A stretch of DNA of 64,000 bases from positions 186,001 through 250,000 of the forward strand of contig LODT01000004.1 in NCBI GenBank assembly GCA_001606155.1, given 5' to 3'. The position numbers and the translations under genes were made by a program. The stretch comes from Tieghemostelium lacteum. Taxonomy: Eukaryota > Evosea > Eumycetozoa > Dictyosteliales > Raperosteliaceae. Positions 1 to 64,000 of the stretch are shown here, piece by piece; within the stretch, counting starts at the first letter, position 1, and each line of letters begins with the position of its first letter. The notes under the pieces were generated by a model. That model had not been told where the DNA came from. It ran no database searches and saw nothing but the letters and a program-made list of their open reading frames with translations.

Positions 1-1771
1 GAATAACTATGTTCACTTATTTGAAAGAGATTTATTGGATCTCATTCTGTGGACTATACTATTTCCATTGATTGAAGAGGTGAAATCATTCTCTGAGAAG
101 GCTGATCAAGAGAGAATAGATTCGGATTTGGGTGGTGGTGTAATGTTACTCGTACACCACAGTAGAAATACCAGTCAGAAGCAATGGGATGAAACACAGG
201 TGCTGTCTATAAGTGGACTAGTTAGAGTGTTTACTACCTTCTTTGAAGTGTTATCTACATTGCCATCATTCAAAAAGGCATGGGATTCGTTGATCTTGAC
301 ATTAGAGACTGAATCAAAGTCCACAAGTAAGGAGGTTTCAATGTCGAGTTTAGGAGCACTTCATGAGATTGTGAAATGTTCTATTATTGATACAACACAG
401 TTTCCAGAGATTTCAGAGAGTGTTTGGGAGGTTCTAGTACGTCTATCGCCAAAGCTCTCAGATCCTTCAACAAGTGCACAGAAGTCACTGAGTTACTATA
501 TCAAAGTGTTCTTGGACCACTTTGAGAAGACCAAAGACACATTATCCGATGACCAGATGTTAAGGGTACTGCATATACTCTATCCATTGGGTTTGTATAT
601 CGGTGATCAGTCGTCAGATCAGTTAACCAATCCACAAACACATGCACTGCAATTGATCAAATCTCTACCTCCTATCTCTGAAAGTATATTCCCATGTCTA
701 GTCAGCATACTTTTAAAGTATATATCGATTGGAATCAATTATCACTATATATTGACTGGGTCTAGTAAATTTGTGTTTCCTCCATTACCTTCATCAGTCA
801 AGAAAGATACTGTATATTACTCACCAATCACTGAGAAGTCTATTGAATTGATCTCTGAACTGTTTTTGCATCCTTCAACTACTGATGCAATGAGATCTTC
901 CATTTTTGAAGATATTATAAAGGTTCTAGGAGAGGGTATGCTTACAAAGTACACTAAATATCATTCACAAATTTGGAAGATTTCCGTTTCAAATCTCATT
1001 AGAATTCTACCTGCAGGTTTGTTGGCTATCAACCAAGACTCAGTCTACTTGAATGACATTAAAAGGAATATAGTGTGGTCAGAGTTGATTGACTCTATTC
1101 AAGGGTTCATCTTACATGAGCGTCAGACACATAACATATCACCGGAGAAACGAATGGAGGAGGATAAGTATGACATTGACCTTATAAATGCCATTGCACG
1201 AGAAATGGTGGGATTCTCTGGAATCAAGGTGGAAAGAGTTTCCATCATCAGAGACAGACTTGTAGAGATTCTCTATGAAGGCAGTATACTATCCAGTCAA
1301 CAACGTGAGAAGGTGTCGCAGTCATGCTACCAAAACATGTTCTCTATATGCTCTAAAGCAGACCCTTCCAATCAAGAGTCTATCGAAATTGCTCGTGTGG
1401 TTCTTCCAGTGGTTCTCAAGAGATCCAGAGAGGTCTTGCAGAGATTTGTAGTTGACGAGAGACAATCCGGTCAATGTCCTCTACCTAGACATCGTCTCAA
1501 TGAAATCTCATTCCTTCTCAAAGAAATACAAGAGTTGCAATTGCAACCTGGAATCTACCAAAGTCAATCCGATTCTCAAAATCAATCTAAAAGACCTCAT
1601 TTACTAGACCTTTTCACCATTCTCTCTGACTGTATCTGTGTATCAGATCGCGAAATTAAAGAACATCTAAAAAATATTTTCTATCTAGTTGCAACTGAAT
1701 TTTTAAATATTCAAATTACTCCATCCTCTACCACCTCCTCCAATTCTTCAACTCCAAAATCTCAACATTAA
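1..1771 (+). CDS. mon2: MON2 homologue, C-terminal part (5' end outside window)
   Basis: This is the C-terminal ~590 residues of a MON2 protein, the large Sec7/BIG-related peripheral Golgi/endosome scaffold (Ysl2/Dop1 partner). The frame is open from base 2 with no start codon, so the gene begins left of the window. The clearest family signature is near the left edge: an HHSRNTSQKQWDETQVLSI stretch followed by a VRVFTTFFEVL...F.KAWD pattern, which closely follows the animal MON2 C-terminal domain from memory. The rest is helical (HEAT/ARM-like) and ends in a Ser/Thr-rich tail. No intron is needed. An AATAAA at 1784-1789, 13 bases after the stop, is a plausible poly(A) signal. Family assignment is confident; the missing N-terminus was not seen. 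Confidence 0.9.
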   Translation, partial: NNYVHLFERDLLDLILWTILFPLIEEVKSFSEKADQERIDSDLGGGVMLLVHHSRNTSQKQWDETQVLSISGLVRVFTTFFEVLSTLPSFKKAWDSLILTLETESKSTSKEVSMSSLGALHEIVKCSIIDTTQFPEISESVWEVLVRLSPKLSDPSTSAQKSLSYYIKVFLDHFEKTKDTLSDDQMLRVLHILYPLGLYIGDQSSDQLTNPQTHALQLIKSLPPISESIFPCLVSILLKYISIGINYHYILTGSSKFVFPPLPSSVKKDTVYYSPITEKSIELISELFLHPSTTDAMRSSIFEDIIKVLGEGMLTKYTKYHSQIWKISVSNLIRILPAGLLAINQDSVYLNDIKRNIVWSELIDSIQGFILHERQTHNISPEKRMEEDKYDIDLINAIAREMVGFSGIKVERVSIIRDRLVEILYEGSILSSQQREKVSQSCYQNMFSICSKADPSNQESIEIARVVLPVVLKRSREVLQRFVVDERQSGQCPLPRHRLNEISFLLKEIQELQLQPGIYQSQSDSQNQSKRPHLLDLFTILSDCICVSDREIKEHLKNIFYLVATEFLNIQITPSSTTSSNSSTPKSQH

Positions 1772-2087
1772 ATATAATATAACAATAAAACAATTTATGA
1801 TAATTAATCATTACTTTTACAAACCCCTCATTCTTATAAATATCAAAGATTCCAATTAAACCCCATTTTATTTTGAGTTAAAAGTATACTTTAAAAAAAT
1901 GACGTCAAAGAAATTTCATTTGTAATAATTTCGCGATATTTTCACAAATGTGAATGAAATGGTTTCGATCATTCCATTTTAGATTTTTTTGATGCACAAA
2001 ATATCTAAATTTTAAAATAAAATCAAAGCTGGTTGTGAAAAATTTGATCATATTAAATATTGATTGAATATACATATATATATAAAG
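1772..2087. other. intergenic, MON2 to secreted-protein pair
   Basis: No gene is visible in this AT-rich stretch. It contains the likely MON2 poly(A) signal and the promoter region of the next gene. A short ATATATATATA-type run lies just upstream of the next ATG. Confidence 0.5.
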
Positions 2088-2888
2088 ATGAAAGTAGAAA
2101 TTAGATTATTATTTAGTTTGGTATTATTGGTTGGTGTTTGTTATGGTGATTGGGCTAATGTGTATTTTGGTCTACCATGTAAGGAATCTAATCCCACTAT
2201 TATATATTCATCAATGACTGGTAGATGTATACCAGAGTATGGAACTATCATTGAATGTGATTATGAGAATAACCAAGTTATTTGGAAGAACTATAATGAT
2301 CCACAATGTACAATTAACACTTATAACACCACCTATCCATTCGATACCTGTTATACTAATAAAAGAGCCTATGTCACTTGCTCTGTTGAACAACTGACAT
2401 TTTCAAATCCTACAACTCAACAGATTACATATGGTAATTGTAAAGAGGATACTGATCCATTGACAGTCACCACATCATTCGTTGACCAATGTTTCTTACC
2501 AGAGTGGTATGGTGAGTGGTCTTACTACTCATGTAACGCTACTTATTTAACCATTAAGAATTATATCGATCAGAGTGAATTAACATCTTCAAGATCATCT
2601 TCTGATTATGATACCACTGCTACAATGTCTGGAGAAACTGCTGGGATCCTAGGTCTGTATGTTCAATCAAGTGAACTTCTAACAGCAGGAGGTAGTTCTA
2701 CAACAGGCAACCAATACCACAATTCATTATATCCACCACCACCTGTAAAATCTTTCCCTAAATACTCTATTGGAACTAACGAATGTACTGAACAATACTA
2801 TTCCTCAACTACCTATACAAAATTGACAAATAACCCAACTTGTAAATCCGGCAAAACTTTTATCACATGCGACAGTGGTAATTTTTAA
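2088..2888 (+). CDS. secreted Cys-rich protein, tandem copy 1
   Basis: I chose the ATG at 2088 because it gives a clean signal peptide (MKVEIRLLFSLVLLVGVCYG) followed by the mature start DWANVYFGLPC. The product is about 266 residues, with regularly spaced Cys through the chain and a Ser/Thr/Gly-rich linker before the last Cys cluster. There is no transmembrane segment or GPI signal, so secretion is likely. The gene at 2929 is a tandem paralogue: the two share TQQITYG, the NYIDQSELTSSRS block, the Cys framework and the C-terminal TFxTC ending. I do not recognise a named domain; this looks like a dictyostelid-specific extracellular family of unknown role. Confidence 0.85.
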   Translation: MKVEIRLLFSLVLLVGVCYGDWANVYFGLPCKESNPTIIYSSMTGRCIPEYGTIIECDYENNQVIWKNYNDPQCTINTYNTTYPFDTCYTNKRAYVTCSVEQLTFSNPTTQQITYGNCKEDTDPLTVTTSFVDQCFLPEWYGEWSYYSCNATYLTIKNYIDQSELTSSRSSSDYDTTATMSGETAGILGLYVQSSELLTAGGSSTTGNQYHNSLYPPPPVKSFPKYSIGTNECTEQYYSSTTYTKLTNNPTCKSGKTFITCDSGNF

Positions 2889-2928
2889 AATAAATTTTTA
2901 ATTTTCTAAAATATCAGACGCCAAAACA

Positions 2929-3714
2929 ATGGTTGTGCATTTATTGAGAATTCTATTGGTATTCTATGTGATTGGGAAGTGTTATGCTGAATGGGTTAAT
3001 GTATATATAGGTACACCATGTCATGAAACAGAGGCATCAGTTATATTCTCAGCTGTATCTGGTGTTTGTATACCACAGTACTCACTGATAATGCAATGTG
3101 ACTATGAGAATAGTATGGTAGTTTGGTACTCATTTAAAGACACAGCATGCACTGAATTATTGAATATGTATTCAGAGGTTATCAATGAATGTTACTATTC
3201 CAATAGAGCATTCGCCAATTGTTCTACGGAAGCATTGACATTTACCAAACCACATACACAACAAATAACCTATGGTGACTGTTCTGAAAGTACACAACCA
3301 ATATCAATTACAACAACTTTTATAGACCAATGTTTTATGGATGAATTCTATGGTTATTGGTCTATGCAATCTTGTAATTCTACTTATCTTACCATTCAAA
3401 ATTATATAGATCAAAGTGAATTAACTTCATCAAGATCAACTTCTGACTCTACTACTACTACCACTAATAGTATTACTGCAACTCTGTCGGGTCAAACTGC
3501 TGGTTCCAGTGGTTATTACATACCTCCTGAAAAATCAACATCAACTACAGGACCTTTAGAAATTTATCCAAATATAAGAAAACCCTCTTTAGCTTCAAAG
3601 AATGAATGCTCACAACAATATTACTCATCAACATACTACATTGAATTAACTGTAAAACCAACTTGTATAAATAGCCAAACTTTCACTACTTGTTCTCCAT
3701 CTTCTAAATTTTAA
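2929..3714 (+). CDS. secreted Cys-rich protein, tandem copy 2
   Basis: This is the paralogue of the preceding gene, in the same orientation and only 40 bases downstream of its stop. The ATG at 2929 starts a 261-residue protein with a signal peptide (MVVHLLRILLVFYVIGKCYA) followed by EWVNVYIGTPC, parallel to the DWANVYFGLPC start of copy 1. The NYIDQSELTSSRS block and the Cys positions are conserved; the Ser/Thr-rich linker differs in length and composition. Function is unknown. The tight spacing and sustained similarity indicate a local tandem duplication. Confidence 0.85.
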   Translation: MVVHLLRILLVFYVIGKCYAEWVNVYIGTPCHETEASVIFSAVSGVCIPQYSLIMQCDYENSMVVWYSFKDTACTELLNMYSEVINECYYSNRAFANCSTEALTFTKPHTQQITYGDCSESTQPISITTTFIDQCFMDEFYGYWSMQSCNSTYLTIQNYIDQSELTSSRSTSDSTTTTTNSITATLSGQTAGSSGYYIPPEKSTSTTGPLEIYPNIRKPSLASKNECSQQYYSSTYYIELTVKPTCINSQTFTTCSPSSKF

Positions 3715-3790
3715 ATTAAATGAACTAATGAACCCCGAAATTTCCAAATGAAATTTTTTATTTTTTTTTTGATTGGGTGTTATAGAAGTG

Positions 3791-4570
3791 ATGTTCATCT
3801 CAAAATTGAAACTTTTAAAGAATAGTAGTTCTTTGATTTTTATTGGAGTACCTAGATTACAACCTTTGAATGGTTGTGTAAGTTTTAGTACAAAGATTTA
3901 CACAAAGACAGGGGACAAAGGTACAAGTAGTTTGTTTAATGGGGAGAGAAGAAATAAAGATGATATGATATTTCATGTACTAGGTTCAGTTGATGAGTTG
4001 TCTAGTAGTATTGGTGTTGCAAAAGAGACTTTAGTAAAGTTTCCATTTGATAGAAAGAAAGATGTAGAAGGAAGTAGTAAGAGTACAGATCAAGATATAA
4101 TTGATAAATTAGAGTCTATACAATGTTTACTATTGGATATAGGATCACATATAGCAACACCAGAGTATTCTGAAGAAGCTTTTAAAAAACGTGCACAGTT
4201 TCCAGAAGAACATGTAGAGACTTTAGAGAAGGATATTGATTTTATGGATCAACATCTTCAACCTTTGAAAAACTTTATATTACCTGGAGGTGGTCTAGTA
4301 GCTGCACATTTCCATACCTGTAGATCTCTATGTAGAAGAGCTGAAAGAGATTTAGTCACACTCTCACATAGAGACCAAATACAACCACAGGTTCTAAAGT
4401 TCCTAAACCGTCTCTCCGATTACTTTTTCGCTCTATCTCGTTACTCTTCCTATCTATCCAACTCCACCGAATCCCTATACAAAAGACAATTACAATCATC
4501 TACCTCAACAACAACAACATCCAAAGACAAATACCAAAGACATTTAGAGAAAAGATCAACAAATGAATAA
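3791..4570 (+). CDS. mmaB: ATP:cob(I)alamin adenosyltransferase (MMAB/PduO type), mitochondrial
   Basis: The enzyme makes adenosylcobalamin, the cofactor of mitochondrial methylmalonyl-CoA mutase, from cob(I)alamin and ATP. The ATG at 3791 gives 259 residues. The first ~35 are basic and hydroxylated with few acids, as in a mitochondrial targeting peptide. Family motifs follow in order: KIYTKTGDKGTSSLFNGERR (ATP-binding N-terminal loop), VDELSSSIG, and FILPGGG...HTCRSLCRRAERD (active-site Arg/Glu helix), with DYFFALSRY near the end. Length and motif order fit human MMAB. The C-terminal ~25 residues are Ser/Thr-rich and probably disordered. Single exon. An oligo-T run just upstream (about 3757-3770) resembles the oligo(dT) element of dictyostelid promoters. 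Confidence 0.93.
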   Translation: MFISKLKLLKNSSSLIFIGVPRLQPLNGCVSFSTKIYTKTGDKGTSSLFNGERRNKDDMIFHVLGSVDELSSSIGVAKETLVKFPFDRKKDVEGSSKSTDQDIIDKLESIQCLLLDIGSHIATPEYSEEAFKKRAQFPEEHVETLEKDIDFMDQHLQPLKNFILPGGGLVAAHFHTCRSLCRRAERDLVTLSHRDQIQPQVLKFLNRLSDYFFALSRYSSYLSNSTESLYKRQLQSSTSTTTTSKDKYQRHLEKRSTNE

Positions 4571-4892
4571 AGTCCTCTGAGGAAAAAATTTGTAAAAAAA
4601 AAATTAGTTTTTGTTTTTTTTTTTATTTTTATTTTTGACCCTTTGGAAAATTAGATCATACAACAAAACCAAGTTTAAACATTTTCAAAACATAAAAACA
4701 ATCATAATTTTATCACAAACAACAGCGTAATTTACAATAGAAAAGAGAGATAGTAATAGATTGATAAGAGTTTTAGACTTCTCCAATTGGAAAATCCTTA
4801 TACATTCAAAAAACAGAAGAAAACAAAAAATAAAAATATATAAATAGAAAAGCAACAACATATGTACAATAACAACAGAAAATTAAAGAAAA
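4571..4892. other. intergenic, MMAB to low-complexity gene
   Basis: AT-rich with long T and A runs around 4595-4640. No protein-coding signal or RNA gene is seen; the right half probably holds the promoter and 5' UTR of the next gene. Confidence 0.45.
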
Positions 4893-7800
4893 ATGAAATC
4901 ATCACCCTCTGCGACCTCGCCTTCAAATCAATATAAGACAAACAATAATTTAAAACCAACCTTACAACACAGTAAGTTGAATAAATGGTGTTATTGAGAT
5001 AGAGCATGCTGTTCATTATTGATATTGATATTTGAGTATGAATTATTAATGTGTATATACCCTCCTCATTTGATTATTATAGAACCACATAAACCAGTAC
5101 AGACTACATCGACATCTTTATCAAAGTCTATATTACCACTTAATTTAGGCAGTGAAAAGAGTGAAAAGACTCAAATTGGTTCTGGACTTAATACTACTAC
5201 TAATAATGATTTACCTGTAGTGGCTTTGAATTCAGTTTGGGGCGGTTCAATAAATAAGGTTACTGGTAGTAATAGTAGTAGTACAAGTACTTCACCACAG
5301 TCTACTTCTACCATTACTGCTGTTTTGTCACCACAAACTACAACTACAACATCTACAACTGCATCTACAACTTCAACTACAACAACAGCTTTGGTATCTC
5401 CAGGAACTACAGGTTCTACACCATTAAATAGTGGAGCTTCTTCTTTATCATCTTCACAATCTTCACCACAGACTACTGAACCTATTTCCACAACTACAAC
5501 TACAACTACATCTACAACCATTGCCGATATTGAAAAACAACAACAACAACAACCACTACAACAACAACAACATACTTCACCTAACACCAAGACTACTTCT
5601 ATAACACATGAACAACAGAGTAGTAGTAGTGTAATAAAGAAAGAAATTATTCAACCTCCTTCTCCACCTAAAAAGTCAACCATTAATAAATACACAGGTT
5701 CACCTTCTTCCACAACTACAAAATCAGAACAAAATTCACCATCAATAGCACAGTTGCAAACTTCACCTTCATCAACTAGTAATATAAATAGTAATCCAAA
5801 TAATAATAATAATAACAAATTAGAGGAAAATGGTAACCATGATGGTTTACCATCATCGGGAACTGTTGAACAAAAGAAAGTATTTCAACCATTTTCTACA
5901 GAAGATTGGTTGGATGAAGATGAATTGGATTATTCTAAACCATTGGTATTTGTTGATGAAAATATAACTCAGGCAAAATTGGATCTGAAAAAAAAAAGAA
6001 GAGGAAATGGAAAGAGAGAGACAGAGACTGTTGGAAGAGGAGGAACGTCAGAGAGAGAGAATACTCCAAATTCAAAGAGAGGAAGAGGCTGAAAGGGAAA
6101 GAAGACGACAAGAGGAGATTATGGAACAACAGAGAATCGAAGAGAGAAAGAAAAAAGAGGCTGATTTGATAAAGCAGAAAATGGAAGATAATCTCAGACT
6201 GGAAAGACTTCAGAGAGAGAGATCTCTAAAGAAACTGCAGGAACTCGAGGAAAAAGATAGACTGGAAAAAGAGAGAATGGAAAATGAAAGATTAGAAAAA
6301 GAAAGAATAGAAAAGGAAAGAATGGATCAACAGCAACAACAACAACAACAAAAACAACATCAACAGTTTAGAAATAAGAGAGGTGACGATCATCAACATC
6401 GTGGTAGTTATAATAATCAAGCTCCTTATAATAATAGCAGTGGTCCTAGGGATAATAGAGGTAGAGGTTATAATAATAACAACTATCCCCCAACTCCACA
6501 TAATTATGGTCCACGTGATAATAGAATAGATGATAGAGATAGACCACCTTATCCACCACAACAACTACAACAAGATGATAGATATAATCAAAATAATAGT
6601 TATAATAGGGATAATAGAATGAATAAACAACAACTACAACAACAACAACCACCACCTATGGGTAAATATGATCAAATGAATAGATCTCAGCCTTTACCTC
6701 CACCTTCTCATTTCAATAGAGATGATAACAGATCTACATTTGACAGACATAACGATAATATAAATAGAGATCAACAAACACAACCACAACCACAACAGCA
6801 ACAACAACAACAGTCAACTTCATTACCCTCATCATCTAATATACCTCCACCATTTAATAGAGATAATCACCAAGGTGGTTATGGTCATCACCAACATCAT
6901 GGTCCACAGGGAGGTGACCACTTTAACCCAAGGGATATGAAGAATAGAGATAATGATTATAACCCAAGAAGAGATGATAGACCACATAGATATTCACAAC
7001 CACAGTCTCCTTCAAATATCGATGATCGTGATTTACCTAAAGATTCTCATGGTACTCCTAATAGAGACTCTTCAAATTACCAACAGGGTCCAATGAATAA
7101 TCGTAATTCACCTCCACCATCTTCCTCATCCTCTACTGGTGAAAGAGATAAAGATCATATGAATAGAGATAGAGATCCAAGAGATAACAGATATAGAGAC
7201 TCTTATCCTCCAAGAGATCACAGAGATCATATGAATAGAGATAGAGATCCAAGAGATCACAGACATTCTTTTGGACCTCACGATAATTATAATAGAGGAA
7301 ATGACGATCAACAACAACAGCAACAACAACAACCACCATATCAACAAAGAAATCAGGATAATTATAATACAAGAGATAACAGAAACAGAAACTTTAATAA
7401 TGAAAATGTAGGTCCTTTACATGGTCCTTCACATGGTCCTTCACATGGTCTTTCGCATGGCCCTTCACAAGGTACAATGGATTCTTATCAACATGTTGGT
7501 CAATATAATAGAAAGTCTATGCCTCCTATATATAATGATAGATATCAAGGTGGTAGTGGTGGTCCAATTCAATCTCAGCAACAAGGTGGTCAACCTGGTC
7601 CTTCTAATACCCCACCTTATAAACATAATACAACACCATATCCATCACCACCAACACAATATCACCAATCTCAACCATCCTTTTCACATCACCATCAACC
7701 AATACAAAGTAGTTCAGATAGATACCATAATCAACCATCATCACATGGTTCTTATCATAATCAACCACATTACCAACCAACACATCAACAACAATCACAT

Positions 7801-9142
7801 CATCAACAACAACCACATCATCAACAACAACAACATGATACATATCCAAAGACTATATTGGCTAGAGATTCATCTAATAACAGAAATGAAGGTTCATTGA
7901 GTGGAGGTAATAGAAGATCTATTGAAAGAGTAGGATCTACATCAACTATTGATAAAAATCCTACAGAATTACACTCCACATCTTCCACAGAGAAGGTATT
8001 GGATCAACCAACTACAACACATAACGAACCTGTACATTCTTACGATATTACTCCAACTGCTTCAACAGCAGCAACAACATCTTCTCACCCTACCGATTCT
8101 GATAACACAAAGAAAGATGAAAATGTAGATAGATCAACACACACTAAAAAACAATTCACAAATAAGAAATATGAAAACAATAGTAGATTTGATAAACAAT
8201 CAAGACAATATAACCAACAACAACAATCACAACAACAACCACAACAACAACTACAACAACAACAACCACAACAACAACAACCACAACAACAACCACAACA
8301 ACAACCACAACAACAACCACAACAACCACAACAAACAACACCAACTTTATCTGGATCTAGTAATGTTAGTGGTGAAGGTAGAAATCAACCTTTTAACAAA
8401 CACTACAAGGATAATTATAAATCTAAAGGTAGTTATAAAGGTAGAGGTGGTGATCATCCACACCAAGAGTTTGTTAGAAAATCAACATCAACTGAATCTC
8501 TAAATAGTGAAACTAGTGAAACTTCTTCTACTTCCTCTTTGAAACATTCTAAAGATTCACTTGGTAGCAGTGGTGATATTACTAAACCAACAAAGATACC
8601 AACTGCTTCAAAATCACCACCTTTGTCTCCATCTACACCTGTTACTACTCCAATATCTGATAGTGTATCTGGTACACAAACACCTCCCACTAGTAGCTAT
8701 AAAAATAAGAGAAAAGTTAGTGGTGGTTTAAATAAATCTACTAGTAGAGATGGTATTTCTTCTAATCAGTATTATAAAGGTGGTCAACAACAACACTCTC
8801 ACATTGGTGGTGGAGGCAACTATCAGAGAAGAGATAATCAACCTTTGAATACCTCTACTGATAAAAAGAATAAACAACACCAACATCAACAAACACAACA
8901 GCAGCAACAACAGTCATCACCATCACTTTCACCTATAGTTGTACCATCCACAACTACTACCACAACAGTTGCTACACCACAACCACCACCTCAACCAACT
9001 GTACCAGCTTGGACATCTCAAAGTCCAATTAATTGGACAGAACAAGTTGATAAACCAATATCTCCACCTACATCAACTCCAAATTTAACAACATCACCAC
9101 AAACAATCACACCAATATCATCACCCAATCCACCTAATAATC

Positions 9143-9194
<52 letters not shown>

Positions 9195-9414
9195 CCAGAA
9201 ATCTAATAAACCCTATAATAAAAATACACAGCAGCAACAACCAAGATCAAATGGAGGAACAAATACCGATGATTATAAAAGAAAAATGAATAGGGAGAAT
9301 GTTAATAAGAAACCTTATCACCATCACCATCAACCAAATCAACAACCACAACAATCATCCATGTATGTAGTTAAACATCAATCTGAATCTACTTCACCTG
9401 TTCAAAATAAATAA
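4893..9414 (+). CDS. large Gln/Asn/Ser-rich coiled-coil protein, possibly PRRC2/BAT2-like
   Basis: Exon 1 is 4893-4971 (MKSSPSATSPSNQYKTNNNL...), with a GTAAGT donor at 4972. The acceptor ends at 5082 and the phase joins cleanly to PHKPVQTTSTS. The frame then changes at an A10 run (5988-5997): upstream reads ...QAKLDLKKK, and dropping one A continues as EEEMERERQRLLEEEER. With that correction the protein is 1469 residues: an N-terminal Thr/Ser-rich region, WLDEDELDYSKPLVF (~300), a charged Glu/Arg coiled coil of ~110 residues, then ~1000 residues of disordered RDNR-, Gln-, His- and Pro-rich sequence ending with a PAWTSQSPINW patch. The order of a short NLGSEKSE-type N-terminal motif, an acidic E-D-LDYS box and an ER-rich coiled coil recalls PRRC2/BAT2 proteins (RNA granules), but that identity is tentative. 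The gene itself is confident. Confidence 0.8.
8212..8340 (+). repeat. CAA/CCA microsatellite coding poly-Gln/Pro
   Basis: Near-perfect trinucleotide repeat of CAA interrupted by CCA and TCA/CTA codons, in frame within the low-complexity gene, encoding a QQP-type tract. Likely length-variable between strains. Confidence 0.85.
9142..9192 (+). repeat. (CAA)17 poly-Gln tract
   Basis: Seventeen uninterrupted CAA codons encode 17 consecutive Gln residues near the C-terminus of the low-complexity protein. Pure-repeat codon usage is typical of slippage-prone dictyostelid homopolymer tracts. Confidence 0.95.
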
Positions 9415-9630
9415 AATACAAAAACCAAATAATAATTTATTATTTATCATAAATTTATCCAGTTTAATTTAATTTAAATGAATCTTTAAAACTTTGAAAA
9501 TATGAAGAGTTTCTGTTAATCACAGGATTTTTTTTTAAAATATCTTCAATTCTTGATTAGTGAAATCATCACATCAATAAAATTTAAAAGAATTAAAATA
9601 AAAAAAATTTTAAAAAGTTTATTGATATCA

Positions 9631-12600
9631 ATGATGAAAACCAATGTAATAGTATTTGCTGTATTTTTATATTTTCTCATTTATACAGGTAAATATTCTA
9701 ACACCTATATTTTTACATTTTAACAAATTTACTAATATGATGATAATTAAGATGGATATAAATTTTTAGATTATTCTAATAATTATTTAAATAATGTGTA
9801 TTCAAGAGATTCATTGTATTGTAGATACACATTCACTTATTCAATTCTTTTAGAGAATGATGATAATTCATTTACTACAAATGATATAACAATTTTGAAT
9901 GATTTAACTGTGGTTACACCTGCAAATTTAACAATATTATCTTATTCTAATGGTGATACATTATTGTATACTGAGTTAAATGGAAATGTTAATTCATCAG
10001 GTTCATTTAGAATTAAAATTCTGAATCAATTAATATCTATACCATTTTATAATTACACATGTGAACTACCACCATTTCCATTGGTTAATACTTTAGACAC
10101 TACAGTATGGGTTCCATCAATTGATGGAGTATATTTCTATAGTACCATTAAATTAAATACCAATAGATTTATTCCAAATCTTATTAGTTTGGAGCCATTT
10201 AATATTTTTCAACCCTATGAAATGGTGTATGACTTTACAAATGTTAATAAGGTTTGGTCATGCTATCAAGGTTATGATACAATAGTCCTAAAAATCAGGT
10301 TAAATATGTTTGGTATAGAACCAGGTATATCTATAGACCCTATTATTAAACTAGTTTTTGTTGATAGTCTTGGTAGAGGTTCTACTATTACACTTCCTAC
10401 ATTTTTGCAAAGTATGTATATGTGTAACTACATAGTAACATATATGGTACCAAATTCTAATGTAAAAGATTGAAATGTATTCTAATTTATAAATTATAGA
10501 TTCTATTGGTGCTAATATACTAAGAAACATTTATGTAGAAACTCAAATATCATTATATCCAGCTAAACAATTTAACTCTATATTGACTGTTAATTCAGAT
10601 CAAACTATATTACCATATTATCAATTCTATTTTAAAGATACAAATGGAATGAATTTATTGGGTTCTACTATTGTGGCTTCTGATATAAACAATAGAGTTT
10701 ATTATACCAAGCAAAGATTGATTGAAAATGATCCAGCTATTACCTTCCCAATTTATATGATTCAAAACCTATCTGTCAATGTTCCTGGCGATATTGGTTA
10801 TAATTCAGGTAAGTTTATTTTACTACTTTAATTTAAATTTAAATTATAATATTTATAATTATATTCTAAATTATGTAGATATCAATCCAGCAGTGTCTTT
10901 AACTGTATATTGTAAACCAAATCCTATAATTGATACAGTTAGAAATACATTGGCTATGGGTATCAATATTGATAATTACACTCCATTTACATTTTCACAA
11001 TATTATGGGGAATATGTTCAAGATAAAAAATTAGTATTCCCATATGGTGTTATTACAGCCCAAGGTAGATCAATGTTAGCATATACATCATATGTAATTT
11101 CAGATTATTTAAATAACTTAGTTCAAGAGTTACAAATGGTTGCAAACTACACTCAATATGTTATACAACCAATTGGTATGTACAATTTTATTTTAAATTG
11201 GTGTATTAAGTATAACTAATTGTAAAATAATAATTTAGATTCAACAATACCTGTTATTCTCGAAATTCAATTTAATGATTTAAATGGTCCTTTTACAGTT
11301 CTAAGAATTAAAGCTCAGGATACAGGTTCTGGTGTATTTAAAATAATCTATAGGCTGGAAAGAGGTGGTGATGTTATAGAATTGAATTTATCTGATCAAA
11401 TTGATTTAACTAATGGTATAGCAACTTTTGAAAAGGTAATTGATATAAATCAATTCAATTATCCATTAAGTAAGCGTAGAGATATTACAATCTACGATCA
11501 AGCTGGAAATTTAAGAGAATACAAGGATTACTTTATGGCAAGACCAATTCCATTTTCTGATAAGTTTTCACTAATTAGTATGTATTAAAAACCATTATAT
11601 TATTCGATTTAGTATACTAATATATCATATTAAGATATCAATAATATGTTCCCATCAAAGATCACTTTTCTTAAATTTGCAATACCTCATATTGATATGA
11701 ATATACTAGGATGTGAAAACACATTGTTTGTTAATTTTGATAGGGTACAAAAGGATTCCGTTGTCAGATTAAAATTGGATATTGATGAATCAAAAGTATT
11801 TATTGGCCATTGGGATAGCATTAAAAATATGTATAGGATTCCATTTACTTTAGAGGCTCGTCCAGTTTCTAGTGATAATGTATATTTTGAAATTAATTAC
11901 CTATCTATTCCATTCAGTAGTGTATCTCTACCTAGTTATGGTATAAATGAAAAACTTTCAGTTTACTCTGATATAGCTGATAGAATGCCACCTATAGTAT
12001 CTAGTATAGTTAAAAATTCTGATGTAACTTCTAGTAGTGGAGGTGAAGTATCTTGGAATGTAACTATTGAAGACTTTCCAAATGGTATAAAGAATTTAAC
12101 AATTTATGTGTCATCTGATCTTGACCTTTATACACCAGTTGTTAAAAGAGTGTTTAAAGCTACACCTGAAATGGGAGTTGTTCAAACAAAGGAAATTGTA
12201 ATGACTGTAAATGTACCTCCAAATTGTTTACCACAAACCTACCTTATCACCTATGTAGAAACCTTTGATAATAGTAATGTCAGAGGTGTCTATGATATGT
12301 ATTTCCAATACACGGATATTAATAGTAACTACATGAACCCAATGATGAAATTTGTGGAAACTGTTGTTCCTGCCTATGCAAACTGTGGTCCCCCACCAGT
12401 TGTAGATACAAAACCTCCAAGTTTAAACATCACTTCCATTGATAATATAAATGGAATAGTATCATTTGTAGTATATGACACTGAAAGTAAAATTTCATTA
12501 AATACATTACCAGTCTGCTATTTCCATGGTGAGTTTCTAGAGGTTATAAATGTAACTGCTCAAATTTTATTGATATCTATGTCTGAAATGGAAGTCAGCT

Positions 12601-14048
12601 ACACATGCCAAATTAATTTCCCAAGAGGATTTGCACTTCCACAGTTAGTTGCCTATATTTCTATTCATGGATACTCTGATGTTCAGTACAATTATGGTGG
12701 AGTTCATATAAATCAATTAGCTGATAATTTTATACAAGTTCAACCTAAACCTGAAATCACACAGGTTTCCGATGTCTATAGTAATGGGAATCAGGTTACT
12801 ATCTATGGTAGTGGTTTTGGAACTTCTATTAGTAATATTTTTCAAGTTCATATTGTGATGGGAAGATCAACTCCATATCTTCCATTATTCACAACCAATT
12901 GTTTTGTAGTTGTAAATCTACCTCCAATAAGTGAACCCAAAATTGGAATATTTTTAATGATTAATACGACAACTTCCAATACTGTTCAAGTAAATGTTAA
13001 ACAATATGTAGCACCTCCTGTAATCTCATGTCAAGGTACACCTGAATGTGGAGGTCCTTCAAATGGTCTTTGTACTTCAAATGGATGTCAATGTAAATCA
13101 CCATGGATTGGTAACGATTGTTTATCTCAACAAATTATTGTAGTACCAGTAATCAACTCAACCAATCCTGATATCAACAATGACTTCAATTCAACATTAC
13201 CAAATGGTGAGACTGTAACTCTCAAATCATTAATATCCATTCTGGCTCTAAACGAAGTGGATAGAAATGGTCAGGTTAAAGTCCCACATAATTTCACAAC
13301 ATGGATATACACCAATACAACCTCCAATACAAGTATTGCGAATCAAGAGTACCAATATCTAACCAATATCACCAACCTTGGAGTAACAACAAGTGTAAAA
13401 ATAATATTACAATATTTCTCCAAATCTCAAACTATTTACTTTGCCAATGAACAACTAAATATGCTACCATCAACAATTAAATACCAAATTGAATTGTCAC
13501 CGTACGCTTTCTCATCATCACTAAATTCTCTACAGTTAGTAATGTCAGCTTCCATTGAAAGCACTGGAAGTAATGTGGATTCGTGTACCTATCAAGAATC
13601 AGGTGACGCTACAGAGAGCGATAGTAATTATATAAAACTACAAGTCAATCAACATTCTATCTATGGAAGATACATTAAAAGAGGTATTATAGATAACAGA
13701 GTTCAAGCCATATCCAACACTGTCCTTAAACCAACCTCTGAATCTACATCAACACTATCACAAACCAACATAGGAATCAATATTCCACATTATATTAACA
13801 CTGTTTTAATTGATCCTGATTTTTCTATTCTCCTAGACACCAAACCAGCATCTGAAAAAGAGAACTCTATTTGTAATAATTATGAAAGTGACTCTACAAA
13901 ACTTTCAAAATCACAAATTGCCGGAATTGTTATTGGTGTTGTTGGTTTTGCTGCTGTAGTTGCCATTTCTATAACTTACTATTTCTATAAAAAGAAGAGA
14001 GAACAAATCAATTTAGCTAGAATTCATAACAAGCTTCAATCAAAGTAA
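9631..14048 (+). CDS. ComC-like membrane receptor (TIG, EGF, ComC supersandwich), copy 1
   Basis: Six exons: 9631-9688, 9770-10411, 10500-10808, 10879-11175, 11239-11577, 11635-14048. All introns are phase 1 and 57-88 bases long. Together they give 1352 residues with no internal stop. Order: signal peptide (MMKTNVIVFAVFLYFLIYT); a ~900-residue extracellular region of beta-rich repeats; an IPT/TIG-like segment (~920-1000, NQVTIYGSGFGTS); one EGF-like unit (~1014-1045, CGGPSNGLC...GCQCKSPWIGNDC); a ComC supersandwich-type domain (~1070-1270, VTLKSLISILALNEVDRNGQ ... SIYGRYIKRGIIDNR); one transmembrane helix (~1309-1330) and a short basic tail. This is the layout of the dictyostelid ComC family, known from a developmental cell-communication gene. 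Ligand unknown. Copy 2 follows directly. Confidence 0.88.
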
Positions 14049-14188
14049 AAATAAAAAATGGGAAAGAAGGTTTTGTGTTTTAGATATTTTAAAAAAATCT
14101 GATAACTTTTGATTATCCAAAAGATCTTAAATTATTCTAAAGAATAAAAATATTTTATTTTATTGTTTGTCAAAAGATAAATTTTACT

Positions 14189-17100
14189 ATGAAAATATAT
14201 TATATACTAATATTTATCTTACTTATATCTGTATTAGTTGTTGGTAATTATCACCACACATTAAATTTTTTATCATTTTTGATCAAAAACCACTGTTTAA
14301 ACTAACTAACATCAAATTTTTAGAGAGTTACAAAGTAACAACTAGTACTCCATCATATAAAAATAACTTTTATGTTGAAAATACAATAGGATGCTTTTAT
14401 TCACTTAATATTGGAATAGTTTTAGAACCAGGCGATTTAAAATTCTCAGCTTCAAATTTAAGCGTAAATGATAATGATTTATTAGATCCTGATTTTATAT
14501 TTGTATTGTCGGAAAAATATAGTAATGGTGATTCATCATATCAGGTTAATGGATATGTAGTACGTAACACTTCAGGAGCCTTAACAATTAATATAAATAA
14601 TGTTAAAGTAAATACACCAATACACCAATACATATGTGTTGATCCACCATACCCAATTGTAAACACACTCAATACTACGGTATGGTCACCATCTACAGAT
14701 GGTATCTACTATTTCACTACATTAAAACTGAATTTGGATAGAATTATTAAAGGTATTTCAATTAATAGACCATTCAATCCAAATGTACCATACATGTTTT
14801 ATGATAATTCATTAGCGGGTACTGGTTTCATGGGTACTTTCCAAGGATATGATACAGTTGTCATCCAGTGTTATTTATATTTATATAATTATCCAGATGG
14901 TGGCCCAGTAGAAGATATATCATTTAAAATCACAGACGGTCTAGGTAGAATATCAACAATTACAATCCCAACTTTTATTCCAAGTATGTATTTATTATTA
15001 TTATATTATTTTAATAAATTTCTAACAATATATAATGTTAGCCACTCAAAATGCCCACTTAACAAATATTGTTTATAATAATCCTCCCGATCAGAATTTA
15101 TCATCGAAACAATATTATTCCAGACTTGAAGTGGAAACAACCAATGGAATTCAGCCATTTTACCCATGTATTACTAAAAATGCACTTTATTTTTATCAAA
15201 TTCCTTCATATGCTGTTTTAGGGAATAGAAATAGTAAAGTACTTTTTTCCTTTGTCAAATTCACAAAAACAAATCTTTTGGATTTTGTATATTATGAAAC
15301 AAATAATCAAATATTTACTCAAGGCTCCCTTACAAATACTTATAACATCAGTATGTAAAATTAAATTAACATATAAAAGATTTTTTATTAATTAGAATAA
15401 TGTAAAATATAGCAATTGATTCCACAATGGTCACTAAAGTGTTATCTATACCAAACGCTGTTATTGGTACTGGAAATATTCCAATTACATTTGGATTAAC
15501 TATAGATAACTATAATCCATTTTTAATCACTTTAATATCAAATGCTCTTTCTGAAATGTACGAATACAAATTTCCTTATGGTGTGACATCAGTTATAAAT
15601 GGTGGATCTATAACTGCTTGGACATCTTCACTATTATCACCCTATAGTGCCGGTATTACCCAACTTTTATCTCCTACAGCTAATACTACTTATATTAGAG
15701 CATCAACTGGTATGTATAATTTTCTTTAAAAAAGCTCTATATTCTAATCCATTCATTTTTTATAGATACTGTCGCACCAGTTCTTAATAATATTGAAATA
15801 TTTCAAATCTCCGATACTTTGGGAGTTATAAGAGTTAATGTATCTGATAATCTATCAGGAATTGCCAAAGTATATTTTTCAGTAGGCCAAGGTTTAAAGA
15901 GAATTTTAATGCTACCAACTGACATTGTTGAAGGTTCCTATAATGGACCATATGCTGTATTGGAAGTAGAACTTGATATTTCCCAACTTGAATATACCTA
16001 CATTCAAAAAGGAGTTGATATAATTGATCAAGCTGGTAACTTGGTAAATATAGATGATTATTTCAGAGGTCAACAAATACCAACCTTTAAAATAATAGAT
16101 ACAATCAGTGAGTTTAATTACAATTTCTATAAACAGAATCTAAGATTTCAAAATAACTAATCAATATTTTTACAATTACAGGTAGAAGAGCATTTGAAAA
16201 CACAATTACTTTTTTTAACTTTGATGTTAACAGTTTTGATCTTTCAGATAATGGATGTATAGGCACTGCCTATGTTAACTTTTCATATGTTGAGAAACAA
16301 TTTCCAATATCTATTCAATTGGATATAGATTATCAACCTATATTTACAGGGTATTGGGATAGTGAGCTAAATATGTATTCTATAAATTTCTCAATTGAAG
16401 CACGTCCATTTGAATCTGATGATGTTAATTTCTATATTCTGTATCTCAGTGAGAGATATCACAGTAGTTCTCTACCAACCTATGGTTTCAATGAAAAGTT
16501 GTCAGTTTTCTCACAATCTGCAGATAGAATGCCTCCACTTGTCACATCAATAACAAAATCTTCAGATTTTAATGATCCAGCTGGAGGAAATGTTCAATTT
16601 AACATCACATTTTCTGATGATCTAAATGGTATTAAAAATATTACAATTTTCATTTCATCTAATCTAGATAGATATACACCATACTACAATAGTACATTTA
16701 CTATTGATGAACCTGGTCTATTGTCATTCACAGCCTTTGTGAACTTTAATGTGGGACCTAATTGTCTAAACGAACAATTTGCTATTTCTTACATAAAAGT
16801 GTATGACTACAGTAATGTTTGGGCAGTTTATGATAAATATTATTTATACAGTGACCCATCTAATAATGATTGGTCACCTATGATTAACTTTATGACAGAC
16901 AACGATACATTTGTATCGGTAAGTTGTGGTACCATTATTGAAGATAATCAACCTCCTACTGTTGTGATAAACTCTACAACTCTAACAAGTACTGGTGCCG
17001 TTGTGTTATTTACAGTCAAAGATGACAATAACACAATATCAACAAGACACTATCCAAAATGTTATCTTCATGGATGGATGTTTTCAAGAATAACTGCAGA

Positions 17101-18601
17101 AACACAATTTGTTAACGCATTTTCCAATGACCAGGCTATAACCTTTAGATGTGTATTTATAATTCCAAATGGGTTTGGATATCCAGGGGACAAAGGTTAC
17201 GTTTCCATCCATGGTTATGCAGATAGTCAATATAACTATGGTGGTGCTGATATCAATCATCTTAGTAATAATATCATTCCTTTAACTTATAACCCAAGAC
17301 CATTGATAAAAGGAATCAGTGCTGTATACACCACAGGTGGTACTGTTTATATCTCTGGTACTAATCTTGGAACCACTCCATCTCAAGTTAAAATTACAGT
17401 TGTATCACTCAATAACTCCAATTCTAAATTCTACATCCCCATTACAATGAATAACCTCTACATTCAATTTGAATTACCTCCACAGGAAATTGGTCAACTT
17501 TATATTATGGTACATGTAAATTCTATCAAATCCAATTCCTATTTAGTCAGCGTACAACATGAATCAACTACTACACCTCAAATTTCATGTCCAGGTACAC
17601 CTGAGTGTGGTGGACCTTCAAATGGTGTTTGCACCCCAATTGGATGCCAATGTAAAACACCATGGACTGGAAATGATTGTTTATCTCAAATTGTTGTTGT
17701 CACTCCTGATATTGATCCAAACGATCCAGATGTTGGTGGTGACTTCAATTCAACATTACCAGATGGTGAGACTGTAACTCTCAAATCATTAATATCCATT
17801 CTGGCTCTAAACGAAGTGGATAGAAATGGTCAAGTTCAAGCATCACATAATTTCACAACATGGATATATACCAACACAACCTCCAATTCAAACAGTGCCA
17901 ATCAAGAGTACCAATATCTAACCAATATCACAAATCTCGGTGTAACCACCAATGTTACTGTAAATCTACAATACTACACACAAAAGACTATAGTTGTATT
18001 TGCTAACCAGGTATTAGAAATGCTCCCATCTACCATTAAATACCAAATTGAACTATCGCCATACGGTTTCTCATCAACACTCAATACCTTACAACTAGTA
18101 ATGTCAGCATCTATACAATCATCTGAAAACAGTGCTGATTCATGTACCTATCAAGAATCAGGAGATATTTCCAGCAGTGACAGTAACTATATTAAATTAC
18201 AAATTGATCAACATTCCATCTATGGAAGATACATTAAAAGAGGTATTATAGATAATAGAATTCAACCAATTAGTAATATAGTATTGAATACTATTGTATC
18301 AAACTCCACAGTATCCCAAACATCCATCGGAATCAATATTCCACATTATAGCGAATCAGTTCTAATCGATCCTGATTTTTCAATTCTAGTTGATACCAAA
18401 CCCGCATCAGACAAAGAAAACTCAATATGTAACAATCAGGATAAAAAGGGTCTGACAAAAGCTCAATTAGCAGGAATTATCATTGGTTGCGTAGGTTTTG
18501 GAGCTGTAGTTGTTGCATCCATTTCCTACACTATTTATAAAAAGAAAAGATACTCAAATTCTGTAAAGAAAATTCAAAACCTTTCAAGATCACACGAATA
18601 A
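14189..18601 (+). CDS. ComC-like membrane receptor, copy 2
   Basis: Six exons: 14189-14243, 14324-14983, 15042-15350, 15413-15709, 15766-16107, 16182-18601, giving 1360 residues. Signal peptide MKIYYILIFILLISVLVV. Exon 3 (309 bases) and exon 4 (297 bases) are exactly as long as in copy 1, and all five introns sit at matching positions in phase 1. The TIG-like segment, EGF unit (~1023-1055, CGGPSNGVC...GCQCKTPWTGNDC), supersandwich domain and transmembrane helix (~1316-1337) are conserved. The region from the EGF to the membrane is most similar, with a long nearly identical block starting NSTLP.GETVTLKSLI. The cytoplasmic tail is short and basic (YKKKRYSNSVKK). Adjacent in the same direction as copy 1, so a tandem duplicate. 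For the fourth intron end, the alternative AG at 15395 would give an immediate stop. Confidence 0.88.
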
Positions 18602-18634
18602 AAAAACAAATTTTTATTTACAAATAGTAAGACA

Positions 18635-21600
18635 TTAACCCTTTCTTCTTGAAAGTCTCCATGCATTTTGATCAGTAGCATATTTATCATATAGAGGTTC
18701 AATCTTTTCTTTTTTCTTTCTCTTTGAGATTTTAGTTGGATCAGCAACAGCAAAGTAATTTGGTGCCAATTCAGGTAGCCATTTAGGATCAATAGCAATA
18801 ACTTCTCTCATATACTCTTTAGTGGTAAGTACCAGTTCATGATAGATTACCCAATCTGGAGCCCTATTAAAGAGAGTAGAAGAAGGATGAATATACACAG
18901 GTTGACCTTCAATCAGTGTCTTGTAACCCTCATTTGGATCTTTTTTCGAGGCATTAACAAAGAAACCTGAAGTAATAGCCTTCTGTATTTTTACAAAATT
19001 TCTACCACAGCTGAGTATATCTAATTTATATCTATCCATAATAGTAATCAACTGTTTACGAACATCTTGTGCACGACGTAAAGATCTAGCATGAACAAAA
19101 TTCTCAAAACACCAAGGATTACTGAATTTACTTGCCTTCCATTGTTCATAAACTGTTAGAAGAGTTAGATGGTCCCCTTCAGGTTGGAAAAACTTTGCCT
19201 TTTTCGAATCTGCCTGTGTCTGTTTATCTTTTGGTCTATAAAAGATATTTTGTACTGATATCATTGCAACTATAGTCAGAATCTCATCACTACATCCAAA
19301 ATCCACACTGGCAATCAACATTTTTGACAATGGGGGATCTAATGGAAACTCTGCCATTTTTCTTCCTAATCTCGTTAGGAAACCTTCTTCATCTAAAGCA
19401 CCTAGATAAAATAGTTGTTCCATTGCAGCAACTAAAGTCTGAACTGGAGGTGGATCCATAAAATCAAAATTTAGTAAATCGTTGATTCCCATTGCCTTGA
19501 GCGTCAGTACAGTGTTACCCAAATTGGTTCTTTGTATTTCTGGAATTGAAGAAGGCAGCATTTCATTCTTGAATGCCGATTCAGTGTATAGTCTATAACA
19601 TTTTCCAGGACCTGTACGACCAGCTCTACCAGCACGTTGTTTGGCAGCTGCTTGTGAGATTGGAGCCACAACAAGAGAATCCATACCATTTTTGGCATTA
19701 AAGCATTTCTGTTTAGAGAATCCAGGGTCGATTACATAGAATATACCGTCGATTGTTAGAGAAGTCTCTGCAATATTGGTTGCGATAACAACTTTTCTAG
19801 ATCCTGGTGGAGCAGGTTCAAAGATTTTAGTTTGCATCTCACTAGGTAGAGCAGAGTAAACTGGTAGGATAATGAGTTCGGGTACCTGTTTACCAAGTGC
19901 TTTCATACGTTCATAGAGAATCTGACAAGAGGTATCAATCTCTTCTTGACCTGTAAGAAACAGTAGAATATCGCCTGGAGGTTCTGTCAAATGAATTTGC
20001 ATAACAGTAATTAAAGCAGCATCCAAATAATCAGTTTCAGGTTCTTTTGTATATCTAATATCCACTGGAAAAGTTCTACCAGGAATGATAAACAATTGAC
20101 TGTTCATAAAATACTGTGAGAATTTCTGAGCCTCCAATGTAGCTGATGTAATTAGAATACGTAGTTCAGGTCGTCTTTTAAGTGTCTGTTTGAGTAGACC
20201 AAAAAGAACATCGGTATTAATAGTTCTTTCATGTGCCTCATCTAAAATTATACAAGAATAACTACTTAAATTAGGGTCCAGTAGACACTCTCTAAGTAAT
20301 ATACCATCAGTCATGTACTTTATGACTGTCTCCTGACTTGTACAATCTTCAAAACGAATAGCATAACCTACTTCCTGACCTAGATTACAACCAAATTCCT
20401 CTGAAACTCTCTTTGCAACTGACATTGCAGCTACTCTTCTTGGTTGTGTGCAACCTATTCTTCCTTTAGTCCCATAACCAGCCTCAGCGAGGTACTGTGT
20501 CATTTGTGTTGTTTTTCCTGACCCAGTCTCACCAATGACCACCAGTAGCTGATTATCATGTACAGCTTGCAAAAATGCCTCTCTCAATGGAAAAATAGGC
20601 AGAGATTCTCTCTGTTCTTTCATAGATTTTGTCGAAGTTTTTCCATAGGAAGTGTGTTGACCCCCTTGTGTGGTTTTTTTCCATTCTGGCATTTCAAAGC
20701 TAGAAGCTGCTGCTGCAATGGATCTAACCTCTTGTGCTATAATACGCACACTTGGGTCAGCCATGGGATCTAACCAAGCCTGATTGAGATCTTTTGGTAT
20801 CTCATCGAGCATTTCGTTACGATCTTGTATACGTTCTTCTATTCTCTCTTTTGCAAATTCAGCCTGAGCTGCTGCAGCTCTTTGTAGAGATCCATTGGGA
20901 TTCTTTACAATTTTTATAGGTGAAAGTGCTTGCATGTTGGCTCTGGTGCCTTTAAGAAATACCGGTTCAATTTCATTTCTCTCAATTTCGACATCTTCTT
21001 GATTGGATGCATCGACATCTTCACTTACAAGACCGATATCTTCGTCGTAGTTTGGCAGGGCTTTGATATCAAGTGTATTAGATGCCATTAATTGTTTATA
21101 AGTCCATCTGTCAGGTGAAGATATCTTCTTTCTTGATTTCTTTGAATCTCTTTCATCTTGTTCGTCATCATGACCTCTCTTTAGATTTGAATTGGGATTT
21201 GTAGGTTTAGATGGATTATATCTATTATCATCTCTACCTCCACTACCAGATCCTATATTATTCTGTTGTGGGTTCAAGTCTCTTCCGGTCTCCTGATCCA
21301 CATCTTTCATTGAAAGACTAATCTTTGTACCAACAATTGACAATACCTTTACCTTTACATTTTGATTATGTTTAACTAATTCAGTAGCACTCTTAACTTT
21401 TCCTCTTGAACTTCCAATCTGAGATATATGAACAAATCCATCTTTTCTAATAGAATCAATAGAGACAAAACAACCATAATCTAATATATTCCTAATTTTA
21501 CCACTATATATTCTATATAATTCCAACTCATTCCTATTATTACTATTATATCTATCATTACTGTTATTCTGTCTATCATCATATGAAGGTCTATTTCTAT

Positions 21601-22102
21601 TATCCATTGCCTTCTTTTTTAAATGCTCTTCAAATTCCTTCTCTTCCATTTCTAACTGTTTCTTATGTTTCTCTTTATAAGCTTCAGATTCTAAAGGAAC
21701 CTCCATAACCCTCCCTTGTGAGAATTCTGTAGAATTTGGAATTGACAAACCTGACAAATATTTATTATTGTTACTGTTATTATTATAATTTGAATTAGAT
21801 TGTAAATGCAGTTTCTGTTGTTTTTTGTATTTGTCATCTTCGTTCTCCCATTCCGACTCTTTCTTCTTTTTATTGAGAATGGAAGGATTCATCTTTGTAA
21901 TTAAATTGAATAAATGTGCTGATAGAGACTCTGGAAACTCAGCGCCATTGTCAACCAATGCCTTATTGAATGCTTGTAATGTTGGATGTTCACCTGCCAA
22001 GTGAATGATAAATTCTGCAAGTGTCTTTTCACCAACACCTATAAAATTCTCTAACTCATTGCATATCTGTGACTCTAGTTCTATTCTCTCTAAATCATCC
22101 AT
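18635..22102 (-). CDS. dhx8: DEAH-box splicing helicase DHX8/Prp22
   Basis: ATP-dependent RNA helicase that releases mature mRNA from the spliceosome. The ATG at 22102 gives [20 protein letters not shown] and 1155 residues, about the usual DHX8 length. Domains in order: an N-terminal helical region; a charged/Asn-rich linker; an S1 RNA-binding domain (~190-265, [20 protein letters not shown], a feature that marks DHX8 among DEAH helicases); RecA1 with Walker [11 protein letters not shown] (~522) and DEAHERT (~619), SAT; RecA2 with [20 protein letters not shown] (~820); then ratchet/OB-fold region ending [25 protein letters not shown]. No intron. It converges on ComC-like copy 2 with a 33-base gap between stops. 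Confidence 0.97.
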
Positions 22103-22292
22103 CTCTATAATATTCAATAATTTCACATTCAACTGTAACACACACCAAATGCCAAGTCGAAATTCCAAAAATAAAATAAAAAATAAAATTGTATTTTTTT
22201 TTTTTTCTGTTTGTTATAATTTGAGAATATTCAACAAGTGAATGATTGTTAGAGACTTTTGTACATGGAGTTTTATTAGTGTTTTGGTATTT

Positions 22293-22718
22293 CTATAGTA
22301 ATGTGTTTATATACGACACCAGTGTATTAATAGGTGATGTGTCTTCAACTACATATGCAGGTGATTCAAAAGTTTGATAATCTTTAAAAACTTTAAATGC
22401 TGGAACTGTATTTATATTACTACATTCTGGATCCATCTCATTGTCTCCTATACTTTTGTTTACTTCAAAAAAGTGAACATTTGGTGGAAATATTTGTGGT
22501 AATGAATTAACATCAGATTTAATTTCATCTAAAACCGGACTATTATTAGATGTGTAATAGATAACAACCTAATATCACCAATATTAGTATCATACTATTT
22601 CAATGTTACCAACAAACTAAAATATACCTACAATATCACTATCACTTCTATTATATTGACTAATTTGGTCCCCTGATGAATTCAATTTTCTGTAATTTGA
22701 GTGGTATTTTGCTGACAT
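22293..22718 (-). CDS. small thioredoxin-fold protein without CxxC
   Basis: Two exons on the minus strand: 22718-22632 (29 codons, starts MSAKYHSNYRKLNSSGDQIS) and 22568-22293. The 63-base intron has donor GTAGGT and ends TTAG; the join is phase 0 and gives 120 residues. The second exon reads VVIYYTSNNSPVLDEI (beta strand then helix), VHFFEVNK (strand), INTVPAFKVFKD (TVP with a cis-Pro-type position, then strand) and a terminal helix ending LVSYINTLL. This is the thioredoxin order, but the strand-helix turn has SNNS instead of a CxxC, so no dithiol redox site is present. The family link is by pattern only. It shares no obvious partner with neighbouring DHX8. Confidence 0.72.
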
Positions 22719-23081
22719 GTTGTAATTATTAATATTGTTTTATATTTTATATGTATTTCCCCACACAACCAAGTACGTTGATTGAAATGAAAAAAAAAAA
22801 CTTCACAAATTCACAGGAAGAACTTTTTTCGAAATCTGAAGTGGTTGTGATTTTTTGATCAAAAAATTAAATTAAAAAAAAAAAAAATAAAATATCTTTT
22901 GATTTTATAAGAATAGGTTTATTTAGATTATTGGAATAATTATTTCTCTCTATGACTTTATTAAGATTTTTTAAACATTTAATCCTTCATTTAATAAAAT
23001 TTTATTTATGAAAATGCAATTTAAAATGAAATAACTTTTTTTAAAATTTTTTTTTATTATTAGAAATCAGGGAATAGAAGT
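22719..23081. other. divergent intergenic region
   Basis: Shared upstream region between the minus-strand thioredoxin-fold gene and plus-strand DNAJC17. Long A and T runs (about 22790-22800, 22868-22890) are seen. A TTATTATTAG just before the DNAJC17 ATG could be the end of a 5' UTR intron. No coding signal. Confidence 0.4.
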
Positions 23082-23960
23082 ATGTCAAACTCTTCTGAAA
23101 TTGAAAACTGGTATCAGGTATTACTGATTGAAGAAGATGCAACAGAAAACCAAATTCAAGTTGCCTACAGAAAGTTGGCAAAAAAGTATCATCCTGATAA
23201 GAATAAGTCCGAGGAGGCTGTTGTAATGTTTGAAAAGATATCAAAAGCACAACAGACACTATTGAATCAGGAAAAAAGATCATTTTTAGATTCACAATTG
23301 AAATTGGTTAGAGATAGGTTAGCTAAAGATGCTGCAATGGATGAAAATAGAAAACGAATGAAAGTGGATCTTCAGGATCGTGAAGACAAATTCAAGAAAA
23401 GAAAAGAACAAGATGACAGAATGAAAAAGAATGTAGAGTTTCAAAATATGAAATTTAAAGAAGATTTTATAAAAGAGTTATATAGTCATACACCAATACC
23501 TAAGAAATCTAATATTAAACAACAACAGCAGCCACAAGATAATACCATCTCAATTAAATGGAGAGGTAAACTTAATTATACAATAGACCATTTGAATGAT
23601 ATATTCACATCCTTTGGTACAGTAGAATCAATTTCAGTTATAGAAAGATCTACAACAGAGTCTAAATATAGTATGGCATTAGTGACTTTTAGTTCATTGG
23701 ATTCTAAACAATCCATGTTGTCTAATATAAAAGATCTTAAAAAGAAATTTAAGATTAAACTTGTAGTAGATCAAGCTACTAATGGTGGTAATAGTAGTGG
23801 TAACAGTGGAGTTGATAAAAGTCATTTATATAGAGAGGAGATTGTTAATATAGTTAGTAACATTCCAAATACATCACCAACCACTAATGATAATATAACT
23901 CTAAACCAAGATGAGGAAGATGATATTCTAAATCAAATGATGAATTTCAAAAAGAAATAG
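23082..23960 (+). CDS. dnajc17: DNAJC17-type J protein with RRM
   Basis: The 292-residue product begins with a J domain (residues ~8-75) that has an intact HPD at 37-39 (KKYHPDKNK). A basic, charged helix follows (DENRKRMKVDLQDREDKFKK), a hallmark of DNAJC17, then an RRM-like domain (~155-240, ISIKWRG...IFTSFGTVESISVIE...MALVTFSS). This J + coiled-coil + RRM order is known for DNAJC17 and yeast Cwc23-like proteins, which act with the spliceosome and Hsp70. The C-terminus is acidic and ends DEEDDILNQMMNFKKK. Single exon; ATG 23082 is the first in frame. Confidence 0.92.
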   Translation: MSNSSEIENWYQVLLIEEDATENQIQVAYRKLAKKYHPDKNKSEEAVVMFEKISKAQQTLLNQEKRSFLDSQLKLVRDRLAKDAAMDENRKRMKVDLQDREDKFKKRKEQDDRMKKNVEFQNMKFKEDFIKELYSHTPIPKKSNIKQQQQPQDNTISIKWRGKLNYTIDHLNDIFTSFGTVESISVIERSTTESKYSMALVTFSSLDSKQSMLSNIKDLKKKFKIKLVVDQATNGGNSSGNSGVDKSHLYREEIVNIVSNIPNTSPTTNDNITLNQDEEDDILNQMMNFKKK

Positions 23961-24151
23961 ATAGTTTTAAAGATCAAATGTTTGATCAACGTTGGAATCT
24001 CACTTGCAATTTAGAGAATTAATTTTAGAACTGTGAACAAAAAAAAACTTAAATTAAAAAATCTCACCCCACATTACCACAATGATATTTTTGAAAATCA
24101 CATCATCAAGCAACATGTAAAAATCATATAGAACACATCAAACACATCACA

Positions 24152-24369
24152 ATGATAAAAAGAGGTTTATTAGTTTTGGTTTGTATAAAACCAGGTTAAA
24201 ATTATATTTAATTATATTTAATTTAGATTTAATTTAAAAATAATTATAAAACAAACAAAAAACAAGTAATCATTTAGATTCAGAGAAAACTCAGGAAGCA
24301 CAAAGAACAATTGAAAAGCTTCGTCAAGCAATTGCACAAATAACCTTCGAAGTGGTCCTGAATTTCTAA
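24152..24369 (+). CDS. possible small spliced ORF, 44 residues
   Basis: Tentative. Exon 24152-24194 (MIKRGLLVLVCIKP) could splice through a weak GTTAAA donor to an acceptor ending at 24277, then DSEKTQEAQRTIEKLRQAIA... to a TAA at 24367. The second part has the look of a short amphipathic helix and its codons resemble real coding sequence, unlike the flanks. The donor is non-consensus and the frame is short, so this could equally be an exon of something else or chance. Confidence 0.2.
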
Positions 24370-26214
24370 AAAAAGGTAAAAATAAAATTTTGGGAGGTTC
24401 TAGAATTTTTTTCAATGTACACCATTGTTATAGTTGTCAATAAATCAAAAAATTCTCACCTCAAACTCGGTATATAGAATTTTGACAAAACGTTATTGTT
24501 CAATTGTTTGTTTTAAAAACCTCTTTCCTAATCCCTACATTTTTTATTTTCCAATATTAAATAATAATTTCACCAATTTCTATTTATTTAAATAAATAAA
24601 TAAAAATTAACAACAAATTTTTTTATTTATAAATTTAAATATTAGATATATACCATCCATCTCAATACCATCACATTTAATAATAGATTAAAAAAATAGT
24701 AAAACTAATCAAGATCTATTATCTATTATACCATAGCATAAATATACCAATTAATACCGTATAGTAATAATATTTATTTTATTTATTAAACTTTTCATAA
24801 AAAAGGTAATTATAATTCAAAAAAAAAATTTTCAAATATTTGTCTACACAAAAAACAGAAAAAAAAAATCTATCTATTTTTCATTACTTTTTGTTATTAC
24901 AATTATTTGTAATTTTCTATTTCATTTTGTAATAATATTTTAGAGTTTGTGTTTTTTTACAAAAGAATATTGATTATCATGTTGCAATGATTCAGTAAGT
25001 AAAGTGTGAAATTTCAATGTTATTAAAAAAAAAAAATGTAGAGCGGGTCAGAAATTTAAAATTAATCCAATTGATTCGATTTCTTAATCAACTGAAAAAA
25101 AAAATGATGGTAATATATTGCAATATATCGATATTGCCCCCAACTACACATTTATTATGTCATACCATGTCAATCGTCGTTCTATTGCTATAATTCGCCA
25201 CCAAAACAACTAAAAAATTTTTTTTTAATTTTTTTTTTTAAAAATGAATTCCAAAATAGGAAATTCTTTAATGTTGTCAATACGACATCTATCCTTCATT
25301 ATAATGCATGTAGAGAACACTATTAGATGGACTTAAAACAAAGAAGAGGAGACCTTTTTTATTTTTTTTTCTTTAAATTTATTTTTTTTTTTTTAGTTTT
25401 AAAACAAATCTTAGAATAACTTGTGTTATCTGTCACACCCTATTTACATCTATATATTTATAAATAAAAATATAAAATAATTGTACTTCCACCATTGTTC
25501 CTATCACCCCCTCCACACCCTTTAAATATCCTCTTTTAAAAATTAGCAATAGCATCAATACATTAAATTATAACATTATAGAACAACACAAAATCTCGAG
25601 TAACTTGGAAATAAAAAAGTAAACATGACTTTTTTCAATACCTTATATTGTTTTATGTGACTTGTGTGGTGTTGTTTAAATGTGTTTGTTTTGTTAGATT
25701 TTTTTAAATATGAATTTTTTTTTTTTTAAAGTGAAACTTGTCTTTCCATTGCATATACCCCTTTTTTATAGTGTGTTTTAAAAATTTAAAAATTAATTTA
25801 TGATAGCAAAAGATTGTTTTGAATATCTATAGATATAAGTTTTCATCCCATTAATACCGCATTTTATATAAATTTGACGACAATATAAAACAATTATCAA
25901 AACATGTTGACAATTGGAAATTTTAATTTCATTTACTATTTATAATTTTTTTAAAAACAATATTATTATTATTCATTCAAGTATTATATTTATACTTTGT
26001 ATTTCAAAGATCTATTATTTAAAATTCACTATTGTAAATATTATTATAATTTTTTATTTAAAAAAAAAACCATACTAGCTCTGTTTTGTTCAATTCTCAA
26101 ATTGGCAATTCAAATAAAAACTAAAAAATAACACAAAGAAACTAATTACCAAAATTTTGATCAATATTTTAGAAACTTTATTTACCAAATAATATATATA
26201 TCACAGAAAAAACA
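24370..26214. other. 1.8 kb gene-free region upstream of lipid kinase
   Basis: Both strands were scanned and no protein-coding frame of any length, tRNA-like fold or known dictyostelid ncRNA motif was found. It is very AT-rich with many A/T runs of 8-13 bases (for example around 25028, 25218-25240, 25365-25395, 25720). A GC-richer island lies at 25110-25200. It is the longest empty stretch in the window and probably holds the 5' UTR and promoter of the kinase gene at 26215. Confidence 0.45.
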
Positions 26215-28200
26215 ATGTCTAAAGTATTCAGTCAATTATTTTCATTAAACAAAGATAAAAAAACAGGTGGTAGTAGTAGCAATGGAGGCACCAATGACTC
26301 AATTAAGAAATCAAAGAGGAAATTAGCCAAGTCTCAAAGTTGTGAATCAGCATTTAATGAAATAAATAGAAACAAAAACAGCAATATATCGAGCAGTAAT
26401 AATATTTCTAGTCTCAGTTTGAGTCCTAGTAGTACCTCTGTATCATCCATTTCCACAGCCACCATAACAACCACCACAACACCATCCACATCCGATTATG
26501 ATATTTCACTAAATTCCAATAGTCACACACCTCCACAATTGAGCAGCGGTTCAAATACACCTTCAATCGATATTAATAATAGTCATCGTCGTACACAAAG
26601 TTTACAACAACCACAATTGGAAAGAATGGATAGTACCAATAGTAGTAGCAGCAGTAGTTATAAATCTAGATCAAGTAGTAATACTTCTACCGATAGTACA
26701 ATTTTAGATTCTACAGCTTCAGGTATAGACCCACAAGGCGGAGGTTTGGGTTCTAGAAGATCTTGGTCTGAGCAACTGGACCATGATAAAGAACAGTTTG
26801 TCGATGAAATCTCACACAACTCCGATAATACCTCAGTTTTAAGTCATCCATCATTTTTAGAACCATCCAGAGTACAACGTATTAAAGTTTCCAATGTAGT
26901 CATTATATATAATCCACACAGTGGTAGTAAAGTTGGAGAAAAGATAATGTCTGAAGCTAAAAAGTATTTTGAAGCTCACCATATATCAGTACAATCTATA
27001 CCCACAGAATATAAAGGTCATGCAGAAGATTTATGTAGGACTATTGATATCTCAGAAATAGATGTAGTTTGTCTAGTTGGTGGCGATGGTACCATTCACG
27101 AAGCTATCAATGGCATAATGAAAAGAGATCCAGAAAGTAGAGATAAATTTGTTCTAGCTTGTATCCCTGCTGGTACTGGAAATAGTTTTGTATTGGAGTT
27201 ACAAGGTAAAATTTCCATTAAATATCAATGTGAACGTGTGGTTAATGGGTTGACAGTACCTATCGATATTGCCAAAGTTACTGTAATTAAAAAGGATAGT
27301 TTGGCCCAAGAATGCAATAGAAGAAAAACAGAATTTCAAATGTTAAAGAAAAAATATGGTCATTTAACTGTAGCTAATGAAGAAGAACAAATTAGTCTCT
27401 CTTCCAGTCAGGAAGCTGGTAGAAAGTCAATAATGGCAATGAAACAAATCAGACCTGATGCATTGATGGAATTTGCTTCACAACAACAAATTCAACTAGC
27501 CAATACAACTACCAATACCAATGAAGTTGCTGAACAACCTGAAGTTTTTTATAGTTTCAACTCTATTCACTGGGGTCTGGGTTCTAAGATTAACATAACC
27601 GCAGAGAAAATGCGTTGGATGGGTAAAGCAGTACGTTATACAACAGCTGCTCTATTTGAACTATTTAAAGGACAAAAGATTCTAGCTCGTGTAGAATATG
27701 AAGATGCCAACGGAGAAGTAACTGCACTAGAGGATGAATTCTGTCTAGCCATTGTAAATAACATTCAAGGTGCTGCCAAAGGAATGAAGATGGCACCAAA
27801 AGCCAAATTAAACGACGGTTTATTTGATCTTCTCCTGATAAAGTCACACAAAACATTTGATCTCATGAATATCTTCACTAAGGTATACGATGGTACCCAC
27901 ACTGAACTAAATTATGTAATATATAAGCAAGTAAAAAGATTCTCTATTACTCCATTCAAGAAGGATAAAGAGAGAAAGAAGAGATTGAGAAAAGAGAAAA
28001 AAAGAATTAGAGCTGCCATTAAAGCTGGTAAAGACCATGTAAAGAATCCACTCGAGATTCTTAAAACAGAATGTAATACCATTTTATCTGAATTGGAGGA
28101 TCAAATTGATGAAGAAATTATAGATATTGATGGTGAATTAAAAGGTGCAACTCCATTTTTCTGTGAAGTTATACCTAGATCTGTTAGAGTAGTAGTTTAA
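26215..28200 (+). CDS. sphingosine/diacylglycerol-type lipid kinase
   Basis: 661 residues, likely phosphorylating sphingosine or a related long-chain base to make the 1-phosphate. Residues 1-220 are Ser/Thr/Asn-rich and disordered. The DAGK catalytic domain starts ~227 with VVIIYNPHSGSKVGEKIM. It carries the ATP-binding signature CLVGGDGTIHEAINGI (GGDGT ~289) and CIPAGTGNSFVLEL (~315). The second lobe has an insert (~360-440), then NSIHWGLGSKINITAEKMRW and IVNNIQGAAKGMKMAPKAKLNDGLFDLLLI, typical of sphingosine kinases and YegS-like lipid kinases. A Lys/Arg cluster (~580-605) may bind membrane. D. discoideum sphingosine kinases sgkA/sgkB have a similar layout; I cannot tell which is orthologous. 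Confidence 0.85.
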   Translation: MSKVFSQLFSLNKDKKTGGSSSNGGTNDSIKKSKRKLAKSQSCESAFNEINRNKNSNISSSNNISSLSLSPSSTSVSSISTATITTTTTPSTSDYDISLNSNSHTPPQLSSGSNTPSIDINNSHRRTQSLQQPQLERMDSTNSSSSSSYKSRSSSNTSTDSTILDSTASGIDPQGGGLGSRRSWSEQLDHDKEQFVDEISHNSDNTSVLSHPSFLEPSRVQRIKVSNVVIIYNPHSGSKVGEKIMSEAKKYFEAHHISVQSIPTEYKGHAEDLCRTIDISEIDVVCLVGGDGTIHEAINGIMKRDPESRDKFVLACIPAGTGNSFVLELQGKISIKYQCERVVNGLTVPIDIAKVTVIKKDSLAQECNRRKTEFQMLKKKYGHLTVANEEEQISLSSSQEAGRKSIMAMKQIRPDALMEFASQQQIQLANTTTNTNEVAEQPEVFYSFNSIHWGLGSKINITAEKMRWMGKAVRYTTAALFELFKGQKILARVEYEDANGEVTALEDEFCLAIVNNIQGAAKGMKMAPKAKLNDGLFDLLLIKSHKTFDLMNIFTKVYDGTHTELNYVIYKQVKRFSITPFKKDKERKKRLRKEKKRIRAAIKAGKDHVKNPLEILKTECNTILSELEDQIDEEIIDIDGELKGATPFFCEVIPRSVRVVV

Positions 28201-28463
28201 ATAATTATAATATTAATATAGCTACACACCATAATTCAACTTTAAAATCATATAATCCTTTTTTTTTTTTTAAATAATCACATTTACCTCCTATACCAAC
28301 AAAAATAATAATGGAAAATCATTTTTATTTTTTATTAATTGACATGTCAATTCAATTTTAATAATAATTATTTCATATAACAAGATTAAAATTATAATAA
28401 ATATCAAATTCTTTTTTTTTTCCTTAGTTGGATTCAACTTTTAATTTATAATAATTTTTTTAT

Positions 28464-29510
28464 TTAAAATATGCAAAGTAAAAATGAAATTATAGATAGT
28501 ACTGAAACATTTAATAATGTAGCTGAAGATGAAGATTGTTCATTTCCTAATTCACCATTCTCTCTTTGAACTTCATTATCATTATTATTACTACCTGGTT
28601 TGGTATCAACTGATTTTAGAATGGTTGGACAAGAGAGTTTCTTATAGTAGGTAGATCGGTGTGGGTCTAGATTGAACTTTGCAAAACATGATCCTTCATA
28701 GCATTCTTTTAATTTGAAACATTCATGACATGTTATTGGGTTGACTCTGGTACATTGTTTGTCTTCCATGCATGTTGTGAATGCCTGATATTGTTCTTTA
28801 CAATTGTCAACAGACTGTGGCATAGTTGTATTGGGACCATAACAAACTGTTTTGGAACCATCACATAGACATGTACCACCTTGACAATCTCCATCTACAT
28901 AACAACTCTCGCCAATTCTGTTGGATGGTCTGCATACATGATTTAAACCATCACAAGTAGCACCTGAAAATATGTTACATTCTTCAGAGGATGTACAACC
29001 TTGGTTTGATTTAGTAGCCCATTTAGGCACACATTTAGAGTCTACACAGGTATTTTGACATGAACATTGCTCGGAGTTATCACAACTATCTCCAGCTGAT
29101 TTGGTACTTTGACATGACTGACCATCGCAATACTTTCCAAATGGACACTGTGAAGAACTTGAACATTGGTCATTTTCAAACACACAAATACTCATACTGT
29201 TACAAACTAAACCTGGTTTACATGGAGCTGATGAATTACACTGGTCATTGAAAATACCTTCAAGAGCACATTGGCCACCTACACATGACATTTCAGAATG
29301 ATAGTCACCACATTCCTCTGAACTCTGACAAGAGTCACCATGTTTCTTGTACTGTGAACAAATACCTTGTGCATTACAAATCAAAGGATATCTACATCCT
29401 GATCTATCTTTACATACAGCATCATCTGGAATACCTCTAATAGAACATTTTCCGGCTACTACGGCATGTACTCCAATTAATACAATCAATCCTAACAATA
29501 TTAGCTTCAT
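28464..29510 (-). CDS. secreted Cys-rich (Dickkopf/EGF-like repeats), probably GPI-anchored
   Basis: 348 residues. Signal peptide MKLILLGLIVLIGVHAVVAG, then about 270 residues with a Cys every 5-12 positions in repeated C-x-S-x-x-C-x-x-G-x-x-C units (CSSSSQCPFGKYCDGQSCQS, CYVDGDCQGGTCLC), a pattern like Dickkopf N-type or small EGF-like repeats in many dictyostelid surface proteins. The C-terminus is Asn/Ser-rich followed by a 20-residue hydrophobic end (LLNVSVLSIISFLLCIF) with nothing after it, which fits a GPI-anchor signal. It is likely a cell-surface adhesion, sheath or spore-coat-type protein; function unknown. Single exon. Confidence 0.82.
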   Translation of the reverse strand: MKLILLGLIVLIGVHAVVAGKCSIRGIPDDAVCKDRSGCRYPLICNAQGICSQYKKHGDSCQSSEECGDYHSEMSCVGGQCALEGIFNDQCNSSAPCKPGLVCNSMSICVFENDQCSSSSQCPFGKYCDGQSCQSTKSAGDSCDNSEQCSCQNTCVDSKCVPKWATKSNQGCTSSEECNIFSGATCDGLNHVCRPSNRIGESCYVDGDCQGGTCLCDGSKTVCYGPNTTMPQSVDNCKEQYQAFTTCMEDKQCTRVNPITCHECFKLKECYEGSCFAKFNLDPHRSTYYKKLSCPTILKSVDTKPGSNNNDNEVQRENGELGNEQSSSSATLLNVSVLSIISFLLCIF

Positions 29511-29989
29511 ATTATTACTATTAATACTATTTTAGTTATCCTTAAAACTCAAATTAATTATCTAATATAATATCAATTAAAATAAGTGAATAATTTTCCG
29601 TAAAACAAGACTATTGTTAATCTTAATTTTAAAGTTCAAAAAATTTGTAAGTTAGAGATAATTTATTAATTTTTTAGTTTGTCTGGCATATCTATTATTA
29701 TTCTATTCATCACCCAAACAGTAAAAATATTAAAACCCACCACACCAAACCACAGTGTCAAACACAAAGAAAAATCTATATAATTATTTTTATTTCTTTT
29801 TTTTTTAACACATAAGGTAGTGTTTATTCCCAACACAATAATTTATCATGATATGATCAATTGGCGAGCTCAAGCTAAACCAATTTAATGGAATATTATA
29901 AAATAAATACTTAAAAGGAAATTTTATGAACTTGAAAAGTCAAAAAAAAATTTTTATTTTAATTTTTACCTCCCCTATAGTGTGGTATT
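29511..29989. other. divergent intergenic region
   Basis: Promoter region between the Cys-rich minus gene and the small mitochondrial plus gene. A short GC-richer patch around 29815-29890 contains a potential GTGTT/AACAC hairpin (about 29820-29840). I could not match it to a known RNA. Confidence 0.35.
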
Positions 29990-30352
29990 ATGTTACTAAA
30001 TAATTTTAAGACAATAATTGGAAAAAGTATTGGGAATAGAACATTACAATATGTGAATTCATCAACAAAAACAAATAATTTTTTCCCAATACTATCTATT
30101 CAAATAGATAAACGTTATTATACAATTAAAAAAGATAATGTAGAAAAAAAACAAAGAGATTTTGATCCTAGACCTATAGATCCTAGAGATGTTAACCCAC
30201 AACCACCAAAAGATCCTATACCACCATTTCCTGATGAAATACCTGGAAATGACCCCTCAATGCCAAGGGATCTAGATCCTCCAAAAACACCTCAAAAACC
30301 TAAAACTAGAGAGCAACCTAGAACAGACGAATTATATCCTCAACCTATATAA
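29990..30352 (+). CDS. small Pro/Asp-rich protein, probable mitochondrial
   Basis: 120 residues. The N-terminal ~45 residues are basic, hydroxylated and nearly free of acids (MLLNNFKTIIGKSIGNRTLQ ... KRYY), fitting a mitochondrial presequence with an R-Y-Y cleavage context. The rest is an extended, disordered repeat of DPRPIDPRD / PKDPIPPFPDE / PRDLDPPK character. I do not recognise a family. Codon use is like its neighbours. The next gene starts 190 bases downstream on the same strand. Confidence 0.6.
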   Translation: MLLNNFKTIIGKSIGNRTLQYVNSSTKTNNFFPILSIQIDKRYYTIKKDNVEKKQRDFDPRPIDPRDVNPQPPKDPIPPFPDEIPGNDPSMPRDLDPPKTPQKPKTREQPRTDELYPQPI

Positions 30353-30544
30353 CCATATAAACTTAAAAAAGTTTATTTACAACTTAAAATAAAGGAATAT
30401 AGTTCTATTAAATTATAAATATTTAACTTTGACAACTACATATTCATTATGACTCATGATGAATTTCAATTAATTTTAATTTTTTTAATTTTTTTTTATT
30501 TATTTATAAAATCAAAAATACATATGTAGAGATTAGTGTAATTC

Positions 30545-32821
30545 ATGTCAGATAACTATCTAAATATTATAAATTCATTTGGAATTGGATCATCTAGATA
30601 TATATCCTGTTTGCCATTTGAATTTGGAGATAATTTTAGTAACCAGATAAACGAGTCAATAGTTAATGAGAAAAAGGAGTATTTGTTGACAGTACCTATA
30701 GGTGCTGCTATTGTACATTGGAATATAAAGTCAAAGTGTAGAATAGGATATCAACTGTTACACAGTGATGCTATAACATGTCTACTAAGATTCAGAGCTA
30801 TGAAATCATTAGTTGGTGATACTTTAAAGTCAGATATTCCAGTATGGTTTATCAACCAACACCTTTATATAAGTGCTTCATATAGTGGTGAAATTGCACT
30901 GTGGGATCATAATTGGTGTGTAAAAGCTACTTTTACAATACCTGGTGTACATCAGAATAAGATTATGCACATGTCAATGGATGATAGCACAAGAGTAGAA
31001 AATAGCCTTATCAGTAATGGAAAGATACTTACTAGAAGACTTTCTGTGTCTAGTGAGCATGGCAATTGTAAGATTTCAATTGTAAATGTACATTTTGATA
31101 TTGAAAGTGGTGATGTAGAGTTTAAGTTACATTCAGAGATCTCAGAGTCATTATACTTTTTCTCAGAGATGATTGGTCAGAATGCAATGTCGGTAATTCA
31201 ACAAAATGTTGGTAAACAAGGTTATTCTCATGATAGAACAATGTCAGTTACTGGTACTATTGTAGAAGACGGTCCTTTCATTAATATTATAAAGTTACAG
31301 TTGAATAGTGATGATGATAAGTTTACCGAAATTACTAGAATTTCTAGTAGTGGTCCTGAAAGTATAGTATGTCAGAGATTGTTTAATGGCAATATAGCAG
31401 TTACAAGAGGTAGACAAGTGCAGGTACTCGATATCTATTCACAAAATATCGATATTATACTAGATGTAAATTGTAAAGGTTCAGGATTGATTAAAGATAT
31501 ACTATTCTCTGATTGCGAAGAGTCTAATGAATTTATTGTACCTTCAAGTAACTCGGAATTGTTCTTTTATAAAGGTGACAAATTGCATGCAAAATGGCAG
31601 GGTAAACATGGAGTTGTATATTCACTGAAATGGGCAGTTATGAATAGTAGAGTATGGGTGTTTGATGAATCTGGAATACATTCGTTATATCTATCTGATA
31701 TGAAACCTAGGGAAACCGATGATAGGTTAGATATTGAGAATTATCAGTTATTTTATCACCAGATTACGTGTTGTGGTCTAGACTTTAATAGTGATGCAAC
31801 AAGGTTTGCATGTGGTGATTTCCTAGGGAATCTATTGATATGGTCTTTAGATAGACATGACCCTGTTCATTGTCAATCTTTTGATGGGTTACCTATTAGA
31901 TCTCTGGTATGGGGGCATGATGATAGCTATATTCTAATTGGATTGATTACAGGTGCATTGGTGATATATACCATTGCAGATGGTACGAAAGATACTCTGT
32001 ATGAGGGTATAGACAGCGATGGTATCACATGTATACAATGGGATTCAAGTTACAAGACATTGGCATTGGGTACAACTGGTGGTAGACTGAGATTGTACAG
32101 ACACTGTGGGGGAACTAAATTTGAGGTGGTTTGGGACCATTTGGCACATGAACCTATAAAAGGTGACCAAGATCTAAGATTTGGATCTATTAATAAGTTT
32201 GCTGAGATATGGTCACTGAAATTCCACCCTACAAATAGTAATTTGATATCAACATGTTCAGAAGATCAGACTACTAAAATTTGGGATATAGAAACTAGAA
32301 GAGAGTTGAGAGATCCTTTAAGAGGACATACAACAGCAGTTACATGTATAGATTGGCAACAGGTATCCTCACAACAAACCTTATTAGCGACATGTGCTGA
32401 TGATAAAACAGTTAGAGTTTGGGATACAACCAATCTCAATGACACTTCAAAGTGGGTTGAAATTGCAGTTTTTGATTCAACAGATGATATTGGTGAATGG
32501 CATACTGTCACCTATCTAACATTTCTCCTAAATTCCAATGATAAATTCTCAGCAAAGATTCTATCAGTTACACAAAATGGTTGGGTTGTAGTCTATGATG
32601 TATCTAAAAAATCTAAAATCTACTGCAAGAGAGTTCATCTAGGTTCAATTGAAGGTTTAAAATGGAATCTAAAAACAAATAGAGTATGTATTATATTCAT
32701 TTAAATATTGAATTCATTTGATTTACTAATAACTTTCCTTTATTATCTATTACATTATTAGGTAATTACATGTTCAAGTGACTGTTTAATTCATCTCTAC
32801 CAAATTAATGAAAAACAATAA
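30545..32821 (+). CDS. large WD40-repeat protein
   Basis: Two exons, 30545-32683 and 32762-32821. The GTATGT donor at 32684 and TTATTAG acceptor give phase 0, replacing a readthrough end with VITCSSDCLIHLYQINEKQ, which finishes the last WD blade. Total 732 residues. WD units are clearest in the second half: FACGDFLGNLLIWSLD (~420), the block ending GALVIYT (~470), GTTGGRLRLYRH (~515), ISTCSEDQTTKIWDIETRRE (~565) and TCADDKTVRVWDTTNLND (~615). The N-terminal half holds more divergent blades (ISASYSGEIALWDHNW). Probably two beta-propellers. No clear orthologue recognised; most likely a scaffold in a protein complex. Confidence 0.8.
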
Positions 32822-32911
32822 ATTTATTTGTAAAGTTGAAATGGTATATTACTCTCTTTGTTTTGTTGTATGTACATATTTATCTATCTTTTGTTTATAT
32901 ATTTAGAAATT

Positions 32912-33418
32912 CTAGAATTTCTTTACTGGTTGTTCAATAATATCTAGATTATATTTCTCTAGATCTTTATCATCTACATTTGATTCATAAGCTAGAGTAT
33001 GTGACTTATTTAATATATCTTTGTGAACTTTAATTAAAGAGCCATTTCCTGTAACAAAACCAGTTTTAATTTTATTATCTGAATTAAATTTTTTAGTATC
33101 ACTCTGTTGTTCTGTATTTCCTTTTTGATCTTGATAGTCGTTTATATCATCTTCGGTATTCATTTGATCAATAGGGCTATTCACTTCTTTAATATCATCA
33201 TCGTCATCTCTTTGTCTCTTTAATGATGTAGTTTTCTTTGATGTTATTATAAATTCTTGTATCTCTTTATCTGGTATTGATTTTATCTTATTTTCAGCCA
33301 TTTCAAATGTTTCATTAGATATTCTAATTGCAGATCCCTTTGCACTCACAAATTCTGTGGTTTTCTTTTTGTCACTTTCATTCATTTCCAATAAAAATGA
33401 AAAACATAAAACATTCAT
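32912..33418 (-). CDS. small protein with two BRC-like (BRCA2) repeats
   Basis: 168 residues from ATG 33418, or 157 from a second ATG at 33385 (MNESDKKK). Two BRC-like motifs lie near the ends: TEFVSAKGSAIRISNETFEM (~21-40) and TGFVTGNGSLIKVHKDILNK (~118-137). Both fit the consensus F-x-T/S-A/G-x-G-x-x-I-x-V/I-x-x-x-x-L/F-x-x-A/S by which BRCA2 binds the RAD51 recombinase. Between them is an acidic, Asp/Gln-rich linker with a KRQRDDDDD patch. No OB-fold or helical BRCA2 domain is present and the frame stops cleanly, so this is a compact two-BRC protein rather than full BRCA2. It is tail-to-tail with the WD40 gene, 90 bases apart. The RAD51 role is inferred. Confidence 0.7.
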   Translation of the reverse strand: MNVLCFSFLLEMNESDKKKTTEFVSAKGSAIRISNETFEMAENKIKSIPDKEIQEFIITSKKTTSLKRQRDDDDDIKEVNSPIDQMNTEDDINDYQDQKGNTEQQSDTKKFNSDNKIKTGFVTGNGSLIKVHKDILNKSHTLAYESNVDDKDLEKYNLDIIEQPVKKF

Positions 33419-33783
33419 GTTGAATTTAAATAGTTTTTATGTAAAATCTTTTTGAATATAAATAATTGTCCTCTACGTCTTTTATATATATTGTTTTGAT
33501 AATATCAACAATTTAAATGGGCTATTAATTGAGTTAAAAAAACCAATTTTGGTTTCAAGTGATACTATCATTGAAATTGTATCTCATTTGGCTGAAGTAT
33601 CAATGAACAACACAGTCTCCATTGTTGTTAATTATTCAAATATTGGATTTGAGTATTAACATAATTTGAGCAATGGTCTATGAAAATACAGTATAAAAAT
33701 AAATTTTCGAAAATTAAATAAAGTACTTTGTAAGTTTTTTTAATCATTTTTTTTTATTTGTGAAATATTATCATCAAAATTAA
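33419..33783. other. intergenic region upstream of the F-box fusion gene
   Basis: Divergent upstream region between the BRC-like gene and the plus-strand F-box fusion gene. Apart from the start-less coding-like stretch described separately at 33471-33659, it is AT-rich and shows no gene. Confidence 0.35.
33471..33659 (+). pseudogene. 62-codon open coding-like stretch without start codon
   Basis: An open frame (…DNINNLNGLLIELKKPILVS…) ends GFEY-stop at 33657-33659. It has protein-like composition but no upstream ATG and a stop just before it. It may be a relic of a lost gene or an unrecognised exon. No homology recognised. Confidence 0.2.
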
Positions 33784-36700
33784 ATGGATTTTCTAAAACA
33801 ATTTAACCGATTTGATTGTAAAAACCCCAAAGAATATAATATAAAATTGAATGAACTTTTGGAATGGATAGATACTCATGATCACCAAAATGTAGATAGT
33901 ATTATCCCCCAAATAATTATAATCTTTAATTTTTTAGTACCCAAACTAGTAAATCATTTCTTTATTTCAAGGACACTTCATTGGATAGATGAATACATTG
34001 AAGATAAAAACAATCAATCAAAGTTTATTAAACTGAATTTAGCACTATCCCTTCCAAATAACTTAAATTTATGGTATAAAAATGGAGTACTTTTAAAAAT
34101 GTTACAATCTATGGACTACCCATTAATCTCTCTACTGTTTAATCAAAAATATGATAATAACTATGGCTATTATTTCAAACACTATTATCTTCTTCCACTA
34201 CCTTCACTAGTAAATGTAAGTTCAAAAACCAACCCCAATATAATTATAAATGTTAACTCACAGTGTATATTCTTAGGCCCTCAAGTTAGTGCTAAATCAC
34301 TCTGCAGATAATGAAAGTAATTTGCACATTATTAAAGAAAACATTATTAAAATGGCAACAACAGTTGTAATGGCCCATATAGGTAATACAAAACAATTCT
34401 ATAAAAATATTTTGGGAAATGATGATATTGATCAAACAGAATTACCAACAAAATTGACATCGGATTTCGTTAAATCTATCTTGGAATTGGTGATTTTAAG
34501 TAATGATAATATTAGTAAACAAAAAGTAGAAAATATTGACTACTTTATAAGGGTTCTATGTTTTGTGGTATTAAATTGCCTAAGTGAACAAGAAATCCAA
34601 TCACTTCGAGATTACTACATTCAATTGATACCTTCTATTTTCAAGTATATGGAATTAAAAATTACATTTAAATATCGTGGAACAGAACAAAAGAGGGCAT
34701 TTGCTATTGACACTTTATCAGATGAAATTACAGTGTTAAAGCATCACTATGGTAAAGATTTGATCGAAAAAGAATGTGAAAATATATTTGGGTATTGGTT
34801 GAAGAATCTGAATTCAGGTATTGATTATGCCTATACCATTGGTTTGATTAACTCTATCCTTCCAAACCAAATAATAAGAGATAATATTGAAATTATCTAT
34901 GGATATCTCGGTACAATTGATCAACTAAAACAAAATGATCCCAATATCATTTTATTGTTGAACAATCTCATTTCAATTCATGGCAAGCTCTCTGAAAAGA
35001 GACACATGGATCTCCTTGACTATCTTTTGAATGAATATTTAAAGATAAATGTAGAAAACCAAAAGGATGATGTAACTACTACATTCCCTAGAGACCTTAT
35101 GGTAACTGTATTGATATCTAATCCAGAGTTAACAATAAGTAAATTCGATGAACTATTAGATAGATTCATTACTGATGGAAGTATATTTGCTTGTAGATCC
35201 CTAAATAGATTAATAAGTCACACATCTATATACACTCTAATGGTTAGCAATGGAAACTATCAAAATCAACATGAAAAAATCATAAAGTTATCAAGTAGAT
35301 CATCAGAACACAGAATTTATCTCTTGGAGTACTTAATGAAAACGGAAGCTGATTCCTTTTTGGTTGGTATGGCTAATGAGATAAACGACAATATCAGTAG
35401 ATTTCATGTTAAAGATGATCATCTGCATCTTACACTATTGAGATTTAAGCAAAAGTTATCCACAATCTCTGATAGTAATATCACTCAATCTCAACTATTT
35501 GATATCTATAAAAATACAATGACATCATATTTGAGAAGTATACAATCCAAAGCCATAAATGTCACATTAAACCATGAAATAGTTGTAAACTTCACTCAGA
35601 CTGACACTGAATCATTTACATTCCTTCAACTCCTTCAAAAGAGTTTGGGATCACCTACTACAATACCAATGCTCATTTTAACAGTTTTAAAACTTTATAT
35701 TGAGGCCAAAAAACCAAATATAGATCATTGTGTATCAACTATACTTTGTGAATATACCAAATCAATGAAGCCTTCAACAGTCAAATTATACATAAAAATC
35801 CTTATGAAATTGAAATCACTAATTCCACTGGATATCTATATAAAGTCTTTATTGGAAACTAAAATATTCAGTGAAAGTATTAGTATCTTTTATAAAGATG
35901 TTATCCCACTACTACACAATTTACAAAACCCCAAAGAAATTTATCATAAATTCTTTGAGATAATGGTACAATCAGTTCCTTTTAAAGATCATTCAGAAAT
36001 AATACACAGTTTACTCCCATCATTGTCTGGACAAGACCTAATTGAATGTTACCATGATCTTGCCTATCTTTCAGTTGATAGATTGACTTTCTCATACATG
36101 CCAACTGACCAAAAACTGGATATCATTCGGTATTTTAAACCATTGGATACTATATCAACTAATCTTAGAGATAATATACTCCATGGTTTTAAATCAATCA
36201 CTGGTAAACTAGAAAAAGAGTCTCTATTGGTTGCCATCAGGTACGAGGGAATCAAAGTTTTAGAGTTTCTAAATGACTCTAAACTCACCGGTTTCCAATA
36301 TGTTCATCAACTCGGGATAGACTATGAGAAAACTCTTGTTAATGTACCATATATACCCCACACTTTAATCAATAATATCTTAAAGTTTTCAATAAGAGCT
36401 TCTCTAGGAATTAGTACTCAATGGTGTCCCACTCTTCTTCTAAAATATGCAATGGTTTCCAAATCATTCTTTAAGGAGACTTGCAAAATTTTGAAAAATT
36501 TAGATTGTATTTATGGTTTATCTAGTAATTGGTGCGCAATCAGCACAAACCAGTGGTCACTATTACAATTGGGTTTCCACTATTTACGATTTGATGATTT
36601 TGATAAATTTGGTTATAAATGCGGTGAATCAATTTACTATCAACTGTCATCCCTATCCATTATCTATGCATTTAAATATATCACTACAAGAGAAATGCAG

Positions 36701-37513
36701 AATCTTACTACACTAAATATATATCATAATAGAAGTATCTTTGAATATATATTATATTTATTGGAAAACTGTTACAAATTGAAAAAAGTAGCGTTTTATA
36801 ATTACAGCCAACATAACACAGGCTCAAGCATTGAAAGTGATAAATTAGAGAGTATAATCAAAACGATAATATCAAATAACTCAAAATCCATAGAGTTAAT
36901 CAAATTCAATTTTGAATTCGACAGGAACATCGATTATTCATCTGCCAAATTGTTGTATAAATACAACAAAGAATTTATGAAGTCGATACCAGATCATCAG
37001 ACCAACAGAAAACAACTAATACAAGGTGTATGCACCTTTCCACATCACCTTAAGTTGGATATCATAGATGATGCTCTAAAAGCTTACTCAAAGTTAACTA
37101 CTCGCCTAAACATTATATATTATAATAAGAAACTTTTTGAAAAACTCTTTCAACCTGCTAATTTTAAAAGATTAGAAAAACTAAATATCAACATTTCCTT
37201 GGATAAGGTGTTACATGACTTCATGGTATCTTCTTCACTAAAAATACGAAAACTATGGATCTCTGTTAACAATATCTCAGAGAATGACTTTGAAGCTCTT
37301 TATCAAATGAAATACTTGGAAACCTTAATACTAAGTTTAGAATACAAAAACCACTATTCTTTATTCCAAAGTGTAAAAAAAAACCAAACCTTGAAAGTAT
37401 TATGCCTTCAAAAGACATATAATTTTAAAATTGAAGATTATAATACCAATGGATTTTTAAAAGTGCCATCCAACAGAAAATATTCATATAAATTTATCAG
37501 AAATAGTTTTTAA
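33784..37513 (+). CDS. helical-repeat + F-box-like + LRR-like fusion protein
   Basis: Two exons, 33784-34215 and 34277-37513. The GTAAGT donor at 34216 and TTCTTAG acceptor at 34276 give phase 0 and join PLPSLVN to ALKLVLNHSAD, giving 1222 residues. The first ~800 residues are almost all helical and Leu/Ile-rich, HEAT/ARM-like. Around 834-880 sits an F-box-like motif typical of expanded dictyostelid families (YIPHTLINNILKFSIR ... LLLKYAMVSKSFF). The last ~250 residues are LRR-like (LRKLWISVNNISENDFEALYQ-type lines). The F-box/LRR end suggests substrate recognition for an SCF ubiquitin ligase; the N-terminal extension is unrecognised. It ends 28 bases from the nucleoporin gene, tail to tail. 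Confidence 0.72.
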
Positions 37514-37541
37514 TAAAGATATATTATAATTTTATTGACTA

Positions 37542-40500
37542 TTATTCTTCAGTTGTTTTATCAGTGCTTTTGGGTGTAGTAGAATTTGAAAATACTGATT
37601 GAATGTTGCTTCCAATTGTATTATTTATAGTGAAGCTGGTTGGCGCAAAGATAGATGAGGGTTTTTGAGCTGGTAAACTTGTACCAAATACTGATGATAC
37701 ACCAAATACTGATGATGTATTATTCGATGAAGCAAAGATTGATGGTGTTGGTTGATCAAAAACTGATGTTGTTTGTGGATTTGAGGTGGAGGGTATGGTA
37801 TTGCTATCTTTTGTACTATTTGAAAGATCAATTGGTGTAATTGTTCCAAAGCTAAATAACACTGGTTTTTTAGTTGAATTTTCATCTTCTTTTTTCTCTT
37901 CTTCATTTTCTTCTTTTTCATCCTCTTCCTCGTTATCAGATTGAATTGAATCATCAGTAATTTCAGAGTCTTTTTTAAAACTTGAGTCTTCGGTGTCAGA
38001 CTCTTCAGATTCATTGGATTCTTCATCACTGGATTCTTCAGGTTCATCGGATTCGCCACTGTTTTCAGATTCATCGCTGCTTTTTGATTCCTCACTGTTA
38101 TCAGATTTTAATTTAATTGAGTCATCAGTATTTTCATCTTCACTTTCATTATTATCCTCAATGGGTTTTCCAAATAGATCAAATCTTAAGGTTTTAGTTG
38201 CAGTTTCTGAAATTGCTGTGGTACCAAAAAGAGAGGTGATTAGTGAAGTTGGAGAGTTTGTTGAGGTATCAAATAAAGAGGTTGTAATTGGTGAAGTTGT
38301 AGGGTTAGTTGAGGCACCAAATATAGAAGTTGTATTTGGTGAAGTTGTAGGGTTTGTGGAGGTACCAAATAAAGAAGTTGTAATTTGAGATGATGAATTT
38401 GTAGCAGAGGATAGTGTAGGAGATGTTGGTATTTCTGTATTTTTAGTTTCATCCGTTTTAACTATATTCTCTGTAGTTGTAGGTGTTGATATTGTAGTAG
38501 ATACCTCACTTGTTTGTTCTATTATATTATCCTGTGTTTCTTTTTCTTTGACTATAGTATCTGTTTTTGGTGATTGTGTTTCTGTGTTTTCTTCTCCAAC
38601 TATCAAATCACTATTATTGGAAATATCTAATGTGGATGATTCAGTGGTAGTAACCTCCTGTGTTGTTGTGACAGCTGAGTTATTGGAAATATCTATTGTA
38701 GATGTTTCAGTGGTGGTATCTTGTGATGTTGTGACATCTGAATTTTTGGAAACATCTATTGTAGATGTTTCAGTGGTGGTAACCTCCTGTGTTGTTGTGA
38801 CATCTGAGTTATTGGAAACATCTATTGTAGATGTTTCAGTGGTGGTATCTTGTGATGTGACATCTGAGTTATTGGAAACATCTATTGTAGATGTTTCAGT
38901 GGTGGTAACCTCCTGTGTTGTTGTGACAACTGAGTTTTTGGAAACATCTATTGTAGATGTTTCAGTGGCAGTATCTTGTGATGTTATGACATCTGAATTT
39001 TTGGAAACATAGTCAGATTCATTATTTGAAACTGTTGGTGGTTTATCAAATAATGTGTTTGGTGTATCAGATTGCTTAGATACAGTTGTTCCACTCGATG
39101 TTTGTTCAATTGAACTAGTACCAGATGGTGATACTTCAGCTTTTGGACTAGTTGGTTGTCCAAATACAGAAGTTTGTTGAGATACAGTACCGGAAGCACT
39201 AGTTTTCTGTCCTGTTGATGTACTTGATGATTGTCCAAATATGGAGGTACTATTACTTGCTGAACTACCAGATGGTTGTCCAAATATTGAAGTGCTTGAT
39301 GATTGCCCAAATATTGAAGTACTATTATTTGCTGAACCACCAGATGGTTGCCCAAATATTGAAGTACTATTACTTGCTGAAGTACCAGATGGTTGTCCAA
39401 ATACTGAAGTGCCAGACGATTGACTAAATATTGAAGATGTACTAGTACCAGATGGTTGTCCAAATACTGAACTACTAGTTGGTTGCCCAAATATAGATGT
39501 TGGTTGAGATACAGTATCCGAAGCACCAAAAACTGAATTGCTAGATTTGGTATATGTGAATCCTGTTGAAGAAGAGTCCGTGGTTGATGCATTGTTAGCT
39601 TTAGATAATTCCTCTGGTGTTATTGAACCAAATCCAAATGTAACTGGTTTTTTTTCTTTTATTTCTTCTTCTTCATCTTCCTCTTCTGAACTAGCATTGT
39701 TGCTTTCATGTTCTTCTTCAGATTCATCATTTTCATATTCGACGCTGATTGATTGCTGATTTTCATTTTCTTCTTCGTCATCTTCCTCCTCCTCTTCTTC
39801 TTCATTTTCGTCATCATCTTCATCATCAACTTCAGAATCATCACTAACAGATTCCTCATTCTTAAATTTTATAGATGAAATCTCTTCTTTTTGAGATTGT
39901 GTATTTTTGTTTTCAGTTTCTGTAGTAGTTGTGTCTTCTTTTTTATCCTTTTTCTCAGATAAATCTTCTTTTGTGATTTCAGATTCTATTTTGGTTTCTG
40001 TTTCTGTTGGAGGTTTAGTTTCTTCTTTTTTATCATCTACCTCTGGTTTTGATTCTGAAGGTTTGAGTTGCTTTTCCTCTGAAGTTCCAAAAGCATTTAC
40101 TAATTTTGATGGATCTGACTTTACAGCAGAACCTCCAAACAAATTAGTACCACTACCAAATATATTGGATTGACCACTAGAAGCAAATATATTAGTACTT
40201 GGTTCTGGTGTATTAGTTGGTGATTTTTCTGTGTTTGCAGATGGTTTTGGAGTACTACCAAAAACTGAAGGAACTGGTGGAACTGGAGTACCAAATGCTG
40301 AGGTTACAGGAGGTACTGGATTACCAAATACACTTGATGATGTGGATGCTTGGGTAATTGTTCCGAATGTAAGTGGTGTCTCTGTTGATGTTTTTCCAAA
40401 AACACTGTTTGATGAACCAAATATTGACTTTGGTGCACCTCCAAATACACTAGTTGACGGAGTAGAACTACCAAATACACTTGTTGACGGAGTAGAGCTA

Positions 40501-43500
40501 CCAAAAGCACTAGTTGATAGATTAGAGCTACCAAAAGCACTGGTTGATGGAGTAGAACTACCAAAAGCACTAGCTGATGGGGTAAAACTACCAAAAGCAC
40601 TGGTTGATGGAGTAGAACTACCAAAAGCACTGGTTGATGGAGTAGAACTACCAAAAGCACTTGTTGAAGGTGTAGAACTACCAAAAGCACTTGTTAATGG
40701 CGTAGAACTACCAAAAGCACTTGTTGAAGGTGTAGAGCTACCAAAAGCACTGGTTGATGGAGTAGAGCTACCAAAAGCACTTGTTGAAGGTGTAGAACTA
40801 CCAAAAGCACTTGTTGAAGGTGTAGAGCTACCAAAAGAACTGGTTGGGGCAGTAGTGTTTCCAAAAATATTGGTAGTAAAAGTATTTGAACCAAATACAA
40901 ATTTACCAGGAAGAGGTAGAGAGGAAACTGGTTCCTCAACTTTGGTTGTTGATGTTGAAGTTGTAGTTGTTGATGGAGTAATATGTTGTTTTTCTATTGG
41001 TGAAGTAGTATTTTTAACTTCTTCTTTGGTGGTTGTGGTAGATGTTGCATTTATAGTTGTTGATTGTGTGCTAATATCAAATAAATTTTTAAAGTTATTG
41101 AGAGTTGATCCTAAATCAGCAATGGTAGTTGAAGTTTCTACGTCAATGGTATTATCATCAGGTGTTTTGTATTTCTTTTCAGCTATCAATCCAAGAATCA
41201 AATTTTTAATTTCAGAAATACTCTTTCCTTCTTTCTTGAGTTCATCAACATCAATATCAATATCAATATCATATTTAACCAATGATTTTTTAATATATTG
41301 AACATTTATACTCTTGTTCAAATATTGTTCAAATGTATATTCTACTTTTGGTTTTTCTTCTTCTTCTACTATTGTAGGTGTTGTTATTATTTGTGTAGGT
41401 GTGGAAATTGCAATAGTAGAGGTGGGGGTTGCTAATACTGGAGTTACTAATGTTGAAGTAGGTTTTGTTAATGATGGTGTTGATATTGTTGGTGTAGGTG
41501 TGGTTTCTGAAGTTAAAGGTTTTGATACCACTGTTGTTGGAGGTGTTGTAGGTACAAATAAATTAGATAAAGGAGGTACTACTGTTGTTGTAGGAGTAGT
41601 TGGTACAACTGCATTTGTAGTTGTAGTTGGTGTTGTGGGCACAGAGAAAATATTTATAGGGACTTGATTTACATTTGTTGTTGTGGTAGTTGTTTGAGTT
41701 TGTTTAACCACATTGGTTGTGAATGCAGATTGTACATTATTTGTAAATAATGTAGTGAGGTTTTGTTGACTAGTTGATAACGTATTAGTGGATGGAGATG
41801 GTGATGGTGATGCTTGTGGTGGTAGTGTTGGTTTAGTTGATAATCTTTCCATAATTGATTGATGTGATTCTTTTGATGGTAAATCAATATTGATGTCTAA
41901 ACCAGCCAATTCATCACAAGTTATTGAAATTCTAGATAAACCTTTATCAAATAGACTCTGTAACTCACTAGAATAAACAGATCTTTGGTTCTTTAATTCT
42001 TCCAATTCCTTATTTCTTCTGTTTCTTCTATCCAAGAAAGATTGCTTGAAAGATTCTATATTCTCACCTTCATCAAATACATTTACTTTTTCAACTTCCT
42101 TTATAGGGGTTGGTTGAGAAGTTGAACTTGTAGTAGTGGTTGTAGTAGTTGTAGTTTTTGTTTCTGTAGGTGTTGAAGTAGTTGTAGTCTCCAAAGCACT
42201 TAGTAAACTATCCATCTTCAAAGGTGTTTGAAATGGAGATGAAGGTATTGAATTATTATTATTGTTACTAAATTTAATTGGAGTATGAATTGGTGATTTT
42301 CCAAATGTTATATTGCTAAATGAACTAGAAAATCCTAAAGAGTGTCTATCAGAAGTACTATTATCAAATGAATAGCTATAAGGGGCTTTGGGTTTACTAG
42401 GTGTCATAGAGAGAGTAGATTGAAGATTTAAATGTTCCTGTTTGAGTTGTTGAGTTTGATTTTCATATTTGTAGAGCTCATCTTCTAAATTTACACCGGT
42501 AGCAGTAAAATAAGGTGCCAAATCCTCAACACTGTTAACATTCTCACACAACTTTAGTTTAGTACCCATCTGTTTGAGAAGGTTTTTAAAATGTGATTCC
42601 TTGTAACGTGTATTGGTCATATTCTGATTGACAGTGTCCAGACACAATTTAGCATATCTCAAATTGGTTATTGGTGTGTTTATATTCTGTATACACTCTA
42701 TAGCCATTCTATAGTCTTTCTTATTCTCATAATAGGTTGAGAGATTGACACCTGCCAATGCCATTTCAGGAAGAGGTACATTTCCATTCTGACCCTCCTC
42801 CAGTACCTTTTGGAAGAGTTTGATTTGTGTATCATTTTGATTGAATTGATATAACGATGACTTTAGAGCATTACCACCAAACCTCTTTATAGTTTCGTTA
42901 TTAGCTACCAAATCATATATCTCTGGTAACTTACAACCAAGTTCCAAAAGAGTCAATGGATGTAGTCTATCATCACCATTGACTAATTTAGTAAAGAACT
43001 CTTTAATTTTAGATAACTGTAGGGTATTATGTGAAGGGTATCTTGCAGGGAAAGTTTCATGCATCAAGCTATTCCATACAACCCAATGTGTAGATGATGC
43101 AATATAAGGTGATCTCTGATATGCATCAATAACAACCTCTACACCAGAATCTGTGAGTTTGCAAACATCATTATCATCCTCCTTTGCTGCAGACTGCCAC
43201 TTTAACTGTTGTGCATATAAGCTGGTCTCTGATTGAACGGTTATAGAGAACAGTAGCAAATGGAATATACTAAATTTCTCAAGAGAGAACAGACCGGATT
43301 TTAGAAGATCAATAAAGAAGACATAGGACTTCCAGTGTTTCCAGTGAAATTGTAGATTATATATATATTTTTGAAAATCCAAAGAATCAAAGAGAATCTT
43401 TATGTCAAGTTCTTGAATATACTTTCTAAATATATTCGATAACTGAAATGATGATGATGAGCCATTTAGTAGACTGACATCCTTGAGAAATTGTGGAATT

Positions 43501-44539
43501 TGTGGTATATGGAATTTAGAGAGATCTAGTTGTTTAATGATATCTCTTGCTTCAGTTATCAATGTCTCTTGTGATTTTCTATTGGCACTTACAGACTGGT
43601 ACAACTGTTTTAGAATCTCTGAGATGATTTGTGGGTCTTCACCTTTATTAGTTTGCTGAATACAAAGAGCATTGAGATATCTCTTTTGTGGATTCTCAAT
43701 AGTATCATTAAATACACTATTGACAATATCAGCAACAATACCAGAATAGAATTCCATTCGCTGAATGAAATCCCATTTGGTAATTGCATCCAGTTTCTCT
43801 GTAGTCTCTGCCATTAACTGTTTCAAATAGTCAAATTCATCTTTAAAACCTTCAAATTCCGAGGTATAACTGTACAGACTTATAGATATTATATGGTCAA
43901 TTGCCATTGCCTTGTTGTAATGATATACCATTGAAGTTATATTATTTTCATTGTTACCAATTTCAATCAACTGCATTAATACCTCTCTCCAAAAATTATT
44001 GTTTCTATTAAACTTGTTCTTGTAGTTATCTAAATACTTAAAATAACTTGTTTTAAGAAGTTAGTGATATCTTTATAAAATCAAACACATGTTTAATATA
44101 CATACTCTGAATAATTTTTACTATACACACTTAAAATTGACAGATGTTTAAGATAAAAGACAAGAGGTGTTCTAAATTTCTGAATTAATATTTCACATTG
44201 TTTCTCAGCTGCAGAGTAATTCTTTTGAATAATGTAATAATCAATCTCTAAAAGTCCAATTTCAATTGCTTCATTGTTTTTCTTTTTTATACTTGGTGAT
44301 TTTAAACGTTCTAAAGTCTCTCTAAAACAATCCTTCTCTTCTTTAGTCATATCATCAGCCACACTTAATATATTTCTAAGCAGGTTAAATAATAAACCAA
44401 TTTCATCATAATGCTTTCCTTGGTTATCTTTTAATTCCCTATTAACAATATATTAGTTTAAGTTAGGTAGTTCACTATAATAGTATACATACTGCTTTAT
44501 ATCTTCAATATTCTGTCTGATGGAGTCTTGGTCTTCCAT
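37542..44539 (-). CDS. FG-repeat nucleoporin with RanBP2/Nup358-like helical N-terminus
   Basis: Three exons on the minus strand: 44539-44493, 44438-44106, 44046-37542. Donors are GTATGT; phases fit and give 2294 residues. The last acceptor (…CACTAACTTCTTAAAACAAG) yields YSKNYSDYFKYLDNYKNKF and has a branch-like CTAAC. Residues ~1-640 are helical, TPR-like; their order (QFHWKHWKSY…, RLHPLTLLELGCKLPEIY, MAIECIQNINTPITNLRYAK) parallels the Nup358/RanBP2 N-terminus. The rest is disordered: Thr-rich, then an FG array (SAFGSSTPST units), acidic stretches, a second FG cluster (IFGQPSG), Thr/Ser repeats, and a last acidic-FG end. No Ran-binding domain or zinc finger was seen. FG repeats form the pore permeability barrier. 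Nucleoporin status is confident; Nup358 kinship is moderate. Confidence 0.83.
38605..39000 (-). repeat. six-unit 20-22-residue Thr/Ser tandem repeat in nucleoporin
   Basis: Six in-frame units of 60-66 bases encode alternating variants SDVTTSQDTTTETSTIDVSN and a VTTTQEVTTTETSTIDVSN-type unit. The alternation suggests duplication of a two-unit block. Confidence 0.85.
40441..40860 (-). repeat. fourteen-unit 30-base FG tandem repeat
   Basis: Fourteen units of exactly 30 bases, in frame, encode the ten-residue unit FGSSTPSTSA (read on the minus strand). The unit at the low-minus end (near 40860) is the most diverged. Regular period and few substitutions point to recent unequal exchange or slippage. 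Confidence 0.93.
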
Positions 44540-45512
44540 TACACGAACTTTGAACAATGAAAAATGAAAATTAAAAAAAAAAAATTAATTTTGTTCACTT
44601 TGAAATTATAAAATTCTAAATTAAAACTCTTTTTTCTACGAGCATAACTAATGATGAAATTATTTTAGATCATTTAAAATATTTAGTATTGAGACACAAT
44701 TATCAAATAATCATAATCTAAATTCCATTTTATTTTCATTGTAATCACTGAAAAATTTTTCATTATATAGCAATAGAGGAACTGTTGGACAATTGATGAT
44801 TGGTTTTGAACATTAACTTTTTAATTGAAATCACCCTAGAATGGTTTAATTAATATCTAAAAACCTTTCAGTATTCAACTTGGTTATAGATATTAAGTAT
44901 GGTATATTTATTTTAATCTTCTTTTATAAAAGGTATTTAATGTTTTTTTTTCAAAATAATTTTCAAGTAAGTATAATTTTAAAGAGTGGTAAATAGTTAG
45001 ACAATCGAGAGTAGCATAGGTAGATCGCCAATAACGAAAACCACTCTTTTTTATTAATATCATTTCAATATTTTTATTATTGTATTTAAGAGTAATGCTA
45101 ATAAAATCATCATAAGAATTAATAGGATATATCAATATTTTAATATATATTCATTTTTTTTAAATTATAACTTTGAATTTATCTCATTAAATGAATATAA
45201 TGATTCAGGTTCAATTCTCTTTCATTGCATAGATCATTTACCTTTTTCAATCAATTCTTGATTTTATAATTATTTTATTTGTTTTTCATAAATAAATGGT
45301 TTATTATTTTTTGTTATTTCAGTAATTAATAAAAATCACAATGTATTCTTAAAAAAAATTTTTAAGATAATACAAATTGAGTTAATTGAAATACTTATAT
45401 TTATAATTTATTTAAAACTTTTAGAAGTTTTATTTATATTAAAATTTGAAATTCACATCATTTTTTTTAAACTTAAGTTTTATTAAAAAAAAAACAAAAG
45501 AATACTTTTACA
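44540..45512. other. intergenic region between nucleoporin and COG8
   Basis: Divergent upstream region for both genes, very AT-rich. Its only coding-like stretch is the fragment described separately at 44908-45135. No RNA gene seen. Confidence 0.4.
44908..45135 (-). pseudogene. 75-codon coding-like fragment without ATG
   Basis: An open minus-strand frame reads …IYPINSYDDFISITLKYNNK… GFRYWRSTYATLDCLTIYHS… ending YKRRLK. The only start is TTG, and a stop lies six codons further upstream. Composition (Trp, Cys, Arg mix) looks more like real protein than the surrounding AT-rich frames. It could be the last exon of a small gene or a remnant. No family recognised. Confidence 0.3.
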
Positions 45513-47909
45513 ATGAAGGAAAAAGACAATCCCCTTCATACCTACCAACATGGTGACATAAATGAATACTCTTATGAAAAGATTCTAAAGGAACCAGCAA
45601 TACTTAAAGAAAAGAAAACCAATATAGAAAATGAAATGAAAAGTTTAGCATTAGATAACTATAAGTTATTTATACAAAACTACACAACCATCAATAACAC
45701 CAACAAAAATGTAATTACATTTATGATTACTTTATATCATATCTTTTTATACAAGAAAAATCTAATATAGTTATATGTATATACATATCTCTTAATCACA
45801 GATAAATGTGATATCTAATGAAATCGTATCATTATTAGATCACTTACCAGAGATATCCAATAGTTGTGAAAAGTTTTCAAAAGAATCACATAACCTCAGT
45901 GATAATAGGAAATCAGTAAAGAATCTACTTGATAATTTCCCTACACTTTTAGATCTTTTAGAGATACCTCAACTGATGGATACATGTGTAAAGAGTGCCT
46001 ACTATGAAGAAGCACTTCAGTTAGAAGCTTTTGCAAAGAAATTAGTTAAACAATTCCCCTCTGTTAAGATTGTGGATGTCATTGTATGTATACTCATTAC
46101 AATAAATAGGTGAATAGAACCCCTTTAACATTTATATATAACAGATGAACGAAATACAAGAGATTAGGTTATCTCTAATAAGTAATTTACAACAGTTCCT
46201 CAGTGGAAATACATCGTTGACTGACTGTATTAAAACAATAGGATATCTAAGAAAGCTATCCATGTACAAAGAAAATGAATTAAAGATATTGTTTTTATAT
46301 TGTAGAGAACAATGGTTTATGAATCAATTGAAATCAATTAATGATTCAAATATGCCTTCTTATGTAAGTTATGTATAGATATATTACACTAAAGAGGATA
46401 CTAACGACTACTTTGTAGTTAACAAAATTAACAGATAATTGTAGAACCAATATATTTGATGTTATTACACAATTTACAGCAATCTTCTCAAATGAAGCTG
46501 AAGATGAAAATAACTTAGATGACATGATATTATACAGTTGGGTACAACATAAAGTAAATTTATATATTAGTAATTTGGAAATGTTAGTAATTATTTATTT
46601 TGATTTAATGATATTGTAAATACTAATAGTTCACTCTTAAAGGAATTTGGCATTAATAAAAGAAGGAACATCAATACATTATATTCTAGAGAATTCTATG
46701 TATTTTTCAATGTCATTATCTAGAGTTGGAATAGACTTTAGAGGGCTTTTACAACCTATATTTGAAAAACAGATATTCAATAATTTTCAATCACAATTAA
46801 CAGTATCAACACATCATTTTCTAGAATCTTTAAAAAGTTATAAATTTCCACAACCAAAAGTAACTAGTAGTAGTAATAGTAGTAGTAGTAATAGTAGTAG
46901 TTTTATATCACCACCAATGAATTTACTTGGACATCCACCATTGGCAATTCTAATGAACTCATTTTTAAAATCATTTAATGAACTTAAAGAATGTTTACCA
47001 TTGTCACTGAAAGATCAGATAACTTTAAAATTAAAGGATATTCTGATAACTATAATCAGTGGTGTACAATCATTCTATAATCAATCATCATTTACAATCA
47101 CACAAGATCAGGTATTTTTGGGGTTCTGTAGGATGTTAGTTGACGATTTTCTACCATTTATAGTTAGATGCTTTAATCTAATTTGTAATATCAACACTGA
47201 TGGCGGTGATCAAACATCTCAAATTGATCTAAAACCATTAACATGGCCTCTACTGAAAATATATTCTGATTCAACTCTAACTCTTGATGATTATGATACA
47301 AGTAGTAACAATAGCCCAAATAATATTCATTCACCACCTATTACCAGTAGTAATGTATCTAATCAAAATAATGAAAATACAGAAGAAATTACACCTCAAC
47401 ATGAGAAACAATTAAATGTTGAACAACCTAATGATGAAAATGGAAATCAACAAATAACTAATAATGGGGTGCATAAAGATGGTGAACAACAACAGGACAA
47501 TCAACCTGGAACTATAGCACATGACGTTGAGAAAGATGACCAGCATATAACGAATAATGAAGCACATAAAGAGGATGAGGAGCAATCAACACAAGAACAA
47601 GACAACAACCAATCTCAAACCAAAGATGATTCTCAAGAAGTTGAACCAATTGAGAATGGGAATGTAGAAACCTCAGAGGAAATATTAAAGCCTGAAGATA
47701 ACACTAATCAAAAGAGTCAGTTAGAACAAAATGATCAAGAATATATTAAAAACCAGGTTTTAGAAGATAATGAAAATATTGTAGATACTGAATCTACCCA
47801 AAATATTCAAGAGGCGAAGCAAACAAAAGAATTAAACCAAACAAACATCAATAATGACAATGATCCTGTAAATGATGAAAATAATAAAGAAGAAAATGAA
47901 TCATTTTAA
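45513..47909 (+). CDS. cog8: conserved oligomeric Golgi complex subunit 8
   Basis: Five exons: 45513-45710, 45802-46083, 46145-46363, 46419-46582, 46643-47909, giving 709 residues. COG8 is a lobe-B subunit of the COG tether for retrograde vesicles at the Golgi. The match to the family is clear: LLDLLEIPQLMDTCVKSAYYEEALQL, TDCIKTIGYLRKLSMYKENELK, TRNIFDVITQFTAIFS-type exon 4, MYFSMSLSRVGIDFRGLLQPIF and LLGHPPLAILMNSFLKSFNELKECLP. The fourth intron uses a GTTAGT donor; its branch region, like that of intron 3 (TACTAAC), looks normal. The last ~185 residues are an acidic, Gln/Asn/Glu-rich tail not expected in COG8 of other phyla. Confidence 0.95.
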
Positions 47910-48170
47910 TATAATTATCTTCGTTGATATTGACTTATTGCATGAAGTATAAAAATAACTATACATATAATCTTGAATAAAACTCTACCAAAGTAAGAGC
48001 ATTTAACAGGGTTTTAGATATTGTTCAATCTAGCTAGAATAGGGATGTTTTAAACCTTAAAAAAATAAAATAGATTTTTCATATAAATATTTCAAAAATA
48101 TAAGTTATTTTATTATTAATAAATAGTCTTTTATCATTAAATCATTTTAAAAAAAATTTAATTTTTAAAG

Positions 48171-49188
48171 ATGAATAATATATCCCAAATTAAATCTTTA
48201 ACAATAGTTAATGTCCCACTTAAACGTAAAATTAATACATGGAGGACTAAGATTAACCAGTTGAGACTTGTAAGTCTATTTTAAAAAAGATGTTATATTT
48301 TGACATTATATTAATATAGGTTTTTAGCAATATGAGAAAGATTTTAGAAGAGAGGAGAATGAAAGCAATAATGGTTATATTATTGAAACAGATGTTGGTT
48401 TTGATGAATTTATAAAAAATGTAGATAGATTATTGGGTGATACAAAGGTTAAGGTATTTTTTGAAGATGGTAATATAAAAATTTATGAATTTGTTTCAAT
48501 AATTCATGAAGAAACCTCAAATTGGATCACCAGAAGAATTACAGACAATCATCAAGTGTATGACACTTGTAGAATTACTGGTTCATCCAGAATAAATTTT
48601 AATACAGGAACAGCAGCCCCAATCAATGCTTCCTATCAACCTAATCAATCAATAGTCCCAAGGAATAGAGGTGGTCGACAAGCCAATGTTTTTGGAATTC
48701 CATTTCCCACTCTTGTTGTTGATGTTGGTTATGCTCAAACTCTTCAATCTCTGCATACTAAGGCTCTCCAGTATTTAAACCCAAATACTACCATCCAAAT
48801 GGTAATAAGTGTTTCGATTTGGAGTCGTCGTAATAATAATAATAATAATACATTTCAGGCTTTAATGTTGTTCTATAGAAGAGGTTTTCCAGGAACCAAT
48901 CCTGAACAAATTATTTCATTTGGTACCGCCCCACTTCACCTTGACACCAGAAATACAATAAATGGGTGGACCTTAAATGCAAACCAAATATCAGGTTTTG
49001 GTATCACGGTAAGCGGAAACCCCACACCTGCTTGTAACCAAGCTGGAATGGCTCAATATACTTTACAAATCCCAAGTTCAGATTTATTTAATGGTGTTCC
49101 TGGTGGTGTTCCTGTTGGTATTCCAGTCACTATCCCATTGGATTTATTTGATTTACAAACTCGTCTCAATGATATCCCACACTTTTAA
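48171..49188 (+). CDS. unknown dictyostelid protein, two exons
   Basis: Exons 48171-48269 and 48328-49188; donor GTAAGT, acceptor TTTTTAG, phase 0; 319 residues. The N-terminal ~75 residues are basic then acidic and helical (KRKINTWRTKINQLRLQYEK). After a short strand-helix part (VKVFFEDGNIKIYEFVS) the body is beta-rich and Gly/Asn-rich: TCRITGSSRINFNTGT, NVFGIPFPTLVVDVGYAQ, IQMVISVSIWSRR, ALMLFYRRGFPG, WTLNANQISGFGITVSG, GVPGGVPVGIPVTIPLDLFD. The last block is a short repeated G-V-P/I unit. No signal peptide or transmembrane helix. I do not recognise the family. Confidence 0.68.
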
Positions 49189-49607
49189 AATGTACATATT
49201 TTCTTATTTGAACCATTTAAATATCTTAATCTATATATTTAAATAAATCTAAACTTTATTTGACCCCAAATAGCACCCAGTCACACTGTACAAATGGAAT
49301 ATCCACCACAACATCCCTTATATTGTTATTTTGTTGTAGATTAAATGAAATCAATATACATTAGAAATGGAATTTACTTTGAGCCCCTACAAGAACAACA
49401 AAGCAATAAGTATCCAAAAACTTCAATGTTTAACCCAAAATCACAACCATTCACAGAAAACAAAAGACTTCATTCTGTTTTAGGAAAACTAAAAAAAATA
49501 TTCAATGAATAAATAGATGTTCATTGAACGGATTAATGTCATGTGGATAATTATTTTTTGATTACTTTTTTTTTTTAAAAATCAAATTTGTCTTTAACTG
49601 ATTAAAC
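49189..49607. other. intergenic region
   Basis: AT-rich, no coding frame beyond 16 codons and no RNA gene seen. Upstream region of the F-box/LRR-like gene at 49608. Confidence 0.4.
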
Positions 49608-51080
49608 ATGTCATCAACTACAACAACATCAGCAACCACTAGTAGTAAAGATTTTCCAAATCATGTCATCAAAAAAATAATTAGACATTTACTAGTGGAC
49701 AACTACCTCCCTGTAAAATACAAGTTATCACTATCTTTGATCAATAAGGCAATGTTTGATGAATTATCTGAAAATTATTGTAATAAATTGGTATTTGATA
49801 GTGAGAAGGCAAAGTTGACTTCTAAAGTTAGTAAACAATTGCAAAACAAAGCCTGTCTTTTGAAAAAGATTAAAGTTATCGATTGTAATTTAGTATCACA
49901 ACCATTCAATAATGCAATGGATGAATTGAAAAAATATACAATGGATGTAGAAGAACTACATTTAAAAGAAGATTTTATATCTGTTGGTAATTTTGTCAAT
50001 ACCATTCCAATCAGTGAAACCTATTATCCAAAAGTTAAAAAAATCAAGTACTCTGTGAAAAAGTGTTGTTTAGATATGGATTTAGACCGTGCTGCACAAT
50101 TTGTTGCTGTTGAAGAACTAGATATCACAGTAGGTACTAGAAATCAGGTACCTTATCTTCTAAAGATTTTAGAGGCTGTCAAAGACACAGTAAAGAGATT
50201 AACAGTACATGTCAATAGACTCACTGAGGAGGAACATCTTACTACTGTACATCAGTTTTTGTCTACCTATAAACCTAATCAATTGGAAATTTTAGATGTG
50301 AATATTGGTGATACTCCACTTCAGGCCAATATCTTCAATAACCAAATTCTGACACTGAAAAGATTGGTAACACTATCTGAAAATGATGTGGAATTGGCAT
50401 TGGAAATTCTAAATTCCAGTACAGTACTAGAGGAATTGGTTGTATATATTAAAACTGTAGAACAAATGAACAAGTTATTGACATTGGTTAGTAAAAAACC
50501 ACATTTAAAGAGACTCACAATCACCTGTGAGGATATAAAATCACAAGATTCAGTTAATTGGTTGGCACTAGAGTTTATTGAAAATTTAGAGGTTGTTGGA
50601 TCTGTTGAATTCCTAAATGGAATATTGGAATCAAATTCTAATGGTGTTAGTAAAATTAGAAGATTGGTTGTACAATGCAAGGAATCATCTCCATCTTCAT
50701 TATCTAAATTCCTTAAGGAAAATAGATCTCTAAACTTTTTGAAATTAGATCTGAACTTGGATGTAAAACAGAGTGAAACATTGTCACAAGAAATTGCTCA
50801 ACATCCTTATTTACAAACATTGCATTTAGATTTACCCGAACTTGGACATCCATCTGGTACTAATGTGTTTGAACATTTACATGAATCCAATAGTTTACTT
50901 ACTGTAATATCCTATCATTCCACATTCAAAGAACCACCTCAACCCAAATCACCATTTTCATTGGTATCCTCTATTGAATTAGTAAATACCTATATTAGAG
51001 ATGGTGTACATTATGATGGAAAACATTCAAAATCATCATCAAGTTCTATTGTAAAACTAGTAAAGAATATCTTTAAATAA
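49608..51080 (+). CDS. F-box/LRR-like protein
   Basis: 490 residues from ATG 49608, single exon. After a Ser/Thr tail, residues ~15-60 are F-box-like (DFPNHVIKKIIRHLLVDNYL ... SLSLINKAMFDEL), the form common in large dictyostelid families. The remainder is a run of irregular LRR-like segments (EILDVNIGDTPLQANIF, LVVYIKTVEQMNKLLTLVSK, SLNFLKLDLNLDVKQSETLS, PYLQTLHLDLPEL). Such proteins are presumed SCF ubiquitin-ligase adaptors, but no target can be inferred. The C-terminal ~30 residues are Ser-rich and basic. It converges with the F-box/LRR gene at 51137, only 56 bases apart. Confidence 0.72.
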   Translation: MSSTTTTSATTSSKDFPNHVIKKIIRHLLVDNYLPVKYKLSLSLINKAMFDELSENYCNKLVFDSEKAKLTSKVSKQLQNKACLLKKIKVIDCNLVSQPFNNAMDELKKYTMDVEELHLKEDFISVGNFVNTIPISETYYPKVKKIKYSVKKCCLDMDLDRAAQFVAVEELDITVGTRNQVPYLLKILEAVKDTVKRLTVHVNRLTEEEHLTTVHQFLSTYKPNQLEILDVNIGDTPLQANIFNNQILTLKRLVTLSENDVELALEILNSSTVLEELVVYIKTVEQMNKLLTLVSKKPHLKRLTITCEDIKSQDSVNWLALEFIENLEVVGSVEFLNGILESNSNGVSKIRRLVVQCKESSPSSLSKFLKENRSLNFLKLDLNLDVKQSETLSQEIAQHPYLQTLHLDLPELGHPSGTNVFEHLHESNSLLTVISYHSTFKEPPQPKSPFSLVSSIELVNTYIRDGVHYDGKHSKSSSSSIVKLVKNIFK

Positions 51081-51136
51081 AGCTATCAACACACTAATTA
51101 CTGTACAAATTTTTCATATTGTAATTTATATAAAGT

Positions 51137-52969
51137 TTAAAGTACATTAATATTAGTTAATATCCTATGATCTTTAAATATATTAAATAATGTCCTTGAC
51201 TCTATTGATGAAAATCTAATGATTCTAATGGTAGAATTAGATTTCAGAGCATTTGAGAGTTGACTTAGAAGTTGTTGAGAAAGTACATCAATCTCTAAAG
51301 GAACTGACGGTATAGTGATTTGTTCCAATGTATGATTATTGGATAATAATTGAATGATTCCTTTAATCAATACTGATAACAGAAATTTTTGAGATTGTCT
51401 ATCAATAATTGTGTGTGTGGTGAAAATTTTCAGAGTTCTATTTACAGAGACACTATTTAAGAGTTCCAATGGATCCCATTCCGTTGAACACAATCCAGTG
51501 TCCTTTATCAGATACTCTTCCAGGGATGGATGATTCATATATAACAAATGAAAGAGATGATTACTTATAGATTTAGGTGTAACTAAACCCTGTGGAAATA
51601 TAATACTTAATGTCAAATGTCTTATAGTTGAACAGTGCGCCAGTGATTGGTATAAATTTTTTAAAAGTTCATAATTCAAAGACAAGTGTAATTTTACAAC
51701 TGGATAGATACCCTGTGAGAGAATATGTATACTCAAAGGTCCACCAACCAGTATTTGTTTGAAATGTCGTAAATTAGGATGATAATATCTAATCTTTTCA
51801 AAATTCTCTATTGATATATTTCTAATTTGCTCTAGTGATGATTTGGATTTCCAATATGGTTCTATAGCCAGATATACTGGATAATAGTCATCAGAGAGTA
51901 CTTTAACTTTTCTAATAGTGTCATTGTGAATTGGGTACTGGTCTAGTGGGAAACTAGATGCCAAGTCGTCAGGTAGTACCTCAATGACTGCATCTTTAAT
52001 CTTCAAATAGGTTATTGATTTGTTGTGGTTCAGTACATAGACTAGACATTTAAAAAATTTAGTAAGTCTAGTTATACTATTATCTATATTTGGTCTATTA
52101 TCTTCATATTCCTCTACTGTCCATTTTAGTCTCTGTATAGTTTGGTTTGGTACACAAAGTGATTTGTATAGATCACCAACACCATTTTGGTCATATATTC
52201 TCTCTACCAAAACTACATTATGTAAATGTAGTTGGTATAGTCTTAATTTAGTTATCAATGTTACAATACTCTTTTCTATGTAATTGCACACGCAAGTTAA
52301 TATTTGAACATCTATAATTCACGAATGGTCTTAATCCTTACCTTCAAATATTATTTGTGATAATTTAAGATTAGTTAGATTAGGTAGGAGACATAGTGAC
52401 TCTAGATTATAGATTGAATATGAGTTTGAATCTATATGAATTCTACTGATACCTCTAGAATTACTATCTAGAATAGTTTGAACTGTATTTGCAAATCCCT
52501 CATTGGATTTTAGTCCCATGACTAGTTTATCCAATGCGAAATTGAATTGACTAAACTGTTGATTGAAAACTTCTAAACTCGATAAATCTCCAAATGTAAA
52601 TTCTTTTATATTGTCAATGTTCCTAGGTATACCTTGATACCATATCAGTGAATGAAAATGTTCAGGTATCTTCTTAACCACATCTCTATCCAACCCACTA
52701 TAAAATGTCAATCTTGCTAATACACCTCTGCTAATTAGACATTTACAACACCTTTCCAGTTCCTTATTATTGGATAGTTGCAACAGAGGTAATCTTAAAC
52801 GACCAATGACTTTTTCTTTCCACTCTCTGCATACTAATCTTACAGTATCAATCATCGATATCAGATAATCTAATTTATATTTAAAAGAGTTTTCATTTCT
52901 ATGTTCAACAAGCTGTAAATAATTATTTAAAATTTTGATAACAATGTAATTGGACAAATGAATCGACAT
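51137..52969 (-). CDS. F-box/LRR-like protein, two exons
   Basis: Minus strand: exon 1 52969-52342, exon 2 52275-51137. The donor GTAAGG is at 52341. I chose the acceptor ending …CAATTACATAG at 52276, which gives a 66-base intron with a TATTAAC branch-like site and 588 residues. A closer AG would give a 30-base intron with the frame also intact (adds DVQILTCVCNYI). N-terminus: an F-box-like block (LSNYIVIKILNNYLQL ... VRLVCREWKEKVIG). The rest is LRR-like, with repeated L-x-x-L segments such as LYQLHLHNVVLVERIYDQ and IRHLTLSIIFPQG. Paired tail-to-tail with the preceding gene; sequence similarity between the two is low. Confidence 0.72.
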
Positions 52970-53417
52970 TTGTACTTTTTTGTCGTTTTTCTATTGTTGA
53001 ACTTTGAATTTACGTCTCTATGTTACTATTTATAAATATGATGGTGTGATCTTTAACGCCAAATCTAAAAAAAATTAAAAAAATAGGAATTGAAAAAAGG
53101 AGATTTTTCTAAATTTAATTAATTAAATTAAATATTTTAAACAAATACTAATGTAATTATTAACTATTAATTAAACAAGAATTGAGTTGATATTTGAAAT
53201 TGAATTGAGTAGCAAAAGTTAAAAAAAAAAATGAGGTGTAACAAAAAATTTAAAATAATATCAATGAAAATCATTACATGTGTCGATTCAATTTTATAAA
53301 CAAACATTAGATTTTTAATAATTATAAACTATCAGAATAAGATTACTTAAACAGTACAAAAGAATATTTTTTAGTTTTTAATTTTTTTTAAAGCAAATAC
53401 CAACAAATCACGAAAAG
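52970..53417. other. divergent intergenic region
   Basis: Upstream region shared by the minus-strand F-box gene and plus-strand EXOSC6. Very AT-rich with A runs; no gene or RNA recognised. Confidence 0.4.
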
Positions 53418-54357
53418 ATGAAAATTGATTACAGAGCTATAAATCCAATAAAAACAGAGGTTCCTTTAGACTATTCTATATACAAAAAAAAAAAGAACAA
53501 CAGAAGAATGAACAAAACGAAAATAAAAATAACAATAACTCTATAGATATTCAAAGAAACAATAGATCAGATGAACAATTTAGGCAAATATGTAGGTTTT
53601 AGAGTTTATTCATGAATATGAAATTCTATATTAACCCCAATGTATACATATATACATGGAAATTATGATAGTTTTAAAAAGTGGTATAGTTTCACAGGCA
53701 TCAGGATCATGTTATATTGAAATTGAAAAAACTAAAGTACTGTGTTCTGTACACGGTCCAAGAGCATCACATAAAACCGAGGAATTTGTAGCTGCAAAAT
53801 TTAATTGTGAATTGAAATATACAACATTTTCTAGCAGCGTAGATAAATATGATTATACTGAGAATAATAAAGAGAAAGATCAAAGTTTGATAATTAGAGA
53901 GGCACTGATAGGGTCAGTTCGTTTGGAAAAGTATCCCAAAACAGTAATTGATATCTATATTTTGGTGTTAAATGATGATGGTAATGTAATGGTTGCTTCT
54001 ATTACTGCTGCCAGTATGGCTTTAGCTGATGCAGGTGTGGAAATGTATGATATGGTTGCATCATGTTCTTCAGTGTGCACTAAAGATAGAATTCTTCTAG
54101 ATCCTAGTTACCAAGAAGAATCATTACCAAATACCACAAATATACTAGTAGCTAAAATGCCAGCACTCAACCAAGTCACTCAACTTGTACAGTCTGGTGA
54201 CCTATCATATAATACAGTTATCGAAGCTGTTGATCTCAATATAGATGGTTGTGATAAAATCTATTCAATTATGAAACAAAATCTCATAGATTCCTTAGAA
54301 AAACAGTTAAAAGACAAAGACAACAATAACAACAATAATAATATGGATATCAAATAA
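53418..54357 (+). CDS. exosc6: exosome core subunit EXOSC6/Mtr3
   Basis: Exon 1 53418-53591, exon 2 53672-54357. Donor GTAGGT at 53592, acceptor …TTATGATAG at 53671, phase 1. Exon 1 starts MKIDYRAINPIKTEVPLDYS and only reaches …SDEQFRQI if one A is added to the A11 run at 53484-53494; as read it hits a stop. The spliced join gives FRQIFLKSGIVSQASGS, the RNase PH-fold start. Family motifs follow: IEIEKTKVLCSVHGPR, EEFVAAKFNCELKYTTF, REALIGSVRLEKYPKTVIDI and ITAASMALADAGVEMYDMVA, close to EXOSC6. Mtr3 is a catalytically inactive ring subunit in 3'-5' RNA decay and rRNA processing. An Asn-rich tail ends the protein. Confidence 0.88.
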
Positions 54358-54410
54358 ACAGATCTGTACAAAAGTAGGTAAAAAAGTTTGTAAGATATCA
54401 GGTTTATTAT

Positions 54411-56246
54411 TTATTTTTTAAAGTATTTATATACTATAAAAGAGGCTATAGTTAAGACAATGCTTGATGTAACTATATATTTTAATAGATTTGGTTTTTT
54501 GGAACGTCGCACAAAATTGTCATACATATTTAGATACATATCAATCTTGTCACTATCTATATCCATATTTTTAATTTTTTCAATCAATTGATTTGACTTT
54601 TCATAGTTACCCAATTGGTAATGACATTTTGCTGAGGTATATATTAACCTTGACATTACAACATTATCATGTAATTCACAATTTTGAGCAAATTTTATTC
54701 CCAAAGTAGTATAATATAAACATTCTCTGTAATTTCTGAGATTGTAGTAGATATCAGAGAGGAATGTAAGTGAGATTCCATAAGGTGGTGCCTGTTCATT
54801 GTCAGCGTTTAGTTGTAAGATTTGTTTGTGGATTTCAATTGACTCTTCAACTCTATTCATACACCCATAGCATAAAGCAATACCTAGAAGTATAGATGAT
54901 GGTTCTATTACAGGGTCTTTATGCTTTTCTTCGTATATCTTATTTAGGTGTTCAACTTGACGAAAGTGCTCTAGAGATTCTTGATATTTTGCAATATCTG
55001 GTTTTGATTTAAGTTCACCAATTCTGAGGAGAATAAGTAATTCGTGATCATCTCCAGTACCTTTAATAAGAGGTAAAGCCTCTTCAATCCATTGCAGACT
55101 TGTATTGACATCTGGTTCTTCTAAAACCTCATCGAATACCTTTGAACCAATGAATAAAATTACAGCTTTGTTTAAATTATCCCTATATTCATTACTTCTG
55201 AGATAATAGAATACGTGTCTTGAAAGTAATAAACATTCATATTGGAATTCATATAATTCAGCTCGAAGGGCTGATATCATTTTTAAACACATTTTAAAAT
55301 ATACATCGGGATTATCTATTTGTTCTCTAACTTTCTTTACAGAAGATCTATAGGGTTCAATTTTAATACTATTTTCAGTGATTTTGATCTGTCTCCATAG
55401 ACCAAAATACTCCATGGTATTTGAAAATACCTTTAATTCATCTAATTTCTCATTAGGAAACATTTTGAACAACCATTTAAAATTACAAAAATAGGGACCA
55501 AACCAACAACAGTATGATATCAACTCCAGATTGAAATCTTTATCAGTTTGGAAATGAGATAAAATCAATCGAATTAGTTCATTCTGAGAAACTTCTTGAT
55601 GAGATTGAAGTTTCTCTAATAAATAACCAACTGTATCTTTCTTTATAGTATTCATATATCTTGCCAACATTTTACTAAACACTGGATTACCTTGTGTAAT
55701 CTTTTTAGCCATTTCCATCTGAGCATCAGTCAAATCAACCTCAAGATACTCTTTCAGTAACAAAGTACAATCATCATCAGATCTAACATTACCCAATAGA
55801 TAATGAGTAACATGCTCCAGTTCTCTGAATTCCTGTGATCTTATAATAATAATATGATGATTACTATTCATTGATTGTATAGAATCCTTATCTAATGGTA
55901 ACTTTTTAGATAACACCTCATAGATTTCAGCATCAGAATGATGTGTTATATTTCTAACAACGACCAAAACCTTATCACCAACACATTTTTTCATTATATA
56001 CCCTGGACTTGCTTCTGGTTGTTGAAAACTATAAAATTGGTCATTACACATCCAACCCAACTCCAAATCAGTAAATTCATACATATATTTATATGTACAA
56101 TTATATTTTTCATAATAGTATCTAACTAAACTAGATTTTCCAGTACCATCTTCTCCATGAATAACTATACATTTATCTCTATTTAAAATAGATTGAATCT
56201 CCTCAATTTCTTTCTCTCTACCAATTATTTTCTCCTCTTTATTCAT
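54411..56246 (-). CDS. STAND P-loop NTPase-TPR, tail-anchored, copy A
   Basis: 611 residues from ATG 56246 (an upstream TTG extension is not used). Order: IIGREKEIEEI entry motif; Walker A GEDGTGKS at 31-38; a strand with DKVLVVVRNITHHSDAEIYE where the Walker B acid would be (Arg-Asn instead); a HHIIIIRSQEFREL strand (sensor-1/RNBS-B-like); LLLKEYLEVDLTDAQ helical domain; QGNPVFSKMLARY (the G-x-P motif of NB-ARC/STAND proteins); a helical middle; TPR-like repeats (~440-580); and a single C-terminal transmembrane helix (YIVTSSIVLTIASFIVYKYF) ending KK. The layout resembles NLR/STAND signalling proteins. Tail anchoring with flanking basic residues suggests the mitochondrial outer membrane, peroxisome or ER. 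Converges with EXOSC6, 53 bases apart. Confidence 0.75.
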   Translation of the reverse strand: MNKEEKIIGREKEIEEIQSILNRDKCIVIHGEDGTGKSSLVRYYYEKYNCTYKYMYEFTDLELGWMCNDQFYSFQQPEASPGYIMKKCVGDKVLVVVRNITHHSDAEIYEVLSKKLPLDKDSIQSMNSNHHIIIIRSQEFRELEHVTHYLLGNVRSDDDCTLLLKEYLEVDLTDAQMEMAKKITQGNPVFSKMLARYMNTIKKDTVGYLLEKLQSHQEVSQNELIRLILSHFQTDKDFNLELISYCCWFGPYFCNFKWLFKMFPNEKLDELKVFSNTMEYFGLWRQIKITENSIKIEPYRSSVKKVREQIDNPDVYFKMCLKMISALRAELYEFQYECLLLSRHVFYYLRSNEYRDNLNKAVILFIGSKVFDEVLEEPDVNTSLQWIEEALPLIKGTGDDHELLILLRIGELKSKPDIAKYQESLEHFRQVEHLNKIYEEKHKDPVIEPSSILLGIALCYGCMNRVEESIEIHKQILQLNADNEQAPPYGISLTFLSDIYYNLRNYRECLYYTTLGIKFAQNCELHDNVVMSRLIYTSAKCHYQLGNYEKSNQLIEKIKNMDIDSDKIDMYLNMYDNFVRRSKKPNLLKYIVTSSIVLTIASFIVYKYFKK

Positions 56247-56339
56247 TGTATTGTCATCTGAGTGTTTAAATAAAAAATTCAAAAACCAATTAGAAAAATG
56301 ACAAAAATGTGGGTGTAAATGTAATATTAATATTACAGT

Positions 56340-58193
56340 TTATTTTTTTAGATATTTATACAATAAAAACCCAACAGAAATTAATATTGTTGATGTGGCT
56401 ATATATTTTGTAGATGCTGAAATTAGAGCTTGTGGATTTTCTTGGGTATAGATGTGAAAGTCTTCCAAGTAAATTGATTTTTGTGGATATTCTTTTTCAT
56501 CAAGTTCATTAATCATTTTAATAAAGTAATTTGATTTCTTGGTATTACCTAATTTGTAATGGCACTTGGCTGAGTGCAAGTACTGATCAATGGTAGAGTG
56601 ATTGTACAATTGGGATACTCTGATACTCTGTGAAGAGTAATGCAAACACTCTATATAGTTATTCAAATGGAAATAAGTTCTAGAGATAGAGTATAGTGCT
56701 GTAGCATAAGTAGGTGATTTCTCATCATCCATTACCATTTCCAATACACCACGGAAAGTTTCAAGAGCTTCATCATACTTTTTCAATTTATCCAAACAAC
56801 CACCAATTTTCAGTAATGTGGAGGAATGCATAGATTTGTTAACCTTCAATTTATGCTTTGCTATAAAGGCATCACCTAACTTTACAACTTGTCTAAAGTG
56901 AATTAGTGCTTGTGCAAAGTTTGATATTGGTTGTGAGAGATTAATTTCAGCAAGAATTCTGTGAGCGTTATTTTCCAAAAGTTCACCAGAACCTCTGACA
57001 ACATCCAAACATTCTTCAGCCATTTCCAAAGCCGTATAAGGTTGGTTATAGTACTTTTCCAATGCCCTAGCACAGTGAAGTGATATTCTAGCCTTTTGAA
57101 CTTCATTGAAATATTCCTTACTGTGGAAATAGTAGAAAATGTGTCTTGACAATATTAAATACTCAAGTTCGCTATCTTCAGGCATCAGTGATGTAGTTGT
57201 AATTAAGAAATCATTCAGATACTCTGATTTCTGATTAATGTTCTCTCTTATTCTTTTGCAAGCTGATCTAGTAGGTTCAATTATAATTTCATCACCACTG
57301 ATTTTATTCTGTCTCCAGAATCCAAAATATAACATGGTCTCATAGAATATCTTGCAATCGTCAGTATTTAAAGATTCACCTTCAACAATCTTTTCAATCC
57401 ATGAAAATAGCATAGAGAAACTACCAAACCAACAAAAAGTAGATAGAAATCTTAAATTGGCGTATTTACCAGACTTGAAATCACCAATAATTCTTCTAAC
57501 CAATTCATTTTGAGCATCCAAAATATTGTTATAAAGGTCTTCCAAAAGAGTATCAATTGCATCTTTCTTTACAGTATTAATATATCTTGATAACATTTTA
57601 CTAAACAAGGGGTTACCATTAGTGATATTTTTGGCATGTGTCAATTGAGTATCAGTTAATTCAATTTCCAGATACTCTTTCAATAGAAGTGTACAATCAT
57701 CATCAGACTGAATATTCTTCAAATGATAGTGAGTAATGTGTTTTAGTTCTTTAAATTCCTGTGATCTTAATATAATAAGATGATGATCATCTCTCATTTT
57801 TTTAATGGAATCTTCGTCCAAAGGTACCTGTTTTGATAGAGTTTCATAAATCTCAGCATCAGAGTGATGGGTTATATTTCTAATGATAATCAAAGACTTT
57901 CCTTCACACCAAGACACATAATCTTTCATAGATGAAAACTTAGATTTATCTTCAGGTTTTGCAATTTTAGATATCCATTTAGGGCTAAATTCAAAATCAG
58001 AGATTTCAAATACATTATCATATTCCAAAGCCTCACCTATACCAACTATATGTCTTAGCATACTACTTTTACCATTACCATCATCACCATAAATAACAAC
58101 ACATTTTTCTTTATCTAGAATATCTTTAATCTCTTTCAGTTCTTTGTCTCTACCTATAAGTTTATCTTGTTTATCTTCTTTAATCCCAACCAT
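56340..58193 (-). CDS. STAND P-loop NTPase-TPR, tail-anchored, copy B
   Basis: 617 residues from ATG 58193. Same architecture as copy A and its closest relative: LIGRDKELKEI; Walker A GDDGNGKS at 36-43; KSLIIIRNITHHSDAEIYE, again with Arg-Asn in place of the Walker B acids; HHLIILRSQEFKEL; LLLKEYLEIELTDTQ; NGNPLFSKMLSRYI; a helical middle with the same F-W-R-Q-(N)K-I line; TPR-like repeats (DEALETFRGVLEM, YATALYSISRTYFHL, KCHYKLGNTKKSNYF); and a tail anchor (YIATSTILISVGFLLYKYLKK). Spaced 93 bases upstream of copy A in the direction of transcription. No intron seen. Function is unknown; see the copy A entry for the family argument. Confidence 0.75.
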   Translation of the reverse strand: MVGIKEDKQDKLIGRDKELKEIKDILDKEKCVVIYGDDGNGKSSMLRHIVGIGEALEYDNVFEISDFEFSPKWISKIAKPEDKSKFSSMKDYVSWCEGKSLIIIRNITHHSDAEIYETLSKQVPLDEDSIKKMRDDHHLIILRSQEFKELKHITHYHLKNIQSDDDCTLLLKEYLEIELTDTQLTHAKNITNGNPLFSKMLSRYINTVKKDAIDTLLEDLYNNILDAQNELVRRIIGDFKSGKYANLRFLSTFCWFGSFSMLFSWIEKIVEGESLNTDDCKIFYETMLYFGFWRQNKISGDEIIIEPTRSACKRIRENINQKSEYLNDFLITTTSLMPEDSELEYLILSRHIFYYFHSKEYFNEVQKARISLHCARALEKYYNQPYTALEMAEECLDVVRGSGELLENNAHRILAEINLSQPISNFAQALIHFRQVVKLGDAFIAKHKLKVNKSMHSSTLLKIGGCLDKLKKYDEALETFRGVLEMVMDDEKSPTYATALYSISRTYFHLNNYIECLHYSSQSIRVSQLYNHSTIDQYLHSAKCHYKLGNTKKSNYFIKMINELDEKEYPQKSIYLEDFHIYTQENPQALISASTKYIATSTILISVGFLLYKYLKK

Positions 58194-58267
58194 TTTCTAG
58201 AAACACTATTTTATATGATTGCTTTTGGGTTTTAAAAAAAATCAGTGACAAAATCATCATTTATTAA

Positions 58268-60151
58268 CTATTTTTTAAAATATCTAAATAAAACAAAAGA
58301 TGCAATGGACAGTAATAGAGTTGAAGTTACAATATATTTAGTAGCTACTGGTATGATGGATAGTGGTTTGTGTGTAGATGTAAAGATTTTGAAATCGTCA
58401 CGATAGGTTTGTTTCAGTGCTGCGGAGGTGATTTCGTCATTGAGTTTTTCAATTTTGTCTAAATAGAATTTAACTTTCTTTTGGTCACCTAATAGATAAT
58501 GACTTTTGGCAGAATAAATGTATTGATCAATTACCACATGTCCATACAATTCAGCAACTCTGATGGACTGTGAACAGTAGTATAATGTCTCTTTATAATG
58601 TTTCATTTGGAAATGAACTTTGGCTAGATAGTAAAGTGTATCTGCATACTCTGCAAACTTTTCATGTTCTGTGATATTCAGTATATCTAGTGCCTGTTGA
58701 TGTGACTCTATAGCCTTATCCAGCATTTTCAAATTTTCAAAACATATACCAATTTCATTGAGAATATAATTGTTAACAAGAACATTAGGTTTTTGATGTT
58801 GCTTAATTTCATATTCATCCTTCATTTTGATATAGATTCTGTAGTGACTGATTGCATCATTATATAATGCAATTTGTGGATTCTTTTTAATGACACCAAG
58901 GTACCGATGAGCAATAGATTCTATAAATGTATTGGAACCTCTGATTAAATCTAATCCCTGATTTGCATATTTTAGTGCGAGTTGAGGGTTAAGATATGCA
59001 GACTCTGTAATTCTAGCGCACATAATGAGTATTCTAGATTTTTGTAATTTAAATTCAGGATAGTTTTGACTGAAGAGGTAATAGAACAAGTGTCTATAGT
59101 ACAAAACATCATCGGAGACACCTAAACTAGGTTGTAGTCTATAAGACATTATAAGGAAATCTGAAAAGTATTCTTTTTTCTCCTCGATAATTGATCTAAA
59201 CAATTTACAAGTGGATCTTTGTGGAAATAGTTTAGGAGTGACATCGAATTTCATTTCAAAATCCCATATACCATAATACACCATTGCATCAATGAATTTT
59301 TCAACCAAATGTGGGGTTATATTTTCATTATTTGCAATTTTAATAATCCACTCTCTTTTTACAGTGTAATGACTATACCACAAGAATATAGAGAATAGTC
59401 TCAAATAAGGACCTGCTTTAAAGTCTTTGTATATCAATCGCAATGCCATGAGTTTAGGGTCTTCACATCCTTGGAAATTCTCCAATAGAGAGTCTACACC
59501 AGTCTTATGTACATTCAGTAACTTGGAAATGTGTTTAGTTACCAATGGATTACCTTGTGAAATACTAGTGGCAAGGCTAAGCTGTGCATCTGTCAACTCA
59601 AATTCCAAATACTTTTTATACAACAAGATATCATCTTCAGTTTTCAAATTCTTCAATTCATAGTGTTTTAGGTAACTTAGTTCTTTAAATTCTTTGGATC
59701 TTATGAAAATGATATGTACATTGTCTCTCAGGTTCTGTAGAGACTGTTCATCAATTGGCAAGTACTCTGATAACTCTTGATAAATCTGAGCATCTTGATA
59801 CTGTGTCATATTATTAACAATGACCAGTATACGACTACCAACATAGTTCATTATCAAATCCTTTATACTTTTGAATGACTTCTTTTGTAAAACAGGTTTG
59901 AGTTGAAATTTTACAATTTGGACACTATAATTCAAATCACTAAAATCCAATACAAAATCATATAGATAATCTTTATCATCAGCTTCGTCAAATTGATTTA
60001 AAAGTTGAGATATAAATGATTCTTTACCAACACCATCTTTTCCATGTAATACTACAATTTTCTCTTTATACAATAATTCTTTAAACTCTATAAGTTCTTG
60101 ATCTCTACCAATATACCCAACAACAGGTTGAGCACTATTCATTTCTGTCAT
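58268..60151 (-). CDS. STAND P-loop NTPase-TPR, tail-anchored, copy C (most diverged)
   Basis: 627 residues from ATG 60151 (MTEMNSAQ; a second ATG at 60142 is possible). Same order as A and B: YIGRDQELIEFK, then GKDGVGKE at 37-44, where Glu replaces the Ser/Thr that follows the P-loop Lys; SRILVIVNNMTQYQDAQIYQ, without Walker B acids; VHIIFIRSKEFKEL; KYLEFELTDAQLSLA; QGNPLVTKHISKLL; helical middle; TPR-like repeats (DKAIESHQQALDI, YADTLYYLAKVHFQM, SAKSHYLLGDQKKVKFY); tail anchor (YIVTSTLLLSIASFVLFRYFKK). First of the three in transcription direction and 74 bases from copy B. Glu after the Lys makes normal Mg-ATP coordination unlikely. Confidence 0.75.
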   Translation of the reverse strand: MTEMNSAQPVVGYIGRDQELIEFKELLYKEKIVVLHGKDGVGKESFISQLLNQFDEADDKDYLYDFVLDFSDLNYSVQIVKFQLKPVLQKKSFKSIKDLIMNYVGSRILVIVNNMTQYQDAQIYQELSEYLPIDEQSLQNLRDNVHIIFIRSKEFKELSYLKHYELKNLKTEDDILLYKKYLEFELTDAQLSLATSISQGNPLVTKHISKLLNVHKTGVDSLLENFQGCEDPKLMALRLIYKDFKAGPYLRLFSIFLWYSHYTVKREWIIKIANNENITPHLVEKFIDAMVYYGIWDFEMKFDVTPKLFPQRSTCKLFRSIIEEKKEYFSDFLIMSYRLQPSLGVSDDVLYYRHLFYYLFSQNYPEFKLQKSRILIMCARITESAYLNPQLALKYANQGLDLIRGSNTFIESIAHRYLGVIKKNPQIALYNDAISHYRIYIKMKDEYEIKQHQKPNVLVNNYILNEIGICFENLKMLDKAIESHQQALDILNITEHEKFAEYADTLYYLAKVHFQMKHYKETLYYCSQSIRVAELYGHVVIDQYIYSAKSHYLLGDQKKVKFYLDKIEKLNDEITSAALKQTYRDDFKIFTSTHKPLSIIPVATKYIVTSTLLLSIASFVLFRYFKK

Positions 60152-60256
60152 TCTTCTCAACAATCTGAATCTTAAAAAAAAAATTTAAATCAATTTTCTA
60201 AAAATTCATTTTTGATTTATTAAAAATATCTTGTGTTTTGTGTTAGACTATTTTAA

Positions 60257-60379
60257 GTTACTTCCTATTATTTCACTGATAAAGGATTTATTGATTCTGG
60301 AAGAGGTAGTTCTCACGGGGACCAATTGGAATCTGAGGATAGATTATATTTACTAAATCAACTAATAGATGTATTGTAG
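60257..60379 (+). pseudogene. 40-codon coding-like fragment, no start
   Basis: Open frame reading VTSYYFTDKGFIDSGRGSSH…LLNQLIDVL-stop, with strong protein character (Gly, His, Glu, Arg mixture) but no ATG upstream before the neighbouring gene. A TTTTAAG immediately before it could be an acceptor. Possibly the last exon of a lost gene. No family recognised. Confidence 0.25.
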
Positions 60380-60541
60380 AAAAGATATCAAATTATTTAA
60401 ATAACAGTAAATTAAACCGTGGAAATCACATATGTTTGTAGTTGTATATAATTATTCTTGAATTTTTATTTAAATAGTGTAAAGATAATATATATAAACA
60501 AGAATTTAATTTCTTTTCTTCTTTTTAATTTATCATTAGAG

Positions 60542-60914
60542 TTAGTTTACTAAAATATTGTGTACGTATATTAATAGTAAACTTACATATTGCGAAATAT
60601 ACATACATACCATTGAAAAATATTGTGTATGTATACATGCATGCAATGGAAGACCAGAGACTATATTGATTATAACCTGAATATCTGTTTCAGTGTATGA
60701 ATAGTGTTCTGCTATGATATAGAGTCTTTGACTAGTATGCATTTGTAATAGTTTCAATTCTTTTGTCCCAAAACTCACAAACTCTTTCACTGGTGTGGTA
60801 AATGAATACTATCATATGAGGAGTTTTAATTATTATTGGGTTGCCAAAATGGGTAGGTTTAGTCAATACAATATAATCCCTGATCAACATCATCATCTGC
60901 ACCTGCATTACCAA
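60542..60914 (-). pseudogene. coding-like fragments in two minus-strand frames
   Basis: Downstream of ferroportin on the same strand. One frame (60914-60732) reads …DYIVLTKPTHFGNPIIIKTP…CEFWDKRIETITNAY-stop. A second (60790-60542) reads …HTSQRLYIIAEHYSYTETD…VSGLPLHACIHTQYFSM. Composition is protein-like, but the frames overlap and neither has a convincing start, so either a small spliced gene or a decayed one. No homology recognised. Confidence 0.2.
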
Positions 60915-61008
60915 TATGAAATACTTTTTATATTTACTAATTATTATGATAAGACTTATACATCCAACATCTTTGATTATTAATGATTTCTAGGGTCCAA
61001 TAAGGTGT

Positions 61009-62757
61009 TTATTTTTTGAATCTCCATATTAAAAGTATGAAGAATCCTAATTGAATGAAACCTACAGATAACCAAATTAGAATACTGAAATACTGTGGTG
61101 AATTGATAATGATACTAGTTAAGAATACAATAAGCATACTTAAACTAGTTAATGATGATTCTACACCACTGACAATACCTCTGATTTCATCAGGAACATA
61201 TTTTTGTACAAAATTAATTTCACAAATTTCAAAGCCGTATAACCCACATCTTGAGAGAACTATAAAAACTAAAAATTGATATTTCATCCAACTGTTACTC
61301 TGAATAAATGAAAATGTAATTCCAGTTGCCAAAACCATGATAGCCTGCTCCATCAAATAGGCTATGGATGAATTCTCCAACCCAATCTTGGACACAAACC
61401 ATGTGAATGTAAATGTAGATGCCAATCCAAATACCGCTCCTATACCTCTAAATAGAGATAAATCTAAATTATTATATCCACCATGACCCGACAGATAAGC
61501 TGTCAGAACAGGGTCGTGAGGACTCAGTAGAGTAAACCACAGACAAACATAAGCTATAATAATAAGTCTAGCTTGTTTCTGGTCTAGGAATATTCTCCAA
61601 CCTTTAATAATATTTGTCAAGGGGTTCCATTGACCCATAATCACCTTTTTAATCTGATCAAGTCTTTCATTGAGAGGTACCTTCTGTTTTACTGGTTTTT
61701 CATAATTTGCCAAATAGGTATCTATATCCTCCGTCTCCTCAGGTTTCTCAGGTACATTGTCAATCTCAAATGACTTCTCCTTACAAATGGCTCTGACTCT
61801 AGCCAGTAGAAAATACTGTGGCCAAAATGTGAGGAAATTGAATATCAATATGATTACAAATGACAATGCCTGGACTGACAGATTACGTATATGTACAGGT
61901 CCCATAATCTCAGGTGTTGACAGTATACCAGCTATAAAAGGTGCCAATACCTCAGTTGCCAAATCAACCTGTCTCATTTGAGAATTCACCTTTGTCAAAA
62001 CTACATCTCTTTTTACAACTGCTGGTAACCATTTTCTCTCTACTGATATATTCATAATCTGACCGCTGAGTGAATGTAATGCTCCAAACAATAGTAATAC
62101 CAAAAAGAGTATAGTTGAATCTGGTGAATAGAATAAATCAGAGTCTATTGGATTGGGTTCAGTAACCTTATCTTTTAGACGCAGTAGACAGTACAATGCA
62201 ACACCAGTAACTGAAACTGATCCCATTTGACCGAATATACCTACTCTAATGACAATTAACTTTCTATTCTTATCAATCATATCACCTACAGAAGCACCAC
62301 ATACTATTCTAATTAAAGTAGTTGCCAAACCATACAAGGCAGTAGGTACCAAAGATGAAGGTGTAATATAAATCAATACCAAAGGTACTATAAACTCCCA
62401 CATTCTATCACCCATTCTAGTTATAAAATGACTTAATAACATATAATTTGCCAGTTTTGACTCCACATCCTTCTCGAGTACCATCATATCAATTTCTTCA
62501 TTACCATCTAAATCCACTTGAGAAAATGATGATTTTAAATTATCATCTCTATCATCTCCATCATCATTATCCCTTTCCTTACTACTATCCATTTTCTTTA
62601 GTAATATAGCATTGTCATTATTATCATTATCTTCTTCATCTCTACCATTATCAACAATATGTAATACCACTCCATCCTGATTATCATTCTCTATAATTGG
62701 TAGCATACCACTATCATCATGAATATCATCTTCCATATTCAATGAGCTAGATATCAT
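61009..62757 (-). CDS. ferroportin-family iron exporter (SLC40A)
   Basis: 582 residues from ATG 62757. A ~100-residue acidic Asp/Asn-rich N-terminus precedes the SLC40 core. The first membrane segment carries the ferroportin signature MLLSHFITRMGDRMWEFIVP, followed by ALYGLATTLIRIVCGASVGDMIDKNRKL (the GDxIDKNxRL loop). About 11-12 hydrophobic segments follow, with a long cytoplasmic loop around 330-390. A second conserved half includes LSRCGLYGFEICEINFVQ and DEIRGIVSGVESSLTSL. Ferroportins move Fe2+ out of the cytosol or out of vesicles; which membrane is not clear here. No intron. A direct iron-regulatory element was not seen. Confidence 0.9.
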   Translation of the reverse strand: MISSSLNMEDDIHDDSGMLPIIENDNQDGVVLHIVDNGRDEEDNDNNDNAILLKKMDSSKERDNDDGDDRDDNLKSSFSQVDLDGNEEIDMMVLEKDVESKLANYMLLSHFITRMGDRMWEFIVPLVLIYITPSSLVPTALYGLATTLIRIVCGASVGDMIDKNRKLIVIRVGIFGQMGSVSVTGVALYCLLRLKDKVTEPNPIDSDLFYSPDSTILFLVLLLFGALHSLSGQIMNISVERKWLPAVVKRDVVLTKVNSQMRQVDLATEVLAPFIAGILSTPEIMGPVHIRNLSVQALSFVIILIFNFLTFWPQYFLLARVRAICKEKSFEIDNVPEKPEETEDIDTYLANYEKPVKQKVPLNERLDQIKKVIMGQWNPLTNIIKGWRIFLDQKQARLIIIAYVCLWFTLLSPHDPVLTAYLSGHGGYNNLDLSLFRGIGAVFGLASTFTFTWFVSKIGLENSSIAYLMEQAIMVLATGITFSFIQSNSWMKYQFLVFIVLSRCGLYGFEICEINFVQKYVPDEIRGIVSGVESSLTSLSMLIVFLTSIIINSPQYFSILIWLSVGFIQLGFFILLIWRFKK

Positions 62758-63190
62758 TTCGATAAGTTTTCAATGGTAACAATTCCACCTTTTGACATAT
62801 TTTTTGAAAAAAAAAAATCCAAAAATTAATTAATTTTTCAGTTAGAATCATTGATTACATCAGAAATAGAATTTAATCTTATAAAAAAAAAAAATAAAAA
62901 AACTTTTAATTAATTAATTATCTTTAAATTTATTTAAAGTTTTATAAAAAGGGGGTGGGGTAGATCAAAATTAAATAATACTAAAAGATTTAAAATATTT
63001 TTGAAATAAAAAAACAATAATGTAGAAAAGAATAATCTTTTATGATTTTTTTTGGATATAATAGTTTGTAGAAGTGAAATTTCTTTTTTTTTTTTTATTA
63101 TTTTTTTTAATTTAAAAAAATTTGAAGATATTTTTTCAATCAATATATTTTCTAGCATATCCTAGTGTATTCTAGAACTGTGTTTTAAAT
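62758..63190. other. divergent intergenic region
   Basis: Upstream region shared by ferroportin (minus) and PEPCK (plus), with many A/T runs, a GGGGTGGGG patch at about 62950-62959, and an oligo-T/A block before the PEPCK start. No gene seen. Confidence 0.4.
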
Positions 63191-64000
63191 ATGTTAAAAT
63201 CAGCAATTATCAAAAACTATAATAACAGTGTACTATTGAATCACTACACCAAGAGATTCTACAGTATTGATACATTAAAGAGTAAAACCAATAATAAAAA
63301 TGTAATCAACTGGGTAGAAGAACAAGCTAAACTCTGTAAACCTGATAAAATTCATATTTGTGATGGTTCCAATGAGGAATTTGAAAGGTAAGTTCAAATC
63401 ACTCATATATAGCACTCAAATAACAACCTATTAATTAAATCATCAAAATTAAAAAAAAAAAATTATATTAAATTAAAATATGGAAATGTATATTATGATG
63501 ACAGATTGACAAGTGAATTAGTTCAGAAAGGATTTATAACTAAATTGAATCCCAATAAGAGACCAAATAGTTTTTTGGCTAGATCAGATCCATCAGATGT
63601 TGCCAGAGTGGAGTCCAGTACATTTATATGTACCAAAGACAAAGTAGATGCAGGTCCAAACAACAATTGGAAGGATCCAAAAGATATGAAAGCCACCCTG
63701 AATCCACTGTTTGATGGGTGTATGAAAGGTAGAACTATGTATGTAATGCCATATAGTATGGGTCCAATCAATAGTCCTATTTCACATGTAGGCGTACAAG
63801 TCACTGACAGTCCATTTGTAGTCTGTAACATGAAGATCATGACAAGAATGGGAGATGAAGCTCTCAAAAGTATCAAAGAAAATGATAAATTTGTTCCATG
63901 TCTGCACTCTGTAGGTGCACCTTTGAAAGAAGGTCAAAAGGATGTTGCATGGCCTTGTAACTCCAAAAAGTACATTGTACACTATCCAGAGGAATACAGC
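63191..64000 (+). CDS. pck: phosphoenolpyruvate carboxykinase (GTP), mitochondrial type, 5' part
   Basis: Exon 1 63191-63387 and exon 2 from 63505 to the window edge; donor GTAAGT, acceptor …GATGACAG, phase 2 (joins EEFER to [10 protein letters not shown]). About 230 residues are in the window. A basic 25-residue N-terminus ([20 protein letters not shown], then KRFYS) fits a mitochondrial presequence. Core motifs: [77 protein letters not shown]-type block and [15 protein letters not shown]. This is the GTP-dependent PEPCK of gluconeogenesis. The catalytic P-loop lies past the right edge. Confidence 0.95.

Follow-up and report, generated by a model that had tools for sequence, protein, structure and literature searches.

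A tandem array of NLR-like STAND-TPR proteins with predicted C-terminal anchors, and its dispersed relatives, in Tieghemostelium lacteum

Three adjacent genes of Tieghemostelium lacteum encode proteins for which computation shows a predicted module of the Apaf-1/NB-ARC type (nucleotide-binding domain, helical domain and winged helix), a TPR superhelix and an anchor-like helix with a basic end. The genes, here W1, W2 and W3, lie in a window of 64,000 nucleotides (contig LODT01000004.1, positions 186,001 to 250,000). They are joined by further copies elsewhere in the genome, for a total of at least 17 loci with at least 14 intact single open reading frames (ORFs) and at least three frame-disrupted copies. 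We suggest that W1-W3 are members of an old and dispersed family of tail-anchored STAND-TPR proteins, some copies of which are decaying, and that they would act as NLR-like sensors or scaffolds that hydrolyse little or no ATP and are anchored to an organelle, probably the mitochondrion. The probability of this joint reading is roughly 0.45, judged from sequence and a structure model.

Architecture of the array proteins

The array consists of the following features, with positions in the window.

54411..56246, minus strand: W1, ORF of 611 residues; STAND (NB-ARC-like) module, TPR superhelix, C-terminal tail anchor ending in IVYKYFKK
W1 motifs, from the alignment: Walker A complete (GEDGTGKS), Walker B position R-N, sensor arginine and GNP present
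56340..58193, minus strand: W2, ORF of 617 residues; architecture as in W1, structure modelled
W2 motifs: Walker A complete (GDDGNGKS), Walker B position R-N
57684..58169, minus strand: W2 nucleotide-binding domain, residues 9-170, bounds drawn from the model
57228..57683, minus strand: W2 helical and winged-helix domains, residues 171-322, bounds drawn from the model
56436..57227, minus strand: W2 TPR superhelix, residues 323-586, 13 helices in the model, TPR_12 above the Pfam cut-off
56343..56423, minus strand: W2 tail anchor, residues 591-617, helix and basic end YKYLKK, from hydropathy and the model (pLDDT 45-70)
58268..60151, minus strand: W3, ORF of 627 residues; architecture as in W1, Walker A degenerate (GKDGVGKE)

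Each gene has its own ATG and its own stop and is uninterrupted. The original prediction of three ORFs on the same strand, 93 and 74 bases apart, is exact in coordinates, strand and gaps. The motifs it listed are largely present in W1-W3, with a G-R-D/E entry, a P-loop-like loop, GNP, TPR helices and one hydrophobic segment near the C-terminus that runs into a basic end; the exception is the loop of W3, in which the Ser/Thr that completes Walker A is missing. The neighboring gene at 53656-54357 (plus strand) matches RNase PH and that at 61009-62757 (minus strand) matches ferroportin. No non-coding RNA was found in 54000-61000 and no tRNA in the whole window.

Structure prediction, proposed earlier as a check, returned a confident model of W2 (pLDDT 87.7, pTM 0.81) in which a STAND module with a winged helix is followed by the TPR superhelix and, at the C-terminus, an anchor helix. 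Confidence is lowest in that last helix, the N-terminus aside. The model shows a P-loop fold combined with helical and winged-helix domains, as expected of STAND or AP-ATPase proteins. Apaf-1, NRC1 and NRC2 (both plant NB-ARC proteins) and a STAND-TPR protein are among the best-scoring solved folds, and among the VIA matches listed NB-ARC and TPR chains are on top. A profile of the N-terminal half, built from the intact members except L001 and L015, both with a damaged P-loop (12 of 14 used), matches the plant NLR Roq1 among PDB sequences with E=1.2e-5 over 250 positions. The model TPR_12 reaches E<=0.001 in 13 of the 14 members. That the architecture goes beyond chance rests on the Roq1 match, on TPR_12 and on the confident W2 model. 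Together with the motifs and the fold matches, these bear out the predicted combination of an NB-ARC-like fold, TPRs and a tail anchor. The Pfam NTPase models AAA_16, ATPase_2 and nSTAND3 stay below their curated cut-offs in W1-W3, the first by little in W1 (31.6 bits against 32.6), and Pfam NB-ARC appears for W3 only, below its cut-off. No N-terminal effector or adaptor domain was found in W1-W3, where the NTPase entry motif falls within the first 16 residues.

Known proteins share parts of this architecture. The STAND protein with a TPR sensor domain of PDB 6mfv is the top Foldseek match to the W2 model (E=1.7e-12), at 12-14% identity and with a poor fit when superposed over the whole length (rmsd 13-14), and the model has the same order of nucleotide-binding domain, helical and winged-helix domains and TPR. 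To our knowledge, the 6mfv protein has no C-terminal tail anchor. Apaf-1 carries a CARD and WD40 repeats; the array proteins differ from the AP-ATPases Apaf-1 and CED-4 in having neither, in their C-terminal anchor and in the loss of the Walker B acids. From plant NB-ARC proteins and NLRs (NRC1, NRC2, Roq1) they differ in having TPR rather than LRR, no TIR or CC domain, no MHD histidine and no NB-ARC match that reaches the Pfam cut-off. The fungal proteins PLP-1 and PNT1 combine NB-ARC and TPR as the array does but have an effector or an amyloid motif at the N-terminus, and the available part of the source describes no tail anchor for them (PMC12881547). Bacterial iSTAND and iSTAND2, likened here by description only, have a STAND fold with eroded nucleotide motifs and are proposed sensors; unlike the array proteins, they are linked to effector-associated domains, according to the part of the source available (PMC8195603). 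Each part of the architecture is already known: STAND-TPR proteins are represented by the solved 6mfv structure and by fungal PLP-1 and PNT1 (PMC12881547). No earlier description of a diverse, often non-catalytic family of STAND-TPR proteins that end in an anchor was found in the titles and abstract openings covered, which were partial and mostly outside subscription journals; annotated orthologues in other dictyostelids may well exist.

Size, age and origin of the family

The family was searched for within the T. lacteum genome (23.3 Mb, 43 contigs). The first member beyond the window, L001, was recovered by an NB-ARC search. Searches with five members followed, and a sixth query added none. 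Intact loci lie on contigs C2, C9, C23, C24, C26, C27, C31, C33 and C35. Three further copies have disrupted frames, which may reflect real decay, introns or assembly error.

C38:157229-158999: frame-disrupted copy
C2 near 1.35 Mb: frame-disrupted copy
C31:999321-1001093: frame-disrupted copy directly behind the intact L015

The set is old rather than the product of a recent local burst. W1, W2 and W3 share 35-43% pairwise identity; adding L003 on contig C23 gives a subclade at 35-50%, and the remaining pairs are at 22-31%. In a maximum-likelihood tree L003 groups with W1 and W2 (support 98/98), so that the array is not monophyletic, and it appears as one group in 0% of 200 bootstrap trees. 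By NG86, each of the six pairs among W1, W2, W3 and L003 has a dS above 1. Recent tandem duplication was rejected on the dS values and the position of L003, and the recent local expansion proposed in the original prediction is not supported, given this divergence and 14 further loci outside the array.

Horizontal transfer from bacteria or phages was likewise considered and rejected. Phages gave no match to the family. Of 202 candidates on bacterial contigs 17 were confirmed, and of 299 on viral contigs four; most span 33-70 residues at the P-loop. The base composition is like that of the window (0.303 against 0.306). The two longest bacterial matches are to P-loop-TPR proteins, L062 (265 residues at 25% identity, W1 residues 8-272) and L064 (199 residues at 23%, W1 residues 2-200). 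By eye, both ORFs have TPR-like repeats further on; they are larger than W1, with extra domains before or after, and inspection shows no tail anchor, with the L064 ORF running off its locus. We read the bacterial and viral matches as probable distant STAND relatives, not donors. PADLOC defence models gave no match for W2 and four models that each occur in one of the 14 members, which are not counted as evidence.

Eroded nucleotide motifs

The NTPase looks eroded across the family. A complete Walker A (G-x4-GK-[ST]) is found in four of the 14 intact members (W1, W2, L017 and L048). W3 has GKE and L015 lacks the loop; the lysine is retained in 13 of 14. The Walker B position reads R-N, R-N and N-N in W1, W2 and W3, with no acid in any array gene. 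Family-wide, an acid occupies its second position in seven of 14 members (that of L015 lies beside an alignment insertion) and its first in three (L017, L039 and L048). A complete Walker A and a Walker B acid coincide only in L017 and L048 (2/14), and in L017 alone do both motifs take the classical GKS and DD form. An arginine like that of sensor 1 or RNBS-B is present in all three array members and in eight of 14 overall. The GxP (GLPL) motif is GNP in W1-W3, and its proline is kept in 12 of 14. No MHD histidine is seen in the array proteins; the stretches judged equivalent are IEPTRS, IEPYRS and LFPQRS in W1, W2 and W3, as placed from predicted secondary structure rather than residue-level superposition.

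Two residues are invariant. All 14 members keep H138, where the sensor strand begins, and R316 of the winged-helix region, so the STAND module is constrained, apparently not by hydrolysis. An active NTPase switch appears doubtful for the array because the Walker B acids are absent from all three proteins, which look largely non-hydrolysing. Loss of these acids is no proof of lost nucleotide binding or lost switching.

The C-terminal tail

A single C-terminal hydrophobic segment with a basic end is found in 13 of the 14 intact members, including W1-W3, and is missing in L017. In a hydropathy test (17-residue window, cut-off 1.5), 12 of 14 pass; W2 is only moderately hydrophobic at 1.44 and L017 has no tail. 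Among other ORFs, five of 50 pass. Three of these are pieces of broken family copies, which leaves two of 47, a denominator that still includes a few such pieces. The three disrupted copies each retain the tail in one frame. A per-region dN/dS was sought for faster TPR evolution; dS was saturated and three values were undefined, and dN and identity were used instead. In the subclade of W1, W2, W3 and L003 the tail is the best conserved region: its identity is 54-72%, the other four regions range over 28-54%, and its dN is the lowest. With a tail of only 24-29 residues, these figures are coarse.

The tail layout resembles that of Miro, a protein of the mitochondrial outer membrane. Tail-anchored TPR proteins exist on mitochondria. 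Miro/Gem1 and other tail-anchored proteins of the outer mitochondrial membrane share the short C-terminal hydrophobic segment and basic end, with unrelated cytosolic domains. Dictyostelium discoideum has one Miro gene, gemA, according to the available portion of the source (PMC4100572). In T. lacteum, the Miro homologue L092 matches PF08356 over the cut-off, and the reading frame after it, taken as Miro's last exon, ends in a tail layout like that of the family. The likeness to this tail, summed over 14 members, is reached by seven of 1000 full shuffles of the Miro tail. Block shuffles, which keep flank, core and end apart, reach the summed score in 106 of 1000 and so are not beaten; the W3 tail alone does no better than full or block shuffles. 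The likeness between family and Miro tails is best read as one of layout, not of exact sequence. The expanded dibasic motif is that of plant outer-mitochondrial tail-anchored proteins, in the accessible part of the source (PMC4154396). Nine of the 14 family tails have it and five do not; the motif is weak evidence rather than a sharp test because Miro's own tail fails it as coded here. Fis1 was dropped as a second mitochondrial control, since the protein that matched is longer and carries its membrane segment internally.

No hidden tail exon was seen by eye at L017, where a stop codon precedes splice-like sites. In the genome search, however, the alignment at this locus runs on across three stops and reaches query residue 612, so a recent loss of the tail is possible.

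Possible functions

The anchor would hold the entire protein at an organelle surface, facing the cytosol, with the mitochondrial outer membrane as the likeliest site, and the TPR superhelix would bind a peptide or protein. The STAND module may chiefly provide a scaffold for folding and clustering that hydrolyses little or no ATP; in W1 and W2 it could have nucleotide bound. As no N-terminal effector domain is seen, output would come from local clustering of the anchored proteins or recruitment of partners. The divergence and the broken copies suggest that ligand specificity may shift over time. The intact member without an anchor, L017, is also the only one with classical GKS and DD and might be a soluble active partner. 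A role as a defence or organelle-stress sensor is a hypothesis that the mitochondria-like tail and the broken copies fit but do not show. A more specific proposal is a mitochondria-anchored, mostly catalytically dead NLR-like repertoire that keeps tail and fold as its ATP chemistry erodes, activated by ligand-driven clustering on the organelle surface and not by ATP-driven switching; this proposal is speculative and, as it stands, rather unlikely.

The same features can be read in other ways. The proteins could be organelle-surface TPR adaptors, similar to Tom70 or plant Tom20, that serve in import or dock chaperones, with the STAND module a device for dimerisation or a structural relic. We consider this somewhat improbable: at least 17 divergent loci, three of them broken, are unlike a housekeeping import receptor, and the TPR matches are generic. 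The invariant H138 and R316 moreover sit in the STAND module, which is therefore not free to decay. Classical NLR-like defence switches would oligomerise in an ATP-dependent way when triggered by a ligand, and then kill the cell or raise an alarm within it against intracellular bacteria or viruses. Such a role would account for the Apaf-1/NB-ARC fold and domain order and for the divergence and broken copies. Fungal NB-ARC-TPR proteins offer a precedent, since PLP-1 and PNT1 act in allorecognition and cell death, as far as the available text goes (PMC12881547). The missing Walker B acids in W1-W3, the incomplete Walker A of W3, the lack of an MHD histidine in the array and the lack of an N-terminal effector make such switches unlikely.

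The anchor could also sit in another membrane, peroxisomal or ER, where the proteins would help to shape organelles or bring them into contact. Mitochondrial and peroxisomal tail-anchored proteins share short, moderately hydrophobic tails that end in basic residues, and the dibasic motif is absent from five of the 14 members. This location is nonetheless very unlikely in our view, given a tail layout like that of Miro, a mitochondrial protein and the only control in the comparison.

Organelle-anchored, NLR-like sensors or scaffolds with little ATP hydrolysis remain the reading we favor. Social amoebae are genetically tractable and the family is therefore testable; a CRISPR method covering diverse dictyostelids is described (PMC13046832). 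An amoeba family that keeps the Apaf-1/NB-ARC fold, replaces the N-terminal effector with a C-terminal organelle anchor and loses its ATP chemistry would show the module working without its switch. If the location is true, NLR-like proteins would be present on the mitochondrial surface in a group where cell death is studied.

Additional loci in the genome of T. lacteum

Beyond the array of tail-anchored STAND-TPR genes in the window, two more family genes stand in tandem on another contig. One further locus adjoins a broken family copy, and another is matched by family members in its TPR part.
C31 997456-1001093 (L084/L085): tandem pair of family genes
L059:2186-3472 (C2 near 1.35 Mb): ORF of a P-loop protein
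L031:190-2574 (C40 near 36 kb): codes for a large TPR protein

The first gene of the pair (L015) is intact and has lost its P-loop, and the frame-disrupted copy behind it retains both the P-loop GEPGIGKST and the tail. The frame-disrupted family copy on C2 is adjoined by the ORF of another P-loop protein, for which the Pfam scan gave a weak match to AAA_16 (E=0.0015), under the cut-off. Searches with family members reach the large TPR protein via its TPR part only, and the nephrocystin-3 TPR model matches this protein strongly.

Two loci encode proteins of other kinds.
Window 2088-4570: three ORFs of ~260 aa each on one shared strand, spaced 40 and 76 bases apart
L093:1003-2067 (C11 near 423.7 kb): 354-aa ORF

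The third ORF of the trio matches cobalamin adenosyltransferase (Pfam); at E<=0.001 no Pfam family was matched by the first or the second. In the 354-aa ORF the N-terminal part is followed by a Fis1-like TPR part (Pfam Fis1_TPR_C) and an internal hydrophobic segment; the product is possibly an unusual fission adaptor. By eye, the N-terminal part is BTB/K-tetramerisation domain-like.

A member without an anchor

L017:1561-3378 (C23 near 73-75 kb): family ORF

This is the only intact family member lacking the tail anchor and, in the motif comparison, the only one to combine a GKS Walker A with a DD Walker B. Such features raise the possibility that it is soluble and active and acts as a partner to those members that are anchored and eroded.
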